From Desulfobulbus propionicus (lineage in GTDB: Bacteria; Desulfobacterota; Desulfobulbia; Desulfobulbales; Desulfobulbaceae), in NCBI GenBank assembly GCA_002748735.1, contig PDTC01000013.1, positions 44,405 through 108,404 on the forward strand: DNA of 64,000 nt, given 5' to 3'. The translations under genes and the position numbers were made by a program. This document shows, in pieces, positions 1 to 64,000 of this stretch. Within the stretch, counting starts at the first letter, position 1; the number at the start of each line of letters is the position of its first letter. The notes beneath the pieces were generated by a model. The model was given only the letters and a program-made list of their open reading frames with translations, ran no database searches and had not been told where the DNA came from.

Positions 1-1264
1 CGAGGATAACAGCGGTAATACCGCACAACAGACAGACAAAGACATCAAGAACGCTGTTGTTCATGGCATACGAGCCGAGAAGGGAGAAGATACAGACCAC
101 TGGGATAAGCAATTGGGTTGGAATAAGGGAGATCCGGGCAAAATACGGCGCCATCAGCAGGCCCAGGATCAGGAAGACCACGTTGGCAATGAAAAGCGAC
201 AGGATAAAGGCGTAGGTCATCACCCCGTATTTTGTGAACAGTTCTGGACCAGGAATAAGACCGTGGATAAGGAGTCCGCCCATCAGGGCTGCTGCCACGC
301 TGTTTCCGGGGATTCCCAGCGTCAGGGTCGGGATCAATGAGCCACCGACACAGCCATTATTACCGGCTTCAGCTGCGGCTATCCCTTCAGGGTTGCCCTT
401 GCCGAACAGGTGCTTGTTGTTGGAGCGCTGCCGGGCGAAGTTATAGCTGAGAAATGCGGCAATCGTCGCCCCTTCACCCGGGAGTACACCCACCAGAGTT
501 CCGGTGCCGCAGCCAAGCCCTATATACTTTTTTAACCCCTTGGGAAATGGCTCCCGCTTAATTTTTTTGAGCGTGGAGGTGTCGGTGACAATCGATTTTA
601 CACTGGTAAGATCGAGCATCTGTGAGATGGAGAACATACCGATAAGGGCAGGCATGAACGCCACACCGTCATAAAGATCGGTGAACCCCATGGTATACCG
701 GAGCTGCCCGGAAATGGGGTCCGTGCCGATTACTGCGAGGATCAGGCCGAGCAGGCCCGATATCAAGGCCTTCAGCAGTCTGGTGACATTTTCGGCCATG
801 GACACGATGCCGACAAGCCCGAGGATGGCAAGCAGAAAATATTCTGGAGGCCCGAAGGTCAGGGCAAATCTTGCCAGGACAGGGGCTACCAGAAGCAGGA
901 CGAAAGCGGAAAATATCCCGCCGGAAAAACTTGAGATAACCGACACCTTGAGGGCCAGGCCACCATGGCCGTTCTGGCTCATGGGGTAACCCTCCATGGA
1001 GGTGGCCACCGCGGCGGGTGTTCCTGGTGTTCGCAGCAGGATTGCTGGGATGGAACCGCCGTACATGGCTCCGCAATAGACGCCACCCATGAGGATCAGA
1101 CCAGTCAGCGGATCAAGAGCGAAGGTTACCGGGATAAGCAGTGCCACCGCCATGGTCGCGGTTAACCCCGGCATTCCGCCAACCAGTACACCGGAAACGG
1201 TGCCGATGATCACGGCAAGCAGGGAGGTTGGGTGAAGAACAGCCTGCAATGATTCGAACAGCAT
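1..1264 (-). CDS. tctA: Tripartite tricarboxylate transporter large permease TctA (partial)
   Basis: Large multi-pass inner-membrane subunit of a TctABC secondary carboxylate transporter, which works with the periplasmic binding protein and the small TctB subunit. The reading frame is open from an ATG at 1264 to the left edge, so the C-terminus is missing. It is preceded by GAGGAG. The translation shows the family hallmarks: an N-terminal GGMPGLTATMAVALLIP stretch, then GGVYCGAMYGGSIPAILL-type sequence, then a second glycine/proline block around GVLPGEGATIAAFLSY. Alternating hydrophobic segments run throughout. It is the last gene of a tctC-tctB-tctA unit on the minus strand. The substrate cannot be told from the sequence; members of the family carry citrate, tartrate, aromatic acids and others. 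Confidence 0.93.
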   Translation of the reverse strand, partial: MLFESLQAVLHPTSLLAVIIGTVSGVLVGGMPGLTATMAVALLIPVTFALDPLTGLILMGGVYCGAMYGGSIPAILLRTPGTPAAVATSMEGYPMSQNGHGGLALKVSVISSFSGGIFSAFVLLLVAPVLARFALTFGPPEYFLLAILGLVGIVSMAENVTRLLKALISGLLGLILAVIGTDPISGQLRYTMGFTDLYDGVAFMPALIGMFSISQMLDLTSVKSIVTDTSTLKKIKREPFPKGLKKYIGLGCGTGTLVGVLPGEGATIAAFLSYNFARQRSNNKHLFGKGNPEGIAAAEAGNNGCVGGSLIPTLTLGIPGNSVAAALMGGLLIHGLIPGPELFTKYGVMTYAFILSLFIANVVFLILGLLMAPYFARISLIPTQLLIPVVCIFSLLGSYAMNNSVLDVFVCLLCGITAVIL

Positions 1265-1313
1265 TGTTTTCTCCTCAGGGAACTTCCATTGTCGACAAAC
1301 ATCAGCCTCTCCT

Positions 1314-1342
1314 CCCAAAGAGCCGTCGATCGACTCTTTGGG
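1314..1342 (-). promoter_or_regulatory. Intercistronic hairpin between tctB and tctA
   Basis: A perfect 9-bp inverted repeat (CCCAAAGAG / CTCTTTGGG) with an 11-nt loop lies in the 102-bp gap between tctB and tctA. No U-run follows on the minus strand, so it is more likely an mRNA-stability or partial-termination element than a strong terminator. Such a hairpin could keep the upstream binding-protein message more abundant than the permease message; this is inference. Confidence 0.4.
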
Positions 1343-1366
1343 GCGAAGAGGGTCTTAAACAACAGG

Positions 1367-1828
1367 TTAAAAGTGAAAAAGTGTGCTTTCCGGAAGTGGT
1401 ACCCCGAGAAGCTTGGCAAAAACCAGAAAAACAAAAAGCAGAACCCCGCCAGACGTTAAGGCAATGGCCAGCGGTTTGCGGCTACCGAGAATGTACATGG
1501 TCAGCGGCAGAAACAGCGCTGAAGCCAGGTAAAATCCAAGCGGCTCGAGCAGCATTGCGTAAATGAACATCAGGAGCAGCAGGGCGGTAAATTTACCCGG
1601 CGCTGCCGTTACCCTCATGGTCTCCTGATCCTTGCCGGCCTGAGACTTTCTCATTTTCAGGAGCAGTTCTATCAGGGAGAAAATACCCAAAAAGGTGGCG
1701 AGAAAACGAATGTATAATGCTGTCGAGTTCTGGGTCACTTCCGGGAATTTTGAGGTGCTCATGTACAGGGCAGCGGCAATTCCCATGAAACAACCCAGAA
1801 TCAGTATCTCTGCTAATCGTTTTGGCAT
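1367..1828 (-). CDS. tctB: Tripartite tricarboxylate transporter small subunit TctB
   Basis: Small membrane subunit (153 aa) of the TctABC carboxylate transporter. Four hydrophobic segments are visible, at about residues 5-22, 38-58, 82-105 and 113-145, with a charged cytoplasmic stretch (KMRKSQAGKDQE) between the second and third. Length and layout match the poorly conserved TctB family (about 140-180 aa). The gene starts 6 bp after the tctC stop, so the two are probably translated together. The role of TctB in transport is not well defined in the family; assignment rests on topology and on its position between tctC and tctA. Confidence 0.85.
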   Translation of the reverse strand: MPKRLAEILILGCFMGIAAALYMSTSKFPEVTQNSTALYIRFLATFLGIFSLIELLLKMRKSQAGKDQETMRVTAAPGKFTALLLLMFIYAMLLEPLGFYLASALFLPLTMYILGSRKPLAIALTSGGVLLFVFLVFAKLLGVPLPESTLFHF

Positions 1829-1834
1829 GGTGTA

Positions 1835-2779
1835 TTACCAGGGGGTGGAATCGTAGAATTTCTGGGTTTCTGCCTGAAGGTTGACCAGGTAATCGAGGTA
1901 CTCGGGACCGGTCATCGGGTAGAGAATCATAACATCCTTGGCGCAGGCTTTAATGAACTCTTGATCGTTCATTACATCGGCAACGAGTTTGTCAAGGACG
2001 TCGGCGACCTCTTTGTCGATACCTGCCGGGGCAACAAAGCCCCTGGTTGCGGTCATGGAGACGTCGTACCCCTGTTCCTTGGCAGTGGGGACATCGGGAA
2101 GGATGTCAGAGCGATTGGCATCCATAACGGCAATAACCCGTGCGGTTCCTGCCTTATGCTGGGCATGCATCTGGGTCACGTTCATGAAAGAGGCGTCGAT
2201 ATGGCCGCCGAGTATCATTGCTTTCTGTTCGGTGGAACCTTTGGTTGGCATCAGGTTGAATGTTACACCTGTGAGATTTTCAAATTTTTTGGCGGCGATA
2301 AAGTCATCTGAACCGATGCCGTTGACAGCGACGGTGAGTTTCTTGGCCTTTGCTGCTGCAGCGAATTCATCAAGAGTCTTGATTGGACTGTTGGCAGGAA
2401 CGGCGATAATCAAGGGATCCTGCATAACGTTGCCGATGACATGAAAGCTGTCAAGGGTGTAGCGGGCACGTTTAGCAACTATATGGGCAACGATCTGGGT
2501 GGTGAAGACCATTCCGATGGTGTGTCCGTCAGGCTTGGATCGGGCAATGTCTTCAAAGCCTTTCTGGCCGCCCGAGCCTGGAACATTTTTGATGACGAAA
2601 TCAGCACCCTCAAGGTATTTCTTGGCTGTTTTCACAAAAAGACGGGCAGTGGTGTCAGTGGAGCCGCCAGCCTTGGAGGGGACAACGATGGTAATCGGTT
2701 TTGACGGATAGGAAGAGGCAGAGCCAAGCGTTGGGATCGCCAGGCAGACAAACAACAAAACGGCAAGGATTTTTCGCAT
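1835..2779 (-). CDS. tctC: Tripartite tricarboxylate transporter periplasmic substrate-binding protein TctC
   Basis: Periplasmic solute receptor (314 aa) of the TctABC system, of the Bug/TctC family. The ATG at 2779 is chosen because CCAAAGGAGTTTAAC precedes it and a signal peptide begins there (MRKILAVLLFVCLAIPTLGSASS); an in-frame start 16 codons further up would bury the signal peptide. Family features are the opening YPSKPITIVVPSKAGGSTDTTAR, the NVPGSGGQKGFEDIARSKPDGHTIG block and the PTAKEQGYDV segment. It is the first gene of the operon, as is usual for the receptor. The ligand is probably a di- or tricarboxylate; the sequence does not say which. Confidence 0.93.
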   Translation of the reverse strand: MRKILAVLLFVCLAIPTLGSASSYPSKPITIVVPSKAGGSTDTTARLFVKTAKKYLEGADFVIKNVPGSGGQKGFEDIARSKPDGHTIGMVFTTQIVAHIVAKRARYTLDSFHVIGNVMQDPLIIAVPANSPIKTLDEFAAAAKAKKLTVAVNGIGSDDFIAAKKFENLTGVTFNLMPTKGSTEQKAMILGGHIDASFMNVTQMHAQHKAGTARVIAVMDANRSDILPDVPTAKEQGYDVSMTATRGFVAPAGIDKEVADVLDKLVADVMNDQEFIKACAKDVMILYPMTGPEYLDYLVNLQAETQKFYDSTPW

Positions 2780-3480
2780 GTTAAACTCCTTTGGTTGAAT
2801 GAAGTAGAGCCTTGATCTGGTTAACAACGAACGTCATTCTACCCTACTGCCCAAATGTATGCCAGGTAAACGTGTGGGAGAGTATCGGGTTGAGCGCGCG
2901 CGGGATCGTTTGTCGAGGAGGTGCGGGCGATGGAAAAATAGAACAACACCCACTCGAATGCCCCATAACTTGGCCTCATACAAAGAAACCTCAGAGGAAA
3001 ACAGGTCAAGATGTTTGGCTAGGCGCAAATTTTTTCTTGATACGCATCGATAGCAGCATGCGGCATATTGAAAAAAGAGAGGGGCAGGACGGGAGTGTAC
3101 GTACTGAAACTCAAGATAACTGTGGAGGATTACGAATGGAAAAACTCTAGTTTTTTATAGCAACGTTTATGTAATAACCGTTGACGCTGGTTGAAAAAAA
3201 GGAATGGGCAAAGGTATATTTTTTGTCATAGTTGTACCTGGGCTGACAGGCAAGGCAGTACCTTGCAAGAAAAGACAGACGCATGGTGGTGCTCCTCCTC
3301 TCTATGTACTATGAAGGTAGCATGCTGTAAAACAAAGAAAAAGGACTGTCATTGGCCGTGTGGATTGTGCTACACTTGCGTGCGTGCAGATTCGACGGTA
3401 TCGGATCAGTATGACGATTCAACAACTCATTGTGTTTACGGAGTTTATATGGGGCATCTACCAGGAATGAAGGAGTGGAA
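2780..3480. other. 700-bp intergenic region without a supported gene
   Basis: This region separates the minus-strand tctCBA operon from a plus-strand regulator-like gene, so it should hold divergent promoters. Open frames here are short, overlap each other and carry no recognisable domain. A ribosome-binding-site-like GGAGGATTACGA followed by a five-codon frame (ATG at 3136) is present but is not convincing as a gene. I found no clear sigma-70 pair, riboswitch or tRNA. Confidence 0.5.
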
Positions 3481-4203
3481 ATGAGCGATCAGGAGTTCAC
3501 CATATCCCAAAAAGAGGCCGCTCATTATCTCAATGTTTCCACTAAGACCATCAGTCGTTATCGGAAAAAAGGTTTGCCGTACAAGATGATGCTCAATCCT
3601 GTCACCGGCAAGCAGGAGGTGCGTTTTCGCAGGGCTGATCTGGGGCGCTGGAATGAGGGGCGCCAACTGCTGGTAGACCATGGGCAGGAAGGCCGCCCAT
3701 CGGTTGTGCCAGTGGAGACGAAGTCGGTCCGTGAAACGGCCTCTCCTCGCGAATCAGGCGGTTATCTGGGGCAGCTCCTTGCTGTCTACCGTGAGCAGGT
3801 CGATCTCTTGCGAGAGCAGCTTGAGGATATGCGTCAGCAACTCGCTCGCCGAGATCGGCAGATTGATGACTTGATGCGGATGTTCGCTGGCCGTCAACTG
3901 GAGTATAAGCCTGGAAAAAGCGCTGAGGAGTTGTCAGCAACGACGGTCTTGAACATGGAGTCGCCACAGGAGTTGGATGCGAGATCTTCCCAAAAGCATT
4001 TCAGCCGGGAGAAGCTTTCCCGGTCAATTTTCAAGCTCAGGCAACGGGGAAAAAGCTACCAGGAAATTGTTGGCGCTCTAAACCATATCAAGGCTGCTCC
4101 CCCTTCAGGCAATGAGCAGTGGAGTATTGCTGAAGTGCAGGCGCTCTTACCGTCACTGGTGAGAGGGATCAATGAAAACATGTTCGGTCGGGAGGTGCGC
4201 TGA
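3481..4203 (+). CDS. Helix-turn-helix / coiled-coil DNA-binding protein with recombinase-like C-terminal domain
   Basis: Predicted DNA-binding protein of 240 aa; function unknown. The ATG at 3481 follows AAGGAGTGGAA. Residues 7-60 form an excisionase/MerR-like helix-turn-helix (ISQKEAAHYLNVSTKTISRY, then a wing with RFRRADLGRW). Residues about 96-130 are a strong coiled coil rich in E, R, Q and L, suggesting a dimer. Residues about 175-225 (SRSIFKLRQRGKSYQEIVGALN ... QWSIAEVQALL) resemble the winged-helix module found after the catalytic domain of large serine recombinases, but no recombinase catalytic domain is present. It stands alone between a 700-bp spacer and a converging small gene. It could be a regulator or an accessory factor of a DNA-processing system. 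Confidence 0.75.
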   Translation: MSDQEFTISQKEAAHYLNVSTKTISRYRKKGLPYKMMLNPVTGKQEVRFRRADLGRWNEGRQLLVDHGQEGRPSVVPVETKSVRETASPRESGGYLGQLLAVYREQVDLLREQLEDMRQQLARRDRQIDDLMRMFAGRQLEYKPGKSAEELSATTVLNMESPQELDARSSQKHFSREKLSRSIFKLRQRGKSYQEIVGALNHIKAAPPSGNEQWSIAEVQALLPSLVRGINENMFGREVR

Positions 4204-4224
4204 ATTGGTCGTGGCTCTCCCGCT

Positions 4225-4431
4225 TCAATCCTGATTTGTGCCGGCAACAAAGAGGGTGAACAATTTTTCGAAGACCACCGGGATGGCAGCAGCCTGGGCG
4301 TTTCCTGAGCCGGCGTATGCCTTGGTCAGCTCAAAGGCGCGCTCAAAGGCTTCCCTATGGTCGGACTGGGCGTTTTTCTTGAGGACGTTGGCCAGTTGTA
4401 TAGCGATGGCATCATTCATAAGCTGAAGCAT
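4225..4431 (-). CDS. Small conserved-looking protein, unknown function
   Basis: A 68-residue protein with even, helix-forming composition (MLQLMNDAIAIQLANVLKK ... AIPVVFEKLFTLFVAG), no signal peptide and no membrane segment strong enough to call. It converges tail-to-tail with the HTH gene (21 bp apart) and diverges from the diadenylate-cyclase-like gene. No good ribosome-binding site precedes either possible ATG (4431 or 4416). I do not recognise the family; composition and the tight fit between neighbours favour a real gene. Confidence 0.55.
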   Translation of the reverse strand: MLQLMNDAIAIQLANVLKKNAQSDHREAFERAFELTKAYAGSGNAQAAAIPVVFEKLFTLFVAGTNQD

Positions 4432-4598
4432 AGAGGTGTTGAACTTTTTTCAGGAATATCGGAAAATACTGGACAGTATACTACCGCTGCGCTGCCATGA
4501 GCGCAATGGTTCCCGGTAAAAGATACAGGGGGCTGTCGTTTTCCAGCTGTATCTACACTGTCCTTCGCAGCAATCTGCCAGGGGCGCGTGGTGTGGTG

Positions 4599-6038
4599 AT
4601 GAGTAAACCTGACAACTGCTTTGTGCAGAGCTGTATAAGTGATCTCCTTAATGGCTTGAGTCTTGGCTTGACACAGTTTTCAGGTCCCAGCCGTGTAGCT
4701 GTTATCTTTGCCATGGACCGCACTGATGAACTCCGCATCTGTGATCCGCAGCACCTGCTTGCCGGTCATGAACCTGCATTCCAATCCCTGTTTCTTGACA
4801 ACGAAAAATGGCGGGAACGACCGGATATCCCCCGTCAACCCTGGCGTTTTGCGGAAATTTTTTCGATAGAGAACCTTGAGCTTGCCGGGTTGATCTCCCA
4901 TGGCGGGTACTCTGGTTCCGTATTTTTTCAGCACTGGTTTACTGATCACCACCCAGATCTCTGTTCAACGCTGCCCACGGAACGATGGCTGGAGCATGCG
5001 GTCTGGCGGTTTTCCCATGACATGGCAAATGAACAGGAACTGTATACTGGTATCTCGGGAAGTTTTCTTAAAGAGTACGCAGAGCATGCCGTGCGCGACA
5101 CCATCATTGATTTGATGAATATCCATTTGGGCTGGGATTCAACGGTGCGTATCTATCCTGTCCTGGCTGCGGTGCTTGCCATTTCCAAAACCCGCGAGGA
5201 GGGAATGTGGCCTGAGGGAGAACTCCTGTTCATTGATCCCTGCTTATTGCATCAAGTGAATTTTTTGGTGCGATTTAACCCGGAAGATCAGCCGCAGTTA
5301 AGAAACGCAAAACATGTGCGCAAGCTGCTGCTGGCGGTAGAAAACGCTCCCAGGCGACTGGTTAGCGACGGATATGCCGTTATCGGTATCAGTGACGCCA
5401 AGCTACCTTCCTTCTCTGTCTGTGCCGATTTTCAGGGACAGCGGGGCTTTCTCAAGGTTAACCGCCAGAAGATCTGCAGTTTTGCCGATGGTCGTTTCGG
5501 CTCCACGACCTATATGGCGAAATTGGTTCCGCTCGAGGAACGCCTGCTGGAAAGCGACCTGGACCAGAACATTTGCTATTTTCTCTTTAAGGTAACACTT
5601 GCACTGGTACACCATGCCCGGCGGCAAAAACACGGCTGTTCTATTATTCTCGATCTTAGTCCCAGGCCCGTTGAAATTGCCGGTCAACGGCTGACCCCCC
5701 CGCTGGATCTTCGCCATTCTCATATGTTGCGGATGGCAAAGTCGCTGACCAAGGTGGACGGTGCCCTGCATATCGCTGCTGATCAGTGCCTACACGGCTT
5801 TGCCTGTCTTATGGATGGCCAGCGCATTGATGGTGAGGATATGGCCCGAGGAGCAAGGTACAACTCTGCACTCCGCTTTACCGCTCAGCATCCCGGGGTT
5901 ATCGTTATTGTTGTCAGTTCGGATCGACCTGTGTCGATTATTGAGAATGGGGTGGATATTCAGGGATACTGTCCTTTACCTTTTGGTACTTCCAGTATTT
6001 TTCCGATCAGTGACCTGAGGAAATGGGTGAATCGTTAG
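4599..6038 (+). CDS. DisA_N/DAC-domain protein, predicted diadenylate cyclase (c-di-AMP synthase) with N-terminal sensor region
   Basis: A protein of about 479 aa whose last 110-120 residues match the diadenylate cyclase fold. The two catalytic signatures are DGA (about residue 386 from this start) and, some 30 residues on, RGARYNSALRF, the counterpart of the GxRHRxA motif. A beta-rich VIVIVVSSDRPVSIIENG segment follows, as after the RHR motif in DisA and CdaA. DAC enzymes join two ATP into cyclic di-AMP. The preceding roughly 350 residues are soluble, without transmembrane helices, and I do not recognise them; DAC proteins with such N-terminal regions are known and the region is thought to be a sensor. 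The start is uncertain: ATG at 4599 is preceded only by GGGGCGCGTGG, and an in-frame ATG exists at 4497. HR-to-AR and H-to-Y changes in the RHR motif leave activity open. Confidence 0.8.
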   Translation: MSKPDNCFVQSCISDLLNGLSLGLTQFSGPSRVAVIFAMDRTDELRICDPQHLLAGHEPAFQSLFLDNEKWRERPDIPRQPWRFAEIFSIENLELAGLISHGGYSGSVFFQHWFTDHHPDLCSTLPTERWLEHAVWRFSHDMANEQELYTGISGSFLKEYAEHAVRDTIIDLMNIHLGWDSTVRIYPVLAAVLAISKTREEGMWPEGELLFIDPCLLHQVNFLVRFNPEDQPQLRNAKHVRKLLLAVENAPRRLVSDGYAVIGISDAKLPSFSVCADFQGQRGFLKVNRQKICSFADGRFGSTTYMAKLVPLEERLLESDLDQNICYFLFKVTLALVHHARRQKHGCSIILDLSPRPVEIAGQRLTPPLDLRHSHMLRMAKSLTKVDGALHIAADQCLHGFACLMDGQRIDGEDMARGARYNSALRFTAQHPGVIVIVVSSDRPVSIIENGVDIQGYCPLPFGTSSIFPISDLRKWVNR

Positions 6039-6767
6039 TACATTTTCCTCAAAAGAAAAGTAAGAAAGTCATAAATGACATAATAGATATTAGTTTTATA
6101 TGCAAAAGAACCTGACGTAAACATACGAATAATTTTGGTAGGATAACTTTCTGAGCATAATGAAAAGAGTAAGTAAAAAAGCAATGATACAAGGTACCTT
6201 GTCACAATAAAGACGTATTGAACAGGTTTTTCTTGTTGATATACGCGTGTATTATCGAACTGATACCAGGACATGAAAAACTCGATGTTCATGCTCCATT
6301 TGCCAACAGCGCCAATGTTGGTGACTGTAGGTAATTGCGGTTGGGAAAAGCGATCTGACCGGTATGGAGAGAGAAAATTTGCGTAGGATAACGGTAGCCC
6401 TTTGCCTGACACAAGAACCTTGAATTATTGGCCCCAGTTGAGGTCGTTAGTGCTACGGCCCATAGACAAAAATGAAAAAGATACGCACACCAGTAAAAGA
6501 CGTTTTCACCTGAGAGGCAACCTTCCCGATCTTAAAGAGAAAGAGAAAAAAGAGAACACCCCGTTCTCAGGAGGGGGAGAGGGGAGGGAGAACGGGGTAT
6601 CCTTATGGACAGCAAAGAGAGAGGCAAGAGCACCTCAAAGAGGTAAGGTTACTCTTTCTTACACCACAATGTGGTATAAAGTCAACGTGATTTTTCTTTT
6701 TTTCTATGATTGTTAACGACGCTACGATGCGGTTAACTCGCTGCTGTTAGTCTTTCGCCCCTGAAGA
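6039..6767. other. 730-bp AT-rich intergenic region with a hairpin near its right end
   Basis: The first 220 bases are clearly richer in A+T than the surrounding genes. Open frames on both strands lack start signals and recognisable domains. A palindromic element (GTTAACCGC / GCGTCGTTAAC on the minus strand, 6712-6737) lies just after the isomerase-like gene, and a terminator-like hairpin lies at 6558-6598. Apart from these I see nothing convincing. Confidence 0.5.
6558..6598 (-). terminator. Rho-independent-type terminator after the isomerase-like gene
   Basis: Perfect 11-bp inverted repeat ACCCCGTTCTC / GAGAACGGGGT with a 19-nt loop, followed on the minus strand by GTTCTCTTTTTTCTCTTT. It lies 170 bp beyond the stop of the last gene of the 14.5-6.8 kb minus-strand cluster. 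Confidence 0.65.
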
Positions 6768-7460
6768 TCACTCCTTTTTGCTGGTCATGTTGCGCAACAG
6801 AGCAAGAAACGCTTCAGGATCAAGGCTGCCGCGGCCTACCAGCAGGCCGCTGATTCCATCCACCTGCAGAAGTTCTTCGCAGTTGTCCCGGTGCACCCCT
6901 CCGCCGTACAGCACAGACTGTCCCGGTGCAAAACGGCCGAATTCAGCGGCAACTTGGGCCACATTTTCGAGGCTCCCCGCCTTTTCCAGATGTTCGGCAT
7001 CTTCAGGAGTATAGGCAAGAATAACCTTTTCTATTTCTTCGCTTTCCAATGCCGCCACCTGACCTCCGGCCTGTTCCCTAGTTGTGCAGAGAATCGGGGT
7101 GATACCGGCGGCGACGCACTCCCGTAACTGAGCCGCAACCTCCTGGGGTGACTCACGAAAATATTTTCGTCGCTCATTATGCCCAAGCAGGGCATAGTCT
7201 GCAGTATCGGCCAGCCAGGCGGCAGGGGTTGCCCCGGTATAGCTGCCTGTGGGAAAAGGTGAGACGCCCTGTGCTGCCAGACTGACCCCGCTTGCGCCGT
7301 CGAGTCGCCGCTGAACCCGCTCGATGACCAGTACAGGCACCGCCAGCACCACCCGATGTTCAGCTATCGGCTGATATCCTTTTAGAAACCTCTCTACCCA
7401 CTCTTCAATCTGGCGAGGAGACAGATTCGCCTTCCAGTTTGCAACAATGAGGTATTCCAT
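6768..7460 (-). CDS. Triosephosphate-isomerase-like protein lacking the catalytic glutamate
   Basis: A 230-residue TIM-barrel protein of the triosephosphate isomerase family. The ATG at 7460 is preceded by AAAAAGGGGGACGTC. The substrate-binding NWK motif (VANWKANLS, residues about 7-15) and the GHNERR segment carrying the electrophilic histidine are present, as is the phosphate-binding GGGV near the end. The active-site loop is not normal: the usual YEPVWAIGTG is replaced by YTPEDAEHLEKA, so the catalytic glutamate position holds threonine and the flexible loop-6 AIGTG is absent. The protein is also shorter than usual (about 250 aa). It may be a non-isomerase descendant or inactive; a standard tpiA would then be expected elsewhere. 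It follows a membrane-protein gene, 14 bp downstream of its stop. Confidence 0.8.
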   Translation of the reverse strand: MEYLIVANWKANLSPRQIEEWVERFLKGYQPIAEHRVVLAVPVLVIERVQRRLDGASGVSLAAQGVSPFPTGSYTGATPAAWLADTADYALLGHNERRKYFRESPQEVAAQLRECVAAGITPILCTTREQAGGQVAALESEEIEKVILAYTPEDAEHLEKAGSLENVAQVAAEFGRFAPGQSVLYGGGVHRDNCEELLQVDGISGLLVGRGSLDPEAFLALLRNMTSKKE

Positions 7461-7474
7461 GACGTCCCCCTTTT

Positions 7475-8896
7475 TCAAAGCTCAATCACCTTATCCTTGG
7501 ACAGCCCTTTTCCCTGAGCCTGGACACTCTCAACAAAACACCCCCGAATATGCTTTCCGGGTTGGCCATGAAAGACCTGATACGGCAGACTGAAATGTAC
7601 AGTCCTGCCGCTATAGCCTACTCGCCCTTTGCCAAGCGTTTCAAGAAAGTGAAAAGCTCCGCCATCATAGGTAAACAGTACCGCACGAATGCTGCCGTTT
7701 CCTTTCTCCACCTCGTCGGGGTCGACATGCAGCACTACAGCAAAATCATACCCGACCCGTTCGCTATCAGCTGTAGCCGCACCACCTGTAGAGCGATCCA
7801 TATCAACGTCAAGAAGAAATTTCACCAACTCGTCATGTCCTTCTTCGCCACCCTCCTGGGCGGCAACAAAATACTTGTTCAATGGCTCGGCCAGATGGAC
7901 ACTCACCTCCAGGTCTTCGTCAATGTGCAGCAGGGTCACCCCCTGAATATCAAGCAACCTGCGGGCACCATTGTCGACACTGTCACCCACTGGATCACGC
8001 CAGACCACACCGGTGCTTACCTCCAGCGCTTTCGACTTTATGGGCTTGAGCTGGGTGGCTGCACCTTTAGACAGGGAAGTGATCTCCGTATTGTTAAAGA
8101 GAATTTCAGGAAGCTGTGGCCCCACAGTAACAACGGCGCCGACCATGCCCAGAAATACCACCACCACGCCCACAGCCGACAGAACTCCCCAGGCCATGGA
8201 CCCGGACCGGGTGGGCAGCGGTGAAGTTTCCTTGAGATCTCTGTACAGTCCGACCAAAAAAAACAGGAAAAATGGGGCAGCAAGGATTGCCAGCGGTTTC
8301 CCGACCCAGGGAATGGAGAAGAGCAACACCTTGATAAGCCAGAGCAGGAACAACTTAAATAAGACATTCCAGAAGCGGCCGCGAAGAGCCATGCGGCTGG
8401 CCTGCAGGGCCTGGATACCTCGGCAATTGTTATCGAGCAGAAAGAAAAACGCAAAAAAGAACCAGCAGGCAAAAAGAATACCTGGCAACACGGCAAGGAC
8501 AATGCCTGTCATGACAATTCCGGTATATATCAGGCATACAAAACCAAAAGGCAGCAGGTTCTGCCAGCCGGCGATCAGGGCCTGGTTAAAAGTACAGTCG
8601 TCGTCAAGTGCGGCAATCAGCTGGGTGCAGACCATCCATATACCGAACAGTGTGCCGATGCTTCCCAGGATTACCATGCCAATGATAACCTCTCTGTCCA
8701 GCTGGTGTCCGACAAAATCACCCATAAAGGCGTTCACTCCACCAGACAGGGTAACGACCAGGCCGCCGATTGCCAACAGCACTATGGAAAAAAACAGTGA
8801 AGGAAGGAACAGCAGCCCGAGGAGCACCCAGACGCGGCGCCGGTATACCTGCCAGGCTTCTCGGCACAGCCCCTGAAAGCTTTTCAGCTTCACCAT
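7475..8896 (-). CDS. Multi-pass membrane protein with C-terminal extracytoplasmic-type domain, unknown function
   Basis: A 473-residue protein. The first roughly 265 residues hold about six to seven hydrophobic segments in a pattern like YciC/glycerophosphodiester-phosphodiesterase-type membrane domains (long loops, GILFACWFFFAFFFLLDN). After a last hydrophobic segment a roughly 200-residue soluble domain follows, with a FLLDVDMDRSTGG...GYDFAVVLHVD stretch that looks like a beta-sandwich with acidic, possibly calcium-binding loops. No family could be named with confidence. ATG at 8896 follows GGGAGGGACGTGATC; a GTG two codons upstream is possible. It lies between yggU (42 bp) and the isomerase-like gene (14 bp), so probably one operon. 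Confidence 0.75.
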   Translation of the reverse strand: MVKLKSFQGLCREAWQVYRRRVWVLLGLLFLPSLFFSIVLLAIGGLVVTLSGGVNAFMGDFVGHQLDREVIIGMVILGSIGTLFGIWMVCTQLIAALDDDCTFNQALIAGWQNLLPFGFVCLIYTGIVMTGIVLAVLPGILFACWFFFAFFFLLDNNCRGIQALQASRMALRGRFWNVLFKLFLLWLIKVLLFSIPWVGKPLAILAAPFFLFFLVGLYRDLKETSPLPTRSGSMAWGVLSAVGVVVVFLGMVGAVVTVGPQLPEILFNNTEITSLSKGAATQLKPIKSKALEVSTGVVWRDPVGDSVDNGARRLLDIQGVTLLHIDEDLEVSVHLAEPLNKYFVAAQEGGEEGHDELVKFLLDVDMDRSTGGAATADSERVGYDFAVVLHVDPDEVEKGNGSIRAVLFTYDGGAFHFLETLGKGRVGYSGRTVHFSLPYQVFHGQPGKHIRGCFVESVQAQGKGLSKDKVIEL

Positions 8897-8938
8897 GATC
8901 ACGTCCCTCCCCGAACGAGCACGTCGGGTTTATCTGAA

Positions 8939-9244
8939 CTATGTTTCGGCAAGCAGTACCATGAGCCGATCACGGATCACCTGCTCATTGACGCCGCGCA
9001 GAACAACCAGTTTTTGCCGGCTTTGCTTCCCACTCTTGAGTGCCACAGCACCACGCTTCAACCCAAGCTGCCCGGCAAGGAAGCTGACAACCTCCTTGTT
9101 GGCCCGGCCTTCAACTGGTGGCGCCGTCAATCTGAGTTTAAGGCGATCACCATGGACGCCAACGACCTCATTTTTTCCAGCTCGAGGCTGCACGTAGAGG
9201 CGTAACTGCAGAGAGCCGTCACCACTGGTGTGTAAAAACGGCAC
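8939..9244 (-). CDS. yggU: YggU/DUF167 family protein
   Basis: A 101-residue protein of the DUF167 (YggU) family, which has a small alpha/beta fold and no settled biochemical role. Diagnostic segments are LRLYVQPRAGKNEVVGVHGD, LKLRLTAPPVEGRANKEV and GLKRGAVALKSGKQSRQKLV. The start is GTG at 9244, only 2 bp after the yggT stop. The yggT-yggU pair is a common bacterial gene order, often near cell-division or proC/yggS genes; here it follows metG. Confidence 0.92.
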   Translation of the reverse strand: MPFLHTSGDGSLQLRLYVQPRAGKNEVVGVHGDRLKLRLTAPPVEGRANKEVVSFLAGQLGLKRGAVALKSGKQSRQKLVVLRGVNEQVIRDRLMVLLAET

Positions 9245-9246
9245 CG

Positions 9247-9543
9247 CTACTGCAGACTACTGCCGATTTGCTGCAGGGTGGGAACCAGAAAACTCTGCAG
9301 GAAGATAACTCCTAAAATTAACACCATAGGGCTAAGATCCATGCCGCCCATAACAGGCACCACTCTGCGAATACGCGACAACGCCGGTTCAGTGGCCTGC
9401 ACCAGAAAGCGGACAATAGGGTTGTAAGGGTCTGCATTAACCCAGGAGATCACGGCTCGACCGATCACAATCCAGATATATAGTGTGAAGATGATATCGG
9501 CCAGTCGGGCAATGGCGAGAAAAAAATTACCCAAAATAGACAT
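9247..9543 (-). CDS. yggT: YggT family integral membrane protein
   Basis: A 98-residue inner-membrane protein with two hydrophobic halves around a soluble loop. The WVNADPYNPIVRFLVQATEP segment followed by RRVVPVMGGMDLSPMVLIL is the family signature. YggT proteins are linked to osmotic tolerance and cell-envelope organisation in other bacteria, but the mechanism is unknown. AGGTAAGAAAC precedes the ATG. It is translationally adjacent to yggU. Confidence 0.93.
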   Translation of the reverse strand: MSILGNFFLAIARLADIIFTLYIWIVIGRAVISWVNADPYNPIVRFLVQATEPALSRIRRVVPVMGGMDLSPMVLILGVIFLQSFLVPTLQQIGSSLQ

Positions 9544-9596
9544 GTTTCTTACCTGCTAATTTCACCTGTTTGTCTTTAGTAAACTCTCTGTGAGGA

Positions 9597-11537
9597 TTAG
9601 GCCACCCTGCTTCCCACAGCGATATCTCCGGCAACAGTGGCCAACACTAATCGCTGGCTGCCGTCTTCCTGTTGCTCCTTGGCGGCAAGCACCATGCCCT
9701 CGGAGACAACTCCCATGAGTTTTGCCGGTTTGAGATTGGCAACGATGATCACCCGCCGCCCCACCATCTCTTCTGGGGTGTAATGTTCGGCAAGGCCTGC
9801 AACCACGGTGCGGGGCTCGGGATCGAGGAGGCTGAGCTTGAGCAGCCGGTCAGACTTGTTAATTTTTTCGGCGGCTACTACCTCTGCCACCCGCAACTCC
9901 ATTTTAGCGAACTGATCAAAGGTGATAAGACCAGCTCCTGCAGGACGGTCTTTTTTCACCTGTTTGCGGGGTGTTGCCTGCACTTTTTTCGTGGCATCCT
10001 TCTGCGTTTGCTCTACTTCCAGCCGGGGAAAAAGTTGTGTGCGAGCCTCCACCGCAGTGCCTGGCTGCAAGCCTCCCCACTTGGCGTTTGCCAGAGTGAA
10101 CCCGGCAAACGCTTTTCCCTGCCCCAAGGCCGTAGCCATTCGTTGACTTGCTCCTGGCATGATCGGCCGCAACACCAAAGCAATAATCCGCAGCGCCTCA
10201 GTCAAACAGTATAACACCGTATGCAACCGACCAGACTGGGCCGCATCCCTGGCCAGTTCCCACGGTGCATGAGTGACGATGTAGCGATTGAGTAACCCGA
10301 TCACCTCCCAGACTGCCTGCAGGGCCCGGTGAAAGCCAAAATCATTCATGGCTTGCTTGTAGTCGGCCAGCATGGTCTGTATCGCTGCCTGAAGTTCTTC
10401 TTCCGCCGTACTCAGCGTCGTTGCCGCCGGCACCTTGCCGTTCGCGTACTTTGCCACCATGGACAGCGATCGCGAAAAAAGATTCCCCAGGTCATTGGCG
10501 AGGTCTGCATTGCGCCGAGCAATGATGGCCTCAGTGGAAAAGGAGGAGTCCAGCCCGAAACTCATCTCCCGGAGAACAAAGTACCTGACCGTATCGACAC
10601 CATAGGTATCGACGAGCTCCCGGGGCCGCACCACATTACCGATGGACTTGGACATCTTGGTCTCATCCACATTCCAGTATCCATGCACATGCAGCCGCTG
10701 ATAGGGTTGCAGTCCCATGGCCTGGATAATGGTGGGCCAATAAATAGCGTGAGGCTTGAGAATATCCTTGGCAATCACATGTTCAGCAACAGCCCAGTTT
10801 CGTTCAAAATTTTTTCCATTGGGATAACCGATGCCGGTAAGGTAGTTGATCAGCGCGTCAAACCAGACGTAGGTGACAAACTCCTTGTCGAACGGCAAGG
10901 GAATACCCCAGGTCAACCGGCTCACTGGACGGGAGATGCATAGATCCTCGAGTGGCTCACGTAAAAAACTGAGAACCTCGTTTCGGTATCGCTCCGGCGT
11001 GATAAATTCTGGGTTGGCCTTGATATGGGCAATGAGCCACTCCTGGTAGGCTGACATCCGGAAAAAATAATTTTTTTCAGCAATCTCCTGAGGTGCAGCC
11101 TGGTGATCGGGACAAAGCCCGTCTACCAGTTCTTTCTCGGTGAGAAACCGTTCACACCCTCTACAGTAATGGCCAGAGTACTCACTGAAATAGATATCTC
11201 CCTGATCATAAACCAGCTGGAGAATATCCTGTACCACCTTGACATGGTCAGGGTCTGTGGTACGGATAAAACGATCAGGTTCAATAGCAAGAATCGGCCA
11301 GGTTTCACGAAACGTCGAAGAGATTGCATCGGCATACTCCCGTGGGGACACGCCCTTGGCTTCAGCTGCCTGAACAATTTTTTCTCCATGCTCGTCCGTG
11401 CCTGTCTGAAATCTGACGGTATCCCCGCAAAGCCTGCGAAAACGGCTGTATGTGTCAGTGACAATCGTCGTATACGCATGCCCAAGATGGGGCACAGCGT
11501 TGACATAATAGATCGGTGTCGTTACGTAGGTATTCAT
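9597..11537 (-). CDS. metG: Methionine-tRNA ligase
   Basis: Class I aminoacyl-tRNA synthetase (646 aa) that charges tRNA-Met with methionine. The HIGH-type motif is HLGH at residues 17-20 and the KMSKS motif lies in ETKMSKSIGNVV. The zinc-binding knuckle insert reads CRGC...CPDH (about residues 124-145), one of the CxxC pairs being replaced by CxxH. A C-terminal EMAP/Trbp111-like OB-fold domain (about 540-646, ITFDQFAKMELRVAEVVAAE ... VVSEGMVLAA) mediates dimerisation and tRNA binding in homologs. The ATG overlaps the stop of ricT (ATGA), so ricT-metG are coupled. Confidence 0.97.
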   Translation of the reverse strand: MNTYVTTPIYYVNAVPHLGHAYTTIVTDTYSRFRRLCGDTVRFQTGTDEHGEKIVQAAEAKGVSPREYADAISSTFRETWPILAIEPDRFIRTTDPDHVKVVQDILQLVYDQGDIYFSEYSGHYCRGCERFLTEKELVDGLCPDHQAAPQEIAEKNYFFRMSAYQEWLIAHIKANPEFITPERYRNEVLSFLREPLEDLCISRPVSRLTWGIPLPFDKEFVTYVWFDALINYLTGIGYPNGKNFERNWAVAEHVIAKDILKPHAIYWPTIIQAMGLQPYQRLHVHGYWNVDETKMSKSIGNVVRPRELVDTYGVDTVRYFVLREMSFGLDSSFSTEAIIARRNADLANDLGNLFSRSLSMVAKYANGKVPAATTLSTAEEELQAAIQTMLADYKQAMNDFGFHRALQAVWEVIGLLNRYIVTHAPWELARDAAQSGRLHTVLYCLTEALRIIALVLRPIMPGASQRMATALGQGKAFAGFTLANAKWGGLQPGTAVEARTQLFPRLEVEQTQKDATKKVQATPRKQVKKDRPAGAGLITFDQFAKMELRVAEVVAAEKINKSDRLLKLSLLDPEPRTVVAGLAEHYTPEEMVGRRVIIVANLKPAKLMGVVSEGMVLAAKEQQEDGSQRLVLATVAGDIAVGSRVA

Positions 11538-12475
11538 GATTTTTTCGTTTTCTTCTTTCTCTGCCCCTTACCTCTCCCGCCCTGCTTTTTCGGAGCGTTT
11601 TTGACAATCGCTTCGGCAATCTGCCACTCCTGCTCGTTCAGTACTTGCTCTTCGCCACCTTCACTGATGACGATAACGCTTCTTTTCAGGGGAAGCTGCC
11701 GTATCACCTTGTACTGTCGTCCTTCTAGGCTGACATAGCGACCCGGCTTCGGCATCCCTTTTTTCATGGTGCGATAGTTGTCATACTCGTAGGTAAGGCA
11801 GCAGAGCAGACGATTGCAAACGCCCGAAATCTTTGCCGGATTTAGAGGTAGATCTTGAGCCTTGGCCATCTTTATGGAAACCGAGTCAAACGACTTGAGA
11901 TGCGAAGAGCAACACAGCTCCCGGCCACAGGAGCCAACCCCCCCAAGCATCTGGGTCTCATGGCGGACGCCGATCTGCCGCATTTCCACCCTGGTTCTGA
12001 ACTCCTGCACCAGACGCTTGACCAGCTCTCGAAAATCAACCCGGCTTTCAGCAGTAAAATAAAAAATAATTTTTGAGCCGTTAAAAAAACGCTCCACCCG
12101 CACGAGAGACATGGGCAGGTGCAGGTCGTTGACAAACTGCTGACAGATGGCCTGGGCTTCCATCTCCGATCCGGAGAGACGTTCATACTTTTCTTTCTCA
12201 TCCCGGGAAGCGCGACGCAACAGGGAATACGAGCCCTGCCGAGCCATCACCGAAGGGGTAGCGCCAGCCGCCCGACAGACAATAAAGGCCGGCTCCGGGC
12301 CATGGTCAGTTCCAGCCATCACCAGCTCGTGCCTGCGGAGATCACAGAGGGAAGAGGTTGCGGTAAATTCCCGCCCCCTTTCACGAAACCGGATACGGTA
12401 AAAAAAACTGCCACGCTTCTCCGATGGCACCGATAGCGGTACATTCTCAGTCGGCAGCAGTTGATCTTTTGTCAT
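11534..12475 (-). CDS. ricT: PSP1-domain protein of the RicT/YaaT family
   Basis: A 313-residue PSP1-domain protein. In Bacillus the homologue (RicT, formerly YaaT) is part of an Fe-S-containing complex that influences RNA processing and phosphorelay signalling; its role in proteobacteria is not established. Diagnostic stretches are KIIFYFTAESRVDFRELVKRL, RHETQMLGGVGSCGRELCCS and PAKISGVCNRLLCCLTYEY with conserved cysteines. The C-terminal 20 residues are lysine-rich. ATG at 12475 is used; a GTG two codons earlier (12481) is also possible. The order holB-ricT-metG is widespread and supports the call. Confidence 0.92.
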   Translation of the reverse strand: MTKDQLLPTENVPLSVPSEKRGSFFYRIRFRERGREFTATSSLCDLRRHELVMAGTDHGPEPAFIVCRAAGATPSVMARQGSYSLLRRASRDEKEKYERLSGSEMEAQAICQQFVNDLHLPMSLVRVERFFNGSKIIFYFTAESRVDFRELVKRLVQEFRTRVEMRQIGVRHETQMLGGVGSCGRELCCSSHLKSFDSVSIKMAKAQDLPLNPAKISGVCNRLLCCLTYEYDNYRTMKKGMPKPGRYVSLEGRQYKVIRQLPLKRSVIVISEGGEEQVLNEQEWQIAEAIVKNAPKKQGGRGKGQRKKKTKKS

Positions 12476-12488
12476 TGTCACTCGTTGT

Positions 12489-13469
12489 TCAGGGGATACA
12501 GCCGAGGAGATCCAACATCAACACCTCGCAGACTAAGGCCCTGTTACAGTTGCGCGACAGGGCCTGTTCAGCAAAATCAACAGCTTGCAGCATAGCAGAA
12601 AGCCGAGATAAATTCCACAGTTCTCTGCCCCGTTGCACATCTTCGGCAAATGGTCCTGCAGGGGGAACCCCGCAGCTGGCCGCCATGGTCTTCCTGATAA
12701 AGACCTGCAACAGGCCAAGCATTGCCTCCAGCTCCTCTTTTAAGGCAGCCAGCTCAGCCGCCAGCTGCAGGGCTGTCTCCACCTTTTCTGGGGCTCGATG
12801 CTGAAAGCCTGTCAGCGCCTGCAGCAGTTCCGGAAAGAGTTTGGTAATTCCACTGACCTCCATGGCAACGGCTCGACCAGGACAACCTTCAGTGAGCATG
12901 GCAAGGGCGTGAGCCTCCATGGCCTCCAGCTCGGGACGTTGCTCCTGAATAATCGCAGCAGCAATCGATGTTGACAGAGGAAAAAAAGGAATGACCTGAC
13001 AACGGGAAACAATGGTATCCAGCAAGGGTTCGCTCTCCGAGGCGAGCAGTACGAGCAGATTATCCGGCGGCGGCTCCTCCAGTATTTTGAGCAGGCTATT
13101 AGCCGCCTCCCGGCGCATGGTCTGCGCCTCCTCCAGCAAAATTACCCGATATCCTCCCTCGAAGGGCGCAAAGCCAAGCTGTTTTTTCAGTTCGCGGATC
13201 TGGCTGATTTTAATGGCTGTGCCGTCGGGCCGAATATATTGCAGATCCGGATGGTTATCTGAAAGATATTTGCGGCAGCCCGGGCAGGAGCCACAGGGTC
13301 GATCTGTATGGGCTGTGCATAAAAGGATATGGGCAAATGCCCGGGCTATAGAGGTCTTGCCCACCCCGTCAGGACCGATAAAGAGGTACGCATGGGCAAG
13401 CCGTTTTCCGGCAAGGGCACGGAGAAGCAAGGTCTTGGCCCGCTCTTGACCTCGTATCTCTGTAAACAT
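12489..13469 (-). CDS. holB: DNA polymerase III delta-prime subunit
   Basis: Clamp-loader subunit (326 aa) of the replicative polymerase. The AAA+ domain shows Walker A GPDGVGKTS (residues about 33-41), the four-cysteine zinc module around CTAHTDRPCGSCPGC, and the sensor region SLLKILEEPPPDNLLVLLAS with the SRC motif (IVSRCQVIPF). Unusually for delta-prime the P-loop looks intact. The ATG directly follows the stop of the YhaM-like gene (TAAATG). The remaining 120 residues are helical and less conserved, as in the family. Confidence 0.93.
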   Translation of the reverse strand: MFTEIRGQERAKTLLLRALAGKRLAHAYLFIGPDGVGKTSIARAFAHILLCTAHTDRPCGSCPGCRKYLSDNHPDLQYIRPDGTAIKISQIRELKKQLGFAPFEGGYRVILLEEAQTMRREAANSLLKILEEPPPDNLLVLLASESEPLLDTIVSRCQVIPFFPLSTSIAAAIIQEQRPELEAMEAHALAMLTEGCPGRAVAMEVSGITKLFPELLQALTGFQHRAPEKVETALQLAAELAALKEELEAMLGLLQVFIRKTMAASCGVPPAGPFAEDVQRGRELWNLSRLSAMLQAVDFAEQALSRNCNRALVCEVLMLDLLGCIP

Positions 13470-14513
13470 TTAGAAAAGTGACTGTTGTCGGCGAAGCTGT
13501 TTATCCTGTCCTGATGAAGGACGAGGAGCACTCTCTGCCGGTTCAGTGTTAGGACTTTCCTCGGATGCTCTTCGCAGATAGAGAAAACGCTCGAGAGGGC
13601 GCTGATACTCCGTCCAGCCAGGGCCGGGGCTGGGAAGCTCGGCGGCAAGCCGTTCCAGGTAGTTCATCTTCGCGTCCATGTCGTCGAGATGATGAAAGAT
13701 CATGGCCTCCGGTGTCATCGGCAGTACCGGTGAGCCAAACTCCAGCTTGCCATGGTGACTGAGAATAATATGGCAGAGGGCATCCAAACGCTCCGCAGAG
13801 AGAGCCTTGACCTCGCGGGCGGCTGTCCTCACCATCTCCGTACCCAGGACAATATGGCCGAGTAGTCGTCCCTGATCGGTGTATTCAAAAGGGGGCACAG
13901 CATAATCAAACTCGACTATCTTGGCGAGATCGTGAACCAGACAGGCCGCAAGCAACAGGTCTTGATCAAGGGCTGGGTACTGCTCTGTCACTCGCACTGC
14001 CAGTGAACACAGCGACAAAGAATGCTCGGCAAGCCCCCCGATATAGGCATGATGCATTCTTTTTGCGGCCGGTGCCCGTAAAAACGCCTGCAAAACTTTT
14101 CCCTGAAACAGGGTCTGTAACAACTGTTTCAGAGAAGCATCTGTTAACCGGGCGATGTGCTCGGTCAACTCTTGTTCCATTTCGTCGACAGGACGGGCAC
14201 TGGCCGGCATAAACTGTTCCAGCTGTACCGCTTCAGCAGGCACCGGCTCCAAGCCGCTGACACCAAGCTGGAGCTGCTCCCGGTAACATTTCGCCTGTGC
14301 CTGCACCCGTACCACCCTCCCCACCTCTGCCAGAGCTTCGAGAGCGGCAGCATTCTCCCAGACCCTTGCCTCTACTTCACCGGAGGAATCCATCAGGGTC
14401 AGGGCCAGATAGGGTTTGCCGTTTCTGGTCTCCATCAGCCGTTTACGGGAGACCAAAAAAAGATCGTCCACCTGCTGACCTTCGGTGAGCTGGGATATAT
14501 AATATTTTTTCAT
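13470..14513 (-). CDS. HD-domain 3'-5' exoribonuclease of the YhaM type
   Basis: A 347-residue protein with an N-terminal OB-fold (residues about 1-110, LALTLMDSSGEVEARVWENA) and a metal-dependent HD domain (about 160-300). Metal ligands are visible in AEHSLSLC, the central VHDLAKIVEF (HD pair) and ILSHHGKLEFGSP. This arrangement matches YhaM/CBF1-type nucleases, which trim RNA or single-stranded DNA from the 3' end. The C-terminal tail is polar and low in complexity. No clear ribosome-binding site is seen before the ATG, and a hairpin lies just upstream (14526-14551). It heads the holB-ricT-metG cluster. Confidence 0.88.
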   Translation of the reverse strand: MKKYYISQLTEGQQVDDLFLVSRKRLMETRNGKPYLALTLMDSSGEVEARVWENAAALEALAEVGRVVRVQAQAKCYREQLQLGVSGLEPVPAEAVQLEQFMPASARPVDEMEQELTEHIARLTDASLKQLLQTLFQGKVLQAFLRAPAAKRMHHAYIGGLAEHSLSLCSLAVRVTEQYPALDQDLLLAACLVHDLAKIVEFDYAVPPFEYTDQGRLLGHIVLGTEMVRTAAREVKALSAERLDALCHIILSHHGKLEFGSPVLPMTPEAMIFHHLDDMDAKMNYLERLAAELPSPGPGWTEYQRPLERFLYLRRASEESPNTEPAESAPRPSSGQDKQLRRQQSLF

Positions 14514-14525
14514 AAATATTTTTAA

Positions 14526-14551
14526 GGTGTTACTGCATTGTTGCAGACACC
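14526..14551 (-). promoter_or_regulatory. Hairpin immediately upstream of the YhaM-like gene
   Basis: On the minus strand GGTGT-CTGCA-ACAA-TGCAG-TA-ACACC folds into a stem with one small bulge, followed by TTAAAAATATTT and then the ATG. It could be a weak terminator for qmcA or a leader structure controlling the next gene; I cannot separate these. Confidence 0.35.
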
Positions 14552-14617
14552 GTATCCCTTGTAGCGGAGCTGATTGTGGAACGTACGGCTTGTACGCTTA
14601 AAGAACAGGTTGCCTCT

Positions 14618-15565
14618 TTAAATCTCTTCGTGGGATGAAGCGGTTTTCTCCGTTTTTACCTGTTGCAGTGTGGACATGGCTGTGGCCACCATCTTGGAAA
14701 TATCGGTGAGCTCACCAGGCAGGATCATGGTATTGTTCTCTTTGGCCAGCCGGCCAAACTGCTCCACATAGAGTTTGGCAACCTCGAGATTGGCGGCGTC
14801 ATGGCCGCCGGGCATATTCAAGGCCTCGCTCACCTGTCTTAACCCTTCAGCCGTTGCCGAGGCCACCTTGAGAATCTCCTGTGCCCGTCCTTCAGCCTCG
14901 TTGATACGTCGAGCCTTCTCGCCTTCTGAAAGGGCGATGGCCTCGGCTCGATCACCCTCGGCCCGGTTGATGACAGCCTGACGTGCACCTTCTGACCTGG
15001 CGATCTCCGCCCGTTTGTCCCGTTCGGCCTTCATCTGTTTTTCCATGGACTCGAGCACCGACTGCGGCGGCTGTATATCCTTGATCTCATAACGCAGCAC
15101 CTTGATGCCCCAGTTTTGCGCAGCCTCGTCCAAGGCATCCACCACCTGCTGATTCAGGGTTTCACGGGCCTCGAAAGTGGAATCAAGACTGATCTTGCCG
15201 ATTGCCGACCGCAGACTTGTCTGGGCCAACTGCGTAGCAGCGAAATGATAATTTTCAATGCCATAGGCTGATTGTCGGCTATTCATGACCTGCAGGTAGA
15301 GGACGCCGTCCACTTCCATGGAGACGTTATCTGCGGTGATGCAGGTCTGGGCCGGAATATCAATGGGTTCTTCTTTAAGGCTTCGTTTGTAGGCCACCTT
15401 GTCAATGAAGGGGATCAGGATATGCAACCCGGCCTCCAGGGTCGTGCGGTACTTCCCCAGTCGCTCCACGACATACTCGCGGCGCTGTGGTACCACGACG
15501 GCGGTTTTGAACAAAATAAAAGCGACAAGAATGACCAGGGCGATAACACCATAGAGCATTTCCAT
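14618..15565 (-). CDS. qmcA: SPFH/band-7 membrane protein, QmcA/paraslipin type
   Basis: A 315-residue stomatin-like protein. One N-terminal transmembrane segment (residues about 4-24) is followed by the SPFH domain (VVVPQRREYVVERLGKYRTT to about residue 190, with DIPAQTCITADNVSMEVDGV) and a long alanine/glutamate-rich coiled coil (about 180-270). Such proteins build large membrane-associated oligomers. It overlaps nfeD by one base (TAATG) and GGAGGAGAAATA serves as ribosome-binding site. The nfeD-slipin pair is a very common bacterial unit. Confidence 0.95.
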   Translation of the reverse strand: MEMLYGVIALVILVAFILFKTAVVVPQRREYVVERLGKYRTTLEAGLHILIPFIDKVAYKRSLKEEPIDIPAQTCITADNVSMEVDGVLYLQVMNSRQSAYGIENYHFAATQLAQTSLRSAIGKISLDSTFEARETLNQQVVDALDEAAQNWGIKVLRYEIKDIQPPQSVLESMEKQMKAERDKRAEIARSEGARQAVINRAEGDRAEAIALSEGEKARRINEAEGRAQEILKVASATAEGLRQVSEALNMPGGHDAANLEVAKLYVEQFGRLAKENNTMILPGELTDISKMVATAMSTLQQVKTEKTASSHEEI

Positions 15566-16023
15566 TATTTCTCCTCCGTGTCCGTCTGGACAGGACAGAC
15601 CCGAACAACCAGGTCTTTTTTTTCAAGAATACGTACGATTGTGCCTTCAGCGACAGGTTGATCACAGGAAGCTTCCCAAAAGCTTCCCCCGTATTTGATC
15701 TTGCCCAGACCAGGAGGGGTAATAGCCCGGATTACCTCACCTGTGGCGCCTTCGGGTACCATGTTGACAGAATCGGCTTCATCAATCCGGTCACCTTGAA
15801 AGATTCCATAAAGCCATCGCCTGAGTGCCAGCAAACTGACCAGGCTTGCTACCAGGAAGAGCGCGAGCTGGCCAGCCAGGGGTAACTCAACCAGGTAAAC
15901 AGCAAGGGAAACCGTCCAGGCACCGATACCAAAGAAGAAAACGATAAAACCGGGCAGGGCCAGTTCAGTAGCAAAGAAGAGGGTACCGACGAGAAACCAG
16001 ATGAGTACTGGCGAAAACAGCAT
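15565..16023 (-). CDS. nfeD: NfeD family membrane protein (short form)
   Basis: A 152-residue NfeD protein with three to four hydrophobic segments in residues 1-70 and a C-terminal OB-fold domain (about 80-145; GATGEVIRAITPPGLGKIKYGG ... VRILEKKDLVVRV). It is the short type that lacks the N-terminal serine protease part. NfeD proteins act with their partner slipin, here qmcA immediately downstream, in membrane microdomain organisation. AAGGAGGCTTTTCT precedes the ATG. Confidence 0.93.
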   Translation of the reverse strand: MLFSPVLIWFLVGTLFFATELALPGFIVFFFGIGAWTVSLAVYLVELPLAGQLALFLVASLVSLLALRRWLYGIFQGDRIDEADSVNMVPEGATGEVIRAITPPGLGKIKYGGSFWEASCDQPVAEGTIVRILEKKDLVVRVCPVQTDTEEK

Positions 16024-16078
16024 AGAAAAGCCTCCTTGTTAAGGACTCATACGTCTATTTTTACCACGCACGTGCTGA

Positions 16079-17356
16079 TCAGGCAAGCAAGGCGAAGAGA
16101 ATAAACCCGGTCAGCGCTATCCCGGCACAGGGTACAACGAGTCGTCGCCAGGTTCGGGGCAGCTCAGTGTCGAAATAGTTGGTGGTCAACAAAAAACAGA
16201 TATGCAAAGGCGACACCATCACACCGGTAAAGCCGCTGAACGTACCAAGAACCATATAGGCGAGCACCTTATCTTCCATACCCAAGGTGTGCAGAAGTCC
16301 AAGGATCAGGGGGAAGGTCGCGCCAACAAAGGCGACGTTGATGCCGCTGATCAACCCAACGAGAAAGGGCAGCAAAATACTGGCAGCCAACAGCGCCGTT
16401 GCCCCGCCGGCAGCCGCTGCCATGGATTCCACCACTCCTGCTGTAGCCATGATATCTTTAAAAATGAAAATTGCCCCGATCACTGCCAGCATGGACCACA
16501 GACCTTTGCCGGTCAGGGCATGCCAGAGGAAGTCACCGCCAAGCCTGTTTTGCACCATCACACACGCCACAGCTGCTGCCAGCGCGACAATTACTCCCAT
16601 CTCCATGGGTATGGTGGTAACAGCGTGACTGAGGACAAATTCCAGACCAATGGCCCCGCAGATGGCGATGATCAGCGGCAATCCTGCCAGCAAGATATCT
16701 AAACCACTTCCCTTGCGTTGTGCTGTTTGCGTCCCCTGTCGTACTGTAAGCGCCGTCTTTCGCAGAAAAAACCACCATCCCAGAAAAAACATGACCGGCA
16801 CTCCCGGCCAGGTATGCGCGATAAAATTGGCCACCGGAATTTCGGCCAGAGACACGGTCAGGATAAATCCCGGGTAAAGGGGCCAGACGAACTCCCAGAT
16901 GTGACGGAACCAGTAGTTGATCAGCACCCTGTCTTCGTTAGTCATCTCCAGATCCTGCGAGACGCTTTTGACCATGGGAGCCGAAAAGACTGCGCCGCCA
17001 GGCATGGGCAGGAGCCCGATAAGCGCCGGAAAAAAAACAAGGCGCAGCCTCGGACGAACAAGATAACCGCCCAAGGCCTCCATCAGCCGGGCAGACTGTC
17101 CGGTTTTTTCCAGGGCTCCGGAAAGCATGAGAATAAGCCCGACGATACTCACCAGCACCAGGAATTTTGGCTGCACCAGGGCGCTGGCCCCTGTCTGTAC
17201 CAGGAGTGACGGCGCTAGTCCGAAAAAAAGCCCCATCCCCAAGGCGCCGCCAAGGATGGCCAGCCATAGCGGCACCTTTATCCGGATAAAGAACAACATC
17301 AGGGCAAAGGCGGCAAACACCTTGAAAAAAGGCATCACTGTATCCAGCCAGATCAT
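16079..17356 (-). CDS. DUF401 family membrane protein, putative permease
   Basis: A 425-residue protein with about ten to eleven hydrophobic segments. Characteristic stretches are MLFFIRIKVPLWLAILGGA, FFPALIGLLPMPGGAVFSAPMV, NYWFRHIWEFVWPLYPG and GINVAFVGATFPLI. The PMPGGAxFSAPMV and NYWFRHxWE motifs mark the DUF401 family within the ion-transporter (IT) superfamily. The substrate is unknown. The gene stands alone, 55 bp before nfeD on the same strand and 156 bp after the ilvD stop. Confidence 0.88.
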   Translation of the reverse strand: MIWLDTVMPFFKVFAAFALMLFFIRIKVPLWLAILGGALGMGLFFGLAPSLLVQTGASALVQPKFLVLVSIVGLILMLSGALEKTGQSARLMEALGGYLVRPRLRLVFFPALIGLLPMPGGAVFSAPMVKSVSQDLEMTNEDRVLINYWFRHIWEFVWPLYPGFILTVSLAEIPVANFIAHTWPGVPVMFFLGWWFFLRKTALTVRQGTQTAQRKGSGLDILLAGLPLIIAICGAIGLEFVLSHAVTTIPMEMGVIVALAAAVACVMVQNRLGGDFLWHALTGKGLWSMLAVIGAIFIFKDIMATAGVVESMAAAAGGATALLAASILLPFLVGLISGINVAFVGATFPLILGLLHTLGMEDKVLAYMVLGTFSGFTGVMVSPLHICFLLTTNYFDTELPRTWRRLVVPCAGIALTGFILFALLA

Positions 17357-17512
17357 GGAGATGTACCGATTGTGAACTGATTACAGGAAAAGTCCTTGCT
17401 GTCAGGGTTGTCTCTATCTTACGCGATTTTCTTGCTTTCTAAAACAGAGAAATCCCTGCCCCACAGCCCCTAAGCAGTGTGATTCTCTGGTATCTCCCGA
17501 TATCTGCCCGCC

Positions 17513-19345
17513 TTATTTGGTCAACACCCGTACGGCCCCCATATCCGCAGAAGCGGCAAAATGTGCATAGGTCTTCAGGGCTATGGAGACCTGCCGCTCA
17601 CGAACAGGGGTAAACGCTGCTGCACCACGGCTCTCCTCCGCCTGCCGGCGCCGGGCCAGTTCCTCGTCATTGACCAGCAGGGAGATGCTGCGGCCCGGTA
17701 TATCGATCTCCACCGGGTCATTATCACGCACCAGGGCGATGGTACCGCCGCTTGCCGCCTCTGGTGAGGCATGGCCAATGGACAATCCAGAGGTTCCCCC
17801 TGAAAAACGTCCGTCAGTGACGAGCGCACACTCCTTGCCAAGGTGTCTGGATTTGAGGTAGGAGGTCGGGTAAAGCATCTCCTGCATACCAGGGCCACCA
17901 CGGGGCCCCTCATAGAGAATAAAGACCACATCACCGGCCTTGACTTCTCCGTTGAGGATCCCTTCACAGGCGCCGTCCTGACTGTGATACACCCGGGCCG
18001 TCCCCTTGAAACGCAAAATGGCAGGATCCACTCCCGCGGTCTTGACGATACAGCCACGCTCGGCAATGTTGCCGTAAAGCACGGCCAGCCCTCCGTCCTG
18101 CGAATGGGCGTGTTGTAGGTTACGGATGACACCCTTCTTCCGGTCACGATCCAGTTCCGGGTATCGGGTTGACTGTGACCCCATCACCAGGTTGCGGCCA
18201 AAGGCTCCGGGGGCACTGCTGTAGAGTTCTATGGCCTCCTGGCAAACGGTGCTGCGCATGATGTCATAGCGATCCAGCGCTGCAGCCAGGCTCAGTCCAT
18301 CGACGCGGTGAACAGAGGTATCGACAAGACCGCCCCGGTCGAGCTCACCGAGAATCCCCAGAATACCACCGGCACGGTTCACATCTTCTATGTGGTGGCG
18401 AGAGTTAGGGGCTACCTTGCAGAGATTGGGGACCCTGCGCGATAGGGCGTCGATATCATCCATGGTGAACGTCACCCCTCCCTCGTGAGCCACGGCCAGG
18501 AGGTGGAGGACCGTATTGGTGGAGCCACCCATGGCTATATCGAGACTCATGGCGTTGGCAAACGCCGCCCTGGTGGCAACCCCCCGGGGGAGAACCGAGG
18601 CGTCTTCTCTGCCGTACCAGGCCTCACACATTTCAACGATGCGTTCGGCAGCCCGGTCAAACAGGGCAAGTCGCGCGCTGTGGGTGGCAACCACGGTACC
18701 ATTACCGGGTAGCGCCAACCCCAGGGCCTCGGCCAGGCAGTTCATCGAGTTGGCGGTAAACATACCAGAACAGGAGCCACAGGTAGGACAGGCGCTCCGT
18801 TCAACCTCTTCAATCGTTGCCGCCGATACGCCATTGTCGGCGGCCATTACCATCGCGTCAACAAGGTCCATGGGCCTACCTTCTGACTTTCCTGCCTCCA
18901 TGGGGCCGCCTGAAACAAAAATCGCGGGAATATTGAGGCGCATGGCAGCCATGAGCATTCCCGGGGTGATTTTGTCACAGTTGGAGATACAGACCATACC
19001 GTCGACCTTGTGGGCATTGCACATGTACTCCACCGAGTCGGCAATGAGTTCCCGTGATGGCAGCGAGTAGAGCATGCCGTCATGGCCCATGGCGATGCCG
19101 TCATCTATGGCGATGGTGTTGAACTCTGCGGCAAACGATCCTAAGGCCTCGACACGGGCCTTGACCCGCTGCCCGATCTCGTGCAGATGTACGTGGCCGG
19201 GTACCATCTGGGTGAACGAGTTGACCACCGCGATCACCGGCCGGTCCATCTGCTCGGTGGTCATACCATTGGCACGCCACAGGGCCCTGGCTCCGGCCAT
19301 TCTTCTTCCCTGCGTGGTTACTGCACTTCGCAAGGCTATGGCCAT
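17513..19345 (-). CDS. ilvD: Dihydroxy-acid dehydratase
   Basis: Iron-sulfur dehydratase (610 aa) that turns 2,3-dihydroxy-isovalerate and 2,3-dihydroxy-3-methylvalerate into the keto acids for valine, leucine and isoleucine. Cluster cysteines are visible in [14 protein letters not shown] and [18 protein letters not shown], and a [17 protein letters not shown] stretch near the end is typical. The three-cysteine pattern fits the oxygen-sensitive [4Fe-4S] form. GGAGAGATAATC precedes the ATG. No other ilv gene adjoins it, so it appears to be transcribed alone, divergently from the pilus ATPase gene. Confidence 0.97.
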
Positions 19346-19534
19346 GATTATCTCTCCTTTGCTTTATGTAAAAAACGGTTTCTCCAGCAGTCCCCTACCT
19401 GCCCGATGCCTGACTCTTACCAGAAACCCTCGAAGGCCCTGCCAGGAGAATTATATTTTTTCCTTGTATTTTTTTGTCTGTCAACGCTAGAAATTAGAGT
19501 AGGGATATTGTCAATTCATACACCGGTGCCTGCC

Positions 19535-20710
19535 ATGAAGCAACAGGATATCAACTACTGGATCTCGGTGATGCTGGCCAAGCACAGCCGGGTTTCCGAT
19601 CTCAACATTACTGTGGGCAAAAGCCTGCAGGTCGAAAGCGACGGCGTTTTGGTGCCGGTGGACGTGGAACCGCCCGTTACAGAACTGACGCCCTTTCAGG
19701 CAGAGGTCTTTGCCTTGAACCTGCTTAAGGGTAATCGCAGGCTGTTGCGTGCTCTGATCACCAAGGGCTCTTGCGATCTCAGTTATTCGCTGGATGAAAA
19801 AACCCGTTTCCGCGTCAATATCTTTTCCCAGAAAGGGTATTTTTCCACTGTACTGAGAAAACTGGAGACCAAGATTCCCTCCATCAAGGACTTTCAGTTT
19901 CCTGATGCCTTTAGCAAGATGGCACGCGAGGTTAACGGTCTCATCCTTTTCACCGGTGCCACCGGCACAGGTAAGACGACCTCCATGGCCGCTATCCTCA
20001 ACCGCATCAATGCGGAACGCTCGGTACATATCGTTACCCTCGAGGACCCCATAGAGTATGTGCATCCGCATAATAAGGCCACCTTCAACCAGCGTGAGAT
20101 GGGCGAGGACTTTGAGACGTTTGCCGGCGGCCTGCGTTCTGCCCTGCGCCAGGCGCCCAAGGTTATCCTTGTCGGTGAGATCCGTGATCGCGAAACCCTG
20201 AAAATTGCCCTGACAGCCGCAGAAACTGGCCACCTGGTCTTCTCGACCCTGCACACCATTGATGCCGGCCAGTCCATCAATCGAATCCTGGGCATGTTTG
20301 AGAATGACGAGCAGCCGCAAATTCGTAACCGTCTGGTGGATACTATTCGCTGGGTGGTCAGTCAACGGCTCATTCCTCGTATTGGCGGGGGACGAGTCGC
20401 TGCCATGGAGATTCTCTGTACCAGCCTGCGGGTAAAAGATCTGATCATCAACGGCGAGACGGAAGAAAAGACCTTCTACAATGTCATCAAAGAGGGACGT
20501 ACCCAGGACATGCGTACCTTTGACCAGCACCTGCTTGAGTTGTACGAGACCGGTATGATTACCGAGCAGAATGCCATCAACTACTCGTCCCACAGAAGTG
20601 AAATCAAGCGAGGCCTTGACACGATCAAATCGGCACGCGGTGAGCGAACGTCCGATATCGACAACCTCGCCATGGAAGAAGATACAGAAAAATCCCTGGG
20701 ATGGGGATAA
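19535..20710 (+). CDS. Type IV pilus retraction-type ATPase (PilT/PilU family)
   Basis: A 391-residue secretion ATPase. Walker A GATGTGKTTSM (about residues 147-157), the Asp box TLEDPIEYVHP, Walker B ILVGEIRDRETL and the His box TAAETGHLVFSTLHT are all present. PilT and PilU power pilus retraction; the long acidic C-terminal tail and divergent N-terminus (residues 1-115) lean towards PilU. ATG at 19535 is chosen on homology; no strong ribosome-binding site is seen and in-frame GTG/TTG codons lie just upstream. The next gene on the strand, 60 bp away, encodes a zinc-ribbon/receiver-like protein that may act with it. Confidence 0.88.
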   Translation: MKQQDINYWISVMLAKHSRVSDLNITVGKSLQVESDGVLVPVDVEPPVTELTPFQAEVFALNLLKGNRRLLRALITKGSCDLSYSLDEKTRFRVNIFSQKGYFSTVLRKLETKIPSIKDFQFPDAFSKMAREVNGLILFTGATGTGKTTSMAAILNRINAERSVHIVTLEDPIEYVHPHNKATFNQREMGEDFETFAGGLRSALRQAPKVILVGEIRDRETLKIALTAAETGHLVFSTLHTIDAGQSINRILGMFENDEQPQIRNRLVDTIRWVVSQRLIPRIGGGRVAAMEILCTSLRVKDLIINGETEEKTFYNVIKEGRTQDMRTFDQHLLELYETGMITEQNAINYSSHRSEIKRGLDTIKSARGERTSDIDNLAMEEDTEKSLGWG

Positions 20711-20770
20711 CTCTTTCTCATGGATGACTGTACCTGCCCATGCTAACGGAATACCTTTTATGAGGCTCCC

Positions 20771-21448
20771 ATGATCGACCACTGCCCGCACTGCTCGACA
20801 CGCCTGAGTTTAACCCAGGAACAGAAGGCCCGACTGACTGAAGCCCTGGCCGCTCTCGGGGCGGGAAAAACGATTGGGTTGAAGTGCCCCAAGTGTACCC
20901 GCTCTTTCCAGCTCGACCGCAATGGAGCTGTCGATGTAAAAAAGATGCTGCGGCCCCCTGAACCGCCCAATCTTGACTGGCTCAAGGCCGGTATTTTCTC
21001 TACTGAGGAAAAGGTCGAGGATGTGCCCATGGCCCTGGTTCTCCATGGTGACACAGAGGTTCAGACAAAAATTATTCACTCCCTAGAGACAGTGGGCTAT
21101 CAGGTGGTGGTCGCTGAATCTCCGGAAGATGCAAAAAGCCGGATGCAGTTCGTCAACTTTGCCTGCGTCGCCCTGGACAGCTGTGTCGAGGGCAATCTTC
21201 ATCAGTCTGGTTTTCACCGCTACATGCGGGAAATGCCAATGTTTCGACGCCGCTATATCTTCTATATCCTTATGGGGCCTGAGTTCAACACTCTTTATTC
21301 TCTGGAGGCCCTGGCCAACAGTGCCAACCTTGTCGTCAATTCAAAAGATCTCGACCATTTGGACTTAATCCTGCGCAAAGCCATTCCAGAGTACGAAGAA
21401 CTCTTTGGTCCCATTCTCGAAGAGATCGCTGCTTATGGAAAGCGGTAG
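20771..21448 (+). CDS. Zinc-ribbon protein with receiver-like C-terminal domain
   Basis: A 225-residue protein. The N-terminus has a zinc-ribbon of the MJ0042 kind: CPHC (residues 5-8) and CPKC about 33 residues later, followed by FQLDRNGAV. Residues about 85-220 resemble a response-regulator receiver fold (ALVLHGDTEVQTKIIHSLETVGYQVVVAESPEDA, then ACVALDSCVEG), but the usual phosphorylation site context is altered, so it may not be phosphorylated. It is likely cotranscribed with the upstream PilT/PilU-type ATPase gene. Function unknown; a role in pilus regulation is a guess from context. Confidence 0.75.
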   Translation: MIDHCPHCSTRLSLTQEQKARLTEALAALGAGKTIGLKCPKCTRSFQLDRNGAVDVKKMLRPPEPPNLDWLKAGIFSTEEKVEDVPMALVLHGDTEVQTKIIHSLETVGYQVVVAESPEDAKSRMQFVNFACVALDSCVEGNLHQSGFHRYMREMPMFRRRYIFYILMGPEFNTLYSLEALANSANLVVNSKDLDHLDLILRKAIPEYEELFGPILEEIAAYGKR

Positions 21449-21563
21449 CGAGAACAACGCCAAAAAACAGATAGCCACTGTAATGAACAGAGATCGAAAC
21501 AAGTAGTTTTTCAACGAGATAACTATTGAAATTTTTGTTCGTCTCTGGCATGTTGCTGGCCTT

Positions 21564-21594
21564 AAGGTCCTTATTTTATCAAGGGCCTTTTTTG
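21564..21594 (+). terminator. Terminator between the zinc-ribbon gene and rpsA
   Basis: GGTCCTT / AAGGGCC hairpin with one G-U pair and a TATTTTATC-type loop, followed by TTTTTT. It ends the pilus ATPase unit about 115 bp after its last stop. The remaining roughly 175 bp up to rpsA should hold the rpsA promoter; an AT-rich ATTTTAGTAAAAT palindrome lies there. Confidence 0.6.
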
Positions 21595-21770
21595 TAGTTG
21601 TCAGCTTTTGCTACAGTAGCTATGCGGTTATCAACGCCTTAACCAACGAACAATTTTAGTAAAATAGAGTATAAAACGGCTCGTCAGTCTCCCTTGGAGA
21701 CCGCGGGCAAAAAACACAACCCCCAACATCCCGGAAAAGACGATCTTGTCCGGAACAGGAATGACAACAG

Positions 21771-23510
21771 ATGAGTGACAACAAAACCCAGACTATGGAC
21801 ATGCCGGAAGAGAACGACTTCGGAGAGATGAGCTTTGCTGATCTTTTCGAGCAGGAAGACAACAACACCGTCATCAATGTTGGCGAAGTAGCCATCGGCA
21901 CGATCGTTGGTCGCACAGACGACGCCGTACTTGTTGATGTCGGTGACAAGGCGGAAAGCTATATTCCGCTCTCTGAGTTCCGTCACGAAGATCCTGAACG
22001 CGAGATCAAACTCGGCGATGAGTTTGAAGTCTTTATTGAAAAGCGTAAGGAAGAAGGCGGCTTGCTGCTTTCCCGGGAAAAGGCCATCGCAATTAAGGTC
22101 TGGGAGAAAATTGCAAAGATCCAGGAAGAAGACGGCATCATGGAAGGTCGGATTGACAACCGGGTCAAGGGCGGTATGTCTGTGGACATCGGCGTTCCCG
22201 CCTTTCTCCCCTACTCGCAGATTGACCTTCGTCCGGTAAAGGATCTAGATGCGCTCATCGGCGAAACATTCGAATTCAAGATCTTGAAATTTAATCGCAA
22301 ACGCAACAACGTCGTTATTTCCCGTCGTGCCATTCTTGAAGAAAAACGGGCCACCCTGCGCGAAAAAATGCGCAGTACCCTTGAGGAGGGACAAATCATC
22401 CGGGGCGGCATCACCAACATTACGGACTATGGCCTCTTTATTGACCTGGGAGGCATGGACGGACTCTGTCATATTACCGATCTCAGCTGGGGACGCGTAT
22501 CCCACCCCTCCAAGCTCTACAACGTTGGTGAGGAAATTGAGGTCAAGGTCCTCAAGTACGACAAGGAAAACGACCGGGTCTCCTTGGGGGTCAAGCAGCT
22601 CAAGGCTGATCCGTGGGAGCAGGTTCCCGACCTGTATCCGGCTGGTGCCCGCGTGAACGGCAGGGTTGTCTCCATTACCGACTACGGCGTCTTTGTTGAA
22701 CTGGAAGAGGGGGTCGAAGGTCTGGTACACATCTCTGAGATGAGCTGGTCAAAGAAACCGCGGCACCCCTCCAAGATGGTTGCGGTTGACGAAGCCATCG
22801 ACGTGCAGGTCCTCAAGGTCGAAGCTGACACCAAACGTATCAGCCTCGGAATGAAGCAGCTACAACCCAACCCCTGGGATGTTGTCGAGGAGAGCTATCC
22901 GGTGGGCGCGGTTATCGAAGGTAAGATTAAAAATATTACCGATTTCGGTATCTTCATCGGCATCGAAGAAGGTATAGACGGACTGATTCATGTCTCTGAT
23001 CTTAGCTGGACCGAGCGCATCAAGCATCCTTCCGAGAAGTATGCCAAAGGAGAGACTATCCAGGCGGTGGTCCTCAAGATTGATAAGGAAAACGAGCGGT
23101 TTTCCCTTGGCGTCAAACAGCTTGAGCCCGATCCATGGCAGGCTGCCAGCAACAACTACCCCATCGGCTCCCTGGTTGACGGCACTATCACCAATGTTAC
23201 CGACTTTGGTGTGTTTGTCCAGCTGGAAGAGGGGATTGAAGGGTTGGTCCATGTCTCCGAGATCAGTAAAGAAAAAGTCAAGACGCCGGTTGGAATGTTC
23301 AACGTTGGCGATGTCCTGAAAGCAATGGTCATCAATGTTTCTGCCGATGACCGCAAGATCGGATTATCGGTCAAGGCTATTGAAGAGCAGGAAGAAAATG
23401 GTGGTCAGGTCCCGGAAGAATATCTGAAGCAGAGCAGTTCGGGTGCCTCCACCTTCGGTGACCTGCTCAAGGCTGCCGCCAGTAACGATACAAACGGTGA
23501 CGCCGAGTAA
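21771..23510 (+). CDS. rpsA: 30S ribosomal protein S1
   Basis: RNA-binding ribosomal protein (579 aa) needed to recruit and unfold mRNA. Six S1 (OB-fold) repeats are visible, the last four closely similar, each with a GxVxxITDYGxFVEL-like strand (GRVVSITDYGVFVEL, GKIKNITDFGIFIGI, GTITNVTDFGVFVQL) and a HxSDLSW or HISEMSW turn. Length fits the roughly 560-residue six-domain proteobacterial form. An acidic 35-residue N-terminal lead precedes repeat 1. ihfB follows, as in many proteobacteria. Confidence 0.97.
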   Translation: MSDNKTQTMDMPEENDFGEMSFADLFEQEDNNTVINVGEVAIGTIVGRTDDAVLVDVGDKAESYIPLSEFRHEDPEREIKLGDEFEVFIEKRKEEGGLLLSREKAIAIKVWEKIAKIQEEDGIMEGRIDNRVKGGMSVDIGVPAFLPYSQIDLRPVKDLDALIGETFEFKILKFNRKRNNVVISRRAILEEKRATLREKMRSTLEEGQIIRGGITNITDYGLFIDLGGMDGLCHITDLSWGRVSHPSKLYNVGEEIEVKVLKYDKENDRVSLGVKQLKADPWEQVPDLYPAGARVNGRVVSITDYGVFVELEEGVEGLVHISEMSWSKKPRHPSKMVAVDEAIDVQVLKVEADTKRISLGMKQLQPNPWDVVEESYPVGAVIEGKIKNITDFGIFIGIEEGIDGLIHVSDLSWTERIKHPSEKYAKGETIQAVVLKIDKENERFSLGVKQLEPDPWQAASNNYPIGSLVDGTITNVTDFGVFVQLEEGIEGLVHVSEISKEKVKTPVGMFNVGDVLKAMVINVSADDRKIGLSVKAIEEQEENGGQVPEEYLKQSSSGASTFGDLLKAAASNDTNGDAE

Positions 23511-23519
23511 GTAAGGCAA

Positions 23520-23559
23520 GCACCCCTGGGGAGACCATACGACGTTTTCCCGGGGGCGC
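23520..23559 (+). promoter_or_regulatory. Intercistronic hairpin between rpsA and ihfB
   Basis: GCACCCCTGGGGAGA can pair with TTTTCCCGGGGGCGC (three G-U pairs, one mismatch, 10-nt loop). There is no U-run after it, so it looks like an mRNA-processing or stability element in the 103-bp rpsA-ihfB gap. Confidence 0.4.
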
Positions 23560-23613
23560 GTCACTACAACATTCACACTCCACCGAAGCAGAAGATAAAA
23601 AGGATACGACGAC

Positions 23614-23901
23614 ATGCTGAAGCGCGAACTGGTCAACGAAGTTTCCCGGCAGTTGGATGGTTATTACAAACAGGACATCGCTCAAGCGGTGGATATTATT
23701 CTTGATGAAATCTCCCAGGCCTTGACAGAAGATCGAAGGGTGGAGATCAGGGGATTCGGGAGTTTTTCTGTGCGTACACGTAAACCTCGTACTACCAAAA
23801 ATCCGAAAACCGGAACCATGATGAATATTCCGGCACGCAAAACACTGCATTTCACCATGAGTAAATCCCTGAAAGAGAAGCTCATCGACGACAGCAACTA
23901 A
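23614..23901 (+). CDS. ihfB: Integration host factor/HU-family DNA-bending protein
   Basis: A 95-residue histone-like protein that bends DNA. The family signature GFGSFSVRTRKPRTTKNPKTG is complete, with the minor-groove arm ending in the IPARKTLHF proline region. N-terminal LKRELVNEVSRQL and its location directly downstream of rpsA point to the IHF beta-type subunit rather than HU, although the two are hard to separate by eye. AAAGGATACGACGAC supplies the ribosome-binding site. Confidence 0.92.
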   Translation: MLKRELVNEVSRQLDGYYKQDIAQAVDIILDEISQALTEDRRVEIRGFGSFSVRTRKPRTTKNPKTGTMMNIPARKTLHFTMSKSLKEKLIDDSN

Positions 23902-23912
23902 CCGACGTTACC

Positions 23913-23962
23913 AACAATAAAAACGGCTGGCTTTACACAGAGAACCAGCCGTTTTTATTGTT
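23913..23962. terminator. Bidirectional terminator between ihfB and yciO
   Basis: Perfect 18-bp inverted repeat AACAATAAAAACGGCTGG / CCAGCCGTTTTTATTGTT with a 14-nt loop. The GC-rich stem core is flanked by A-run and T-run, so it can end transcription from both sides. The convergent genes ihfB and yciO stop 12 and 52 bp away. Confidence 0.92.
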
Positions 23963-24013
23963 CTCTACACCCCGGATGAAACACGCCCCTCTGGCTTTAT
24001 CGTTTCTTCGCGG

Positions 24014-24643
24014 TTAGTCGTGCAAAAAATCTGTGACATCCCCCAGCCCATGGCGTAGTACCTCGGGCTGCTCCTTCACCAGGGAAATCAATGACGAAGA
24101 TTTTCCTGGGACTGTTCCACCATCCACGATCAAATCAACCAGTTTGCCAAACAGCCGGTCAACCTCCCAGGCGTCAAGGACCGGTTCTTTATCGGCAAAA
24201 GATGCACTGGTGTTGACCAGTGGATGCTGGATCGCGCCGATAATATCGAGACAGATGGGGCAATCAGGTACCCGGAGTCCGACGGTTTTCTGCCGGGTCA
24301 TCATGATCTTGGGAACCAGCTTGGTTCCTGGCAGAACAAAGGTGTACGGACCGGGAAGGTTCTTGCGTAACAACCGATAAGCAGTGTTGGAAACATGCGC
24401 GTATTCGCTGATATTTTTCAGGTCACTACACATGAACGAGAAGGGCTTGTTCTTGGGCCGCTGCTTAATCTGATAGACTCGCTTGACCGCTTTGGGGGCA
24501 AAGATATCACAGCCAATGCCATACATGGTGTCTGTGGGGTAGCAGATGACCCCACCTCTGTGCAGCACCTCCACAACCTGAGCAATCAGCCTGGGTTGGG
24601 GATTATGCGGGTTGATCTCGACAATTCGGGTCATGTTCATCAT
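24014..24643 (-). CDS. yciO: YciO-type member of the Sua5/YrdC/TsaC family
   Basis: A protein of about 206-209 aa related to L-threonylcarbamoyladenylate synthase. It follows E. coli YciO nearly end to end: HPDNPQ-like start (INPHNPQPRLIAQVVEV), GGVICYPTDTMYGIGCDI, KQRPKNKPFSFMC, PGPYTFVLPGT and TVGLRVPDCPI. The family N-terminal lysine/serine set that binds ATP and bicarbonate is in KNKPFSFMC. YciO proteins have weak or no threonylcarbamoyl-AMP activity compared with TsaC. The frame stays open upstream to 24841, but homology begins near 24643/24634 where three close ATGs occur; none has a good ribosome-binding site, so the start is uncertain. Confidence 0.85.
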   Translation of the reverse strand: MMNMTRIVEINPHNPQPRLIAQVVEVLHRGGVICYPTDTMYGIGCDIFAPKAVKRVYQIKQRPKNKPFSFMCSDLKNISEYAHVSNTAYRLLRKNLPGPYTFVLPGTKLVPKIMMTRQKTVGLRVPDCPICLDIIGAIQHPLVNTSASFADKEPVLDAWEVDRLFGKLVDLIVDGGTVPGKSSSLISLVKEQPEVLRHGLGDVTDFLHD

Positions 24644-24900
24644 CTGGGAGAAGGGAAAGAACGTACCGCGCCAGCATCCCTCTTGCGTGATGTCCAGCGC
24701 TGCGCATCCACTTAGCATGCCCTTCGGGAGATTGCCAACAGTTTCCTCTGTACACGCCATAAAAGCAAAAATAGCGAAGATTTTCTTTCGCAGCTGAGCC
24801 CTGTTTTGTTTTTTTTTGCCCCATATTTCTTTTTCTACCAAAACATGTTATAGACAGACACACGTGGACATCAAGCCCATATCCCCGCGAATGACTGATC

Positions 24901-24963
24901 ACAGGTCGGGCTTCAGGCCGAGAGTATAACTCTCCTTCGACCTGAAGCCCGACCTGTTTTTCT
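24901..24963 (+). promoter_or_regulatory. Terminator-like hairpin in the guaB leader (possible attenuator)
   Basis: A perfect 17-bp inverted repeat, ACAGGTCGGGCTTCAGG / CCTGAAGCCCGACCTGT, encloses a second small stem (GAGAG / CTCTC) and is followed on the plus strand by TTTTTC. It sits 50 bp before the guaB start, between the divergently transcribed yciO and guaB, where no upstream plus-strand gene needs terminating. A conditional terminator in the guaB leader is the simplest reading; ending of a short leader RNA is another. Confidence 0.6.
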
Positions 24964-24994
24964 ACAGGCACAGACAGCCCTTTTAACTGAGTAA

Positions 24995-26470
<1,476 letters not shown>

Positions 26471-26514
26471 TCGTACGCGAGTTTTTTATCCCTCTCCATC
26501 ATGCTCACACCATT

Positions 26515-28065
26515 ATGAATCAACACAGTGCTACAATTGTCATCCTTGATTTCGGCTCCCAGACCACCCAGCTGATTGCCCGACGTATTCGTGAACAGAA
26601 GGTCTATAGCGAAATCCATCCGTACAGTATTGACCTGGAGACGCTTCATGCCATAAACCCCCGGGGCATCGTGCTCTCTGGGGGTCCAGCCTCGGTCTAT
26701 GACGACGATGCCCCGGTCAGCGACCCTGCCATCTTCGAGCTGGGTATCCCGATCCTGGGCATCTGTTACGGCGCCCAGTTAATGATGCATCAGCAGGGAG
26801 GTCGCGTTGAAAAAGCCAAAAAACGTGAATTTGGCAAGGCTGAACTGACGGTTACCCTGGCCGGAGGACTGTTTGCCGGGTTACAAACCTCCCCCAGCAA
26901 ATATCAGGTCTGGATGAGCCACGGTGACCGCATTGAGGAGCCGGCCCCCGGCTTTATGGTGACCGCCACCAGCGAACACTCCCCCCATGCGGCCTTGCAA
27001 CACACGGCCAAACCGTTCACTGCCGTCCAGTTTCACCCAGAGGTAGTTCATACGCTCATCGGTACCGATGTGTTACGCAATTTCATCTTTGCCTGCTGCG
27101 CCTGTAAACCCGACTGGACAATGCACTCGTTCATCGACGCGACCGTAACCGACATTCGTGCACGGGTGGGTGATGCAAAGGTTCTCTGTGCCTTGAGCGG
27201 TGGCGTCGATTCCTCGGTGACCGCTGCTCTTGTCCATCGTGCCATCGGCAGACAGCTCACCTGTATTTATGTCAACAACGGCCTGATGCGGGCAAAAGAG
27301 TCTGAGAATATCCTTCGTTTTTTCCGGGAAAAAACAGACCTTCACGTCCTTGATGTCGATGCCACCGATTTCTTTCTCAACGAACTGGAAGGTATCGTTG
27401 ATCCCGAGGAGAAACGAAAACGGATTGGCTACGGTTTCATCAAGATCTTCGAAGAGCAAGCCAGCAAACTCGGGGACGTCAGTTTTCTGGCGCAGGGCAC
27501 CCTGTATCCCGATGTGATCGAATCGGTGACCTTCCACGGCAAAGCGCCGATCAAATCCCATCATAACGTCGGTGGTCTGCCCGAGCGCATGCGACTGGCC
27601 CTGATTGAACCACTGCGGGAGCTGTTCAAGGATGAGGTCCGGCTGCTTGGCCTGGAATTAGGGCTACCGGAAGAGGCGATTTATCGCCAACCCTTTCCAG
27701 GCCCCGGGCTGGGTATCCGCATCATGGGCGAGGTGACAGGGGAACGGCTGGACGTCTTGCGGCAGGCCGATGCCATAGTCATTGAAGAGATGAGGGCTGC
27801 CGGGCAATACCGCAAGCTCTGGCAGAGCTTCGCTGTACTGCTGCCTATCCAGACGGTGGGTGTCATGGGTGACAGCCGAACGTATGAAAACGTCGTCGCC
27901 CTGCGGTGCGTCGACTCCAGGGATGCCATGACTGCAGACTGGTCACGGTTGCCCTATGAGCTGCTGGCAAAAATATCCAACCGTATCATCAACGAGGTGC
28001 GCGGCGTAAACCGGGTGGTCTATGATATCAGCTCAAAGCCGCCCTCCACCATTGAATGGGAATGA
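26515..28065 (+). CDS. guaA: GMP synthase (glutamine-hydrolysing)
   Basis: Two-domain amidotransferase (516 aa) making GMP from XMP, ATP and glutamine. The class I glutaminase domain shows the nucleophile elbow GICYGAQLM (cysteine near residue 83) and the HPEVVHT histidine-glutamate. The ATP pyrophosphatase domain begins with the P-loop [16 protein letters not shown]. The dimerisation domain ends with [17 protein letters not shown], the standard C-terminus. It forms a purine operon with guaB. Confidence 0.98.
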
Positions 28066-28068
28066 TTC

Positions 28069-28842
28069 ATGCTGAAGACTGGAATTTACGTGGATGCCGA
28101 AAACATCAAGATGAGCGGCGGGTTCGGGATGCGCTACGACGTACTGGTAAACATGGCCAATGGCCCCCATTCGCAGATGCTGCGTGCCAACTGTTACCTG
28201 GCTGAAGATCGGGAACGCATCAGTAAAGACCCTGAGTATCAGCTGCGAATTTATACCTACCACGACATCCTCAGGAACTGTGGTTTCAAGGTGATCAAAA
28301 AAGTTGTGCGCCGCTTCCACGACGAAGACGGTAATATCACCTACAAGGCCAACTCGGACATGGACCTGGCCATTGATGCCCTGCTTCAGGCTCGTAATCT
28401 GGACCGGGTCATTCTGGTCAGCGGGGATGGAGATTTCATTCGTCTGGTGACCGCCCTGCAGAATAATGGCTGCCGGGTGGAGGTGGTTGGCTTCGAAAAT
28501 GTCAGCAGTAAGCTTCGTGAAGCAGCTGACACCTTTACCTCCGGCTTTCTCATCCCCGGCCTGCTACCAATCCCGTCCACCCGCGATGAAGCCGACACCT
28601 GGCAACGGGGCACGGTCATCAACTTCAACCAGGAACGCGGTTTTGGCTTCTTTCGCTACTACCGTCTCGACAAGGGTTCCCTGTTCCCAGAGACGGTTTT
28701 TTTCCACCTCTCATCCTCTACCCTTGGCTCTGACAGACCTTTTGCCGACAGCCGCCGGATATTTGAATTTCGTCTTGCCAATAATCCTGCCAATGACAAT
28801 CGGCCTGAAGCCCGGGACATTCGTCTTATGAAAAATGAGTAA
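28069..28842 (+). CDS. NYN-domain (PIN-like) protein with C-terminal cold-shock-like domain
   Basis: A 257-residue protein starting 3 bp after guaA. Residues 1-165 are a NYN/LabA-type nuclease domain: YVDAENI (acidic residue 1), NSDMDLAIDAL (residues 2 and 3) and VSGDGDFIRLV (residue 4), the usual metal-binding acidic set of the PIN-like fold. Residues about 183-225 (QRGTVINFNQERGFGFFRY ... VFFHLSS) match the RNA-binding cold-shock domain with both RNP-like strands. The pairing suggests an RNA-binding ribonuclease. Cotranscription with guaBA is likely from spacing, but a functional link to purine synthesis is unproven. Confidence 0.85.
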   Translation: MLKTGIYVDAENIKMSGGFGMRYDVLVNMANGPHSQMLRANCYLAEDRERISKDPEYQLRIYTYHDILRNCGFKVIKKVVRRFHDEDGNITYKANSDMDLAIDALLQARNLDRVILVSGDGDFIRLVTALQNNGCRVEVVGFENVSSKLREAADTFTSGFLIPGLLPIPSTRDEADTWQRGTVINFNQERGFGFFRYYRLDKGSLFPETVFFHLSSSTLGSDRPFADSRRIFEFRLANNPANDNRPEARDIRLMKNE

Positions 28843-29343
28843 CCAGCCAGGCCGGGGATAACCAGGCAATCAGGGAAAAATATTTTTCAGGTAATACAAT
28901 GACGCCCTGCCAACCACAAAGGAGTGGATCGCGTCGTTCCTGCTGCTTTGTTGTGCCTGTTAAAGAAAACAGGGCCGCATGACAGCAACGCTCTCAAGGC
29001 ACACCAGTCAGATCTTCTTGAACTGTATGCCCTACCTCTGTCTCTGGTACAGTCGACATCTCCTTGAACTTGTCCTGTCCAACCCTTGTGGAGATCAACA
29101 AACAGGCGACAGGAAACCACTTGAGTCTGCTCATCTCTTCCATCTCTGTTTGAAAAATTTTGCGCCTCCTTTTTGACGACCGCAGCAAACTCCCAAAAAA
29201 ATCAGGAGCACCACTGCCGTCGTCGGCTTGACGAATACGGCCATCGGTATAATAGTTTGCCCTGTGTGTGACTTCTGCCTGAGAACGTACGGGACTGATA
29301 GGCAGCCCCGTGAAACGTTATCAGATGAAGGAGAACAAAATTC
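28843..29343. other. 500-bp intergenic region before the Do-type protease gene
   Basis: No gene, tRNA or clear terminator was seen after the NYN gene. Near the right end CTTGACG (about 29230) and TATAAT (29250) occur, but only 14 bp apart, so a standard sigma-70 promoter is doubtful; an alternative-sigma promoter for the protease gene is conceivable. Confidence 0.4.
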
Positions 29344-30798
29344 ATGCTACCCCAATTTTTACGAAAGAGACGACTTTTCACCGGACTTTTGACGCTTCTT
29401 TTGCTTGCAGGCAGTTTTCATCAAACCCTTGCTCAGGATGAAGGTGATATCGCCCTGCTGGATCGTTCATCCAAGGCCTTTGCCTCAGTGGTCAAGAAAG
29501 CCGGCCCCGCCGTAGTCTATGTGGGCGTCGAAAAAACGGTCCATGGACAGAGGTTCAGCCCTCATCCTTTTTTTAACGAGCCCTTTTTTGAGCGATTCTT
29601 CGGCCCGCAGTTCAGGCTTCCCCAGCAACCACGCCAGCGAGAACGTCGTCAGCAGGGCGCCGGCTCCGGTTTTATTGTCGCCAAGAACGGCTATATCCTG
29701 ACCAACAACCACGTTGTCGAAGATGCCGAGAAGATTACCGTTCGACTCTCTGACAAGCGGGAGTTCAAGGCCAAGGTCATCGGTACAGACCCGCAGTCTG
29801 ATGTCGCTCTCATCAAGATCGACGCCAATAACCTGCCCACCCTGCCTTTGGGGAACTCCGACAAACTGGAAGTGGGAGAATGGGTTATCGCCATCGGCAG
29901 TCCCTTTGAGCTGAGTCAGACCGTTACAGTGGGGGTCGTCAGCGCCAAGGGACGGGACCAGGTCGGTATCAATGATTACGAAAATTTTATCCAGACCGAT
30001 GCCGCTATCAATCCCGGTAACTCTGGAGGCCCCCTGTTGAACATCCACGGTGAGGCCGTAGGCATCAACACCGCTATATTTTCTCGTAGTGGTGGATACA
30101 TGGGGATCGGTTTTGCCATTCCCATCAACATGGCAAAGTCGATCAAGAATCAGCTACTCAAGAAGGGTAAGGTTACCCGTGGTTGGCTAGGCGTAATCAT
30201 TCAGGACGTGGATGAGGAGCTGGCCCAGAGTTTTAACCTGGAAAACGCCGAAGGCATTCTCATCAGCGAGGTTACCCCCGATTCACCGGCAAAAAAGGCG
30301 GGCATCGAACAGGGAGACGTGCTGCTCTCAATGGACGGGGTTCCGTTGAAGGGTGTTACAGACCTTCGTAACAGGGTCGCTATGGTACCGCCGGGATCTA
30401 AGGTGGAGTTCGAGGTGGTCCACGATGGCCGTTCGAGAAACATCACGGTCAGCATCGGTGAACAGCCTAAAAATATAGGCCGTCTCACCGGTGGAACCAG
30501 CAGCGATGATTCACTCTCCGAGATGGGCCTGCACCTCCAGCCGCTCACCCCGGAGATCGCCGATCAACTGGGCTATGAAGAGGACCAGGGTTTACTGATC
30601 GCCGATGTCGAGCCAGACAGTCCGGCTGATCGCGCTGACCTCACCGAGGGCCAACTCATTGAGGAGGTCAATAAAGTTCGTGTTCGTACCCTCAACGACC
30701 TGAAAAAAGCGTTGAAAAAGGGACATAGCGCCCAACGTGTCCTCTTGCGTGTTCGCACTGGTGAGTACAGCCGTTATGTAGTGCTGTCAACCGAATAA
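29344..30798 (+). CDS. Do/DegP-family periplasmic serine protease
   Basis: Trypsin-like protease and chaperone (484 aa) that clears misfolded envelope proteins. A signal peptide (residues 1-30, cut after QTLA) precedes the protease domain. The catalytic triad is visible: His123 in TNNHVVEDA, Asp153 in QSDVALIKI and Ser227 in GNSGGPLL. Loop LA holds the HPFFNEPFFERFF segment. Two PDZ domains follow (about 285-375 and 395-480; SPAKKAGIEQGDVLLSMDG, SPADRADLTEGQLIEEVN). Two PDZ domains indicate the DegP/MucD/HtrA class rather than DegS. GAAGGAGAACAAAATTC precedes the ATG, and a strong terminator follows. Confidence 0.95.
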   Translation: MLPQFLRKRRLFTGLLTLLLLAGSFHQTLAQDEGDIALLDRSSKAFASVVKKAGPAVVYVGVEKTVHGQRFSPHPFFNEPFFERFFGPQFRLPQQPRQRERRQQGAGSGFIVAKNGYILTNNHVVEDAEKITVRLSDKREFKAKVIGTDPQSDVALIKIDANNLPTLPLGNSDKLEVGEWVIAIGSPFELSQTVTVGVVSAKGRDQVGINDYENFIQTDAAINPGNSGGPLLNIHGEAVGINTAIFSRSGGYMGIGFAIPINMAKSIKNQLLKKGKVTRGWLGVIIQDVDEELAQSFNLENAEGILISEVTPDSPAKKAGIEQGDVLLSMDGVPLKGVTDLRNRVAMVPPGSKVEFEVVHDGRSRNITVSIGEQPKNIGRLTGGTSSDDSLSEMGLHLQPLTPEIADQLGYEEDQGLLIADVEPDSPADRADLTEGQLIEEVNKVRVRTLNDLKKALKKGHSAQRVLLRVRTGEYSRYVVLSTE

Positions 30799-30816
30799 GC
30801 GCACCTGAGAATCTCT

Positions 30817-30878
30817 GGCTACGAAGAAAAAAACTCCCGTTGCCCGCTTAGGGCAGCGGGAGTTTTTTCTTCGTAGCC
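30817..30878. terminator. Strong bidirectional terminator after the Do-type protease
   Basis: A nearly perfect 28-bp inverted repeat: GGCTACGAAGAAAAAAACTC... pairs with ...GAGTTTTTTCTTCGTAGCC around a GCTTA loop. The GC-rich core ACTCCCGTTGCCC / GGGCAGCGGGAGT is flanked by A7 and T6 runs. It separates the protease from tRNA-Arg. Confidence 0.93.
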
Positions 30879-30979
30879 GGTGTTTGTCATCGCTGAGGCC
30901 TGAGGGGCTCCGTTCTCTGGCAGACATTTGCTTGCGCTCTCCAGTCCTCCCAGGTAAAGTGAAAGCATCTTCTTTATGC

Positions 30980-31056
30980 GCGCCCGTAGCTCAGCTGGAT
31001 AGAGCATCGGCCTTCGAAGCCGAGAGTCGGGGGTTCGAATCCCTCCGGGCGTGCCA
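30980..31056 (+). tRNA. tRNA-Arg (anticodon UCG)
   Basis: A 77-nt cloverleaf. Acceptor stem GCGCCCG pairs with CGGGCGT (one terminal G-U), D-arm GCTCAGCTGGATAGAGC, anticodon arm TCGGC-CTTCGAA-GCCGA giving anticodon TCG, T-arm with GGTTCGAATCC, discriminator G and an encoded CCA end. It would read CGA and other CGN codons. It stands alone. Confidence 0.96.
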
Positions 31057-31133
31057 TCTTTTTGACCACGATGTCCTTGCTCATGGTCGTGAGTGCCTTG
31101 GGCAAAGATTCGAGTCGTCGGTGCGCAAGAATG

Positions 31134-31703
31134 TCACTGGCCTAGGGCGGCCGGGGGATAGGGCAACCAACGGAAGAGATACCGCTCTAGTTCTATGCAG
31201 CGATTGAAGTTGTGGCGGATCAGCTCGTGGCGGTGGGGGTCGTTACGGCCGTAGCGCTCGAGGATATACTGCAGCCGCTGTTCGAGGCTGACAACCTGGT
31301 CATGGCAGACACGTTTGTCGGCGTAATAGACAATCTGTATTTCGGTAAACTGCCCCTTTTGCAGCTGTTCAGGCAGGTATTCTCCAAGCAGGACATGTTG
31401 AGCGACAATTTCCGCGACCTCGGGGTAGCCGTGGTTTATGCAGATATCTGCACCAGCGGCAGCATGATCGCAGGTATTGTTCAGACAGGGGGTTTTGGCG
31501 ATATCGTGCAGCAGGGCCCCGGCAACAACAAGATCCCGGCAAAGAGTGGTGGGGCCTGTCGTTTCATTCAGGTCGTCAGTCAACAGTTCAGCAAGAGTGC
31601 AGACCAACAGCGAGTGCGCTCGAATATTGGGGAGCATGGCATACTGCTCCATGAGTTCCAGACAGGTTTGTCTGTCAGGGATGGTCTTGCAGCTCTTTGA
31701 CAT
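31134..31703 (-). CDS. HD-domain metal-dependent phosphohydrolase
   Basis: A 189-residue HD-domain protein. Metal-binding positions are AHSLLVCTLAELL (first His), AGALLHDIAKTPCL (His-Asp pair), ICINHGYPEVAEIVAQHV and YYADKRVCHD (last Asp). Such short HDIG-type proteins hydrolyse phosphoesters or nucleotides; the substrate here is unknown. It lies 12 bp beyond the hemE stop on the same strand, so it is probably cotranscribed with hemE and ahbD. Confidence 0.85.
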   Translation of the reverse strand: MSKSCKTIPDRQTCLELMEQYAMLPNIRAHSLLVCTLAELLTDDLNETTGPTTLCRDLVVAGALLHDIAKTPCLNNTCDHAAAGADICINHGYPEVAEIVAQHVLLGEYLPEQLQKGQFTEIQIVYYADKRVCHDQVVSLEQRLQYILERYGRNDPHRHELIRHNFNRCIELERYLFRWLPYPPAALGQ

Positions 31704-31715
31704 GACGCACTACTG

Positions 31716-32738
31716 TTACGTTCTGCTGAATCGATGCACGGCGTCTACGGCAATTTTTACTTGATCAGGCGGAGTTTGCGGGAGGACACCATGGCCCAGG
31801 TTGAAAATGTGGCCTTTTGCCTGTCTGGCGTCGATTAGCAGTTTTTTTATACGTCTTTCCAGGGCAGTGTGGGGCAGAAAGAGGGCTATCGGGTCCAGGT
31901 TACCCTGGAATACATGGCCGCTTGCCTGTGCTGCGGCATCATCGATGTTTATTCGCCAGTCCAGCCCCAGGACGTCAGCGCCGCTGTTGACGGTATCTGC
32001 GAGCAGGGTTGCACCGTTGTTGGCAAAGTAGATGACCGGTATGTCTGTGACGCTCCTGAGGTCTTGTATGATCTCTTGGACATAGGGAAGGGCGAAACGG
32101 CGGTAGTCAACCGGGGCAAGGACGCCGGCCCATGAGTCAAAGAGCTGAAGTGCCTGGGCGCCAGCCTCTGCCTGTGCCTGGAGATAGCGACTGGTGCAGC
32201 GGGTTATCTTGCTGAGCAGCCGATGGTACAGGTCGGGCTCCTGGAACATCATACGCTTGGTGTCAAGAAATACCTTGGATGAGCCACCTTCAATCAGATA
32301 GGTGGCCAGAGTGAAGGGGGCGCCGGCAAAGCCGATCAGCGGTACATTGAGCGCTTGACGCAACAGACGGATGGTTTCCAGAACAAAGGGCATGGTTTCC
32401 TCAGGGTCGGGGATCATGAGCGCATTCACCGCCTGGTCAGTGCGGACCGGCTCCGGAAAAACCGGGCCCAGGCCCTCGTGGAAATCTAGGGGCAGACCCA
32501 TGGCCTCCATGGGGATGAGGATGTCAGAGAAGAGGATGGCTGCATCGAAATTGAACAGTTCAATGGGCTGGAGGGTCACCTCAGTGCATAATGCGGGATT
32601 TTTGCAGAGTTCAAGGAAGGAGACTTTGCTGCGGACTTTCTGATAGTCCGGGAGATAGCGACCCGCCTGCCGCATAAACCATACGGGTGTATATTCGGTG
32701 GGCTCACCTCGGCAAGCCTTGAGAAAGGTGTTATTCAT
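31716..32738 (-). CDS. hemE: Uroporphyrinogen decarboxylase
   Basis: Cytosolic enzyme (340 aa) that removes four carboxyl groups from uroporphyrinogen III to give coproporphyrinogen III. Signature [19 protein letters not shown] lies near residue 20, followed by the [16 protein letters not shown] aspartate motif and [17 protein letters not shown]. The ATG overlaps the ahbD stop (ATGA), so the two enzymes of heme formation are translationally coupled. AhbD's own siroheme-dependent route does not need HemE, which makes the pairing informative. Confidence 0.97.
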
Positions 32739-33814
32739 GAATGTTTAAGGAGTTGAGGTTGACGTTGCCCGGGCTGGTAGGCACAGAAGGGCTCTTCGGC
32801 CATGTAGTCGCCACTGACAGCATAGGCACGGGCGCGGCAGCCGCCACAGATGTTAATATACTCACATCGACCGCAGGAGCCCTTGTACGACTTGAAATCA
32901 CGCATCTCCTTGAAGAGCTCAGAACCCTCCCAGATTTCTTTGAAGGACTGCCTGCGCAGATTTCCGGCGGTCAGAGGAAAATAACTGCAGGGGAGGACAT
33001 GGCCGTCCACGTCAATGAGGCAGATCAACTGTCCGGCCAGGCAGCCTTTAGAGCCCCCCGTAGAAAATTTGAGGGAGCGCCGCCGGAAACCAGAGCCCTC
33101 TTCCCTGGCTTTTTGCCGGACGAGCCGGTAGTATTGCGGTGCACAGGTCGGCCGTACCAGCAGATCCTCTTCCTCTTTTTCCATCTGATAATGCCAGTCC
33201 AGAATATCTTCGTACTCTTCAGCGGGAATCAGCTCTTCCATGATGTCTTCCCCCCGCCCGGTGGGAACGATCATGAACAGGTACCAGGCTGTGGCACCGA
33301 GCTCCTTGACCAGTTGGTAAATCTTGGGCGCCTCGGTCTTGTTACGCAGGGTAAAGCTGGAGTTCACCAGGAAGTCAATGCCGTATTCGTTGAACAGCCT
33401 GATTGCCTCCATGGTCCCGGCAAAGGCACCGGGCTGACTGCGAAAATCATCATGTACTTTTGCAGATGCCCCGTCAATACTCAGGCTGACCATGCGGATA
33501 CCTGCTTCCTTGATCAGATGGCAGGTCTCAGCTCCGACCAGCGTTCCATTAGTAGCCAGGCACATTCGCATGCCCAGGCTTGTACCATAGGCAGCGATAT
33601 CAAAGATGTCCGTGCGTAAAAGGGGTTCTCCTCCGGACAGGACCATGACTGGATCGGCGTAGGCGTGGATATCGTCGAGGATGCGCTTGGCCTCGGCAAA
33701 ACTGAAATCAGGATGTGCTTGTACCTCCAGGGTGGAGGAAGATCGACAGTGGACACAGCCCAGGTTGCAGCGTCGGGTCGTTTCCCAGGCGATCCATTTT
33801 GGTACAAACTTCAT
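32735..33814 (-). CDS. ahbD: Radical SAM/SPASM heme synthase, AhbD type
   Basis: A 359-residue radical SAM enzyme. The cluster motif CNLGCVHC is at residues 16-23 and a GGEPLLR SAM-binding stretch follows at about 60. The C-terminal auxiliary-cluster region contains [19 protein letters not shown], then [14 protein letters not shown], the ending I know from AhbD proteins, which decarboxylate Fe-coproporphyrin III (coproheme) to heme b. NirJ and AhbC are related alternatives, but this C-terminus and the neighbour hemE favour AhbD. It is the first gene of an ahbD-hemE-HD unit. Confidence 0.83.
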
Positions 33815-34025
33815 GGAGTTCTCCGGAAAGAGGCAGGGGAGCGTGAGCCTTCATTCTTTCGCTGACCCAGGCGCCTCGGTACAATGACAGGAAGAATATA
33901 TGCTTCCGAGGACACAGGGTCAACCGTTTATCCCCGGAGGGGTTTTCTTTCTGCTGCTGCAATTAACTTTTTTGTGGGTATTCGTGGAAATACATTGAGG
34001 GATGCTTATCGTTAAGAGGTAACCT

Positions 34026-34044
34026 TTATAGTTTTTTACTATAA
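34026..34044. promoter_or_regulatory. Palindrome in front of the universal stress gene
   Basis: Perfect 7-bp inverted repeat TTATAGT / ACTATAA with a T5 spacer, ending 14 bp before the ATG and just before AAGGGAGG. It may be an operator overlapping the -10 region or start of the transcript; no known regulator site is recognised. Confidence 0.35.
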
Positions 34045-34058
34045 CAAGGGAGGTTTTC

Positions 34059-34544
34059 ATGGAACAGATAAAACGCATACTTTCCCCGATTGATTTTTCT
34101 GATAACGCCGGTAAGGTTGTCGAGGCTGCCGTCTATATTGCCGGTGTGTTCCAGGCAGAGTTACAGCTGGTATTTGTGGTGCAGAACTTTGAGGATTACA
34201 GCAGTTTTTTTGTGCCCCCGGTCAATATGCCTCGCCTTGAAGATGAACTGTACACGTCGGCGCAGCAACGAATGGACGCCTATATCAAGGAGTTGAAACC
34301 GATGTTGGCAGAACACCGGGTGTTGACCGTGTCTGGGAAAATCCTGGTTGGCGATATCGCCGAAGAGATCCTCGCTCTTACTGCAAGCGGGCATTTTAAC
34401 CTGATTGTTATGGGAACTCACGGGTACAAGGGCTTTGAGCGTATCATGTTTGGCTCAGTAGCCGACAAGGTAGTAAAAAATTCCTGCTGCCCGGTTATGA
34501 CCATCAATCCTTACCGGGAAGAGTGTGAGAAACTCTACAGTTGA
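34059..34544 (+). CDS. Universal stress protein (UspA family)
   Basis: A 161-residue cytosolic UspA-fold protein. The opening KRILSPIDFSDNAGKVVEAA and the C-terminal ATP-binding motif GTHGYKGFERIMFGSVADKVV ... CCPVM (GxxGx9GS-type) are both present, so it probably binds ATP. AAGGGAGGTTTTC precedes the ATG. It is monocistronic: a hairpin terminator follows and the next gene is 370 bp away. Confidence 0.95.
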   Translation: MEQIKRILSPIDFSDNAGKVVEAAVYIAGVFQAELQLVFVVQNFEDYSSFFVPPVNMPRLEDELYTSAQQRMDAYIKELKPMLAEHRVLTVSGKILVGDIAEEILALTASGHFNLIVMGTHGYKGFERIMFGSVADKVVKNSCCPVMTINPYREECEKLYS

Positions 34545-34589
34545 TTGTACTGCCTGGAGACAAACTTCAACGTCACAGGATAACAACGG

Positions 34590-34643
34590 GCCCCTCTCTT
34601 ACCGGTGAGTGAAGACCATATGTGGGAGAGGGGCTGTCTTTTT
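34590..34643 (+). terminator. Terminator after the universal stress gene
   Basis: GCCCCTCTC / GAGAGGGGC 9-bp stem with a 27-nt loop, followed by TGTCTTTTT, about 45 bp beyond the stop. The remaining 270 bp up to the TonB receptor are T-rich; I see no riboswitch, cobalamin box or convincing Fur site in them. Confidence 0.6.
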
Positions 34644-34916
34644 GGGCTCAAGGTCATCAGGGGTAGCGCCACAAAGAAAAATACAAGCAGTGGTGGAATC
34701 ACAACTTTCAAGGATTTGTTTTTTTTGGTGTCTATTTATCGTTATACGTTTTTTTCTTGCCCTGTTCTTTCCTTTTCAACTATATCTTTCTTGTCCTGGC
34801 CGCATGGCAAGTATTTTGCGACGCAAGTTTCAGCGGTTTTGGCAATCCTGTCTGCGACAGTAGACTCTCCTTGGTTTTGCTGCCGCAACGCTCTAGACGT
34901 ATAACAGAGGGGAAAA

Positions 34917-36923
34917 ATGAAAAGAAACATCCTGTTATTAGCTGGTGTTGTACTGTTTTTTGCGTTTTTGGGTAGCTGTCTTGCCGATGACAGCAACGGC
35001 AACGCTCAGAAGGAAATTTTTAACCTCGGAGAGATTGTCGTCACAGACCGTGCAGACGGTAACGATATCGCTGTCAACAATATAATAACCACAGAGGATA
35101 TCCAGAAGAGTGGCTCGACAAACGCAGCCGAGGCCCTTGATTTTGTCCCTGGAGTCAATATTGCACAGACAACAAAGGGGATGCCAAGCGTTACCATTCA
35201 GGGATTTTCCCAAAAGGATATCCTGATACTGATCGACGGCGTTCCCTACTATGAAACCAAGAACGGCCCTCTGGACCTGCAACAGATTCCCTCAAGTATC
35301 ATAGGAAAAATTGAGGTGGTCAAAGGAGCGTCTTCAGTCCTTTATGGCCCGAATGCCATGGGGGGTGTTGTCAACATTGTTACCAGAAAAGGGGTTACCG
35401 GCACCGCCGGGGTAATCAAGACCGAACTTGGCGCCGGCGGATACGGACGAGGAAGCGTGACCCTCAACCACGGAAGCGAAAGCGGCTTTTCCATTCTCGG
35501 TACCATTGATTACCGGACCAGGGATTCCCTGCGCTTCTCCAACGACTACGAACCTCACCCCAGCACCATTAAAGGGATGGGCAAGGAGAAGACCTATATC
35601 GTTGATGATGGTGGGAAAAAGAATAATTCTGACCTTGATTCTCTCAATCTTTGGACACGGCTGGGTTACGCAGCAACAGACGAGGCCGAACTATACGCTT
35701 CTCTTTATCATTTCAACATGGAGCGTGGCAGACTGTTTAGCGACAATTACAACAAGCGGTTTTTTGAGGGTAAAAAGGGGGCTGCCTTTTCGACCTTCGG
35801 TCGCTATGATATGTACGAAGATAGCGGGATAGATCTCAACGGCAGATACCAGATCCTTGATTGGCTCACCCTTCGGGCAATGACCTTCTACCATCAGCAC
35901 CAGGACGATTACATCTCCTATGAGGACTGGACCATGGAAACACCAATGGCGACCAGCACCTGGGATGATGACTCTGCCGGCATCTCCCTGTTCACAGATA
36001 TGGTTCTCGACACCTGGGGAAACCTCTCGCTGACCGCTCAGTATCGTAAAGATAGTCATCGGCAACGGGGTGACGTTCACTTCCCCTGGCAGGAATCCGA
36101 AGCTGACATTACGACATTGGCCGCTGAGGAAACCCTGTTTTTTGGAAACTTGAGTGTTGTGGCTGGGCTATCCTACAGTCATTTCGATGCCACAAAGATT
36201 GCCGATAACCCGGGGTACGCAGAAGAGACCATCGATCCCATGATTGGCCTTACTTGGAAGGGAGCAAGTGGCCTGGAATTTTTCGGCTCCATCGCCAAAA
36301 AGACACGTTTCCCCACCTTCAATGACATGGAGTATGACAATGTCATGTTTACCTTGAAGCCTGAACAGAACATCAATTACACTGTGGGCGCGCAATACAC
36401 CTTTTTCGAGCGTAGCGATGTCCGCCTTTCCGCCTTTTATAACGACGTCACCGACCGCATTGCCGATGCGAGAGATGCAGCCGACAACGACATTAAAACC
36501 AACCTGGACGAAGTGAAGATCTATGGTGCTGAATTTTCCTCCACTACAAGGTTTTCCGAGCGCTTCAGTCTCGGTCTTGACTACGTCTACACCCATGCCC
36601 GTAACACCTCGGACAACCGGCAAAGTGACTATATCGAAGATGTCCCGGAACACCAGGGAATCATCAGGGTTTCTTATTTGATTCCCATGATCGAAACTAA
36701 ACTCAATATCAGTGGAGGCCTTAAAATCGATACCGTTATCGACGAGAATAACGACACCATGGAGGACAGTTTCGTTGTTGACATCTCCCTCATCAAGGAG
36801 TTTGCAAATGGGTTTACCCTGGGTGGCTATGTCTCCAACCTCTTTGATGAGAACTATTACGAAGGAGATGGTATGGCGAGCAACGGTATAAGTTTCAAGG
36901 TGCTTGGCCAATATGAGTTCTGA
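34917..36923 (+). CDS. TonB-dependent outer-membrane receptor
   Basis: A 668-residue outer-membrane receptor that takes up a scarce ligand using TonB energy. Signal peptide at residues 1-22 (cut after SCLA), a possible TonB box in LGEIVVTDRA, a plug domain (about 45-150; NAAEALDFVPGVNI, GPNAMGGVVNIVTRKG) and a 22-strand barrel region ending in the terminal phenylalanine FKVLGQYEF. Domain layout resembles BtuB/CirA/heme receptors; I could not identify the FRAP/NPNL heme motif, so the ligand is open. ATG follows GAGGGGAAAA. It begins a tightly packed six-gene import operon. Confidence 0.93.
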   Translation: MKRNILLLAGVVLFFAFLGSCLADDSNGNAQKEIFNLGEIVVTDRADGNDIAVNNIITTEDIQKSGSTNAAEALDFVPGVNIAQTTKGMPSVTIQGFSQKDILILIDGVPYYETKNGPLDLQQIPSSIIGKIEVVKGASSVLYGPNAMGGVVNIVTRKGVTGTAGVIKTELGAGGYGRGSVTLNHGSESGFSILGTIDYRTRDSLRFSNDYEPHPSTIKGMGKEKTYIVDDGGKKNNSDLDSLNLWTRLGYAATDEAELYASLYHFNMERGRLFSDNYNKRFFEGKKGAAFSTFGRYDMYEDSGIDLNGRYQILDWLTLRAMTFYHQHQDDYISYEDWTMETPMATSTWDDDSAGISLFTDMVLDTWGNLSLTAQYRKDSHRQRGDVHFPWQESEADITTLAAEETLFFGNLSVVAGLSYSHFDATKIADNPGYAEETIDPMIGLTWKGASGLEFFGSIAKKTRFPTFNDMEYDNVMFTLKPEQNINYTVGAQYTFFERSDVRLSAFYNDVTDRIADARDAADNDIKTNLDEVKIYGAEFSSTTRFSERFSLGLDYVYTHARNTSDNRQSDYIEDVPEHQGIIRVSYLIPMIETKLNISGGLKIDTVIDENNDTMEDSFVVDISLIKEFANGFTLGGYVSNLFDENYYEGDGMASNGISFKVLGQYEF

Positions 36924-36969
36924 CCCCATAACTGCCACGCCTGGCAGTGGCATCTGCAAAGGAGACATT

Positions 36970-37977
36970 ATGTACTGGCTACGAATCTTCTTCCTTCTCG
37001 TCTTTACCTCCTCGGTCTGTACGGCGGCAGAGACAAAAGAGGTCACCGTCGTCGACCAGGCAGGACGCACTGTCGTCATCAAACAACCGGTGCAACGGGT
37101 GGTGACCACCTTTATTCCGGCGACGTTCTTTGCCCTCAGTGCCGGGCTCAGCGATCGGCTTGTCGGCGCCTCCTCCAAAGACGTAACAACCTCTATTTAT
37201 GAGGCACTCATCGACCCTGAAGCCCCGCCAAAACTTGTGGGCAACAGATCTGTTGGCCTCAACCTCGAAACCATCACCTCCCTCAAGCCGGACCTGGTCA
37301 TCATGCATGGTCAGAAGGACGGCGTCAGGCTCGCAGATCGTCTCACCAAACTTGGTTTTCCCGCTATCGTCATTGTTCCCGAAAGCCTTAAGGATATGGA
37401 AAAGGCCCTCGACCTGATCGGCCTTGCCACCGATAACCAGGCCCATACCGACGCAGTCGTCAAGGAGATGTCGAGAATCGTCAAAAATGTCACTGCACGA
37501 GTCGCCTCCAAAGAGCGTCCCAGGGTCTACTATGCAACGTCGAGGCTGCTCCGTACTATCTCTGGGGAGATGATGCAGCACCACATGATTGCCATTGCCG
37601 GAGGAAAGAACGTCAGTGCAGAGTTACAGGGTTTTTTCAGTGATATCAGTAAGGAACAACTTCTTGTCTGGAATCCGGATATCGTCCTCTGCAGTGACCG
37701 CCTTCGTAAAAAGGAGATTGAGCAGCTCGCATCTCCTGAACTTTCTGGAATCACTGCCAGCAAAGAGCACAGGATATACAGGGTTCCCGCACAGACATAC
37801 TGGGATTTTCCCTCTCCACTGGCCATGGCCGGAATCATCTGGATGAGTAGTAAAATTCACCCGGATGTCTATAAAGACGGTGTCGCACAGCAGGAGATCG
37901 AACAGTTTTACGATACCCTTTTTGGTCCAGGATTCTCTGCAGAGCACCCCACCGTTGTCGGCAAACCACCTCAATAA
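36970..37977 (+). CDS. Periplasmic metal-chelate-binding protein (BtuF/FecB/HmuT class)
   Basis: A 335-residue ABC substrate-binding protein of the class III helical-backbone type. The ATG at 36970 follows AAAGGAGACATT and begins a signal peptide (residues 1-21). The PBP signature is present: VVDQAGRTVVIKQPVQRVVT, then SLKPDLVIMHG and the central KERPRVYYATSRLLRTISG. Proteins of this class carry cobalamin, heme or ferric siderophores to a FecCD-type permease. It starts 46 bp after the receptor gene. Confidence 0.92.
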   Translation: MYWLRIFFLLVFTSSVCTAAETKEVTVVDQAGRTVVIKQPVQRVVTTFIPATFFALSAGLSDRLVGASSKDVTTSIYEALIDPEAPPKLVGNRSVGLNLETITSLKPDLVIMHGQKDGVRLADRLTKLGFPAIVIVPESLKDMEKALDLIGLATDNQAHTDAVVKEMSRIVKNVTARVASKERPRVYYATSRLLRTISGEMMQHHMIAIAGGKNVSAELQGFFSDISKEQLLVWNPDIVLCSDRLRKKEIEQLASPELSGITASKEHRIYRVPAQTYWDFPSPLAMAGIIWMSSKIHPDVYKDGVAQQEIEQFYDTLFGPGFSAEHPTVVGKPPQ

Positions 37978-39034
37978 AGAGAAGGGCAATGCTGTCGGCA
38001 GGCTGCCAGGCAGTAGCTTAGTCTACGTCATCTGCCTGCTCTTTCTCACCGGTGTCTTTCTCGCGTCGGCCTTCATCGGCAGAATGGAGGTGCCGGCTGG
38101 AAAGATTGTTGAGACCCTTGTTCATTTTCCCGGCTATCTTCTTGCGTTGACAACCGGGAACCATGAAGATCTCGGGGAATTCGAACGGGTATTCTTACTT
38201 ATCCGTTTTCCCCGGATTCTCTTAGCCCTACTGGTTGGCTGCGGCCTGTCGATTTCGGGAGCGGTGTATCAGGGAATCTTCAGGAATCCCCTGGTCTCTC
38301 CAGACATCCTCGGAGTTGCCGCCGGATGTACCTTTGGGGCTTCACTGGGGCTTCTGCTTCCCGGGTCGAGCTTTTCCGTTGTCCGGCTGCTCTCTTTTCT
38401 CACTGGTCTCTGCGCGGTGGGGCTCGCTTTGGCCATGGCCCGTGCCGTTCACAGCCGAAAGACAGTGGTACTGGTGCTGACAGGAATTATCAGCGGGTCA
38501 GTGTTTCATGCCTTTTTCATGATTGTTAAAACCGTAGCCGACCCCTATAATCAGCTACCGGCCATTGTCTTCTGGGTCATGGGATCATTGTCAGGTACCT
38601 CCTGGACCGATACCCTGCAGCTGTTTCCCATCGTCATTGGCGGTTATATCCTTTTCCATCTCTTCAGGTTTCGCCTCAATGTTCTCTCCCTTGGTGATGC
38701 CCAGGCACGGACACTGGGGGTCAATCCTCGCGGCTTACGGTTTTTTTTCATTGCCGTTAGCTCCCTGATAATTGCGGTCTGCGTTGCCTCCTGCGGCCAG
38801 GTCGCCTGGGTTGGCCTGGTCATCCCCCATATCGTTCGCACCATGATCGGCCCTGACCACAGAATGTTGCTGCCCTGCTCGGCAATACTCGGTGCCGCAT
38901 TTCTTCTGCTTGCCGACGACATTGCCCGGGCAGCACTGAGCAGCGAACTCCCCCTGGGGGTCATCACCTCACTGGTCGGTGCCCCGGTATTTGCCTGGTT
39001 GCTCTACCAGAACAACAACAGGGGGTGGACATGA
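37955..39034 (+). CDS. FecCD-type ABC transporter permease
   Basis: Inner-membrane permease (about 360 aa) with about nine to ten hydrophobic segments. Family motifs: RFPRILLALLVGCGLSISGA, YQGIFRNPLVSPDILGVAAG, GDAQARTLGVNP (coupling helix to the ATPase) and GQVAWVGLVIPHIVR. The start is unclear. In frame there is an ATG at 37865 (113 bp inside the previous gene) and a TTG at 37955, whereas the only well-placed ribosome-binding site (AGAGAAGGGC) precedes an ATG at 37989 in another frame that stops after ten codons. A one-base change near 38000 would join the two. The stop overlaps the ATPase ATG (ATGA). Confidence 0.88.
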   Translation: MSANHLNKEKGNAVGRLPGSSLVYVICLLFLTGVFLASAFIGRMEVPAGKIVETLVHFPGYLLALTTGNHEDLGEFERVFLLIRFPRILLALLVGCGLSISGAVYQGIFRNPLVSPDILGVAAGCTFGASLGLLLPGSSFSVVRLLSFLTGLCAVGLALAMARAVHSRKTVVLVLTGIISGSVFHAFFMIVKTVADPYNQLPAIVFWVMGSLSGTSWTDTLQLFPIVIGGYILFHLFRFRLNVLSLGDAQARTLGVNPRGLRFFFIAVSSLIIAVCVASCGQVAWVGLVIPHIVRTMIGPDHRMLLPCSAILGAAFLLLADDIARAALSSELPLGVITSLVGAPVFAWLLYQNNNRGWT

Positions 39035-40335
39035 GCACATCCCGGGAAGAGGAGACGCCTCTACTCAGCTGCCGGGACCTCAAGGTCAACTATCAGAAAA
39101 CCGCTATCCTTCACGGTATCTCCCTGGATTTTTACAAAGGTCATTTTATTGCACTTCTTGGAAAAAATGGGGCAGGGAAGACCACTCTTCTCTCATCACT
39201 CATGGGCCTGCTTCCTTCAACTGCGGCAAAACTGGAAATCTGCGGGCTCAATCCCCTCACCGCATCACGGGCCGACATCGCCCGTCGAGTGAGCTTTGTT
39301 CCCCAGGAGCACGAGGAGATGTTCCCCTTTTCCGTCCTTGATGTGGTTGTCATGGGACGGACTGCCTATCTCGGTCCCTTTGGTTCTCCACGTGAGGCTG
39401 ATTTTATACTGTGCCGCCAGGTACTCGAGGAACTTCATCTCACACATCTGACAACCAGGACGTACCCAACGCTGTCCGGTGGTGAAAAGCAGATGGTGCT
39501 TCTGGCCCGGGCTCTGGTACAGACGCGCACCATGGTCTTTCTCGACGAGCCGACCAACCATCTCGATTACAAAAATCGCTATACTATTCTTGCCATCCTC
39601 AAGCAGCAGTGCCTGAACAACGACTCCTGTATTGTTGCCTGCCTTCATGATCCCAATCACGCCCGTATCTTTGCGGATCAGGTCATCATGATCGACAACG
39701 GCAGAGTCCTTGCCCAGGGAGCCACCACAGAGGTGCTCACCGGTGCAATGATCAGCAGGCTCTACGGCCTGGCCGTGGCATCTCCGAACACTTCTTTTGA
39801 ACCCTGCTTCAGTCAGTCCCTTTTCGCAGGGAAAGTCCTGCTTCTGGTGGGCGCCAGCGGCGCCGGAAAGACAACAACTCTTGAAAGGCTTATCAAGACC
39901 ACCAATTCTCTGAAAATTGACGGCATTGTCTGTCCCGGGACCTGGAAAAACAACCGGCGTTTCAGCTCTACGGCACGAAGGATTGCCACAGGAGAAGAGG
40001 CACCCTTTGCCAGCAGAAGCACCGATAACGAGGCCAGCCCGTTTATCTTCCACGACGAGGGAAAAACACTGGCGGAAAAGGCCTTGCAGGCGGAACAACA
40101 CTACACGACAGACTGTCTCATCATCGACGAAATTGGCCCCCTGGAGATGGACGACGGCGGTTTCGCCCCCTATCTACCAGCACTCCTTTCCCTCAAAAAT
40201 ACCAAGCATATCTGGGCGGTACGGCCATCGTTGGTTGACCATGTCTGCAGTAAATGGTTGCTGGTGGAACCGGTTCAGGTGGCTGTCGACGAAGAGGGGG
40301 CCCTGGCAAAGATGCAGAAATTCCTCGATCAATGA
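39031..40335 (+). CDS. ABC transporter ATPase fused to a THEP1-like nucleoside triphosphatase
   Basis: A 434-residue two-domain protein. Residues 1-250 are a FecE/BtuD-type ATPase: Walker A GKNGAGKT (44-51), signature LSGGEKQ (148-154), Walker B TMVFLDEPT (167-175) and the H-loop CLHDPNH. Residues about 265-434 hold a second P-loop domain with GASGAGKT (274-281) and LIIDEIGPLEM (363-373), the signature of THEP1-type nucleoside triphosphatases/kinases. Normal FecE-type ATPases are about 260 aa, so the second half is an addition. What it does for transport is unknown; it could couple import to nucleotide status or modify the cargo. It overlaps both neighbours by 4 bp. Confidence 0.9.
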   Translation: MSTSREEETPLLSCRDLKVNYQKTAILHGISLDFYKGHFIALLGKNGAGKTTLLSSLMGLLPSTAAKLEICGLNPLTASRADIARRVSFVPQEHEEMFPFSVLDVVVMGRTAYLGPFGSPREADFILCRQVLEELHLTHLTTRTYPTLSGGEKQMVLLARALVQTRTMVFLDEPTNHLDYKNRYTILAILKQQCLNNDSCIVACLHDPNHARIFADQVIMIDNGRVLAQGATTEVLTGAMISRLYGLAVASPNTSFEPCFSQSLFAGKVLLLVGASGAGKTTTLERLIKTTNSLKIDGIVCPGTWKNNRRFSSTARRIATGEEAPFASRSTDNEASPFIFHDEGKTLAEKALQAEQHYTTDCLIIDEIGPLEMDDGGFAPYLPALLSLKNTKHIWAVRPSLVDHVCSKWLLVEPVQVAVDEEGALAKMQKFLDQ

Positions 40336-41081
40336 CAACGCTGTTGCCAAAAGACATCATGACACTCTACACTTTCCTGGCCATCGTCAACCTTGCCTGC
40401 AGCGGTGTGCTGCTCCTCCTGCGCCGCGTTGTCATTCTGAAAATTCTCTGGGGTATCGCTCCCTTTCTCTGGTTGGCGCAACTGCTCTGTCATTTCAGCC
40501 ATACCAGCCCATACTCCCTCTCCGGTATCGCTCCCACGTGCGCTATCGCCGCCATCGTTCTCCTGCTCTGCCAGCACCTTTCTCTGCGTCACGATTTGGA
40601 GAGTGCCAGACCCCGGTACACCGCCCTCTTTTTGCTGCTGTTGGCCATGGCAAGTCTCGTAAACGAGAGCGTCCGGCACAACCCCTTTATGATGACCTAT
40701 ATCTTTGCGATCCTGTTCTTTCTCTCTCGGCCTTTTAGCCTTGGCTGCACCCTCTATGCCCTTTCGGGTATGGCCTGTCTGCTGACCACTGACAAGACTG
40801 ACACCAGAATCAGAAGAACCAGTAAGGACGCTACGTTTGCCGCCTCGATCTTCTTTCTCGGAGGAGAAATCGTCGGCTGCTATTGGGGCTTTATGGGCTG
40901 GGGAACCACCTGGCGCTGGAGCGGGAACTTTCTGTTCTCAGCGATGTTCTTTGTGCTGTTCATGGTCGCGCTTCATGTCCCGCCCCATGTTTTTCGCAGC
41001 CGTCGCGGCCATGATATCCTCTTCTCTGTACCCCTGCTGCTCATCGCCCTTTTTATGGTTATGTCAAAGGTGCTCCAATGA
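40332..41081 (+). CDS. ResC/CcsA-like multi-pass membrane protein
   Basis: A 249-residue protein with about eight hydrophobic segments. The ATG at 40332 overlaps the ATPase stop (ATGA). Near the C-terminus CYWGFMGWGTTWRWSGNF, followed by a membrane helix and ALHVP, lines up with the tryptophan-rich heme-handling (WWD) motif of ResC/CcsA and CcmF, where WGWDPKE is usual; here aspartate is replaced by serine. Flanking histidines occur in LCHFSHTSPYSL and ALHVPPHVF. This suggests heme binding at the outer face of the inner membrane. It is shorter and more divergent than true CcsA, so an import-related role is more likely than general cytochrome c maturation. Confidence 0.65.
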   Translation: MTTLLPKDIMTLYTFLAIVNLACSGVLLLLRRVVILKILWGIAPFLWLAQLLCHFSHTSPYSLSGIAPTCAIAAIVLLLCQHLSLRHDLESARPRYTALFLLLLAMASLVNESVRHNPFMMTYIFAILFFLSRPFSLGCTLYALSGMACLLTTDKTDTRIRRTSKDATFAASIFFLGGEIVGCYWGFMGWGTTWRWSGNFLFSAMFFVLFMVALHVPPHVFRSRRGHDILFSVPLLLIALFMVMSKVLQ

Positions 41082-41911
41082 AAATCAGCAATCTTTTCAC
41101 GTCCCTGACCACAGCCTTTGTCCTTTTTCTGCTGCTGGCTGTTATTTTTGGCTACGGCAGCCATATTGCCGCGTTGGCCGAGGTGAGGCCGGTCTTTAGA
41201 AAGATGACCTCCACCCATATCTGGGCAGCTCTTGGTGCCATTCGCCAGCAGCAGATGCTGCTCTACTGGCTGCTGGCGCTGGTAGCAGTGGCTGTCGCCC
41301 TTTTTGCCAATACCCTGTGCTGCACCTGGAAACAGTTTCGCAACTACAAAAAAAGCAGCCGCGTCACCCGGGGCAACAAGAACGCGCAACGCATGATGTT
41401 TATCCACGTTGCCGCTCTCCTGGTCATTGTCTTTCACGGCTTGGATGTTGCCATGGTGCAACGCCACCTGCCACAAAAAATCGCTGTTGGCGACAGCGGC
41501 GAGTTCAACGGCTATACCATCAAGGTGGAAGCAGTGGAGTACATTACCGACAAAAAGTATATCCGTGAAGATGAGCAGGGGAGACGACGGTCAAGTTTCA
41601 AGATTCCTTACGGAGAATTCTCTATCAAGGAAAATAAGGCGCGACTCGGCCTGTACCGTGAGGGCCGTCTGGTACAGACTGCTGATATCAAGATGTTTTC
41701 TCCTGTCCGTCTGGGGAGCACCTTTTTTTTTCTGGACGGATTTTACCTCCCCCGTGACAGTGAAAAGATTGGTATAACCATCCACAGCAGTTACAATCCA
41801 CTTGTTCTGCCCTTTTTTCTCCTCTATGCCTGCCTTTTGTCCATCCTCCTCTGGCACGCCCTTGGTAACCGGTTTTCGTCGCAGAGCCAAGGCCAGGAGG
41901 GTGCCGCCTGA
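41078..41911 (+). CDS. ResB/Ccs1-like membrane protein
   Basis: A 277-residue protein, last of the import operon, overlapping the previous gene by 4 bp. Three hydrophobic segments in the first half (about 8-30, 66-85, 107-125), a roughly 110-residue extracytoplasmic part with GEFNGYTIKVEAVEYITDKKY and LVQTADIKMFSPVRLGSTFFFLDGFY, and one C-terminal segment (about 240-262) match the layout of ResB/Ccs1, partner of ResC/CcsA. It is half the usual length of ResB (about 450-550 aa). Pairing with the ResC-like gene supports the assignment; I rate it as similarity, not orthology. Confidence 0.62.
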   Translation: MKISNLFTSLTTAFVLFLLLAVIFGYGSHIAALAEVRPVFRKMTSTHIWAALGAIRQQQMLLYWLLALVAVAVALFANTLCCTWKQFRNYKKSSRVTRGNKNAQRMMFIHVAALLVIVFHGLDVAMVQRHLPQKIAVGDSGEFNGYTIKVEAVEYITDKKYIREDEQGRRRSSFKIPYGEFSIKENKARLGLYREGRLVQTADIKMFSPVRLGSTFFFLDGFYLPRDSEKIGITIHSSYNPLVLPFFLLYACLLSILLWHALGNRFSSQSQGQEGAA

Positions 41912-42045
41912 AGTCAGATTGACGAGGCAGAGATAACTCGCCTTGAGTTCGGTATGGCATTTTCTCCACAGTGTAGATATGCAGGCCGTACAAAACTGTG
42001 GGGGCAGCTCGCAACCGTTGTTTGCTGATCTTTTCAGGCGACTGG

Positions 42046-43095
42046 TCAATCCTGGTGGAGCAGTCCCACCAGGGTCGGTACCGGGGTCGTTGTGGATGGC
42101 TCAGGGCCGGAGCGATCAAAGGCCTGGCGGAAGAGGCTCTCCCTGGAGAGCTCGGAGAACCGGTAAAGTGTCAGTTTCCGGTCACTGCTGGGGGATACCG
42201 GGGATGGCAACAGGTCGTGCCATGCCTGCTCAAACTGTTGCACTTCTGCACGGCTATCAGTAGAGAGGTGATGGTCGAGGAAGGCATTGAACAACTTTCT
42301 GCGCTGCGTTGCCCACTGTTTCGCCTTCTCATGGGACCCTCCTTTCATGCCAGGAATTCTCAGGCGGACCAGCGGTGATGCTGGGCCACTCCCCAGGTAT
42401 TCACCGGCTTCCACCAGCGTTAGCAGGGCATCTTCGCTGTCGGTAATAAACACTGTGGCATGGCTGGGAGTCGAGGCCCCTTGTAGCAGCATCCTTGTCC
42501 AGGCCATACAGCGAAGACCAGCCCGGTCTTCACCGCTGGTAATTGTCTTTAGCGGAGCAGAGAGCATGGAGATGCTGTCGCCATCGTCGAGCAGCTCGTG
42601 AAATACCTGCACTTCTCTGTCGCTGATGGCGTCAAGCTGTTCTTTGATGTCCTGTTGTTCCTGGTCGTGGAGCTCTGCCAGTTTAAGCAGTAATCGGGCC
42701 TGCCAGAGGGCCCCTGCAGGCTGTTGATCGTCATTGCCTTGTCGCAGTTGACTGGTGAGTGTGTGGCGTGATTCGGCGCCGGGGACGATCCCGGCCTCGG
42801 GGCCGGCGAGAAAGAGGGCCAGTAGCCGTTTTCGCTGCTCCGGCTCCTGGCTGCTGATCTCGGTTACCAGCCGTTGAAACCGTTGTCGGTCATTCCCCAG
42901 GGGGGCAAAGGGGTGCAGTTGTAGTCGTCCTCCCTGGAGCAGGGCAGCGCATTCGGAGGAGAGTCCTTGGATGACGTCCGGGTCATTTTCCATGACCGCA
43001 CAGTAGACAACGCCAGAGAAAACCTGTAGAAGGGGAGCTGTTATCGATTCCGCGGGAATGGTTCCGGGGAAGCAGCATGCTGTATACTCGTTCAT
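42046..43095 (-). CDS. Protein of unknown function
   Basis: A 349-residue, acidic, leucine- and glutamine-rich soluble protein with no signal peptide, no transmembrane segment and no motif I recognise. The most regular parts are helical (LWQARLLLKLAELHDQEQQ, REVQVFHELLDDG). GAGGAAC precedes the ATG at 43095. It converges with the import operon (stop 134 bp from the ResB-like stop) and diverges from a small membrane-protein gene whose start is 22 bp away, so the two share a control region. Confidence 0.7.
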   Translation of the reverse strand: MNEYTACCFPGTIPAESITAPLLQVFSGVVYCAVMENDPDVIQGLSSECAALLQGGRLQLHPFAPLGNDRQRFQRLVTEISSQEPEQRKRLLALFLAGPEAGIVPGAESRHTLTSQLRQGNDDQQPAGALWQARLLLKLAELHDQEQQDIKEQLDAISDREVQVFHELLDDGDSISMLSAPLKTITSGEDRAGLRCMAWTRMLLQGASTPSHATVFITDSEDALLTLVEAGEYLGSGPASPLVRLRIPGMKGGSHEKAKQWATQRRKLFNAFLDHHLSTDSRAEVQQFEQAWHDLLPSPVSPSSDRKLTLYRFSELSRESLFRQAFDRSGPEPSTTTPVPTLVGLLHQD

Positions 43096-43117
43096 GTTCC
43101 TCTCATTATTGGCAGGT

Positions 43118-43414
43118 ATGCAAACCCTGAAAGAAAAAAGTACCTTTGTCGTGACCGCCCTTGCCTATGTCCTGTTTCATCTGCGGCTGGGCGCTGACGC
43201 CGGGCAGATCGTCAGCGGTACATGCCGGCAGATGCTGCTGACCGCACCCTATGCCCTGGGATTCACCTACATGATAGCCTTTATGCTCCGCAGGCTGTCA
43301 GGAAGCGGATGGCCGACCTGGGACAGGCTCTGTCGGATTTTTTTTACCCTGGGGATAATCTTTGCCTTTTTCTTTGCCCTCTATGAATATGGCGGTGGAA
43401 AGGTTATTGGGTAG
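43118..43414 (+). CDS. Small membrane protein, unknown function
   Basis: A 98-residue protein with three hydrophobic segments (about 10-20, 35-55 and 70-90) and a KEKS / RRLSGSG charge pattern; no family recognised. ATG at 43118 (after GGCAGGT) is preferred because an earlier ATG at 43094 would overlap the divergent gene. It converges with the beta-helix protein gene. Confidence 0.6.
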   Translation: MQTLKEKSTFVVTALAYVLFHLRLGADAGQIVSGTCRQMLLTAPYALGFTYMIAFMLRRLSGSGWPTWDRLCRIFFTLGIIFAFFFALYEYGGGKVIG

Positions 43415-43424
43415 AAGGCGCTGC

Positions 43425-44225
43425 CTAACGTATCACGGTCCCAGCTGGATGAAATCCGTTTTTTGCTGTGGTATTGGGCATGAGGACTGCTTCTCGGCCC
43501 ATGAGGGTGCCGGGATTGGTCACCGAGTTGCAACCGGTTTGTGCTCCATCACCGAGGATGGCGCCAAACTTGCGCAGGCCGGTATCGACCGGGCCGTCCG
43601 GCGTGCGTACCCTGATTGTCCCGCTCAGGAACCGGAGGTTAGCAAACTTGGTGCCGGCTCCGAGATTGGCGGCAGTACCAAGGATCGAGTCGCCCAGGTA
43701 GGCAAAGTGTCCGGCTTTGGCGTCGTTGAGCAAGATCGAGTGTTTGACCTCGGTGGTGTGACCGACCACGCAGCGGTCGCCCACCAGACAGTTCCCGCGC
43801 AGGTAGGCCCCCTGGCGCACTTCGGTCTGGTGACCGATGATCGTCGGCCCCTTGATCAGGGCTCCGGATTCCACGAGGCTTCCCTGGCCGATGGAGATCT
43901 GATCTCCCATGAGGACAGCACCGGCCATGAGCACTGACGCACCTCTCAGCTCCCTGCCGTTTTCGACAACCTTGAGCTGGCCCTTGGTAGTGTCGGCAAA
44001 ACGGATACTGCAGTTGTCGGCCGGGCGGATCTCATCGTTGTGCAGGATGAGCGTCGCTGGCAGTGGTGTGGCATCTTTGAATACCCCATGCCGGGGCAGG
44101 GTGGTGACCATGTCAGCCACATAGGTCTTGAGTTGCTTGAGCCCTTCCCACACCGGCGCGTCAGCAGGAAAGATGTCGCGATGAGCGAAGCTGTCCAGGG
44201 TGAAGAACGAGGCGGCTGAGAACAT
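43425..44225 (-). CDS. Left-handed beta-helix (hexapeptide repeat) protein, GlmU-like
   Basis: A 266-residue protein with a trimeric left-handed beta-helix domain. About ten imperfect hexapeptide turns run from residue 95 to 255 ([LIV]GxxxxI pattern: LVESGALIKGPTIIGHQTEV, VGDRCVVGHTTEV). The order of turns, the N-terminal TLILHNDEIRPAD and GAILGDGAQTGCNSVTNPG resemble the acetyltransferase part of GlmU and related sugar-nucleotide enzymes, without a pyrophosphorylase domain. It may acylate a sugar nucleotide or simply be a scaffold. It lies divergent to lon. Confidence 0.82.
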   Translation of the reverse strand: MFSAASFFTLDSFAHRDIFPADAPVWEGLKQLKTYVADMVTTLPRHGVFKDATPLPATLILHNDEIRPADNCSIRFADTTKGQLKVVENGRELRGASVLMAGAVLMGDQISIGQGSLVESGALIKGPTIIGHQTEVRQGAYLRGNCLVGDRCVVGHTTEVKHSILLNDAKAGHFAYLGDSILGTAANLGAGTKFANLRFLSGTIRVRTPDGPVDTGLRKFGAILGDGAQTGCNSVTNPGTLMGREAVLMPNTTAKNGFHPAGTVIR

Positions 44226-44331
44226 GGTGACTCCTGTACGGGTTTGGCAGGTAGGGGGTAGACTTCATCACTCTATAAGCCGCAGCTACGAATTCAAGAG
44301 AAATCTACGTGAATCGCTCAGAATGAGCCGG

Positions 44332-44360
44332 GTTGACTTCGTAGAACCTCATGTTTACCT
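44332..44360 (+). promoter_or_regulatory. Possible sigma-70 promoter of lon
   Basis: TTGACT, 17-bp spacer, TACCTT, about 48 bp before the lon GTG. The -10 hexamer is poor, and the site is inferred only from spacing and position. Confidence 0.3.
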
Positions 44361-44407
44361 TGTCGATGCAGTTGAGAGCAAGCAAGCGGTGAATAAGGAG
44401 GAATACC

Positions 44408-46828
44408 GTGGAATTTGAGGATTCGTTGTCATCGAGTATGGATGATTTCGCCGACACTACTCAGGACCTGGAAATACCTGATTCCCTGCCAATGATGGCA
44501 GTGCGTGATGTGGTTGTCTTTAACTATATGATTATCCCGCTGTTCGTTGGCAGGCCTAGTTCCATCGAGGCTGTCAATGAGGCCATGAAGGGCAACAAGC
44601 TCCTCATGCTGGTGACCCAGTGTGATGCGGCCAAGGATAACCCCACGGAAAAGGATCTCTATGAAGTCGGCATGGTGTCCATGATCATGCGGATCCTGAA
44701 ACTGCCCGACGGTCGGCTCAAGGTCCTGGTGCAGGCCCTGTCTAAGGCAAAGATCCGCAATTTCCTGCAGACCGATCCCTACTATCAGGTGGAGGTGGAC
44801 CTGATCGAAGAGCAGGACGTTGAAGAGATCTCAGTGGAGATAGAGGCCCTGATGCGCAGTGTGCGTGAGCAGACGGAAAAGATCATGAGCCTGCGCGGCA
44901 TTCTCTCCTCTGACCTGATGATGATCATCAACAACATTGAGGAACCAGGCCGGCTCGCCGATCTGGTTGGGTCTAATCTCAGGCTCAAGATAGCTGAATC
45001 ACAAAGAATTCTTGAGACTGTCGATCCGGTTGAGCGGCTTCGTCTGGTGGCCGAGCTCCTGCATAAGGAACTTGAAGTCTCGACGGTGCAGGCCAAGATC
45101 CAGTCTGACGCCAAGGAGGAGATGTCGCGGAGCCAACGCGAGTACTTCCTGCGTGAGCAGATTCAGGCCCTGAAACGTGAGCTGGGCGACGAAGATTCCT
45201 ACTCCCAGGAGATCGAAGAGCTCAAGGCCAAGATAAAAAAGAAAAAGATGCCCAAGTACGCCAAGAAAGAGGCCAAGAAACAGCTCAGGCGTCTTGAGAT
45301 GATGCATCCGGACGCTTCCGAGGCAACCATTGTCCGGACCTATATTGACTGGCTTCTCGATCTGCCCTGGCGTCAGTCCACCAAGGACCAGCTGGACCTG
45401 CCGGTAGCGGCCGAGGTGCTCGACGAGGATCATTATGGCCTGGAGAAGATCAAGGAACGTATCCTCGAGTACCTTGCTGTCCGCAAGCTGAATGCGGACA
45501 CCAAAGGACCGATCATCTGCTTTGTCGGCCCTCCCGGGGTGGGAAAGACCTCGCTGGGGCAGGCTATCGCCCGGGCCATGGGTCGAAAGTTCTACCGGCT
45601 GTCACTGGGCGGCATGCGGGATGAGGCCGAAATCCGCGGCCATCGGCGCACCTATATCGGTGCCCTGCCTGGACGTATCCTGCAGGGACTGAAAAACGTT
45701 GATGCCAACAACCCGGTGTTCATGATGGACGAGGTCGATAAGATCGGCGATGATTATCGCGGTGATCCCTCTTCTGCCCTTTTGGAGGTCCTTGATCCCG
45801 AGCAGAACTCCACCTTTTCCGACCATTACTTGAACCTTCCCTTTGACCTGTCCAAGGTGATGTTCATCACCACCGCCAATCGAAGCGATACCATCCCTTC
45901 ACCACTCCTGGATCGGATGGAGGTGATTCAGCTCTCCGGCTACACCCTTGAAGAGAAGATGGAGATTGCCCGGCGTTACCTCCTGCCCAGGCAGGTCAAG
46001 GAGAACGGAATCAGGCCCAGTCAGGTGCGCTTGAACGACAAGATGCTCGAGATGATTATCACCAGCTATACCCATGAGGCAGGGGTACGCAGTCTGGAGC
46101 GTGAGCTGGGAAAGATCTGCCGGAAGATAGCCCGCAAGGTTGCCGATGGCGGCAGGGGGCCATATACGATCTCTGTCAATACCGTGGCCAGCTATCTGGG
46201 GCCTCCCAAGCATATCCCGGAAAAGGATATCGATACCAGCAAGGATACAGGGCTGGCCATCGGCCTCGCCTGGACCGAGGTCGGGGGCGAGCTGCTGCAT
46301 ATCGAGACTTCGGTGCTCCCGGGTAAAGGTAAGTTACAGCTTACCGGCCATCTTGGTGATGTGATGAAGGAATCGGCGCATGCTGCGCTGACGTACTGTC
46401 GCAGCCGTCACACGGAGCTGGGCGTCGAGCCAGGGTACTTTGAAGAGGTGGACATCCACGTACACGTGCCGGCAGGGGCCATCCCCAAAGATGGGCCATC
46501 TGCTGGCATCACCATGACCACCGCCCTGTTTTCGGCGATCAGCAAACGGCCGGTGAAAACCGGAGTGGCCATGACCGGTGAGGTCACCCTGCGGGGCAGG
46601 GTACTGCCCATTGGCGGGCTTAAAGACAAGGCGCTGGCAGCGCTGCGTGCGGGCATTACCAATATCCTTATCCCCGAAGATAACCGCAAGGATCTTGTCG
46701 AGATTCCTGAAGAACTACGCAGTAAGATCAACTTCATCCCTGTTGGCCACATGGATGACGTTGTTGCCTACAGCCTCGACAAGGCGGCCAGGCGCAAGGG
46801 CTCGTCAACAAAGGGCAGGGCGGACTGA
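44408..46828 (+). CDS. lon: ATP-dependent protease Lon (La)
   Basis: Cytosolic AAA+ serine protease (806 aa) that degrades damaged and regulatory proteins. LAN substrate domain at about 25-220, coiled coil, Walker A GPPGVGKTSLGQAIA (about residue 372), Walker B FMMDEVDKIG, and the proteolytic Ser-Lys dyad in PKDGPSAGITM and GGLKDKALAA. The start is GTG, with AAGGAGGAATACC just before. A TTGACT/TACCTT pair with 17-bp spacing (44332-44360) could be its promoter. The final 20 residues are basic and serine-rich. Confidence 0.97.
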   Translation: MEFEDSLSSSMDDFADTTQDLEIPDSLPMMAVRDVVVFNYMIIPLFVGRPSSIEAVNEAMKGNKLLMLVTQCDAAKDNPTEKDLYEVGMVSMIMRILKLPDGRLKVLVQALSKAKIRNFLQTDPYYQVEVDLIEEQDVEEISVEIEALMRSVREQTEKIMSLRGILSSDLMMIINNIEEPGRLADLVGSNLRLKIAESQRILETVDPVERLRLVAELLHKELEVSTVQAKIQSDAKEEMSRSQREYFLREQIQALKRELGDEDSYSQEIEELKAKIKKKKMPKYAKKEAKKQLRRLEMMHPDASEATIVRTYIDWLLDLPWRQSTKDQLDLPVAAEVLDEDHYGLEKIKERILEYLAVRKLNADTKGPIICFVGPPGVGKTSLGQAIARAMGRKFYRLSLGGMRDEAEIRGHRRTYIGALPGRILQGLKNVDANNPVFMMDEVDKIGDDYRGDPSSALLEVLDPEQNSTFSDHYLNLPFDLSKVMFITTANRSDTIPSPLLDRMEVIQLSGYTLEEKMEIARRYLLPRQVKENGIRPSQVRLNDKMLEMIITSYTHEAGVRSLERELGKICRKIARKVADGGRGPYTISVNTVASYLGPPKHIPEKDIDTSKDTGLAIGLAWTEVGGELLHIETSVLPGKGKLQLTGHLGDVMKESAHAALTYCRSRHTELGVEPGYFEEVDIHVHVPAGAIPKDGPSAGITMTTALFSAISKRPVKTGVAMTGEVTLRGRVLPIGGLKDKALAALRAGITNILIPEDNRKDLVEIPEELRSKINFIPVGHMDDVVAYSLDKAARRKGSSTKGRAD

Positions 46829-46865
46829 CAGGCCCGGCACTCGCCGACAAGATAACTCTGGGAAG

Positions 46866-46896
46866 ACCGCCCTGTACCCGTCTGGTACGGGGCGGT
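46866..46896 (+). promoter_or_regulatory. Hairpin overlapping the mltG ribosome-binding region
   Basis: ACCGCCCTGTACC pairs with GGTACGGGGCGGT (one G-U) around a CGTCT loop, followed by GATATTTT and the mltG ATG at 46905. The only purine-rich stretch that could bind the ribosome (GGGGCGGTGAT) is inside the stem. It may limit mltG translation or end part of the lon transcript. Confidence 0.45.
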
Positions 46897-46904
46897 GATA
46901 TTTT

Positions 46905-47900
46905 ATGCGGAAAGTGTACGCACTCCTGCTTGTGTTGTTCTTGGCCTGTGCCGTGGCGGCCGGCTGGCTCTATTGGTATGTGATCACCCCATCTCCAGGA
47001 AGCGGAGAGGTCACGGTGACCATCCCCAAAGGTGCCGGAGTACGGCAGATCGGTCAGCTACTCGATAAGGCCGGACTCCTGCACTATGACCTGAGGTTTC
47101 TGGTACTGGTCAAGTGGACGGACAGTGCCACCCGGCTGCAGGCAGGTGAGTTCCAGATTGCCCGGGGCCTGCCTCCTGGAGAGGTTCTGGAACATCTGCG
47201 TTCCGGGATGACGGTGCAGCACCCGGTCATCATCCCGGAAGGCCTGACACTGGTGGAAATCGCCGAGGCCTTTTCCGCCCAGGGCTGGGGACGTAAGGCG
47301 CGGTTTATAGCCCTGGCCCGAGATCCTGCCTTTCTTCACGATCATGGCCTGGAGGAGCGCTCTGCCGAAGGATATCTTTTTCCTGATACCTACGCTCTGG
47401 CTAGAGGCGAGGCCGATGAAGCCGGTATCCTTGGCAGGATGATTGCCCGGTTTTTTCAGGTTTGGAAGACACTGGAGCCGGAAGAGGCGACGATATCGCG
47501 TCATGAGGTGGTGACCCTGGCCTCCATTGTCGAGAAAGAGACCGGTGCTGCCATGGAGCGGCCGATGATAGCCGCGGTTTTCTTTAACCGTCTGCATCTG
47601 GGGATGCGGCTGCAGTCAGATCCGACAGTCACCTATGGGGTCGCCGGGAGTACCGGCAGGTTGACCCGCAAGGACCTGCAGCGGCCGACCCCCTACAACA
47701 CCTATGTTATCAAGGGGCTACCGCCCGGGCCCATCTGTAACCCTGGCCGGGCGTCGCTGCAGGCAGTGCTGCAGCCAGATGTTACCAACGCATTGTATTT
47801 TGTTTCCAAAAATGATGGTACCCACCATTTCAGCCGTACCCTCAAAGAGCATAACCAGATGGTGCGCAAGTATCAGTTATCCCGGGGAAAAAAACAGTAA
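46905..47900 (+). CDS. mltG: Endolytic murein transglycosylase
   Basis: Inner-membrane peptidoglycan lytic transglycosylase (331 aa, YceG family) that cuts growing glycan strands. One N-terminal transmembrane segment (about 5-25), a LysM-like subdomain (VTVTIPKGAGVRQIGQLL) and the catalytic domain with Glu210 in LASIVEKET, then QSDPTVTYG and GLPPGPICNPGRASLQA. It follows lon by 76 bp, behind a hairpin. Confidence 0.95.
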   Translation: MRKVYALLLVLFLACAVAAGWLYWYVITPSPGSGEVTVTIPKGAGVRQIGQLLDKAGLLHYDLRFLVLVKWTDSATRLQAGEFQIARGLPPGEVLEHLRSGMTVQHPVIIPEGLTLVEIAEAFSAQGWGRKARFIALARDPAFLHDHGLEERSAEGYLFPDTYALARGEADEAGILGRMIARFFQVWKTLEPEEATISRHEVVTLASIVEKETGAAMERPMIAAVFFNRLHLGMRLQSDPTVTYGVAGSTGRLTRKDLQRPTPYNTYVIKGLPPGPICNPGRASLQAVLQPDVTNALYFVSKNDGTHHFSRTLKEHNQMVRKYQLSRGKKQ

Positions 47901-48010
47901 AGAAGAGGTCGTCGTTATCCTGGCGATGGTGCTGTGTTGGCGTGTGCAGAGCGCCGGAACAAGACCTTGCGGTTTTTTTATGAATCACAGCGAGTTGTGC
48001 AGGTACCGCC

Positions 48011-48508
48011 ATGATGAGTAAACGTCAGCGTAATTTCTTTTTTCCTGTTATCGACAGACTGTTTGTCCTTCGTCTTGTGGTGGTGGTGATACTCTGTGTT
48101 GTGGTTTTCAGGTATTTGCTCATTCCCCTCAGAATCCGGGGGCAGAGCATGGAGCCAACCTACACCGACAGGTCGTTTGCATTCTGCTGGCGGTTACACT
48201 ATGTCTTCTCAGAAATCCAGCGTTTTGATGTTGTCGCGGTTCGTTTTGCCGGAAGAAAGGTCATGCTCCTGAAACGGGTTGTCGCGCTTCCGGGTGAAAC
48301 TGTGGCCTTTCACCGAGGGGTGCTGTTTGTCAATGCAAAACCACTGGATGAACCTTATGTTGTCTTCCCTTCGGACTGGGAACTCAAAGAACGAACAGTG
48401 GCTGCCGGTCATGTGTATGTGATTGGCGATAACCGGGGAACTGCCATGGCAGCGCATCGCTTTGGTCAGGTCAGCGTGGAAAGAATCGTCGGAGGTGTCT
48501 TCCCATGA
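48011..48508 (+). CDS. Signal peptidase I-type (S26) protease
   Basis: Membrane-bound signal peptidase (165 aa), cleaving signal peptides of exported proteins. One transmembrane helix (about 18-38) precedes the catalytic serine in RGQSMEPT (Ser46); the general base is Lys88 in LLKRVVALPGE, and GDNRGTAMAAHRFGQV matches the C-terminal GDN box, with the usual serine-aspartate of GDNRxxSxDSR changed. Compact length suggests an accessory or dedicated peptidase beside the main LepB. The last four bases overlap the next gene. Confidence 0.85.
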   Translation: MMSKRQRNFFFPVIDRLFVLRLVVVVILCVVVFRYLLIPLRIRGQSMEPTYTDRSFAFCWRLHYVFSEIQRFDVVAVRFAGRKVMLLKRVVALPGETVAFHRGVLFVNAKPLDEPYVVFPSDWELKERTVAAGHVYVIGDNRGTAMAAHRFGQVSVERIVGGVFP

Positions 48509-48996
48509 ACAAAAAGAATCTTGTTTTTTGTTGTCTTGTCCTGTGTGTCTTCGCCGTCATCTACGTTGTCTATCCCGGCGACAAAAAGCAGATACGAACA
48601 CATCTCGAGTCACTGGCGGTATGTGGCTCTTCGACCGTTGCAGAGCCGATGCTGGAAACCGTGAAAAAGGTGAAGCGTGCCGCAAAATTATGTCCAGCGC
48701 CATTTAGGGTGACCTTTAACGCCATGGAGATTGACCGGGATTTCAGCCAGAAAGAATTCACAGATCATTTTGTGATGCTCAAGAAAAAGACGGCAGGGAC
48801 GACGTTTACCTTTACCGATGTCTCTGTGGTCCTTGGTGATGATGACACCGCAGAGGTACAGGCAACCCTTCTCCTTGAAGGAAAAAGCAGGGGAGACCGG
48901 TTTACCGATGCCTATGAAACCCTGCTGACAGCAGAAAAAAAAGAGGGGGGGTGGCGTTTTTCATCGGTGAAGATTGTTGAGTTTATGCAACAATAA
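48505..48996 (+). CDS. Membrane-anchored or secreted protein with NTF2-like fold, unknown function
   Basis: A 163-residue protein starting ATGA-coupled to the signal peptidase gene. An N-terminal hydrophobic segment (about 6-22) is followed by a soluble domain (about 60-160) with alternating strand/helix pattern and VSVVLGDDDTAEVQATLLLEG ... GGWRFSSVKIVEF, typical of SnoaL/NTF2-like small folds. The family could not be named. Tight coupling hints that it is a partner or substrate of the peptidase. Confidence 0.68.
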   Translation: MNKKNLVFCCLVLCVFAVIYVVYPGDKKQIRTHLESLAVCGSSTVAEPMLETVKKVKRAAKLCPAPFRVTFNAMEIDRDFSQKEFTDHFVMLKKKTAGTTFTFTDVSVVLGDDDTAEVQATLLLEGKSRGDRFTDAYETLLTAEKKEGGWRFSSVKIVEFMQQ

Positions 48997-49302
48997 AGGT
49001 GAGCCACAACTCCCTATGGTTTTCCCAGGTACTGCCGTGAAGCAAAAGGCTGCGAGGGCTGCTGCCTGCCAACCTGCCCATGAGGCTGGCTTGTATCGTT
49101 TCTTCGTTCTCATCCCTCTCGTCAATATCTCGCATCTCCGAAACGTAACACCCGGTTGTATCACTGTCCCGGAAATCTTTTGCCTCATCGGGAAAATAAT
49201 ATTTTTAGCGCTTTCTAGCTAAATAGGACAAACCTAACATATTGATTTTGCGTGTAAAAGCTTGCAGTATCAGCGGGGGTGATGTAGAGTATCAAAAAAA
49301 TC
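48997..49302. other. Intergenic region before the cytochrome pair
   Basis: No gene or RNA recognised. At the right end TATCA-N9-TGATA (49290-49308) forms a small inverted repeat that runs into the TTG start of the cytochrome gene; its spacing does not match an FNR/CRP site (TTGAT-N4-ATCAA). Confidence 0.4.
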
Positions 49303-49869
49303 TTGATAAAAAAGCTGCTGTTCGTGTTGTGGCCTCACCATCACAGCCATAAACCAATGAAAAAAATGCTCGTCTTCATCTTTGCCGGAATCTGCCTGGG
49401 AACAGCATTGTCATTAGTCGGCGCCGAGATGGTCGAACGTACCTCAGGGATTGAGTTCTGTGCTGAATGTCATTCCATGAAAGGGGTTGCCGAAGCCTAC
49501 CTCAACGATACCCATGGCGGCAACAACCCCTATGGTTTGCAGGCAAAGTGTGCTGATTGTCATTTGCCCCATGACACTGTTTTCACCTACATCACAGCCA
49601 AGGGGTATACCGGCATTAAAGACGTGTTAGGCGAACTGTTCTGGGTAGATTCGGTTGACTGGGTCGACCGTCTTCACAAGCGGCAAGAATTTACCTACTC
49701 CAGTGGTTGCAAGAAATGTCACGATCTCGATGCGATCAGCTATGATATCCCCAAGGCATACCTGGCGCATAAAGATTTCAAAACAGGCAAAGTGGATTCC
49801 TGTGTGCACTGTCATGAACATGTTGGCCACAAGGATATTAAAGCCCACCTGCCAAAATCGACGTCATAG
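49303..49869 (+). CDS. Membrane-bound tetraheme cytochrome c, NapC/NirT/NrfH family
   Basis: A 188-residue quinol-oxidising cytochrome. One N-terminal membrane anchor (about 20-40) is followed by four CxxCH heme sites at residues 53, 83, 136 and 167 on the periplasmic side. It would pass electrons from the menaquinol pool to a periplasmic partner, here the octaheme protein encoded 9 bp downstream. The frame opens at TTG (49303), giving a basic start KKLLFVLWPHHHSHK; an ATG at 49357 would leave too short a cytoplasmic lead. Neither has a good ribosome-binding site. Confidence 0.88.
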   Translation: MIKKLLFVLWPHHHSHKPMKKMLVFIFAGICLGTALSLVGAEMVERTSGIEFCAECHSMKGVAEAYLNDTHGGNNPYGLQAKCADCHLPHDTVFTYITAKGYTGIKDVLGELFWVDSVDWVDRLHKRQEFTYSSGCKKCHDLDAISYDIPKAYLAHKDFKTGKVDSCVHCHEHVGHKDIKAHLPKSTS

Positions 49870-49878
49870 GAGGTACCC

Positions 49879-51198
49879 ATGCGGTTAGCCATACGCCTAC
49901 TATGGGCAGTGTTTTTATCCTTTGGCCTGAACTGTACCGCTTTTGCGGTTGACAGCACCGTCAAAACCCTGAAGGTTGAACGCGGCCTGTCCCCTGCGGG
50001 ACGCCAATGTGTTGAGTGTCACGCCAAAGCGCAGCCGGGCATCGTCGCCGACTGGAAACAGAGCCGGCATGGACACGTCAATGTGTCCTGCATTGATTGT
50101 CACCAGGTGGACGCCGGCTCACCTATGGCATCCCAGAGCTGCCCCGGTGTCCAAGGGACGGACATCTATATGTCTGTTCTGGTCTCTCCGAAAACCTGTG
50201 GGCGCTGCCACAGTCAGGAGGTGAAGCAGTTCAGTGCCAGTGGACATTTCCGTGGAAGTAAGCAGTATCACGATGAAGATGGACGAAATTACAAGGTGAT
50301 GAAAAGTCTTACCCAGACTCATGAAGGCCAGGGGTTGGAGAAGTTCAGACATGCGGCAGATATGACGGGCTGCATGCAGTGCCATGGTTCGAATGTGGTT
50401 CTTGACGCCGACAACAGACCCACCAAAGAGACCTGGCCTGTCGCCGGCATCGCCACGGTGTATCCAGATGGAGGCGTGGGAAACTGTGTAGCCTGTCACA
50501 CCAGGCATCGTTTTAGCATTGCCGAGGCAAGAAAACCTGCGGCCTGCGCCTCCTGCCACCTGGGTCCGGATCACCCGGATATCGAAATTTATAACAATTC
50601 CAAGCACGGGCATATCTATAATGCAGAGGGGAGTGAATGGAATTTTACCGCTGCCCCGGATACCTGGGAACCCGGTGACTATCGAGCACCTACCTGTGCC
50701 GTCTGTCACCAGAGCGGTATCGGTGATCTCGAAACCACGCACAACGTCTCTGAGCGGCTCAAATGGAACCTGTGGGCAAAGCGATCCAAGCTCAGAAATT
50801 CACCGGACCCCTTGTCCATGTGGACCGGCGATGGAGAAAAGGGAAGAATGCAGATGAAAAAGGTCTGTCGCAACTGCCACAGCTCATCACATGGTGACCG
50901 CTTTTTTGAGCAGGCCGATAATCATATCGAATTGTATAACGAGGGCTACTTCGATGTAGCTGAGACTCTGCGCAAGGAACTCGCTGCAAAGGGGCTGTTA
51001 AAGAAAAATCCGTGGGATGACGAATTCCTCAAGATCTACTATCATCTCTGGCATCATGAAGGGCGGCGAATGCGACAGGGTGCCGCTATGGGGGCCCCGG
51101 ATTATGCCCATTGGCACGGTGTCTTTGAGCTCCAGCAAGATTTGTATGAACTCAAAGATATCCACAAGAGGCGGATGGCGGCGGGTAAGCTGGAGTGA
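49879..51198 (+). CDS. Octaheme cytochrome c, hydroxylamine oxidoreductase (HAO)-like
   Basis: A 439-residue periplasmic protein. A signal peptide (residues 1-23, cut after TAFA) is followed by eight CxxCH sites at about 44, 71, 107, 165, 203, 223, 273 and 330. The order of sites and the C-terminal MGAPDYAHWHGVFEL fit the HAO family. HAO proteins next to a NapC/NrfH gene are known in Epsilonproteobacteria and some Desulfobacterota, where they probably reduce hydroxylamine or nitrite instead of oxidising hydroxylamine. Whether the catalytic tyrosine that cross-links heme P460 is present needs alignment. GGAGGTACCC precedes the ATG and a terminator follows the gene. Confidence 0.88.
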   Translation: MRLAIRLLWAVFLSFGLNCTAFAVDSTVKTLKVERGLSPAGRQCVECHAKAQPGIVADWKQSRHGHVNVSCIDCHQVDAGSPMASQSCPGVQGTDIYMSVLVSPKTCGRCHSQEVKQFSASGHFRGSKQYHDEDGRNYKVMKSLTQTHEGQGLEKFRHAADMTGCMQCHGSNVVLDADNRPTKETWPVAGIATVYPDGGVGNCVACHTRHRFSIAEARKPAACASCHLGPDHPDIEIYNNSKHGHIYNAEGSEWNFTAAPDTWEPGDYRAPTCAVCHQSGIGDLETTHNVSERLKWNLWAKRSKLRNSPDPLSMWTGDGEKGRMQMKKVCRNCHSSSHGDRFFEQADNHIELYNEGYFDVAETLRKELAAKGLLKKNPWDDEFLKIYYHLWHHEGRRMRQGAAMGAPDYAHWHGVFELQQDLYELKDIHKRRMAAGKLE

Positions 51199-51230
51199 AC
51201 AGCCTGAAACTCTAAGGTTGATGCTGTGCG

Positions 51231-51265
51231 AAGGAGGGGCAGATGAACGCCCCTCCTTTTTATTC
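51231..51265 (+). terminator. Terminator after the octaheme cytochrome gene
   Basis: Perfect 10-bp stem AAGGAGGGGC / GCCCCTCCTT with an 8-nt loop, then TTTATTC, 33 bp after the stop codon. Confidence 0.85.
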
Positions 51266-51319
51266 TTCAGGACGGCCCCAACTACCTGTCCAAAAAGGTG
51301 CACCTGAGGCGAGCAGCTG

Positions 51320-52546
51320 TCAGCGAATCAGTTGATTCATTTCGAAAATGGGCAGCAGGATCGAGACGACGATGAAGGCCACCGCAACGCCCATGACCAG
51401 GATCATAATTGGCTCAATGAGCGAGGTAAGGCCGAGCACCTTGGCCTCCACCTCACGTTCGTAACTACGGGCGGCCTTGTCGAGCATGCCTTCCAGGGCA
51501 CCGCTCTGTTCCCCGACCGCGATCATCTGCACCAGCATCGGCGGGAACCATCTGCTGTTGTTTAGCGTCTGCGAGAGGCTTTTTCCCTTCTCAATTTCCT
51601 CACATGCGGTACTGATGACCTCCGCCATGAGGGTGTTGTTGACGATGTTTTTCACGATGTTCAAGGCGGCGATCAGGGGAACGCCCGAGGCGAGCAGGCT
51701 TGACAGGGTTCGTCCGAAGCGGGCGGCACCAATCTTGAGGTTGAGATCCCGAAGTCCCGGTAGGGTGAGTTTGCCCCGATCCCAGGCCCTTCTTCCCCTG
51801 GGGAGCTTGATGAGAAAACGGAAAAAAAAGAACAGCCCTGTCAGGACAAGCAGCAGGACCCACCAGAACTGTTTGAGAAATCCACTCAGGCCGATAAGAA
51901 GAATGGTCGGGAGTGGTAATGCCTGTTGGGTTCCCTCGAAGACAGAGGTTATGCTGGGGACAATGAAGGTTATCAGCAGAAACAGGACCAGTATGCCGAC
52001 GACGGCCATGAAAAGAGGATAGAGCAGCGCTGCCGTGATCCGGGACTTGAGCATCTGCTGGTTCTCTCCAAACTCGGCCAGCCGTTCAAGCACCACGCCC
52101 AGCGACCCTGATGCCTCTCCAGCCCTGACCATATTTATGTAGATCCGCGAAAATAATCGGGGATGGTGCTCAAGGGCCACGGTCATGGAGTTCCCCTCGT
52201 TGACCGTATCCTTGATCTGGGTGAAGACCGTCTTCAGGCCTTTGTTCTCTGTCTGGGCGATAAGGCCATCCAGGGCAGGTATCAGTGATATTCCCGCATT
52301 GAGCAGCGTGGCGAGCTGCCGGGTCGCTATGGAGATATCCTGCGGCCGGATACGGGGAGAAAAGCTGAACTGCAGCGATGTGCTGCTTCCGGTGCCTTTG
52401 GTCTGGGTGTGACGTTCTTTGATGTCTACCGGATAGAGACCCTGGCTGCGGATGCGCGTCCGCGCTGCAGTCAGGGATTCAGCTTCGATCATACCTTTAC
52501 TTTTTTTGCCTCGGGCATTGAGGGCTGTATAGTCAAAAAGGGGCAT
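51320..52546 (-). CDS. Type II secretion/type IV pilus inner-membrane platform protein (GspF/PilC)
   Basis: A 408-residue platform protein. Two homologous T2SF domains (about 70-195 and 275-400) share a FxRxLATLLxAGxSLIxAL-type motif (IATRQLATLLNAGISLIPAL, FGRTLSSLLASGVPLIAAL). Three hydrophobic helices lie around 170-190, 215-240 and 375-400. The N-terminal PLFDYTALNARGKKSKG is typical of GspF. No gspD, gspE or pilB is adjacent, so this is a detached component that may serve the pilus or secretion system encoded elsewhere, for example together with the PilT/PilU-type ATPase at 19.5 kb. Confidence 0.93.
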   Translation of the reverse strand: MPLFDYTALNARGKKSKGMIEAESLTAARTRIRSQGLYPVDIKERHTQTKGTGSSTSLQFSFSPRIRPQDISIATRQLATLLNAGISLIPALDGLIAQTENKGLKTVFTQIKDTVNEGNSMTVALEHHPRLFSRIYINMVRAGEASGSLGVVLERLAEFGENQQMLKSRITAALLYPLFMAVVGILVLFLLITFIVPSITSVFEGTQQALPLPTILLIGLSGFLKQFWWVLLLVLTGLFFFFRFLIKLPRGRRAWDRGKLTLPGLRDLNLKIGAARFGRTLSSLLASGVPLIAALNIVKNIVNNTLMAEVISTACEEIEKGKSLSQTLNNSRWFPPMLVQMIAVGEQSGALEGMLDKAARSYEREVEAKVLGLTSLIEPIMILVMGVAVAFIVVSILLPIFEMNQLIR

Positions 52547-52714
52547 GCTGCTCCTGATGGTGGGGGGTCGATGTGCTGCTCCCGGGAGCAGTCCTGTGGA
52601 AATGATACAGTATTTTTTCCTGTAAAGGAAAAAGAAACCATCAAAGATTGCATGACTGGCCCGGTGTGCTACAATGGCACTCCCTTTGAAAAATTACCAA
52701 GGAGATGGAACACC

Positions 52715-52939
52715 ATGAAAATAGCCATTGAATACTGCACCAGTTGAAACTATAAACCACGCGCCACCAGGTTGGAGGGCGAAATACGAGATCGCTTCGG
52801 CAAAGAGGTGAGTGTTGCATTGATTGCCAGCTCCGGCGGAGTTTTTGAGGTATTTAAAGACGATACCCTTCTCTTTTCCAAGCGACAGCTTGGCCGGTTT
52901 CCCGAGGAAGGGGAGATCTGCCGGATGCTGGCAGATTGA
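52715..52939 (+). CDS. SelW/Rdx-type selenoprotein with in-frame UGA (Sec11)
   Basis: A 74-residue thioredoxin-fold-like protein read through an in-frame TGA at 52745-52747. The translation starts MKIAIEYCTSU, giving the CxxU redox motif (Cys8, Sec11) that opens every SelW/SelT/SelH/Rdx protein; it continues NYKPRATRLEGEIRDRFG, then VSVALIASSGGVFEVF and KDDTLLFSKRQLGRFPEEGE. The pattern after the TGA, a basic helix, hydrophobic strand, GGVFEV strand and FSK...GRFP, fits the family closely. AAGGAG lies about 10 bp before the ATG, and a SECIS-like hairpin lies 14 bp after the TGA. The true stop is TGA at 52937. It probably precedes recN in one transcript. SelA, SelB and tRNA-Sec must be encoded elsewhere. 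Confidence 0.87.
52762..52781 (+). promoter_or_regulatory. Bacterial SECIS-like hairpin inside the selenoprotein gene
   Basis: CGCC-A-CCA-GGT-TGG-AG-GGCG folds into a two-part stem with GGU in the apical loop, 22 nt after the in-frame TGA. Bacterial SECIS elements sit directly downstream of UGA and carry a GU in the loop, bound by SelB. Confidence 0.65.
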
Positions 52940-52977
52940 CTGGCCAGCGCCTGCGTTAATTTTTTGCTGGAAGACGT

Positions 52978-54666
52978 ATGCTGCAGGAACTGCGGATCAG
53001 TAACCTGGCACTGATTGACTCCCTTGTCCTGGAGTTGACAGCCAGTGAGGTGGGCCTCCTTGTCCTTACCGGTGAGACCGGGGCGGGGAAGTCCATCTTG
53101 CTCAGCGCCATTCATCTGCTTAACGGCCGTCGTGGTACTGCTGACTGGATACGCGGTAACTGTGACGAGGCGGTTATCGAGGCACTGTTTCGGATTCGTC
53201 CGGATCAGCATGCTGTACTGGAGCTGCTCAAAGAGCAGGGGCTCGATGATGAGGACTCCTTGATTGTCCGCCGGGTGCTCAGCCGCAAGGGAAGAAATCG
53301 GGTCTTTGTCAACGATCGACTGGTCACCTCACGGCTGGCAGGCCGTCTTCTCGAGAACCTGGTGACCATCGCCAGTCAGCATGATCACCAGCAACTTCTC
53401 AACAGCTCAAAGCATCTGCAGTTCCTGGATACCTACGGTGACCTTGATGAGATGCGCCAGGCCTATACCCGGCGGTTTCACCGTTGGCAACAGCTACTTT
53501 TGGTACGTCGCCAGTTGCAGGAAAAGGAGCAGGACAAGGAACAGCGCCGAGATTTTCTCGCGTTTCAGCTGGGTGAGATTCAATCGGCGGCGATCACTGC
53601 CGGCGAGGATGAAAATCTGGACAACGAGCGTCGGGTGCTCCGATCCTCTGCAGAACTTGCCGACCTGGTGGGACAGAGTTGTGCGCACCTGAGCGGCCCC
53701 ACGCCTGATACCCTCAACGAGGTGAGCAGGCATCTGGACCGGGCCGCAGCTCTGGATCCCGGACTGGCTGAAGTGTCACGGCAGTTCACCTCGGCGACGC
53801 TGGAGATCGAGGACTGCGGCCGGACCCTGCGTGCCTACCTGGAGCAGCTTCCTCAGGATCGGCAGCGCATTGAGCAAATCAATGCCCGCCTTGCCGAGTT
53901 GAAGGCGCTGCAGCGTAAATATGGTCCAACCCTTGCCGAAGTCATTGCCTTTGCCGCTGCTGCCGAACAGGAACTGGCTGGCCTGGAGAGCCTGGAGCAG
54001 GAGATGGAACAGCTGGACGTCGAGCTGGAGACAATGGGTCGCGAGGTGATGATCAGGGCCACCGAGCTCAGTGCTGCCCGTCAGGAGGTGGCTGGTCGTC
54101 TCGCCTCTGCCATGCAAGCAGAGCTGGCTTCACTCAGTTTTCCCCAGGCAGAGTTTGTTGTCGATATCGCCAGCGGCAGTGCCGGAGAAAAAGAGAGCCT
54201 GCAGGCTTCAGGGGGGGATCAGGTGAGCTTTCTCTTTTCCGCCAACCCCGGGGAGGCCCCTAAGGAACTCGTCAAGGTCGCTTCCGGTGGTGAGCTCAGC
54301 CGTCTCCTCCTGGCAATGAAGTGCCTGCTTGCCCGCCGTGATCTGGTGGATACGGTGATCTTCGATGAGGTTGACGCAGGTATCGGCGGTCAGGCCGCTG
54401 AGGCCGTTGCTGAAAAAATCTACGAGCTCGCCGGTCACCACCAGGTCTTCTGCATCACCCATCTCCCCCAGATAGCTGCCTATGCCCACCGTCATTACCG
54501 GGTCGACAAAGAGGTCGAAGATAATCGTACCCGCAGCACTGTGCGGGTGTTGCCGCCCGAGGCACGTGTTGACGAGATAGCCCGCATGCTTGCCGGCACA
54601 AATCCCACTGCCCAGACGCTTGCCTATGCAGAAGAGCTGCTCAACCGCCGCGCCGGAGGGCAGTGA
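52978..54666 (+). CDS. recN: DNA repair protein RecN
   Basis: SMC-like repair ATPase (562 aa) acting on double-strand breaks. N-terminal MLQELRISNLALIDSLVLEL with Walker A TGETGAGKSILLSAI, central coiled coils with an AxLKALxRKYG-type turn (RLAELKALQRKYGPTLAE), and the C-terminal ABC half with signature VASGGELSRLLLAMK, Walker B VIFDEVDAGIGG and the ITHLPQIAAYA loop. Length is standard. The last four bases overlap the start of the next gene. Confidence 0.97.
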   Translation: MLQELRISNLALIDSLVLELTASEVGLLVLTGETGAGKSILLSAIHLLNGRRGTADWIRGNCDEAVIEALFRIRPDQHAVLELLKEQGLDDEDSLIVRRVLSRKGRNRVFVNDRLVTSRLAGRLLENLVTIASQHDHQQLLNSSKHLQFLDTYGDLDEMRQAYTRRFHRWQQLLLVRRQLQEKEQDKEQRRDFLAFQLGEIQSAAITAGEDENLDNERRVLRSSAELADLVGQSCAHLSGPTPDTLNEVSRHLDRAAALDPGLAEVSRQFTSATLEIEDCGRTLRAYLEQLPQDRQRIEQINARLAELKALQRKYGPTLAEVIAFAAAAEQELAGLESLEQEMEQLDVELETMGREVMIRATELSAARQEVAGRLASAMQAELASLSFPQAEFVVDIASGSAGEKESLQASGGDQVSFLFSANPGEAPKELVKVASGGELSRLLLAMKCLLARRDLVDTVIFDEVDAGIGGQAAEAVAEKIYELAGHHQVFCITHLPQIAAYAHRHYRVDKEVEDNRTRSTVRVLPPEARVDEIARMLAGTNPTAQTLAYAEELLNRRAGGQ

Positions 54667-55718
54667 CGCCTATGGGTGCAGTGGCTGCTCTGGGGCTTTA
54701 TTCGGGTGGCCTCGACTCTATCCTTGCCTGCCGGGTGCTGGCGGAGCAGGGGATTACGGTGCGGGCCTTGAAATTTACTACCCCTTTTTTTGACCATGAA
54801 CTCCTGGAGAATCCGAGCCGCTATCAGCTGCAGGCAAGAGAACGCTATGGCATTGAGGTGGAGCTGATTGATCTCAGCAGGCAGTATATTCCCATGCTCC
54901 GAGCTCCCGCCCATGGCTTTGGCAAGCGTTTTAATCCCTGTATCGATTGCAAGATCCTGATGTTGTCCACAGCGAGAGGGCTCATGGAAAAGTATGGGGC
55001 TGCCTTTCTGTTCACCGGTGAGGTTGTGGGACAGCGCCCCATGTCTCAGCGGCGAGATACGCTTCGGGCTATTGAGCGTGATTCCGGATGTGAGGGGATT
55101 TTGCTCAGACCGTTGAGCGCCAGGTTTCTTCCGCCCACCAGACCCGAGCAGCTGGGCCTGGTTGACCGTGATCGCCTGTATGGTTTCACCGGCCGGGGCC
55201 GTAAGGAGCAGATCGCCCTGGCAGCGAGCCTCGGGATTACTGAATACCCGGCACCGGCAGGAGGATGCCTGTTGACGGATGTTACCCTGGGGGCGCGGAT
55301 CGCCGGATTTCACGCTGACAATTTTTTAATTGAGTATAACCAGTTAAGTATCGACGACTTTACCCTGATGCATGTTGGTCGTCAGTTTCGTCTTGCCGGA
55401 GGAGCCTGGTTGGTGCTGGGTAGAAATGCCCGAGAAAACAAACGACTGGAGTTGCTTGCCGGGCCTGGGGATGCCCTGCTGCATGTGACTGATCGTCCTG
55501 GGCCCCTGGGGATTTTGCGGCGTGCAGATCTCCTCGGAGAAGAATTGTTTCGGCAGCAGGTCTTGTCCGAAGCGGCCTCCTGCGTTATTCGTTATGCCAA
55601 AAAGATTGATGGCCTGGCAGCACCTGGTCGGATCGAGATCAGACTGCCAGAGGGTGGCATCAGGAGCATAGAGGCAGAGCCCATGGAAGACGCCGAATTG
55701 CAGGAGCGGCAGATCTGA
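54663..55718 (+). CDS. Adenine-nucleotide alpha-hydrolase-type protein, tRNA thiolation-like
   Basis: A 351-residue PP-loop protein. The pyrophosphatase loop LYSGGLDSILACRVL (residues about 12-26) binds ATP, and NPCIDCKILM carries a CxxC near residue 97, as in MnmA/ThiI-like sulfur-transfer enzymes. A second cysteine motif appears in PAPAGGCLLTD. The C-terminal part (about 215-340) is not one I recognise. It probably activates a tRNA base for thiolation or acts in related sulfur chemistry. GTG at 54663 overlaps the recN stop; ATG at 54672 is an alternative start. Its stop abuts the next ATG. Confidence 0.78.
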   Translation: MTPMGAVAALGLYSGGLDSILACRVLAEQGITVRALKFTTPFFDHELLENPSRYQLQARERYGIEVELIDLSRQYIPMLRAPAHGFGKRFNPCIDCKILMLSTARGLMEKYGAAFLFTGEVVGQRPMSQRRDTLRAIERDSGCEGILLRPLSARFLPPTRPEQLGLVDRDRLYGFTGRGRKEQIALAASLGITEYPAPAGGCLLTDVTLGARIAGFHADNFLIEYNQLSIDDFTLMHVGRQFRLAGGAWLVLGRNARENKRLELLAGPGDALLHVTDRPGPLGILRRADLLGEELFRQQVLSEAASCVIRYAKKIDGLAAPGRIEIRLPEGGIRSIEAEPMEDAELQERQI

Positions 55719-57239
55719 ATGGCGCTGCTCCCCATAACCGCAGCCCGGGTCAATGCCCTCTTTGCAGGCCCTCTTCGTCAGGGGCTCGAGGAGATGCTGC
55801 GCCGCAACCGTCAACCGCTTTGGCTGGTTGGTGGCACTGTGCGCGATCTTTTGCTCGGGCGGCCGCCTGCTGATATCGATGTGAGCGTGGTGAAAGGCGC
55901 CCGGCAGTGGGCCAGAGAGCTCGCAGGACTGAGTGGTGGCACCTTTGTCCAGCTGGGTAGAGAAGAGGATGCGGCGCGGGTAGCCCTGGCCGGGCTGAAC
56001 ATCGATGTGGCTGCCTTGCGAAAAGGGGCGCCAACCATTGAAAGTGAGCTGGCATTACGCGATCTCAGCATCAATGCCCTGGCTTTGCGTGTTGATGAGC
56101 TGTTAACCGGGACCTTTCCAGTAGCAGATGATACACCGCTGGTGCCGGTTGATGCGGTTGGCGGTATGGCCGACCTGGAAGCCGGCTTGATCCGCATGGC
56201 CGGTCCTTTGAGCTTTCAGCATGATCCCCTGCGCATGGTTCGAGTGTTCCGTTTTGGTGCCTGCCTGGGATTCAGGATAGATGCGGCGACGCTCGCCGCT
56301 GTTAGCCATGAACGGCAGCGGCTGGCAGATATTGCCGCAGAGCGCGTAGGTTATGAAATGCACCAGCTCATGGCCTCGGACTCTGCCTGGCCGATGATCA
56401 GGGCGATGGCAGATAGTGGTCTGCTGACAGAGGTGATTCCTGAACTGAGCCGGGCTGTTGGCATGGAGCAGCCGCCAAGTCATCATCTTGATGTGTTTGA
56501 GCATAGTCTGGAGGCGCTGCGGCAGGTTGAGCTGATGCTTTGTCAGGGGCGGCCGTTGGGTAGAGCCTGCGAGCCCTGGGTTCGGCAATGGCTGCAGGTT
56601 GCAGATAATCGCCGCCTGCTCAAATGGGCCACCCTGCTCCATGATATTGGCAAACCCGAAACGCATGACATTCGTGGCGAGGAACAGCGCATCACCTTTC
56701 ACCGGCATGACCTGGCCGGGGCCGCCCTTTTCAGCAGCATGGCCAGGCGTCTGCGCTGGAGCCGTAATGACAGCGACCGGCTAGCCACCTTCATCAGTGG
56801 GCATATGCGTCCCTTTCACCTGACGAACGTTGCCAGGAAGGAGGAGCTCTCAACGCGCGCCTGTATTCGTCTGCTTCGCACCTTTGCCGATGATCTGCCT
56901 GGCCTGCTGCTGTTGGCCATGGCCGATGCCCGCGCCGGTAAGGGGCCGGGCCGCCCCGAGGCCATGGAAACCGAATTGATCGCGCTCTCCACGAGACTGT
57001 ACGAGGTTCGCGAGGAGCTGGTACTCCCGGTAAAGAAAGCGCCGCCACTCCTGACCGGGCATGATTTACGCGCTGTTTTTGATCTGAAACCCGGGCCTCG
57101 ATTTGGCTGCCTCCTTGAGGAGGTCGAGGAGCAGCGTATGGAAGGTCGTATTACCTGCCGGGAGGAGGCTCTGGCCGTGGTCAGGCGACTGCTCGAAGAG
57201 ACTGGCGAGATCAATACTTCCAGGGGAAGACAGGGATGA
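55719..57239 (+). CDS. CCA tRNA nucleotidyltransferase / poly(A) polymerase family protein with HD domain
   Basis: Class II nucleotidyltransferase (506 aa). The head domain shows the catalytic signature LVGGTVRDLLLGRPPADIDVSV (GG and DxD), then the ALRDLSINALAL stretch and the RNA-binding DPLRMVRVFRFGACLGF. The C-terminal HD domain has LLHDIGKPETH and ISGHMRPFHL with metal ligands, giving the phosphohydrolase activity of long CCA-adding enzymes. Whether it adds CCA, CC or A only cannot be read from the sequence. It starts one base after the previous stop and overlaps rlmE by 4 bp. Confidence 0.93.
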   Translation: MALLPITAARVNALFAGPLRQGLEEMLRRNRQPLWLVGGTVRDLLLGRPPADIDVSVVKGARQWARELAGLSGGTFVQLGREEDAARVALAGLNIDVAALRKGAPTIESELALRDLSINALALRVDELLTGTFPVADDTPLVPVDAVGGMADLEAGLIRMAGPLSFQHDPLRMVRVFRFGACLGFRIDAATLAAVSHERQRLADIAAERVGYEMHQLMASDSAWPMIRAMADSGLLTEVIPELSRAVGMEQPPSHHLDVFEHSLEALRQVELMLCQGRPLGRACEPWVRQWLQVADNRRLLKWATLLHDIGKPETHDIRGEEQRITFHRHDLAGAALFSSMARRLRWSRNDSDRLATFISGHMRPFHLTNVARKEELSTRACIRLLRTFADDLPGLLLLAMADARAGKGPGRPEAMETELIALSTRLYEVREELVLPVKKAPPLLTGHDLRAVFDLKPGPRFGCLLEEVEEQRMEGRITCREEALAVVRRLLEETGEINTSRGRQG

Positions 57240-57874
57240 AAAAGGTTCAGGATTATTATTTTAAGAAGGCTAAAAAAGATAACTATCCGGCAAGATCGGT
57301 GTACAAGCTTGAAGAGGCTCAGACCAAAAACCGATTTCTCAAGGCAGGTCAGCGGGTACTGGATCTAGGCTGCCATCCTGGGAGCTGGTCTCTGTACGCT
57401 GCGGCCACGGTGGGAGAGCGTGGTGTCGTTGTTGGGGTCGATCTGCAGTCGACCGAGCTTGTCCGGCAAAAAGGCCATGGCGAAATTCACCTGCTTTGTT
57501 ATGATGTCTTTGCTGATGAGTTCGTTGGCAGACTTCGCCAGCAGTGGCCGGGGTTTCATGTGGTGCTCAGTGATATGGCGCCGCGGACAACGGGCAGCGC
57601 ATATGCCGATCACCAGCAATCCATGCGGCTGGTCCGCCGGGTGGGAGAGCTTGCTGCCGCTCTGCTCCACGAGAATGGCTCCCTGTACTGTAAGGCCTTT
57701 CAGGGAGAGGACTTCCCCGCGTTGACCCGTGAACTTGGGCAGTTATTTGATCGAATAAAGGTGGTGAAACCCCAAAGCTCAAGGGGAGAAAGTCGTGAGG
57801 TATTTCTTCTGGGCAGGGGATTCAAGCCAAAGGCGGCCCGGGAATGGTGCCGCACCAGAGAAGAAAACCGATAA
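57236..57874 (+). CDS. rlmE: 23S rRNA (uridine-2'-O)-methyltransferase RlmE/FtsJ
   Basis: A 212-residue SAM-dependent methyltransferase that modifies a uridine in the peptidyl-transferase loop (U2552 in E. coli). SAM motif I is RVLDLGCHPGSWSLYAA and the substrate-binding DMAP motif is VLSDMAPRTTGS; the KDNYPARSVYKLEEA lead holds the first catalytic lysine and the FQGEDFP and KPQSSRGESREVFLLG regions the rest. Length is typical. ATG overlaps the nucleotidyltransferase stop. Confidence 0.95.
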   Translation: MKKVQDYYFKKAKKDNYPARSVYKLEEAQTKNRFLKAGQRVLDLGCHPGSWSLYAAATVGERGVVVGVDLQSTELVRQKGHGEIHLLCYDVFADEFVGRLRQQWPGFHVVLSDMAPRTTGSAYADHQQSMRLVRRVGELAAALLHENGSLYCKAFQGEDFPALTRELGQLFDRIKVVKPQSSRGESREVFLLGRGFKPKAAREWCRTREENR

Positions 57875-57941
57875 ACCCACAGAGGTTATGGCGTTCTCGT
57901 TGTCAGGATGGAACGTCGGCGATTAACAGAGGAGCTGAAAC

Positions 57942-58691
57942 GTGTCTGGACACTCGAAATGGAGCACCATCAAAAGAAAAAAAGGTGCCAATGATGCTAA
58001 GCGCGGCAAGATCTTCACCAAGCTGATCAAAGAGATTACCGTGGCCGCTCGCATGGGCGGCGGTGATCCTGAGGCAAACCCCAGGCTGCGAACTGCGGTT
58101 ATCGCGGCAAAAAGCGAAAATATGCCCAAGGATAATATCGAGCGGGCCATCAAGAAGGGGACTGGCGATTCCGATGGCGCCAACTACGAGGAGATCCTTT
58201 ACGAGGGCTATGGGCCCGGTGGCGTGGCGGTGCTGGTGGAGACGATGACAGATAACAAAAACCGCACTGTTGCCGATATTCGCCACTATTTCGCAAAAAG
58301 CGGTGGCAACCTGGGAGAGTCCGGTTGTGTCGGCTGGATGTTTACCAAGAAAGGGGTGATCAACGTCAGCAAGGAGGGGGTGGAAGAGGAAACCCTCATG
58401 GATCTGGCCCTTGAGACCGGCGCCGAGGATGTGGTTGAAGAGGAGGATACCTTTCAGATCCTTACTTCGCCAGAGGATTTTAGTGAGGTCGTTGGTGGGC
58501 TGGAAGCAGCGGAAGTTGCCTATATCGAGGCAGCGCTTTCCATGATTCCGCAGAACACGATTGAGGTCGGTGAGGAGAAGACTGCGAGGTCGCTGTTGAA
58601 ACTTCTGGAAAGCCTTGAAGACCACGACGATGTTCAAAAGGTACATGCAAACTTTGATATCCCCGACGATCTGATGGAGGAACTGTCCTGA
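57942..58691 (+). CDS. yebC: YebC/PmpR family protein
   Basis: A 249-residue conserved YebC-type protein, described as a transcriptional regulator and more recently as a factor helping translation through difficult motifs. The family start [22 protein letters not shown] is complete; [26 protein letters not shown] and [19 protein letters not shown]-type segments follow. Initiation is GTG or ATG at 57942 (cgtGTCTGG context); this start gives the canonical SGHSKW. It precedes ruvC in the usual bacterial order. Confidence 0.95.
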
Positions 58692-59200
58692 GTCTGGTCA
58701 ACAGACGGCTGCGCATACTCGGGGTCGACCCTGGTTCGCGGGTGACGGGCTATGGTATTATCGATGTTGCGGGACAGAATCTGGGGTTTGTTGCCTGCGG
58801 TACCATTCGTACCACTGCGGAGAAGGATTTTTTTCGCCGGTTATACATGATAGGCAGCGGCCTTGAGGCGGTGATTGATCAGCATCGACCCGAACGTGCA
58901 GCCATCGAAGATGTCTTCATGGCCAATAATCCCAACTCGGCACTCAAGCTGGGACAGGCCAGAGGCGCCGCTGTGATGACGATGATGCGGAGCGGCCTTG
59001 ATGTCGCTGCATATACGCCCCGCAGGATCAAGCAGGCGGTTGTCGGCTATGGACAGGCCTCCAAGACTCAGGTTCAATACATGATGCAGCACCTGCTGGA
59101 ACTTGATGCCTTGCCAAGCAGCGATGCTGCCGACGCGCTTGCCGTGGCTCTGTGTCATATTTATCATCTGCAGAATCGATCAGTTGCTTCTGCATCCTGA
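58688..59200 (+). CDS. ruvC: Holliday junction endodeoxyribonuclease RuvC (CTG start)
   Basis: Crossover junction endonuclease (170 aa) that resolves Holliday junctions with RuvAB. Catalytic acids are visible in [15 protein letters not shown] (first Asp), [12 protein letters not shown] (Glu) and [12 protein letters not shown] (last two Asp). The first ATG, GTG or TTG in frame (GTG 58742) comes after the essential first aspartate, so the protein must start earlier. CTG at 58688 overlaps the yebC stop (CTGA) and has GGAGGA seven bases upstream, ideal for coupled initiation. A non-canonical CTG start is therefore proposed. Confidence 0.9.
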
Positions 59201-59224
59201 ACCCTTGCTCGCTAACGTGAAAAC

Positions 59225-59848
59225 ATGATCGCTTCATTGTCCGGTATACTGCAGTTTACCTCGCCGTTCTCGGCGGTGATTGCCGTCCAGGGGGTGGGAT
59301 ATGAGGTGCAGTTGTCGGCCCGCACTGTTGATCGCCTCCCCAGAGTGGGTGAGGAGGTGTTTCTGTATGTGCACACCAGCGTTCGTGAGGACGCCATCAC
59401 CCTGTTCGGGTTTTTCGAGATTCAGGAGAAAGAGCTTTTCTTGCTGCTGAATACGGTCTCTGGAGTAGGGCCCAAACTGGCGCTTGCCATTCTTGGCGGC
59501 ATAGGGACAGCTGAGTTGTGTGAGGCGTTGCGGCTTAAAGATATTGGCAGACTTACCGGGATTTCAGGGGTTGGCAAGAAGACGGCCCAGCGCCTTTGTG
59601 TGGAGTTAGGTGAAAAAGTTGGCGGTGATGAACTGATTGGTACAACGGCCTCTGTGATGGCGGCTGCCTCTCCTGTAACCGAAGGGCATGCCTTGCAGGA
59701 TGCGGCATCAGCTCTGGTGAACCTCGGATACTCCGAGTCAGTGGCCTGGCAGGCCTTGCGTAGCGTACAACAGCAGGATCCGCAACAGGCCGGTGTCATG
59801 ACAGTGGAAGAGCTGCTTCGCCGGGCCCTGCAGGCCCTGGCCCGGTAA
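59225..59848 (+). CDS. ruvA: Holliday junction branch migration protein RuvA
   Basis: A 207-residue tetrameric protein that binds the four-way junction and loads RuvB. Domain I begins MIASLSGILQFTSPFSAVIAVQGVGYEVQLS, the helix-hairpin-helix pair is in VSGVGPKLALAILGG and ISGVGKKTAQRLCVEL, and the flexible domain III (about 150-207) contacts RuvB. It starts 24 bp after ruvC, ruvB follows 33 bp after its stop. Confidence 0.97.
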   Translation: MIASLSGILQFTSPFSAVIAVQGVGYEVQLSARTVDRLPRVGEEVFLYVHTSVREDAITLFGFFEIQEKELFLLLNTVSGVGPKLALAILGGIGTAELCEALRLKDIGRLTGISGVGKKTAQRLCVELGEKVGGDELIGTTASVMAAASPVTEGHALQDAASALVNLGYSESVAWQALRSVQQQDPQQAGVMTVEELLRRALQALAR

Positions 59849-59881
59849 TTTGTCAATCCGGAGGAGACCGGGAGGAACGAC

Positions 59882-60928
59882 ATGCAAGTTGAGGAAGATC
59901 TCCAGGGCAGGCGATTGGTCGAACCGGATATCCGAGAGGAAGACCAGGGGCTGGGAATTGAGCTCCGGCCTCGTCGGCTCGATGAGTATATCGGTCAGGA
60001 GCAGGTGCGCAAGAGTTTGGGGATCTTCCTCAAGGCCGCTCTTCAGCGCGGCGAGCCACTGGATCATGTTCTCTTTCACGGCTTTCCCGGACTGGGAAAG
60101 ACCACCCTTGCCTATATTATCGCCAATGAAATGCAGGCCGGCATTAAGGTCACTTCAGGGCCTGTCATTGAGCGGCCCGGCGACCTTGCCGCCATCCTCA
60201 CCAGCCTCCAGACCGGTGATGTCCTCTTTATCGACGAAATACATCGCCTCAATCATGTAGTGGAGGAGATCCTCTATCCAGCCATGGAAGACTACCAGCT
60301 CGATCTGGTGATCGGTCAGGGACCAGGGGCCCGGTCCGTGAAGATGGACCTGCCCCGATTTACCTTGGTGGGGGCGACGACTCGGACTGGCCTGTTGACC
60401 CCACCGCTCCGGGATCGTTTTGGTGTGATCCTCAGGCTTGAGTATTACAGCCCCGAAGAACTGGTCGCTATTGTGACCCGCTCGGCCAGCCTGTTCAACA
60501 TTGCCATTGCGCCGGAGGGTGCCCTGGAGCTGGGACGACGTTCTCGGGGAACCCCCCGTATCGCCAACAGATTATTGCGCCGGGTCCGTGATTTTGCCGA
60601 GGTTCAGGGCCACCGGCTGATCGACGGTGCAATAGCTGATGAAGCCCTGACCATGCTCAATGTCGACCGCTATGGACTCGATGAAATGGACCGTCGAATT
60701 CTCCTCACTCTGATCGACAAGTTTCAGGGGGGGCCTATCGGGCTGGAGACCCTGGCGACAGCAGTCTGTGAGGAGAAAAATACCCTGGAGGATGTGTACG
60801 AACCTTTTCTTATTCAGTCAGGTTTTTTAGCACGGACGCCACGGGGACGGATCGCCACTGCCGGTGCCTATGAGCATTTTCAGCGAACACCGACGCCCGA
60901 TAAACAGTACCCCGGTCTTTTTGAATAA
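59882..60928 (+). CDS. ruvB: Holliday junction branch migration helicase RuvB
   Basis: AAA+ motor (348 aa) driving branch migration. Walker A is GFPGLGKTT (the usual first proline is phenylalanine), Walker [12 protein letters not shown], sensor 1 [20 protein letters not shown] with the arginine finger, and a winged-helix C-terminus ([25 protein letters not shown]). GGAGGAACGAC precedes the ATG. End of the ruvCAB unit. Confidence 0.97.
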
Positions 60929-60991
60929 CCCTCTGCCATGGTGCAAAAAAGGTAACCGGTCAGCAACTCAGCGGTATTTTTGGCCCATCTC

Positions 60992-61738
60992 TTACTTCTC
61001 GGCAAAGGCGAGCAGAGACGCCGCTGGCTGATCAAGATACCATTCTGTTATGCCGGCAGTAGAGCTGATCTTAGCTGCCGGCCAGGGCAGAGCGTCTTTT
61101 TTCTGTCCTTCCTTTTCAAGATTTCTTTGTAGTTCTTTCATCATGTGGGCTTTATCTTTTCCCAGAACCAGGTAGGTCAGTCTTCTACCCGCCATCAGTA
61201 GCCTGGCCGTTTTGCTGATCCGCTTTTGGCCGCTTTCCGGATGCCTGGCAGTGGTAATCCATCTGGTGTCGGTATAGTCAGTGTGTCCAGGGAAAAGAGA
61301 GGCAGTATGGCCATCAACACCCATACCCAGATGAATCCAGTCAAAAACAGGCACTCCTGCACTGTTTTTGGGGACATTGCTATTGATCTCATCGGTGTAT
61401 CGGAGAGCCTCCTGCTCGGGAGACTCTTCGCCGTGGATGCGATGGAGATTTTCCCGGGGAATATCAATGTGTCGAAACAGCAGGGTATCAGCGACTCCGA
61501 AATTGCTTTCAGGACTCTTGGCAGGAACACAGCGTTCGTCGCACCACCAGAAGTGGAGATTTTTCCAGCAGATGTCTTTTGAATATGGTGGTTGTGCAAG
61601 GAGCTCAAACCAGAGCTGTGGCGTGCTGCCGCCAGAGAGCGAGATATGCCTTGCTCTATCGCTTTTACTGAGCAGCTGTAGCTCGTTTGAAAGCGCTGTA
61701 ACAACAGCTGCGGGCGAAGTAAAGATGTTCAGGTTCAT
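60992..61738 (-). CDS. pgl: 6-phosphogluconolactonase
   Basis: Enzyme (248 aa, DevB/SOL family) hydrolysing 6-phosphogluconolactone to 6-phosphogluconate in the oxidative pentose phosphate pathway. Visible are [39 protein letters not shown] and [16 protein letters not shown]. The ATG overlaps the zwf stop by 4 bp (ATGA), so the two enzymes of consecutive steps are coupled. Confidence 0.96.
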
Positions 61739-63228
61739 AGTTCGCAATACTCGGTACTTGCCAGATTTTTACAGGGAAACCGCCATATCCTTTTTTCCTT
61801 TGCCAACAGGTCGTCTGCTTCCTGTGGTCCCCAGGTGCCGGCAGCGTAGCCGTAGAGCGTGCCACCATTTTCCTTGAAGTTGAGTATTGGCTGGACAAAC
61901 TGCCAACAGGCCTCCACCGCATCGGTCCTCGCAAAGAGGGTGGCATCACCATTTATGGCGTCAAGGAGCAGGCGCTCGTAAGCATTGAGGATATCAGTGT
62001 TCGTCAGATCGCGATAATGAAAATCCATGCCGACTTCTTCTGTATTAAAGCCTGCTCCCGGTTTTTTCAGGCCAAAATTGATAAGAATGCCCTCATCGGG
62101 CTGGATGCGGATAATGATCTTGTTTTCTGGTGAGTACGTGGCAAAGAAGGGGTGTGGTGTCTGTTTAAAATAGAGGACAATTTCTGTCGCCCTGGTCGGC
62201 AGCCGCTTGCCGGTGCGGAGATAGAAGGGTACTCCCTGCCAGCGCCAGTTATCAATAAACATCTTGAGGGCGACATAGGTTTCCGTGCGAGAGTCAGGCG
62301 CCACTCCCTGTTCGTTGCGGTAGGCGGGAAGACGTTCTCCCCGCACCGTCGATGCTGTATACTGACCGAGAATAAGGTCATGGTGCAGGTCGTCATCGGT
62401 CAATGGCCGGAAAGACTGCATCACCTTGACTGCCTCATCACGGATAAACTGTGCGTTGATTTTTGTCGGTGGCTCCATTGCCATCATCGCCAAAACCTGG
62501 AGCAGGTGGTTCTGCAGCATATCCCGCACCGCTCCTGCCTGATCGTAATAGCCGCCACGTTTTTCGACCCCGAGGAATTCGGCAGCTGTTATCTCGACAT
62601 GATCAATGAAGTTGCGGTTCCAGAGCGGTTCGAACATGGCATTGGAAAAACGCAGCACCAGAAGATTCTGTACCGTCTCCTTGCCAAGATAGTGGTCGAT
62701 ACGGTAGATCTGCTGTTCAGCAAAATAGTTATGCAGCTCGGTATCGAGCATGTTGGCGGACTGCAGGTCAAACCCAAATGGCTTTTCAACAACGAGCCGT
62801 TTCCAGCCCTTAACTTCTGCTTGCAGCTCCTGTCCCGCCAGTTGTTCCGGGATTTTTCCGTAAAGGTTCGGGGGGGTGGCCAGATAATAAAGAAGATTGC
62901 CACTGGTCTTATGCCTGAGCGAAAGTTCTTTGATACGTTTTTTCAGCAAGGAGAAATCTTCTCTATTCTCGGGGTCTGTCTGCTGGTAGTAGAGATGGCT
63001 GCAGAAGTTTTTCTCCGTTTCCAGGCTCCATTGATAACGGCTTTTGTCGATTGTCGAGCAGAGTTTTTCCCGAAAGGTCTCATCGGTGAAGGCAGTGCGG
63101 CTGGCGCCAAGAATGGCAAAGTCTTCCGGCAGAAGTTTATTTACAAAAAGATGGTAAAGTGCCGGGATGAGTTTGCGGCGGGTGAGATCTCCAGAAGCGC
63201 CGAAAATAACAATGATTGCATTGTCCAT
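61735..63228 (-). CDS. zwf: Glucose-6-phosphate 1-dehydrogenase
   Basis: NADP-type dehydrogenase (497 aa) opening the oxidative pentose phosphate route. The nucleotide-binding start is [23 protein letters not shown] and the active site [19 protein letters not shown] with the catalytic lysine-histidine region. [18 protein letters not shown] and the C-terminal [11 protein letters not shown] complete the usual pattern. With pgl it forms a two-gene NADPH-producing operon, a feature not universal in sulfate reducers. Confidence 0.97.
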
Positions 63229-63303
63229 TGTCTACCCTTATAAAAAAGGTTCTGTATATACTACATTCCAAATATTTTCAGGAAAGTTTGGTATGTTGTT
63301 TTT

Positions 63304-63672
63304 TTATGGTCGAAATAATTCTATCTGGAGACCTTTTATCCTTTTATACTCTGTATCATTCTCTTTTATAGCAGGAGAAGAATACGCTATCGCTGTAGCT
63401 CCAATACAAGCGTCTGCCAGTTGCATGGAATAACTTAAACAGTATTCCTCAACGTTATCTGTTGCCTGCCCATCTTGCCACATCCCAACTAATCTGTGCT
63501 GTTCTCTGGTGGTTTTTTCATCGTGACAGGGTACAAGGCTGGCGCAGGACTCTTCCTGATAAATGATGACAACTTCTTCACTCCGACGTACAGTCTCACT
63601 AAATTTTTTTAGAATAAAATCGCAGGGTGTTAGCTGTAACTTCCAGGTCTCCTCCTCTTCGAGTTTATACAT
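63304..63672 (-). CDS. Small protein, unknown function
   Basis: A 122-residue frame beginning MYKLEEEETWKLQLTPCDF, with five cysteines and a mixed charged/hydrophobic pattern, but no motif I can name, no signal peptide and no ribosome-binding site before the ATG. It sits 76 bp upstream of zwf on the same strand in a locally AT-rich patch. Length and composition slightly favour a real gene; an untranslated region is possible. Confidence 0.4.
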   Translation of the reverse strand: MYKLEEEETWKLQLTPCDFILKKFSETVRRSEEVVIIYQEESCASLVPCHDEKTTREQHRLVGMWQDGQATDNVEEYCLSYSMQLADACIGATAIAYSSPAIKENDTEYKRIKGLQIELFRP

Positions 63673-63748
63673 TTTAGTGTAAACGTAAGAGAAAGAATGT
63701 CAACACTGCCCCCCTCGCCGGTTGATGTCTTTTACCGGTGGGAAAAGA

Positions 63749-64000
63749 CTATTTGGCGTGACGCCTTGCAAGGCTTCTGGGTGTAATGCCAAACTCTTTA
63801 CAAAAAATTTTGCTAAAGTGGCTGAGGCTTGAATAGCCCACTTCAAGAGCGGCTTCGGTGACATTGCACTGCTGGCTGACAATAAGATCACGGGCCCTCT
63901 TCAGGCGCAAAATACGCAGATACTCGAAAGGACAGAGACCAACCAGCTCTTTGAACCCCTCGACAAGCTGGTTATGATTGAGCCCTGCCCTGCGGGCAAG
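63749..64000 (-). CDS. AraC-family transcriptional regulator (C-terminal part)
   Basis: The last 83 residues of a regulator whose N-terminus lies beyond the right edge. The second helix-turn-helix of the AraC/XylS domain is complete: ARDLIVSQQCNVTEAALEVGYSSLSHFSKIFCKEFGITPRSLARR, preceded by the end of the first helix-turn-helix (AGLNHNQLVEGFKELVGLCPFEYLRILRL). The FGITPRSL/GYSSLSHFS motifs are diagnostic. Its effector domain and target are not visible. Confidence 0.92.
   Translation of the reverse strand, partial: LARRAGLNHNQLVEGFKELVGLCPFEYLRILRLKRARDLIVSQQCNVTEAALEVGYSSLSHFSKIFCKEFGITPRSLARRHAK

Follow-up and report, generated by a model that had tools for sequence, protein, structure and literature searches.

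A SelW-like gene with an in-frame TGA upstream of recN in a Desulfobulbales-like genome, and related genes on marine viral contigs

The window (the whole stretch of 64,000 nucleotides analysed here) carries a short gene between a type II secretion protein F-like gene on the opposite strand and recN (Table 1). Its frame stops after ten codons at a TGA, as the initial annotation had pointed out, and translation confirmed that reading this codon as selenocysteine (Sec) yields a product of 74 residues, MKIAIEYCTSUNYKPRATRLEGEIRDRFGKEVSVALIASSGGVFEVFKDDTLLFSKRQLGRFPEEGEICRMLAD, with the N-terminal CxxU redox motif CTSU at residues 8-11. The proposed ribosome-binding site before the ATG could be read directly from the sequence, and the placement of the gene just 5′ of recN was likewise correct. 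Related loci were fetched for comparison; these 30 loci, the window's own among them, are the best-scoring ones, and the hairpin sets described below also use best-scoring loci only. The T2SSF-like gene lies upstream on the opposite strand in at least 22 of the 30 loci and recN lies downstream, within the stretch examined, in at least 25 (own locus included in both counts); these numbers are lower bounds, as contig ends truncate several loci. In the window and in L029 the recN match comes immediately after the gene; in the other 23 it begins approximately 0.6-1 kb further on. NAD kinase, a common neighbour, was not supported as the gene between the SelW-like gene and recN in relatives, the 200-aa frame found there in L017 having no Pfam match. 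Elsewhere in the window, a NapC/NirT-type cytochrome gene followed by a multihaem cytochrome gene occupies 49303-51198.

Table 1. Features of the SelW-like locus in the window and of SelW/Rdx-like genes on viral contigs
Feature	Position	Strand	Basis or remark
Type II secretion protein F-like gene, upstream neighbour	51320..52546	-	Pfam T2SSF; stop TGA
AAGGAG, ribosome-binding-like	52699..52704	+	Read from sequence; ten bases 5′ of ATG 52715
SelW/Rdx-type selenoprotein gene	52715..52939	+	74 codons + stop; translation, Pfam Rdx, NCBIfam NF041051
In-frame TGA, codon 11, proposed selenocysteine codon	52745..52747	+	TGA at query residue 11 in 30/30 fetched loci, own included
SECIS-like hairpin	52764..52778	+	Conserved stem 52764-52769 with 52773-52778; loop GGU 52770-52772
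Terminating stop, also TGA	52937..52939	+	Homologue frame lengths and stops (n=30)
recN, neighbour	52978..54666	+	Pfam SMC_N/RecN; stop TGA
Viral SelW/Rdx-like gene with in-frame TGA	L101:7863-8087	-	
Viral SelW/Rdx-like gene with in-frame TGA	L097:6528-6803	+	
Viral SelW/Rdx-like gene with in-frame TGA	L102:3285-3530	+	
Viral SelW/Rdx-like gene with in-frame TGA	L107:8768-8998	+	
Viral SelW/Rdx-like gene with in-frame TGA	L112:509-736	-	
Viral SelW/Rdx-like gene with in-frame TGA	L098:3189-3392	+	

The assignment to the SelW/Rdx family was borne out by profile searches. The whole protein matched Pfam Rdx (PF10262) with 74.2 bits against a gathering score of 22.6 (E 9.9e-21, profile positions 1-72 of 74), and the 63 residues after the TGA matched it by themselves with 48.4 bits (E 1.1e-12); with such E values for the whole protein and for the post-TGA residues, the match is not due to chance. 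TIGR02174 (CXXU_selWTH) gave 62.9 bits against a cut-off of 34.2. In an alignment of 17 sequences, both columns of the CxxU motif were invariant. A search with phmmer matched seven distinct PDB sequences, the best of which was 2fa8 (E 4.1e-11), while a single-sequence structure model (helix, two strands, helix) was of low confidence (mean pLDDT 56.6) and decides nothing on the thioredoxin-like fold expected of the family. The expectation that standard annotation would miss the gene held only in part, since an NCBIfam model for such proteins exists, NF041051 (SelTWH_Campy, SelT/SelW/SelH family (seleno)protein), and the sequence, with Cys written for Sec, passes it (96.6 bits; cut-off 88). The annotation is corrected here for a gene that could otherwise be called a ten-codon fragment or nothing. 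In the gaps between window ORFs of at least 150 aa, six other frames of 66-195 residues with an in-frame TGA were found by a scan restricted to frames whose preceding stop lay within the gap; it was thus not complete, as it missed even the known SelW-like gene.

The initial annotation had made its reading depend on conservation of the codons after the TGA in related genomes, and these codons proved to be conserved. Of 96 genomes (the own genome, others of its family and others of its order), 74, the own one included, had an Rdx match. Exactly one TGA was crossed by 74 of the 75 matches; the remaining one, an additional match in a genome already counted among the 74, begins at residue 28. A phylum-wide draw gave matches in 57 of 395 genomes, with the TGA in 53 of 58 matches, one of which has a TAG too. 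Differences at codon positions 1, 2 and 3 were 0.262, 0.182 and 0.511 in the 16 codons that directly follow the TGA, and 0.325, 0.169 and 0.509 in the ten codons before it. One could envision that the gene is a pseudogene, in which a recent nonsense mutation has turned the TGC or TGT of a Cys-type Rdx gene into TGA, given that the two halves are separated by the TGA alone and that Cys forms exist: Cys occupies the Sec position in L068, L069, L161 and L164, in a comparison whose E-value filter left out two of the five non-TGA matches of the phylum draw (L162 and L163). However, matches cross the TGA in 74 genomes, the distribution of differences over the codon positions indicates protein-level constraint after the TGA, and, as described below, at least five of six stem pairs are kept in every one of 73 TGA copies, so that a pseudogene is exceedingly improbable. 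A Cys-type pattern search across the genomes gave nine stretches, two of them relatives (L068 and L069); because this pattern seeds on Cys forms only, it does not give the number of Sec forms. In L068, a Myxococcales MAG, a TGA-type and a Cys-type Rdx match (2765-2968 and 3001-3204) lie 32 bp apart. Another pair of adjacent Rdx copies, L079 and L165 (G407:C134:8328-8540 and 8895-9113), has TGA in one copy and GGA (Gly) in the next at the Sec position.

The distal stop had been described as clean. It is itself a TGA, but the frames of all 30 homologues (own included) are 71-77 codons long, with TGA as the stop in 15, TAA in eight and TAG in seven, and the common length together with the TAA and TAG stops of half of them makes the distal TGA credible as a stop. 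The same data bear on the possibility that UGA is an ordinary sense codon here (e.g. for Trp) or is subject to non-specific readthrough. Such a reading would account for passage through codon 11, yet recN and the T2SSF-like neighbour both stop with TGA, as do 15 of the 30 homologues of the gene itself; moreover, the TGA falls at the Cys/Sec position of the CxxC/CxxU motif, and selA, selD and tRNA-Sec are present in the genome. We therefore give this possibility next to no weight against decoding as Sec.

A SECIS-like hairpin had been proposed downstream of the TGA. Its GGU loop 22 nt after the TGA was confirmed and its stem is supported by comparison, but its folding energy is unremarkable. 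In the window copy the third pair of the stem is an A.A mismatch (52766/52776), and in the minimum-energy fold CGCC at 52762-52765 pairs with GGCG at 52778-52781, outside the mismatch. The 56-nt region folded alone gave a z of 0.03, with 92 of 200 shuffles as good, and a 28-mer gave -1.16 under a plain shuffle; single-sequence folding was therefore rejected as proof of a SECIS in the window. The 30 loci averaged a z of -1.42, and 20 of them were below -1. Because shuffled versions of the window region fold equally well, support for the hairpin comes entirely from comparison.

For the 30 sequences, the stem was defined as six pairs, columns 20-25 pairing with columns 29-34 (numbering begins at the T of the TGA). 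Three measures exceeded all of 500 shuffles: the fraction of stem cells paired (95.6% versus 89.4% in shuffles), the number of cells changed on both sides (12 versus 3.4) and the covariation score (0.266 versus 0.137). The number of pair types was reached by 14 of 500 shuffles; the count of pairs with a two-sided change was unexceptional, with 140 of 500 shuffles as high. When the partners were slid, pairing fell to 32-61%. The comparison was widened to 73 distinct 42-mers, comprising 30 from the order, 25 from the phylum group (including the TGA copy of the Myxococcales MAG L068), 15 from a phage clade and three other viral sequences; two late TGA copies, L166 and L167, which keep five and six of six pairs, were left out. 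Across seven candidate pairs, 90.2% of the cells were paired, versus 29-52% when slid. Pair 21-33 was kept in all 73 copies with six pair types, and the outermost pair, 19-35, in only 36. All six inner pairs were present in 60 of the 73 copies and five in the other 13 (the window and twelve others), and the first loop base was G in every copy. Six copies without TGA kept 4, 4, 3, 3, 3 and 5 of six pairs, the Gly-type copy of the L079/L165 pair being one with four; these are a weak control, as their number is small, some pairing is imposed by the common protein sequence, and one of them equals the five of six seen in the window. The SelW-like gene is thus a case in which comparison, and not folding energy, establishes a SECIS.

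The check for Sec machinery in the genome succeeded for selA (617 bits), selD (364 bits) and tRNA-Sec (72.6 bits, confirmed by ARAGORN with anticodon TCA), but selB was not found. The selD match contains one internal TGA (locus L067, G000:C18:45080-46021, minus strand), and this in-frame codon makes selD probably a selenoprotein gene as well. For selB, nothing scored over the cut-off in the own assembly, which is 85.6% complete at 1.8 Mb; the best match was a 921-aa frame with 103 bits. Among the 96 genomes, 82 had selB over the cut-off, although a few of these matches cover only part of the profile. Many relatives also had, among the matches listed, ones near 190 bits, presumably EF-Tu, and these are absent from the own assembly, which suggests that sequence is missing from it. 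Rdx and selB occurred together in 67 genomes, Rdx without selB in seven, selB without Rdx in 15 and neither in seven (Fisher p 0.016, kinship ignored); the own genome is one of the seven among the 74 Rdx-positive genomes that lack selB over the cut-off. In the same family, the nine genomes of genus g8 keep selB and have no Rdx match, and the five of genus g10 have neither over thresholds, which suggests separate losses in the two genera. Another interpretation of the missing selB is that the gene is real and ancestral but that selB was lost in this lineage, so that the product is no longer made. The mismatch in the window hairpin would fit such a loss. On the other hand, the incomplete assembly lacks the presumed EF-Tu matches too, selA, selD and tRNA-Sec have been retained, and twelve further TGA copies likewise stand at five of six pairs. 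We think that loss of selB is very unlikely, though less remote than the two possibilities considered above.

The computed results are thus homologous sequence before and after the TGA, a conserved TGA, covariation in the hairpin and the presence of selA, selD and tRNA-Sec; with them it is almost certain that the window gene is a genuine bacterial SelW-like selenoprotein gene of the Rdx family, with UGA read as Sec by means of a SelB-bound hairpin. Ribosomes would start at 52715 and meet the UGA at codon 11, where SelB carrying Sec-tRNA-Sec would bind the hairpin just downstream; Sec would then be inserted and translation would go on to the stop at 52937. The product would be a small CxxU protein with thiol/selenol redox activity.

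SelW-like genes were also found on viral contigs in IMG/VR, 27 contigs in total, 25 of them with TGA, when pattern and post-TGA searches were combined; some of the 27 may be one virus from several samples. The DNA pattern for YCxxUNY[KQ]P gave 25 stretches, which were sorted by eye into 19 Rdx-like frames (including L106, truncated at the contig end) and six spurious short frames. A tblastn search with the window protein found only 13 of these 25 stretches. Searching with the residues after the TGA yielded 22 loci, 20 with TGA and two identical ones without. Three distinct viral genes (L098 with its copy L117, L100 and L112) scored 67-78 bits against Pfam Rdx. The others form a divergent clade, of which seven members scanned gave 18-31 bits, two of them above the gathering score. 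In a tree of 73 sequences, 15 distinct viral clade members, with the protein pattern KYCGSU-NY[KR]P...GQFELF, grouped alone with support 1.0. The seven-pair hairpin was intact in all 15. It hardly varies within the clade, as four pairs are constant, two change only to G-U, and pair 21-33 is changed on both sides in two of the 15; the evidence for structure lies mainly in the contrast with the bacterial stems, where the same positions pair through different letters. The two identical loci without TGA (L133:8001-8189 and L134:1514-1702) are a copy from the viral clade with CGRKY in place of CGSUNY, a motif one codon shorter and one broken hairpin pair. A one-pattern search of the viral contigs for a Cys form gave 21 stretches, all of them short frames unlike Rdx. 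When the window protein, the L097 residues after the TGA and the L112 protein were run by tblastn against the 50,697 records of INPHARED, none gave a match.

Twelve of the 27 viral contigs, 11 of them with a TGA copy, were examined for phage genes. The T4-type major capsid protein Gp23 was encoded in five of the 12 and in none of 14 control genomes, and phrog_262 DNA polymerase in seven of the 12, although the latter was also matched in five of the 14 controls. At least one of the two was present in nine records and neither in three; among the TGA records the number was eight of 11, and the record of the TGA-less copy is also one of the nine. Some of the contigs clearly stem from T4-like phages. 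In L101 the SelW-like gene is flanked by a DNA polymerase gene and a UvsX-like gene; the mechanical start of the latter gives an overlap of 76 bases with the SelW-like gene. The 12 records, which may be fragments, contain no tRNA-Sec above the cut-off; weaker matches occurred in eight, and the four of these that were fetched were identified by ARAGORN as tRNAs for Arg, Gly, Tyr and Cys. In 23 viral loci, TGA ends 89 of 237 long frames and is therefore an ordinary stop, which argues against reassignment. We think it likely that marine T4-like phages carry the same SelW/SECIS module, as a divergent clade with the TGA and hairpin in the bacterial place and with different stem letters, and that the Sec machinery of the host is used. 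If this is true, then such phages depend on the machinery of Sec-decoding hosts to make a selenoprotein of their own during infection and are tied to these hosts through the 21st amino acid, and part of what appears as SelW-like in marine metagenomes may be viral.

SelW-like proteins are listed among the selenoproteins of Desulfotalea psychrophila and others, and among those for which Sec-containing organisms have hardly any Cys homologues, or none (PMC1794560). In the Sargasso Sea set they outnumber every other family (PMC1088965), and they rank first in a table of marine families (PMC2398784); a SELENOW-like entry with pfam10262 and CxxU is listed in PMC9312934. Since bacterial selenoproteins of the SelW-like kind had been published by 2005, the window gene belongs to an already described group, of a kind known for deltaproteobacteria; the viral carriers are less expected. 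A tRNA-Sec has been described in Bacillus phages, to its authors' knowledge the first in bacteriophages (PMC6145125). No report of SelW selenoproteins in phages was found among titles and abstract openings of the open-access papers searched, and a word count of PMC1088965 gave no mention of virus or phage. Phage SelW genes would bear on the conclusion of that study that the SelW contigs of the Sargasso Sea derive from bacteria.

Compared with bacterial SelW-like selenoproteins (Rdx, PF10262), the window gene shares the family, the CxxU motif, the TGA codon and a hairpin at a near-downstream position with G in its loop; nothing essential is different, and the window hairpin has one mismatch in the conserved stem. 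The curated cut-off of NF041051 is passed by the window protein, whereas the name of the model points to campylobacters and the genome here is Desulfobulbales-like. Among solved Rdx structures, 2fa8, 3dex and 2p0g are sequence homologues of the window protein over most of its length. Their chains are longer, at 103-117 residues, and in the printed alignments 2fa8 and 3dex have Cys at the position of Sec.
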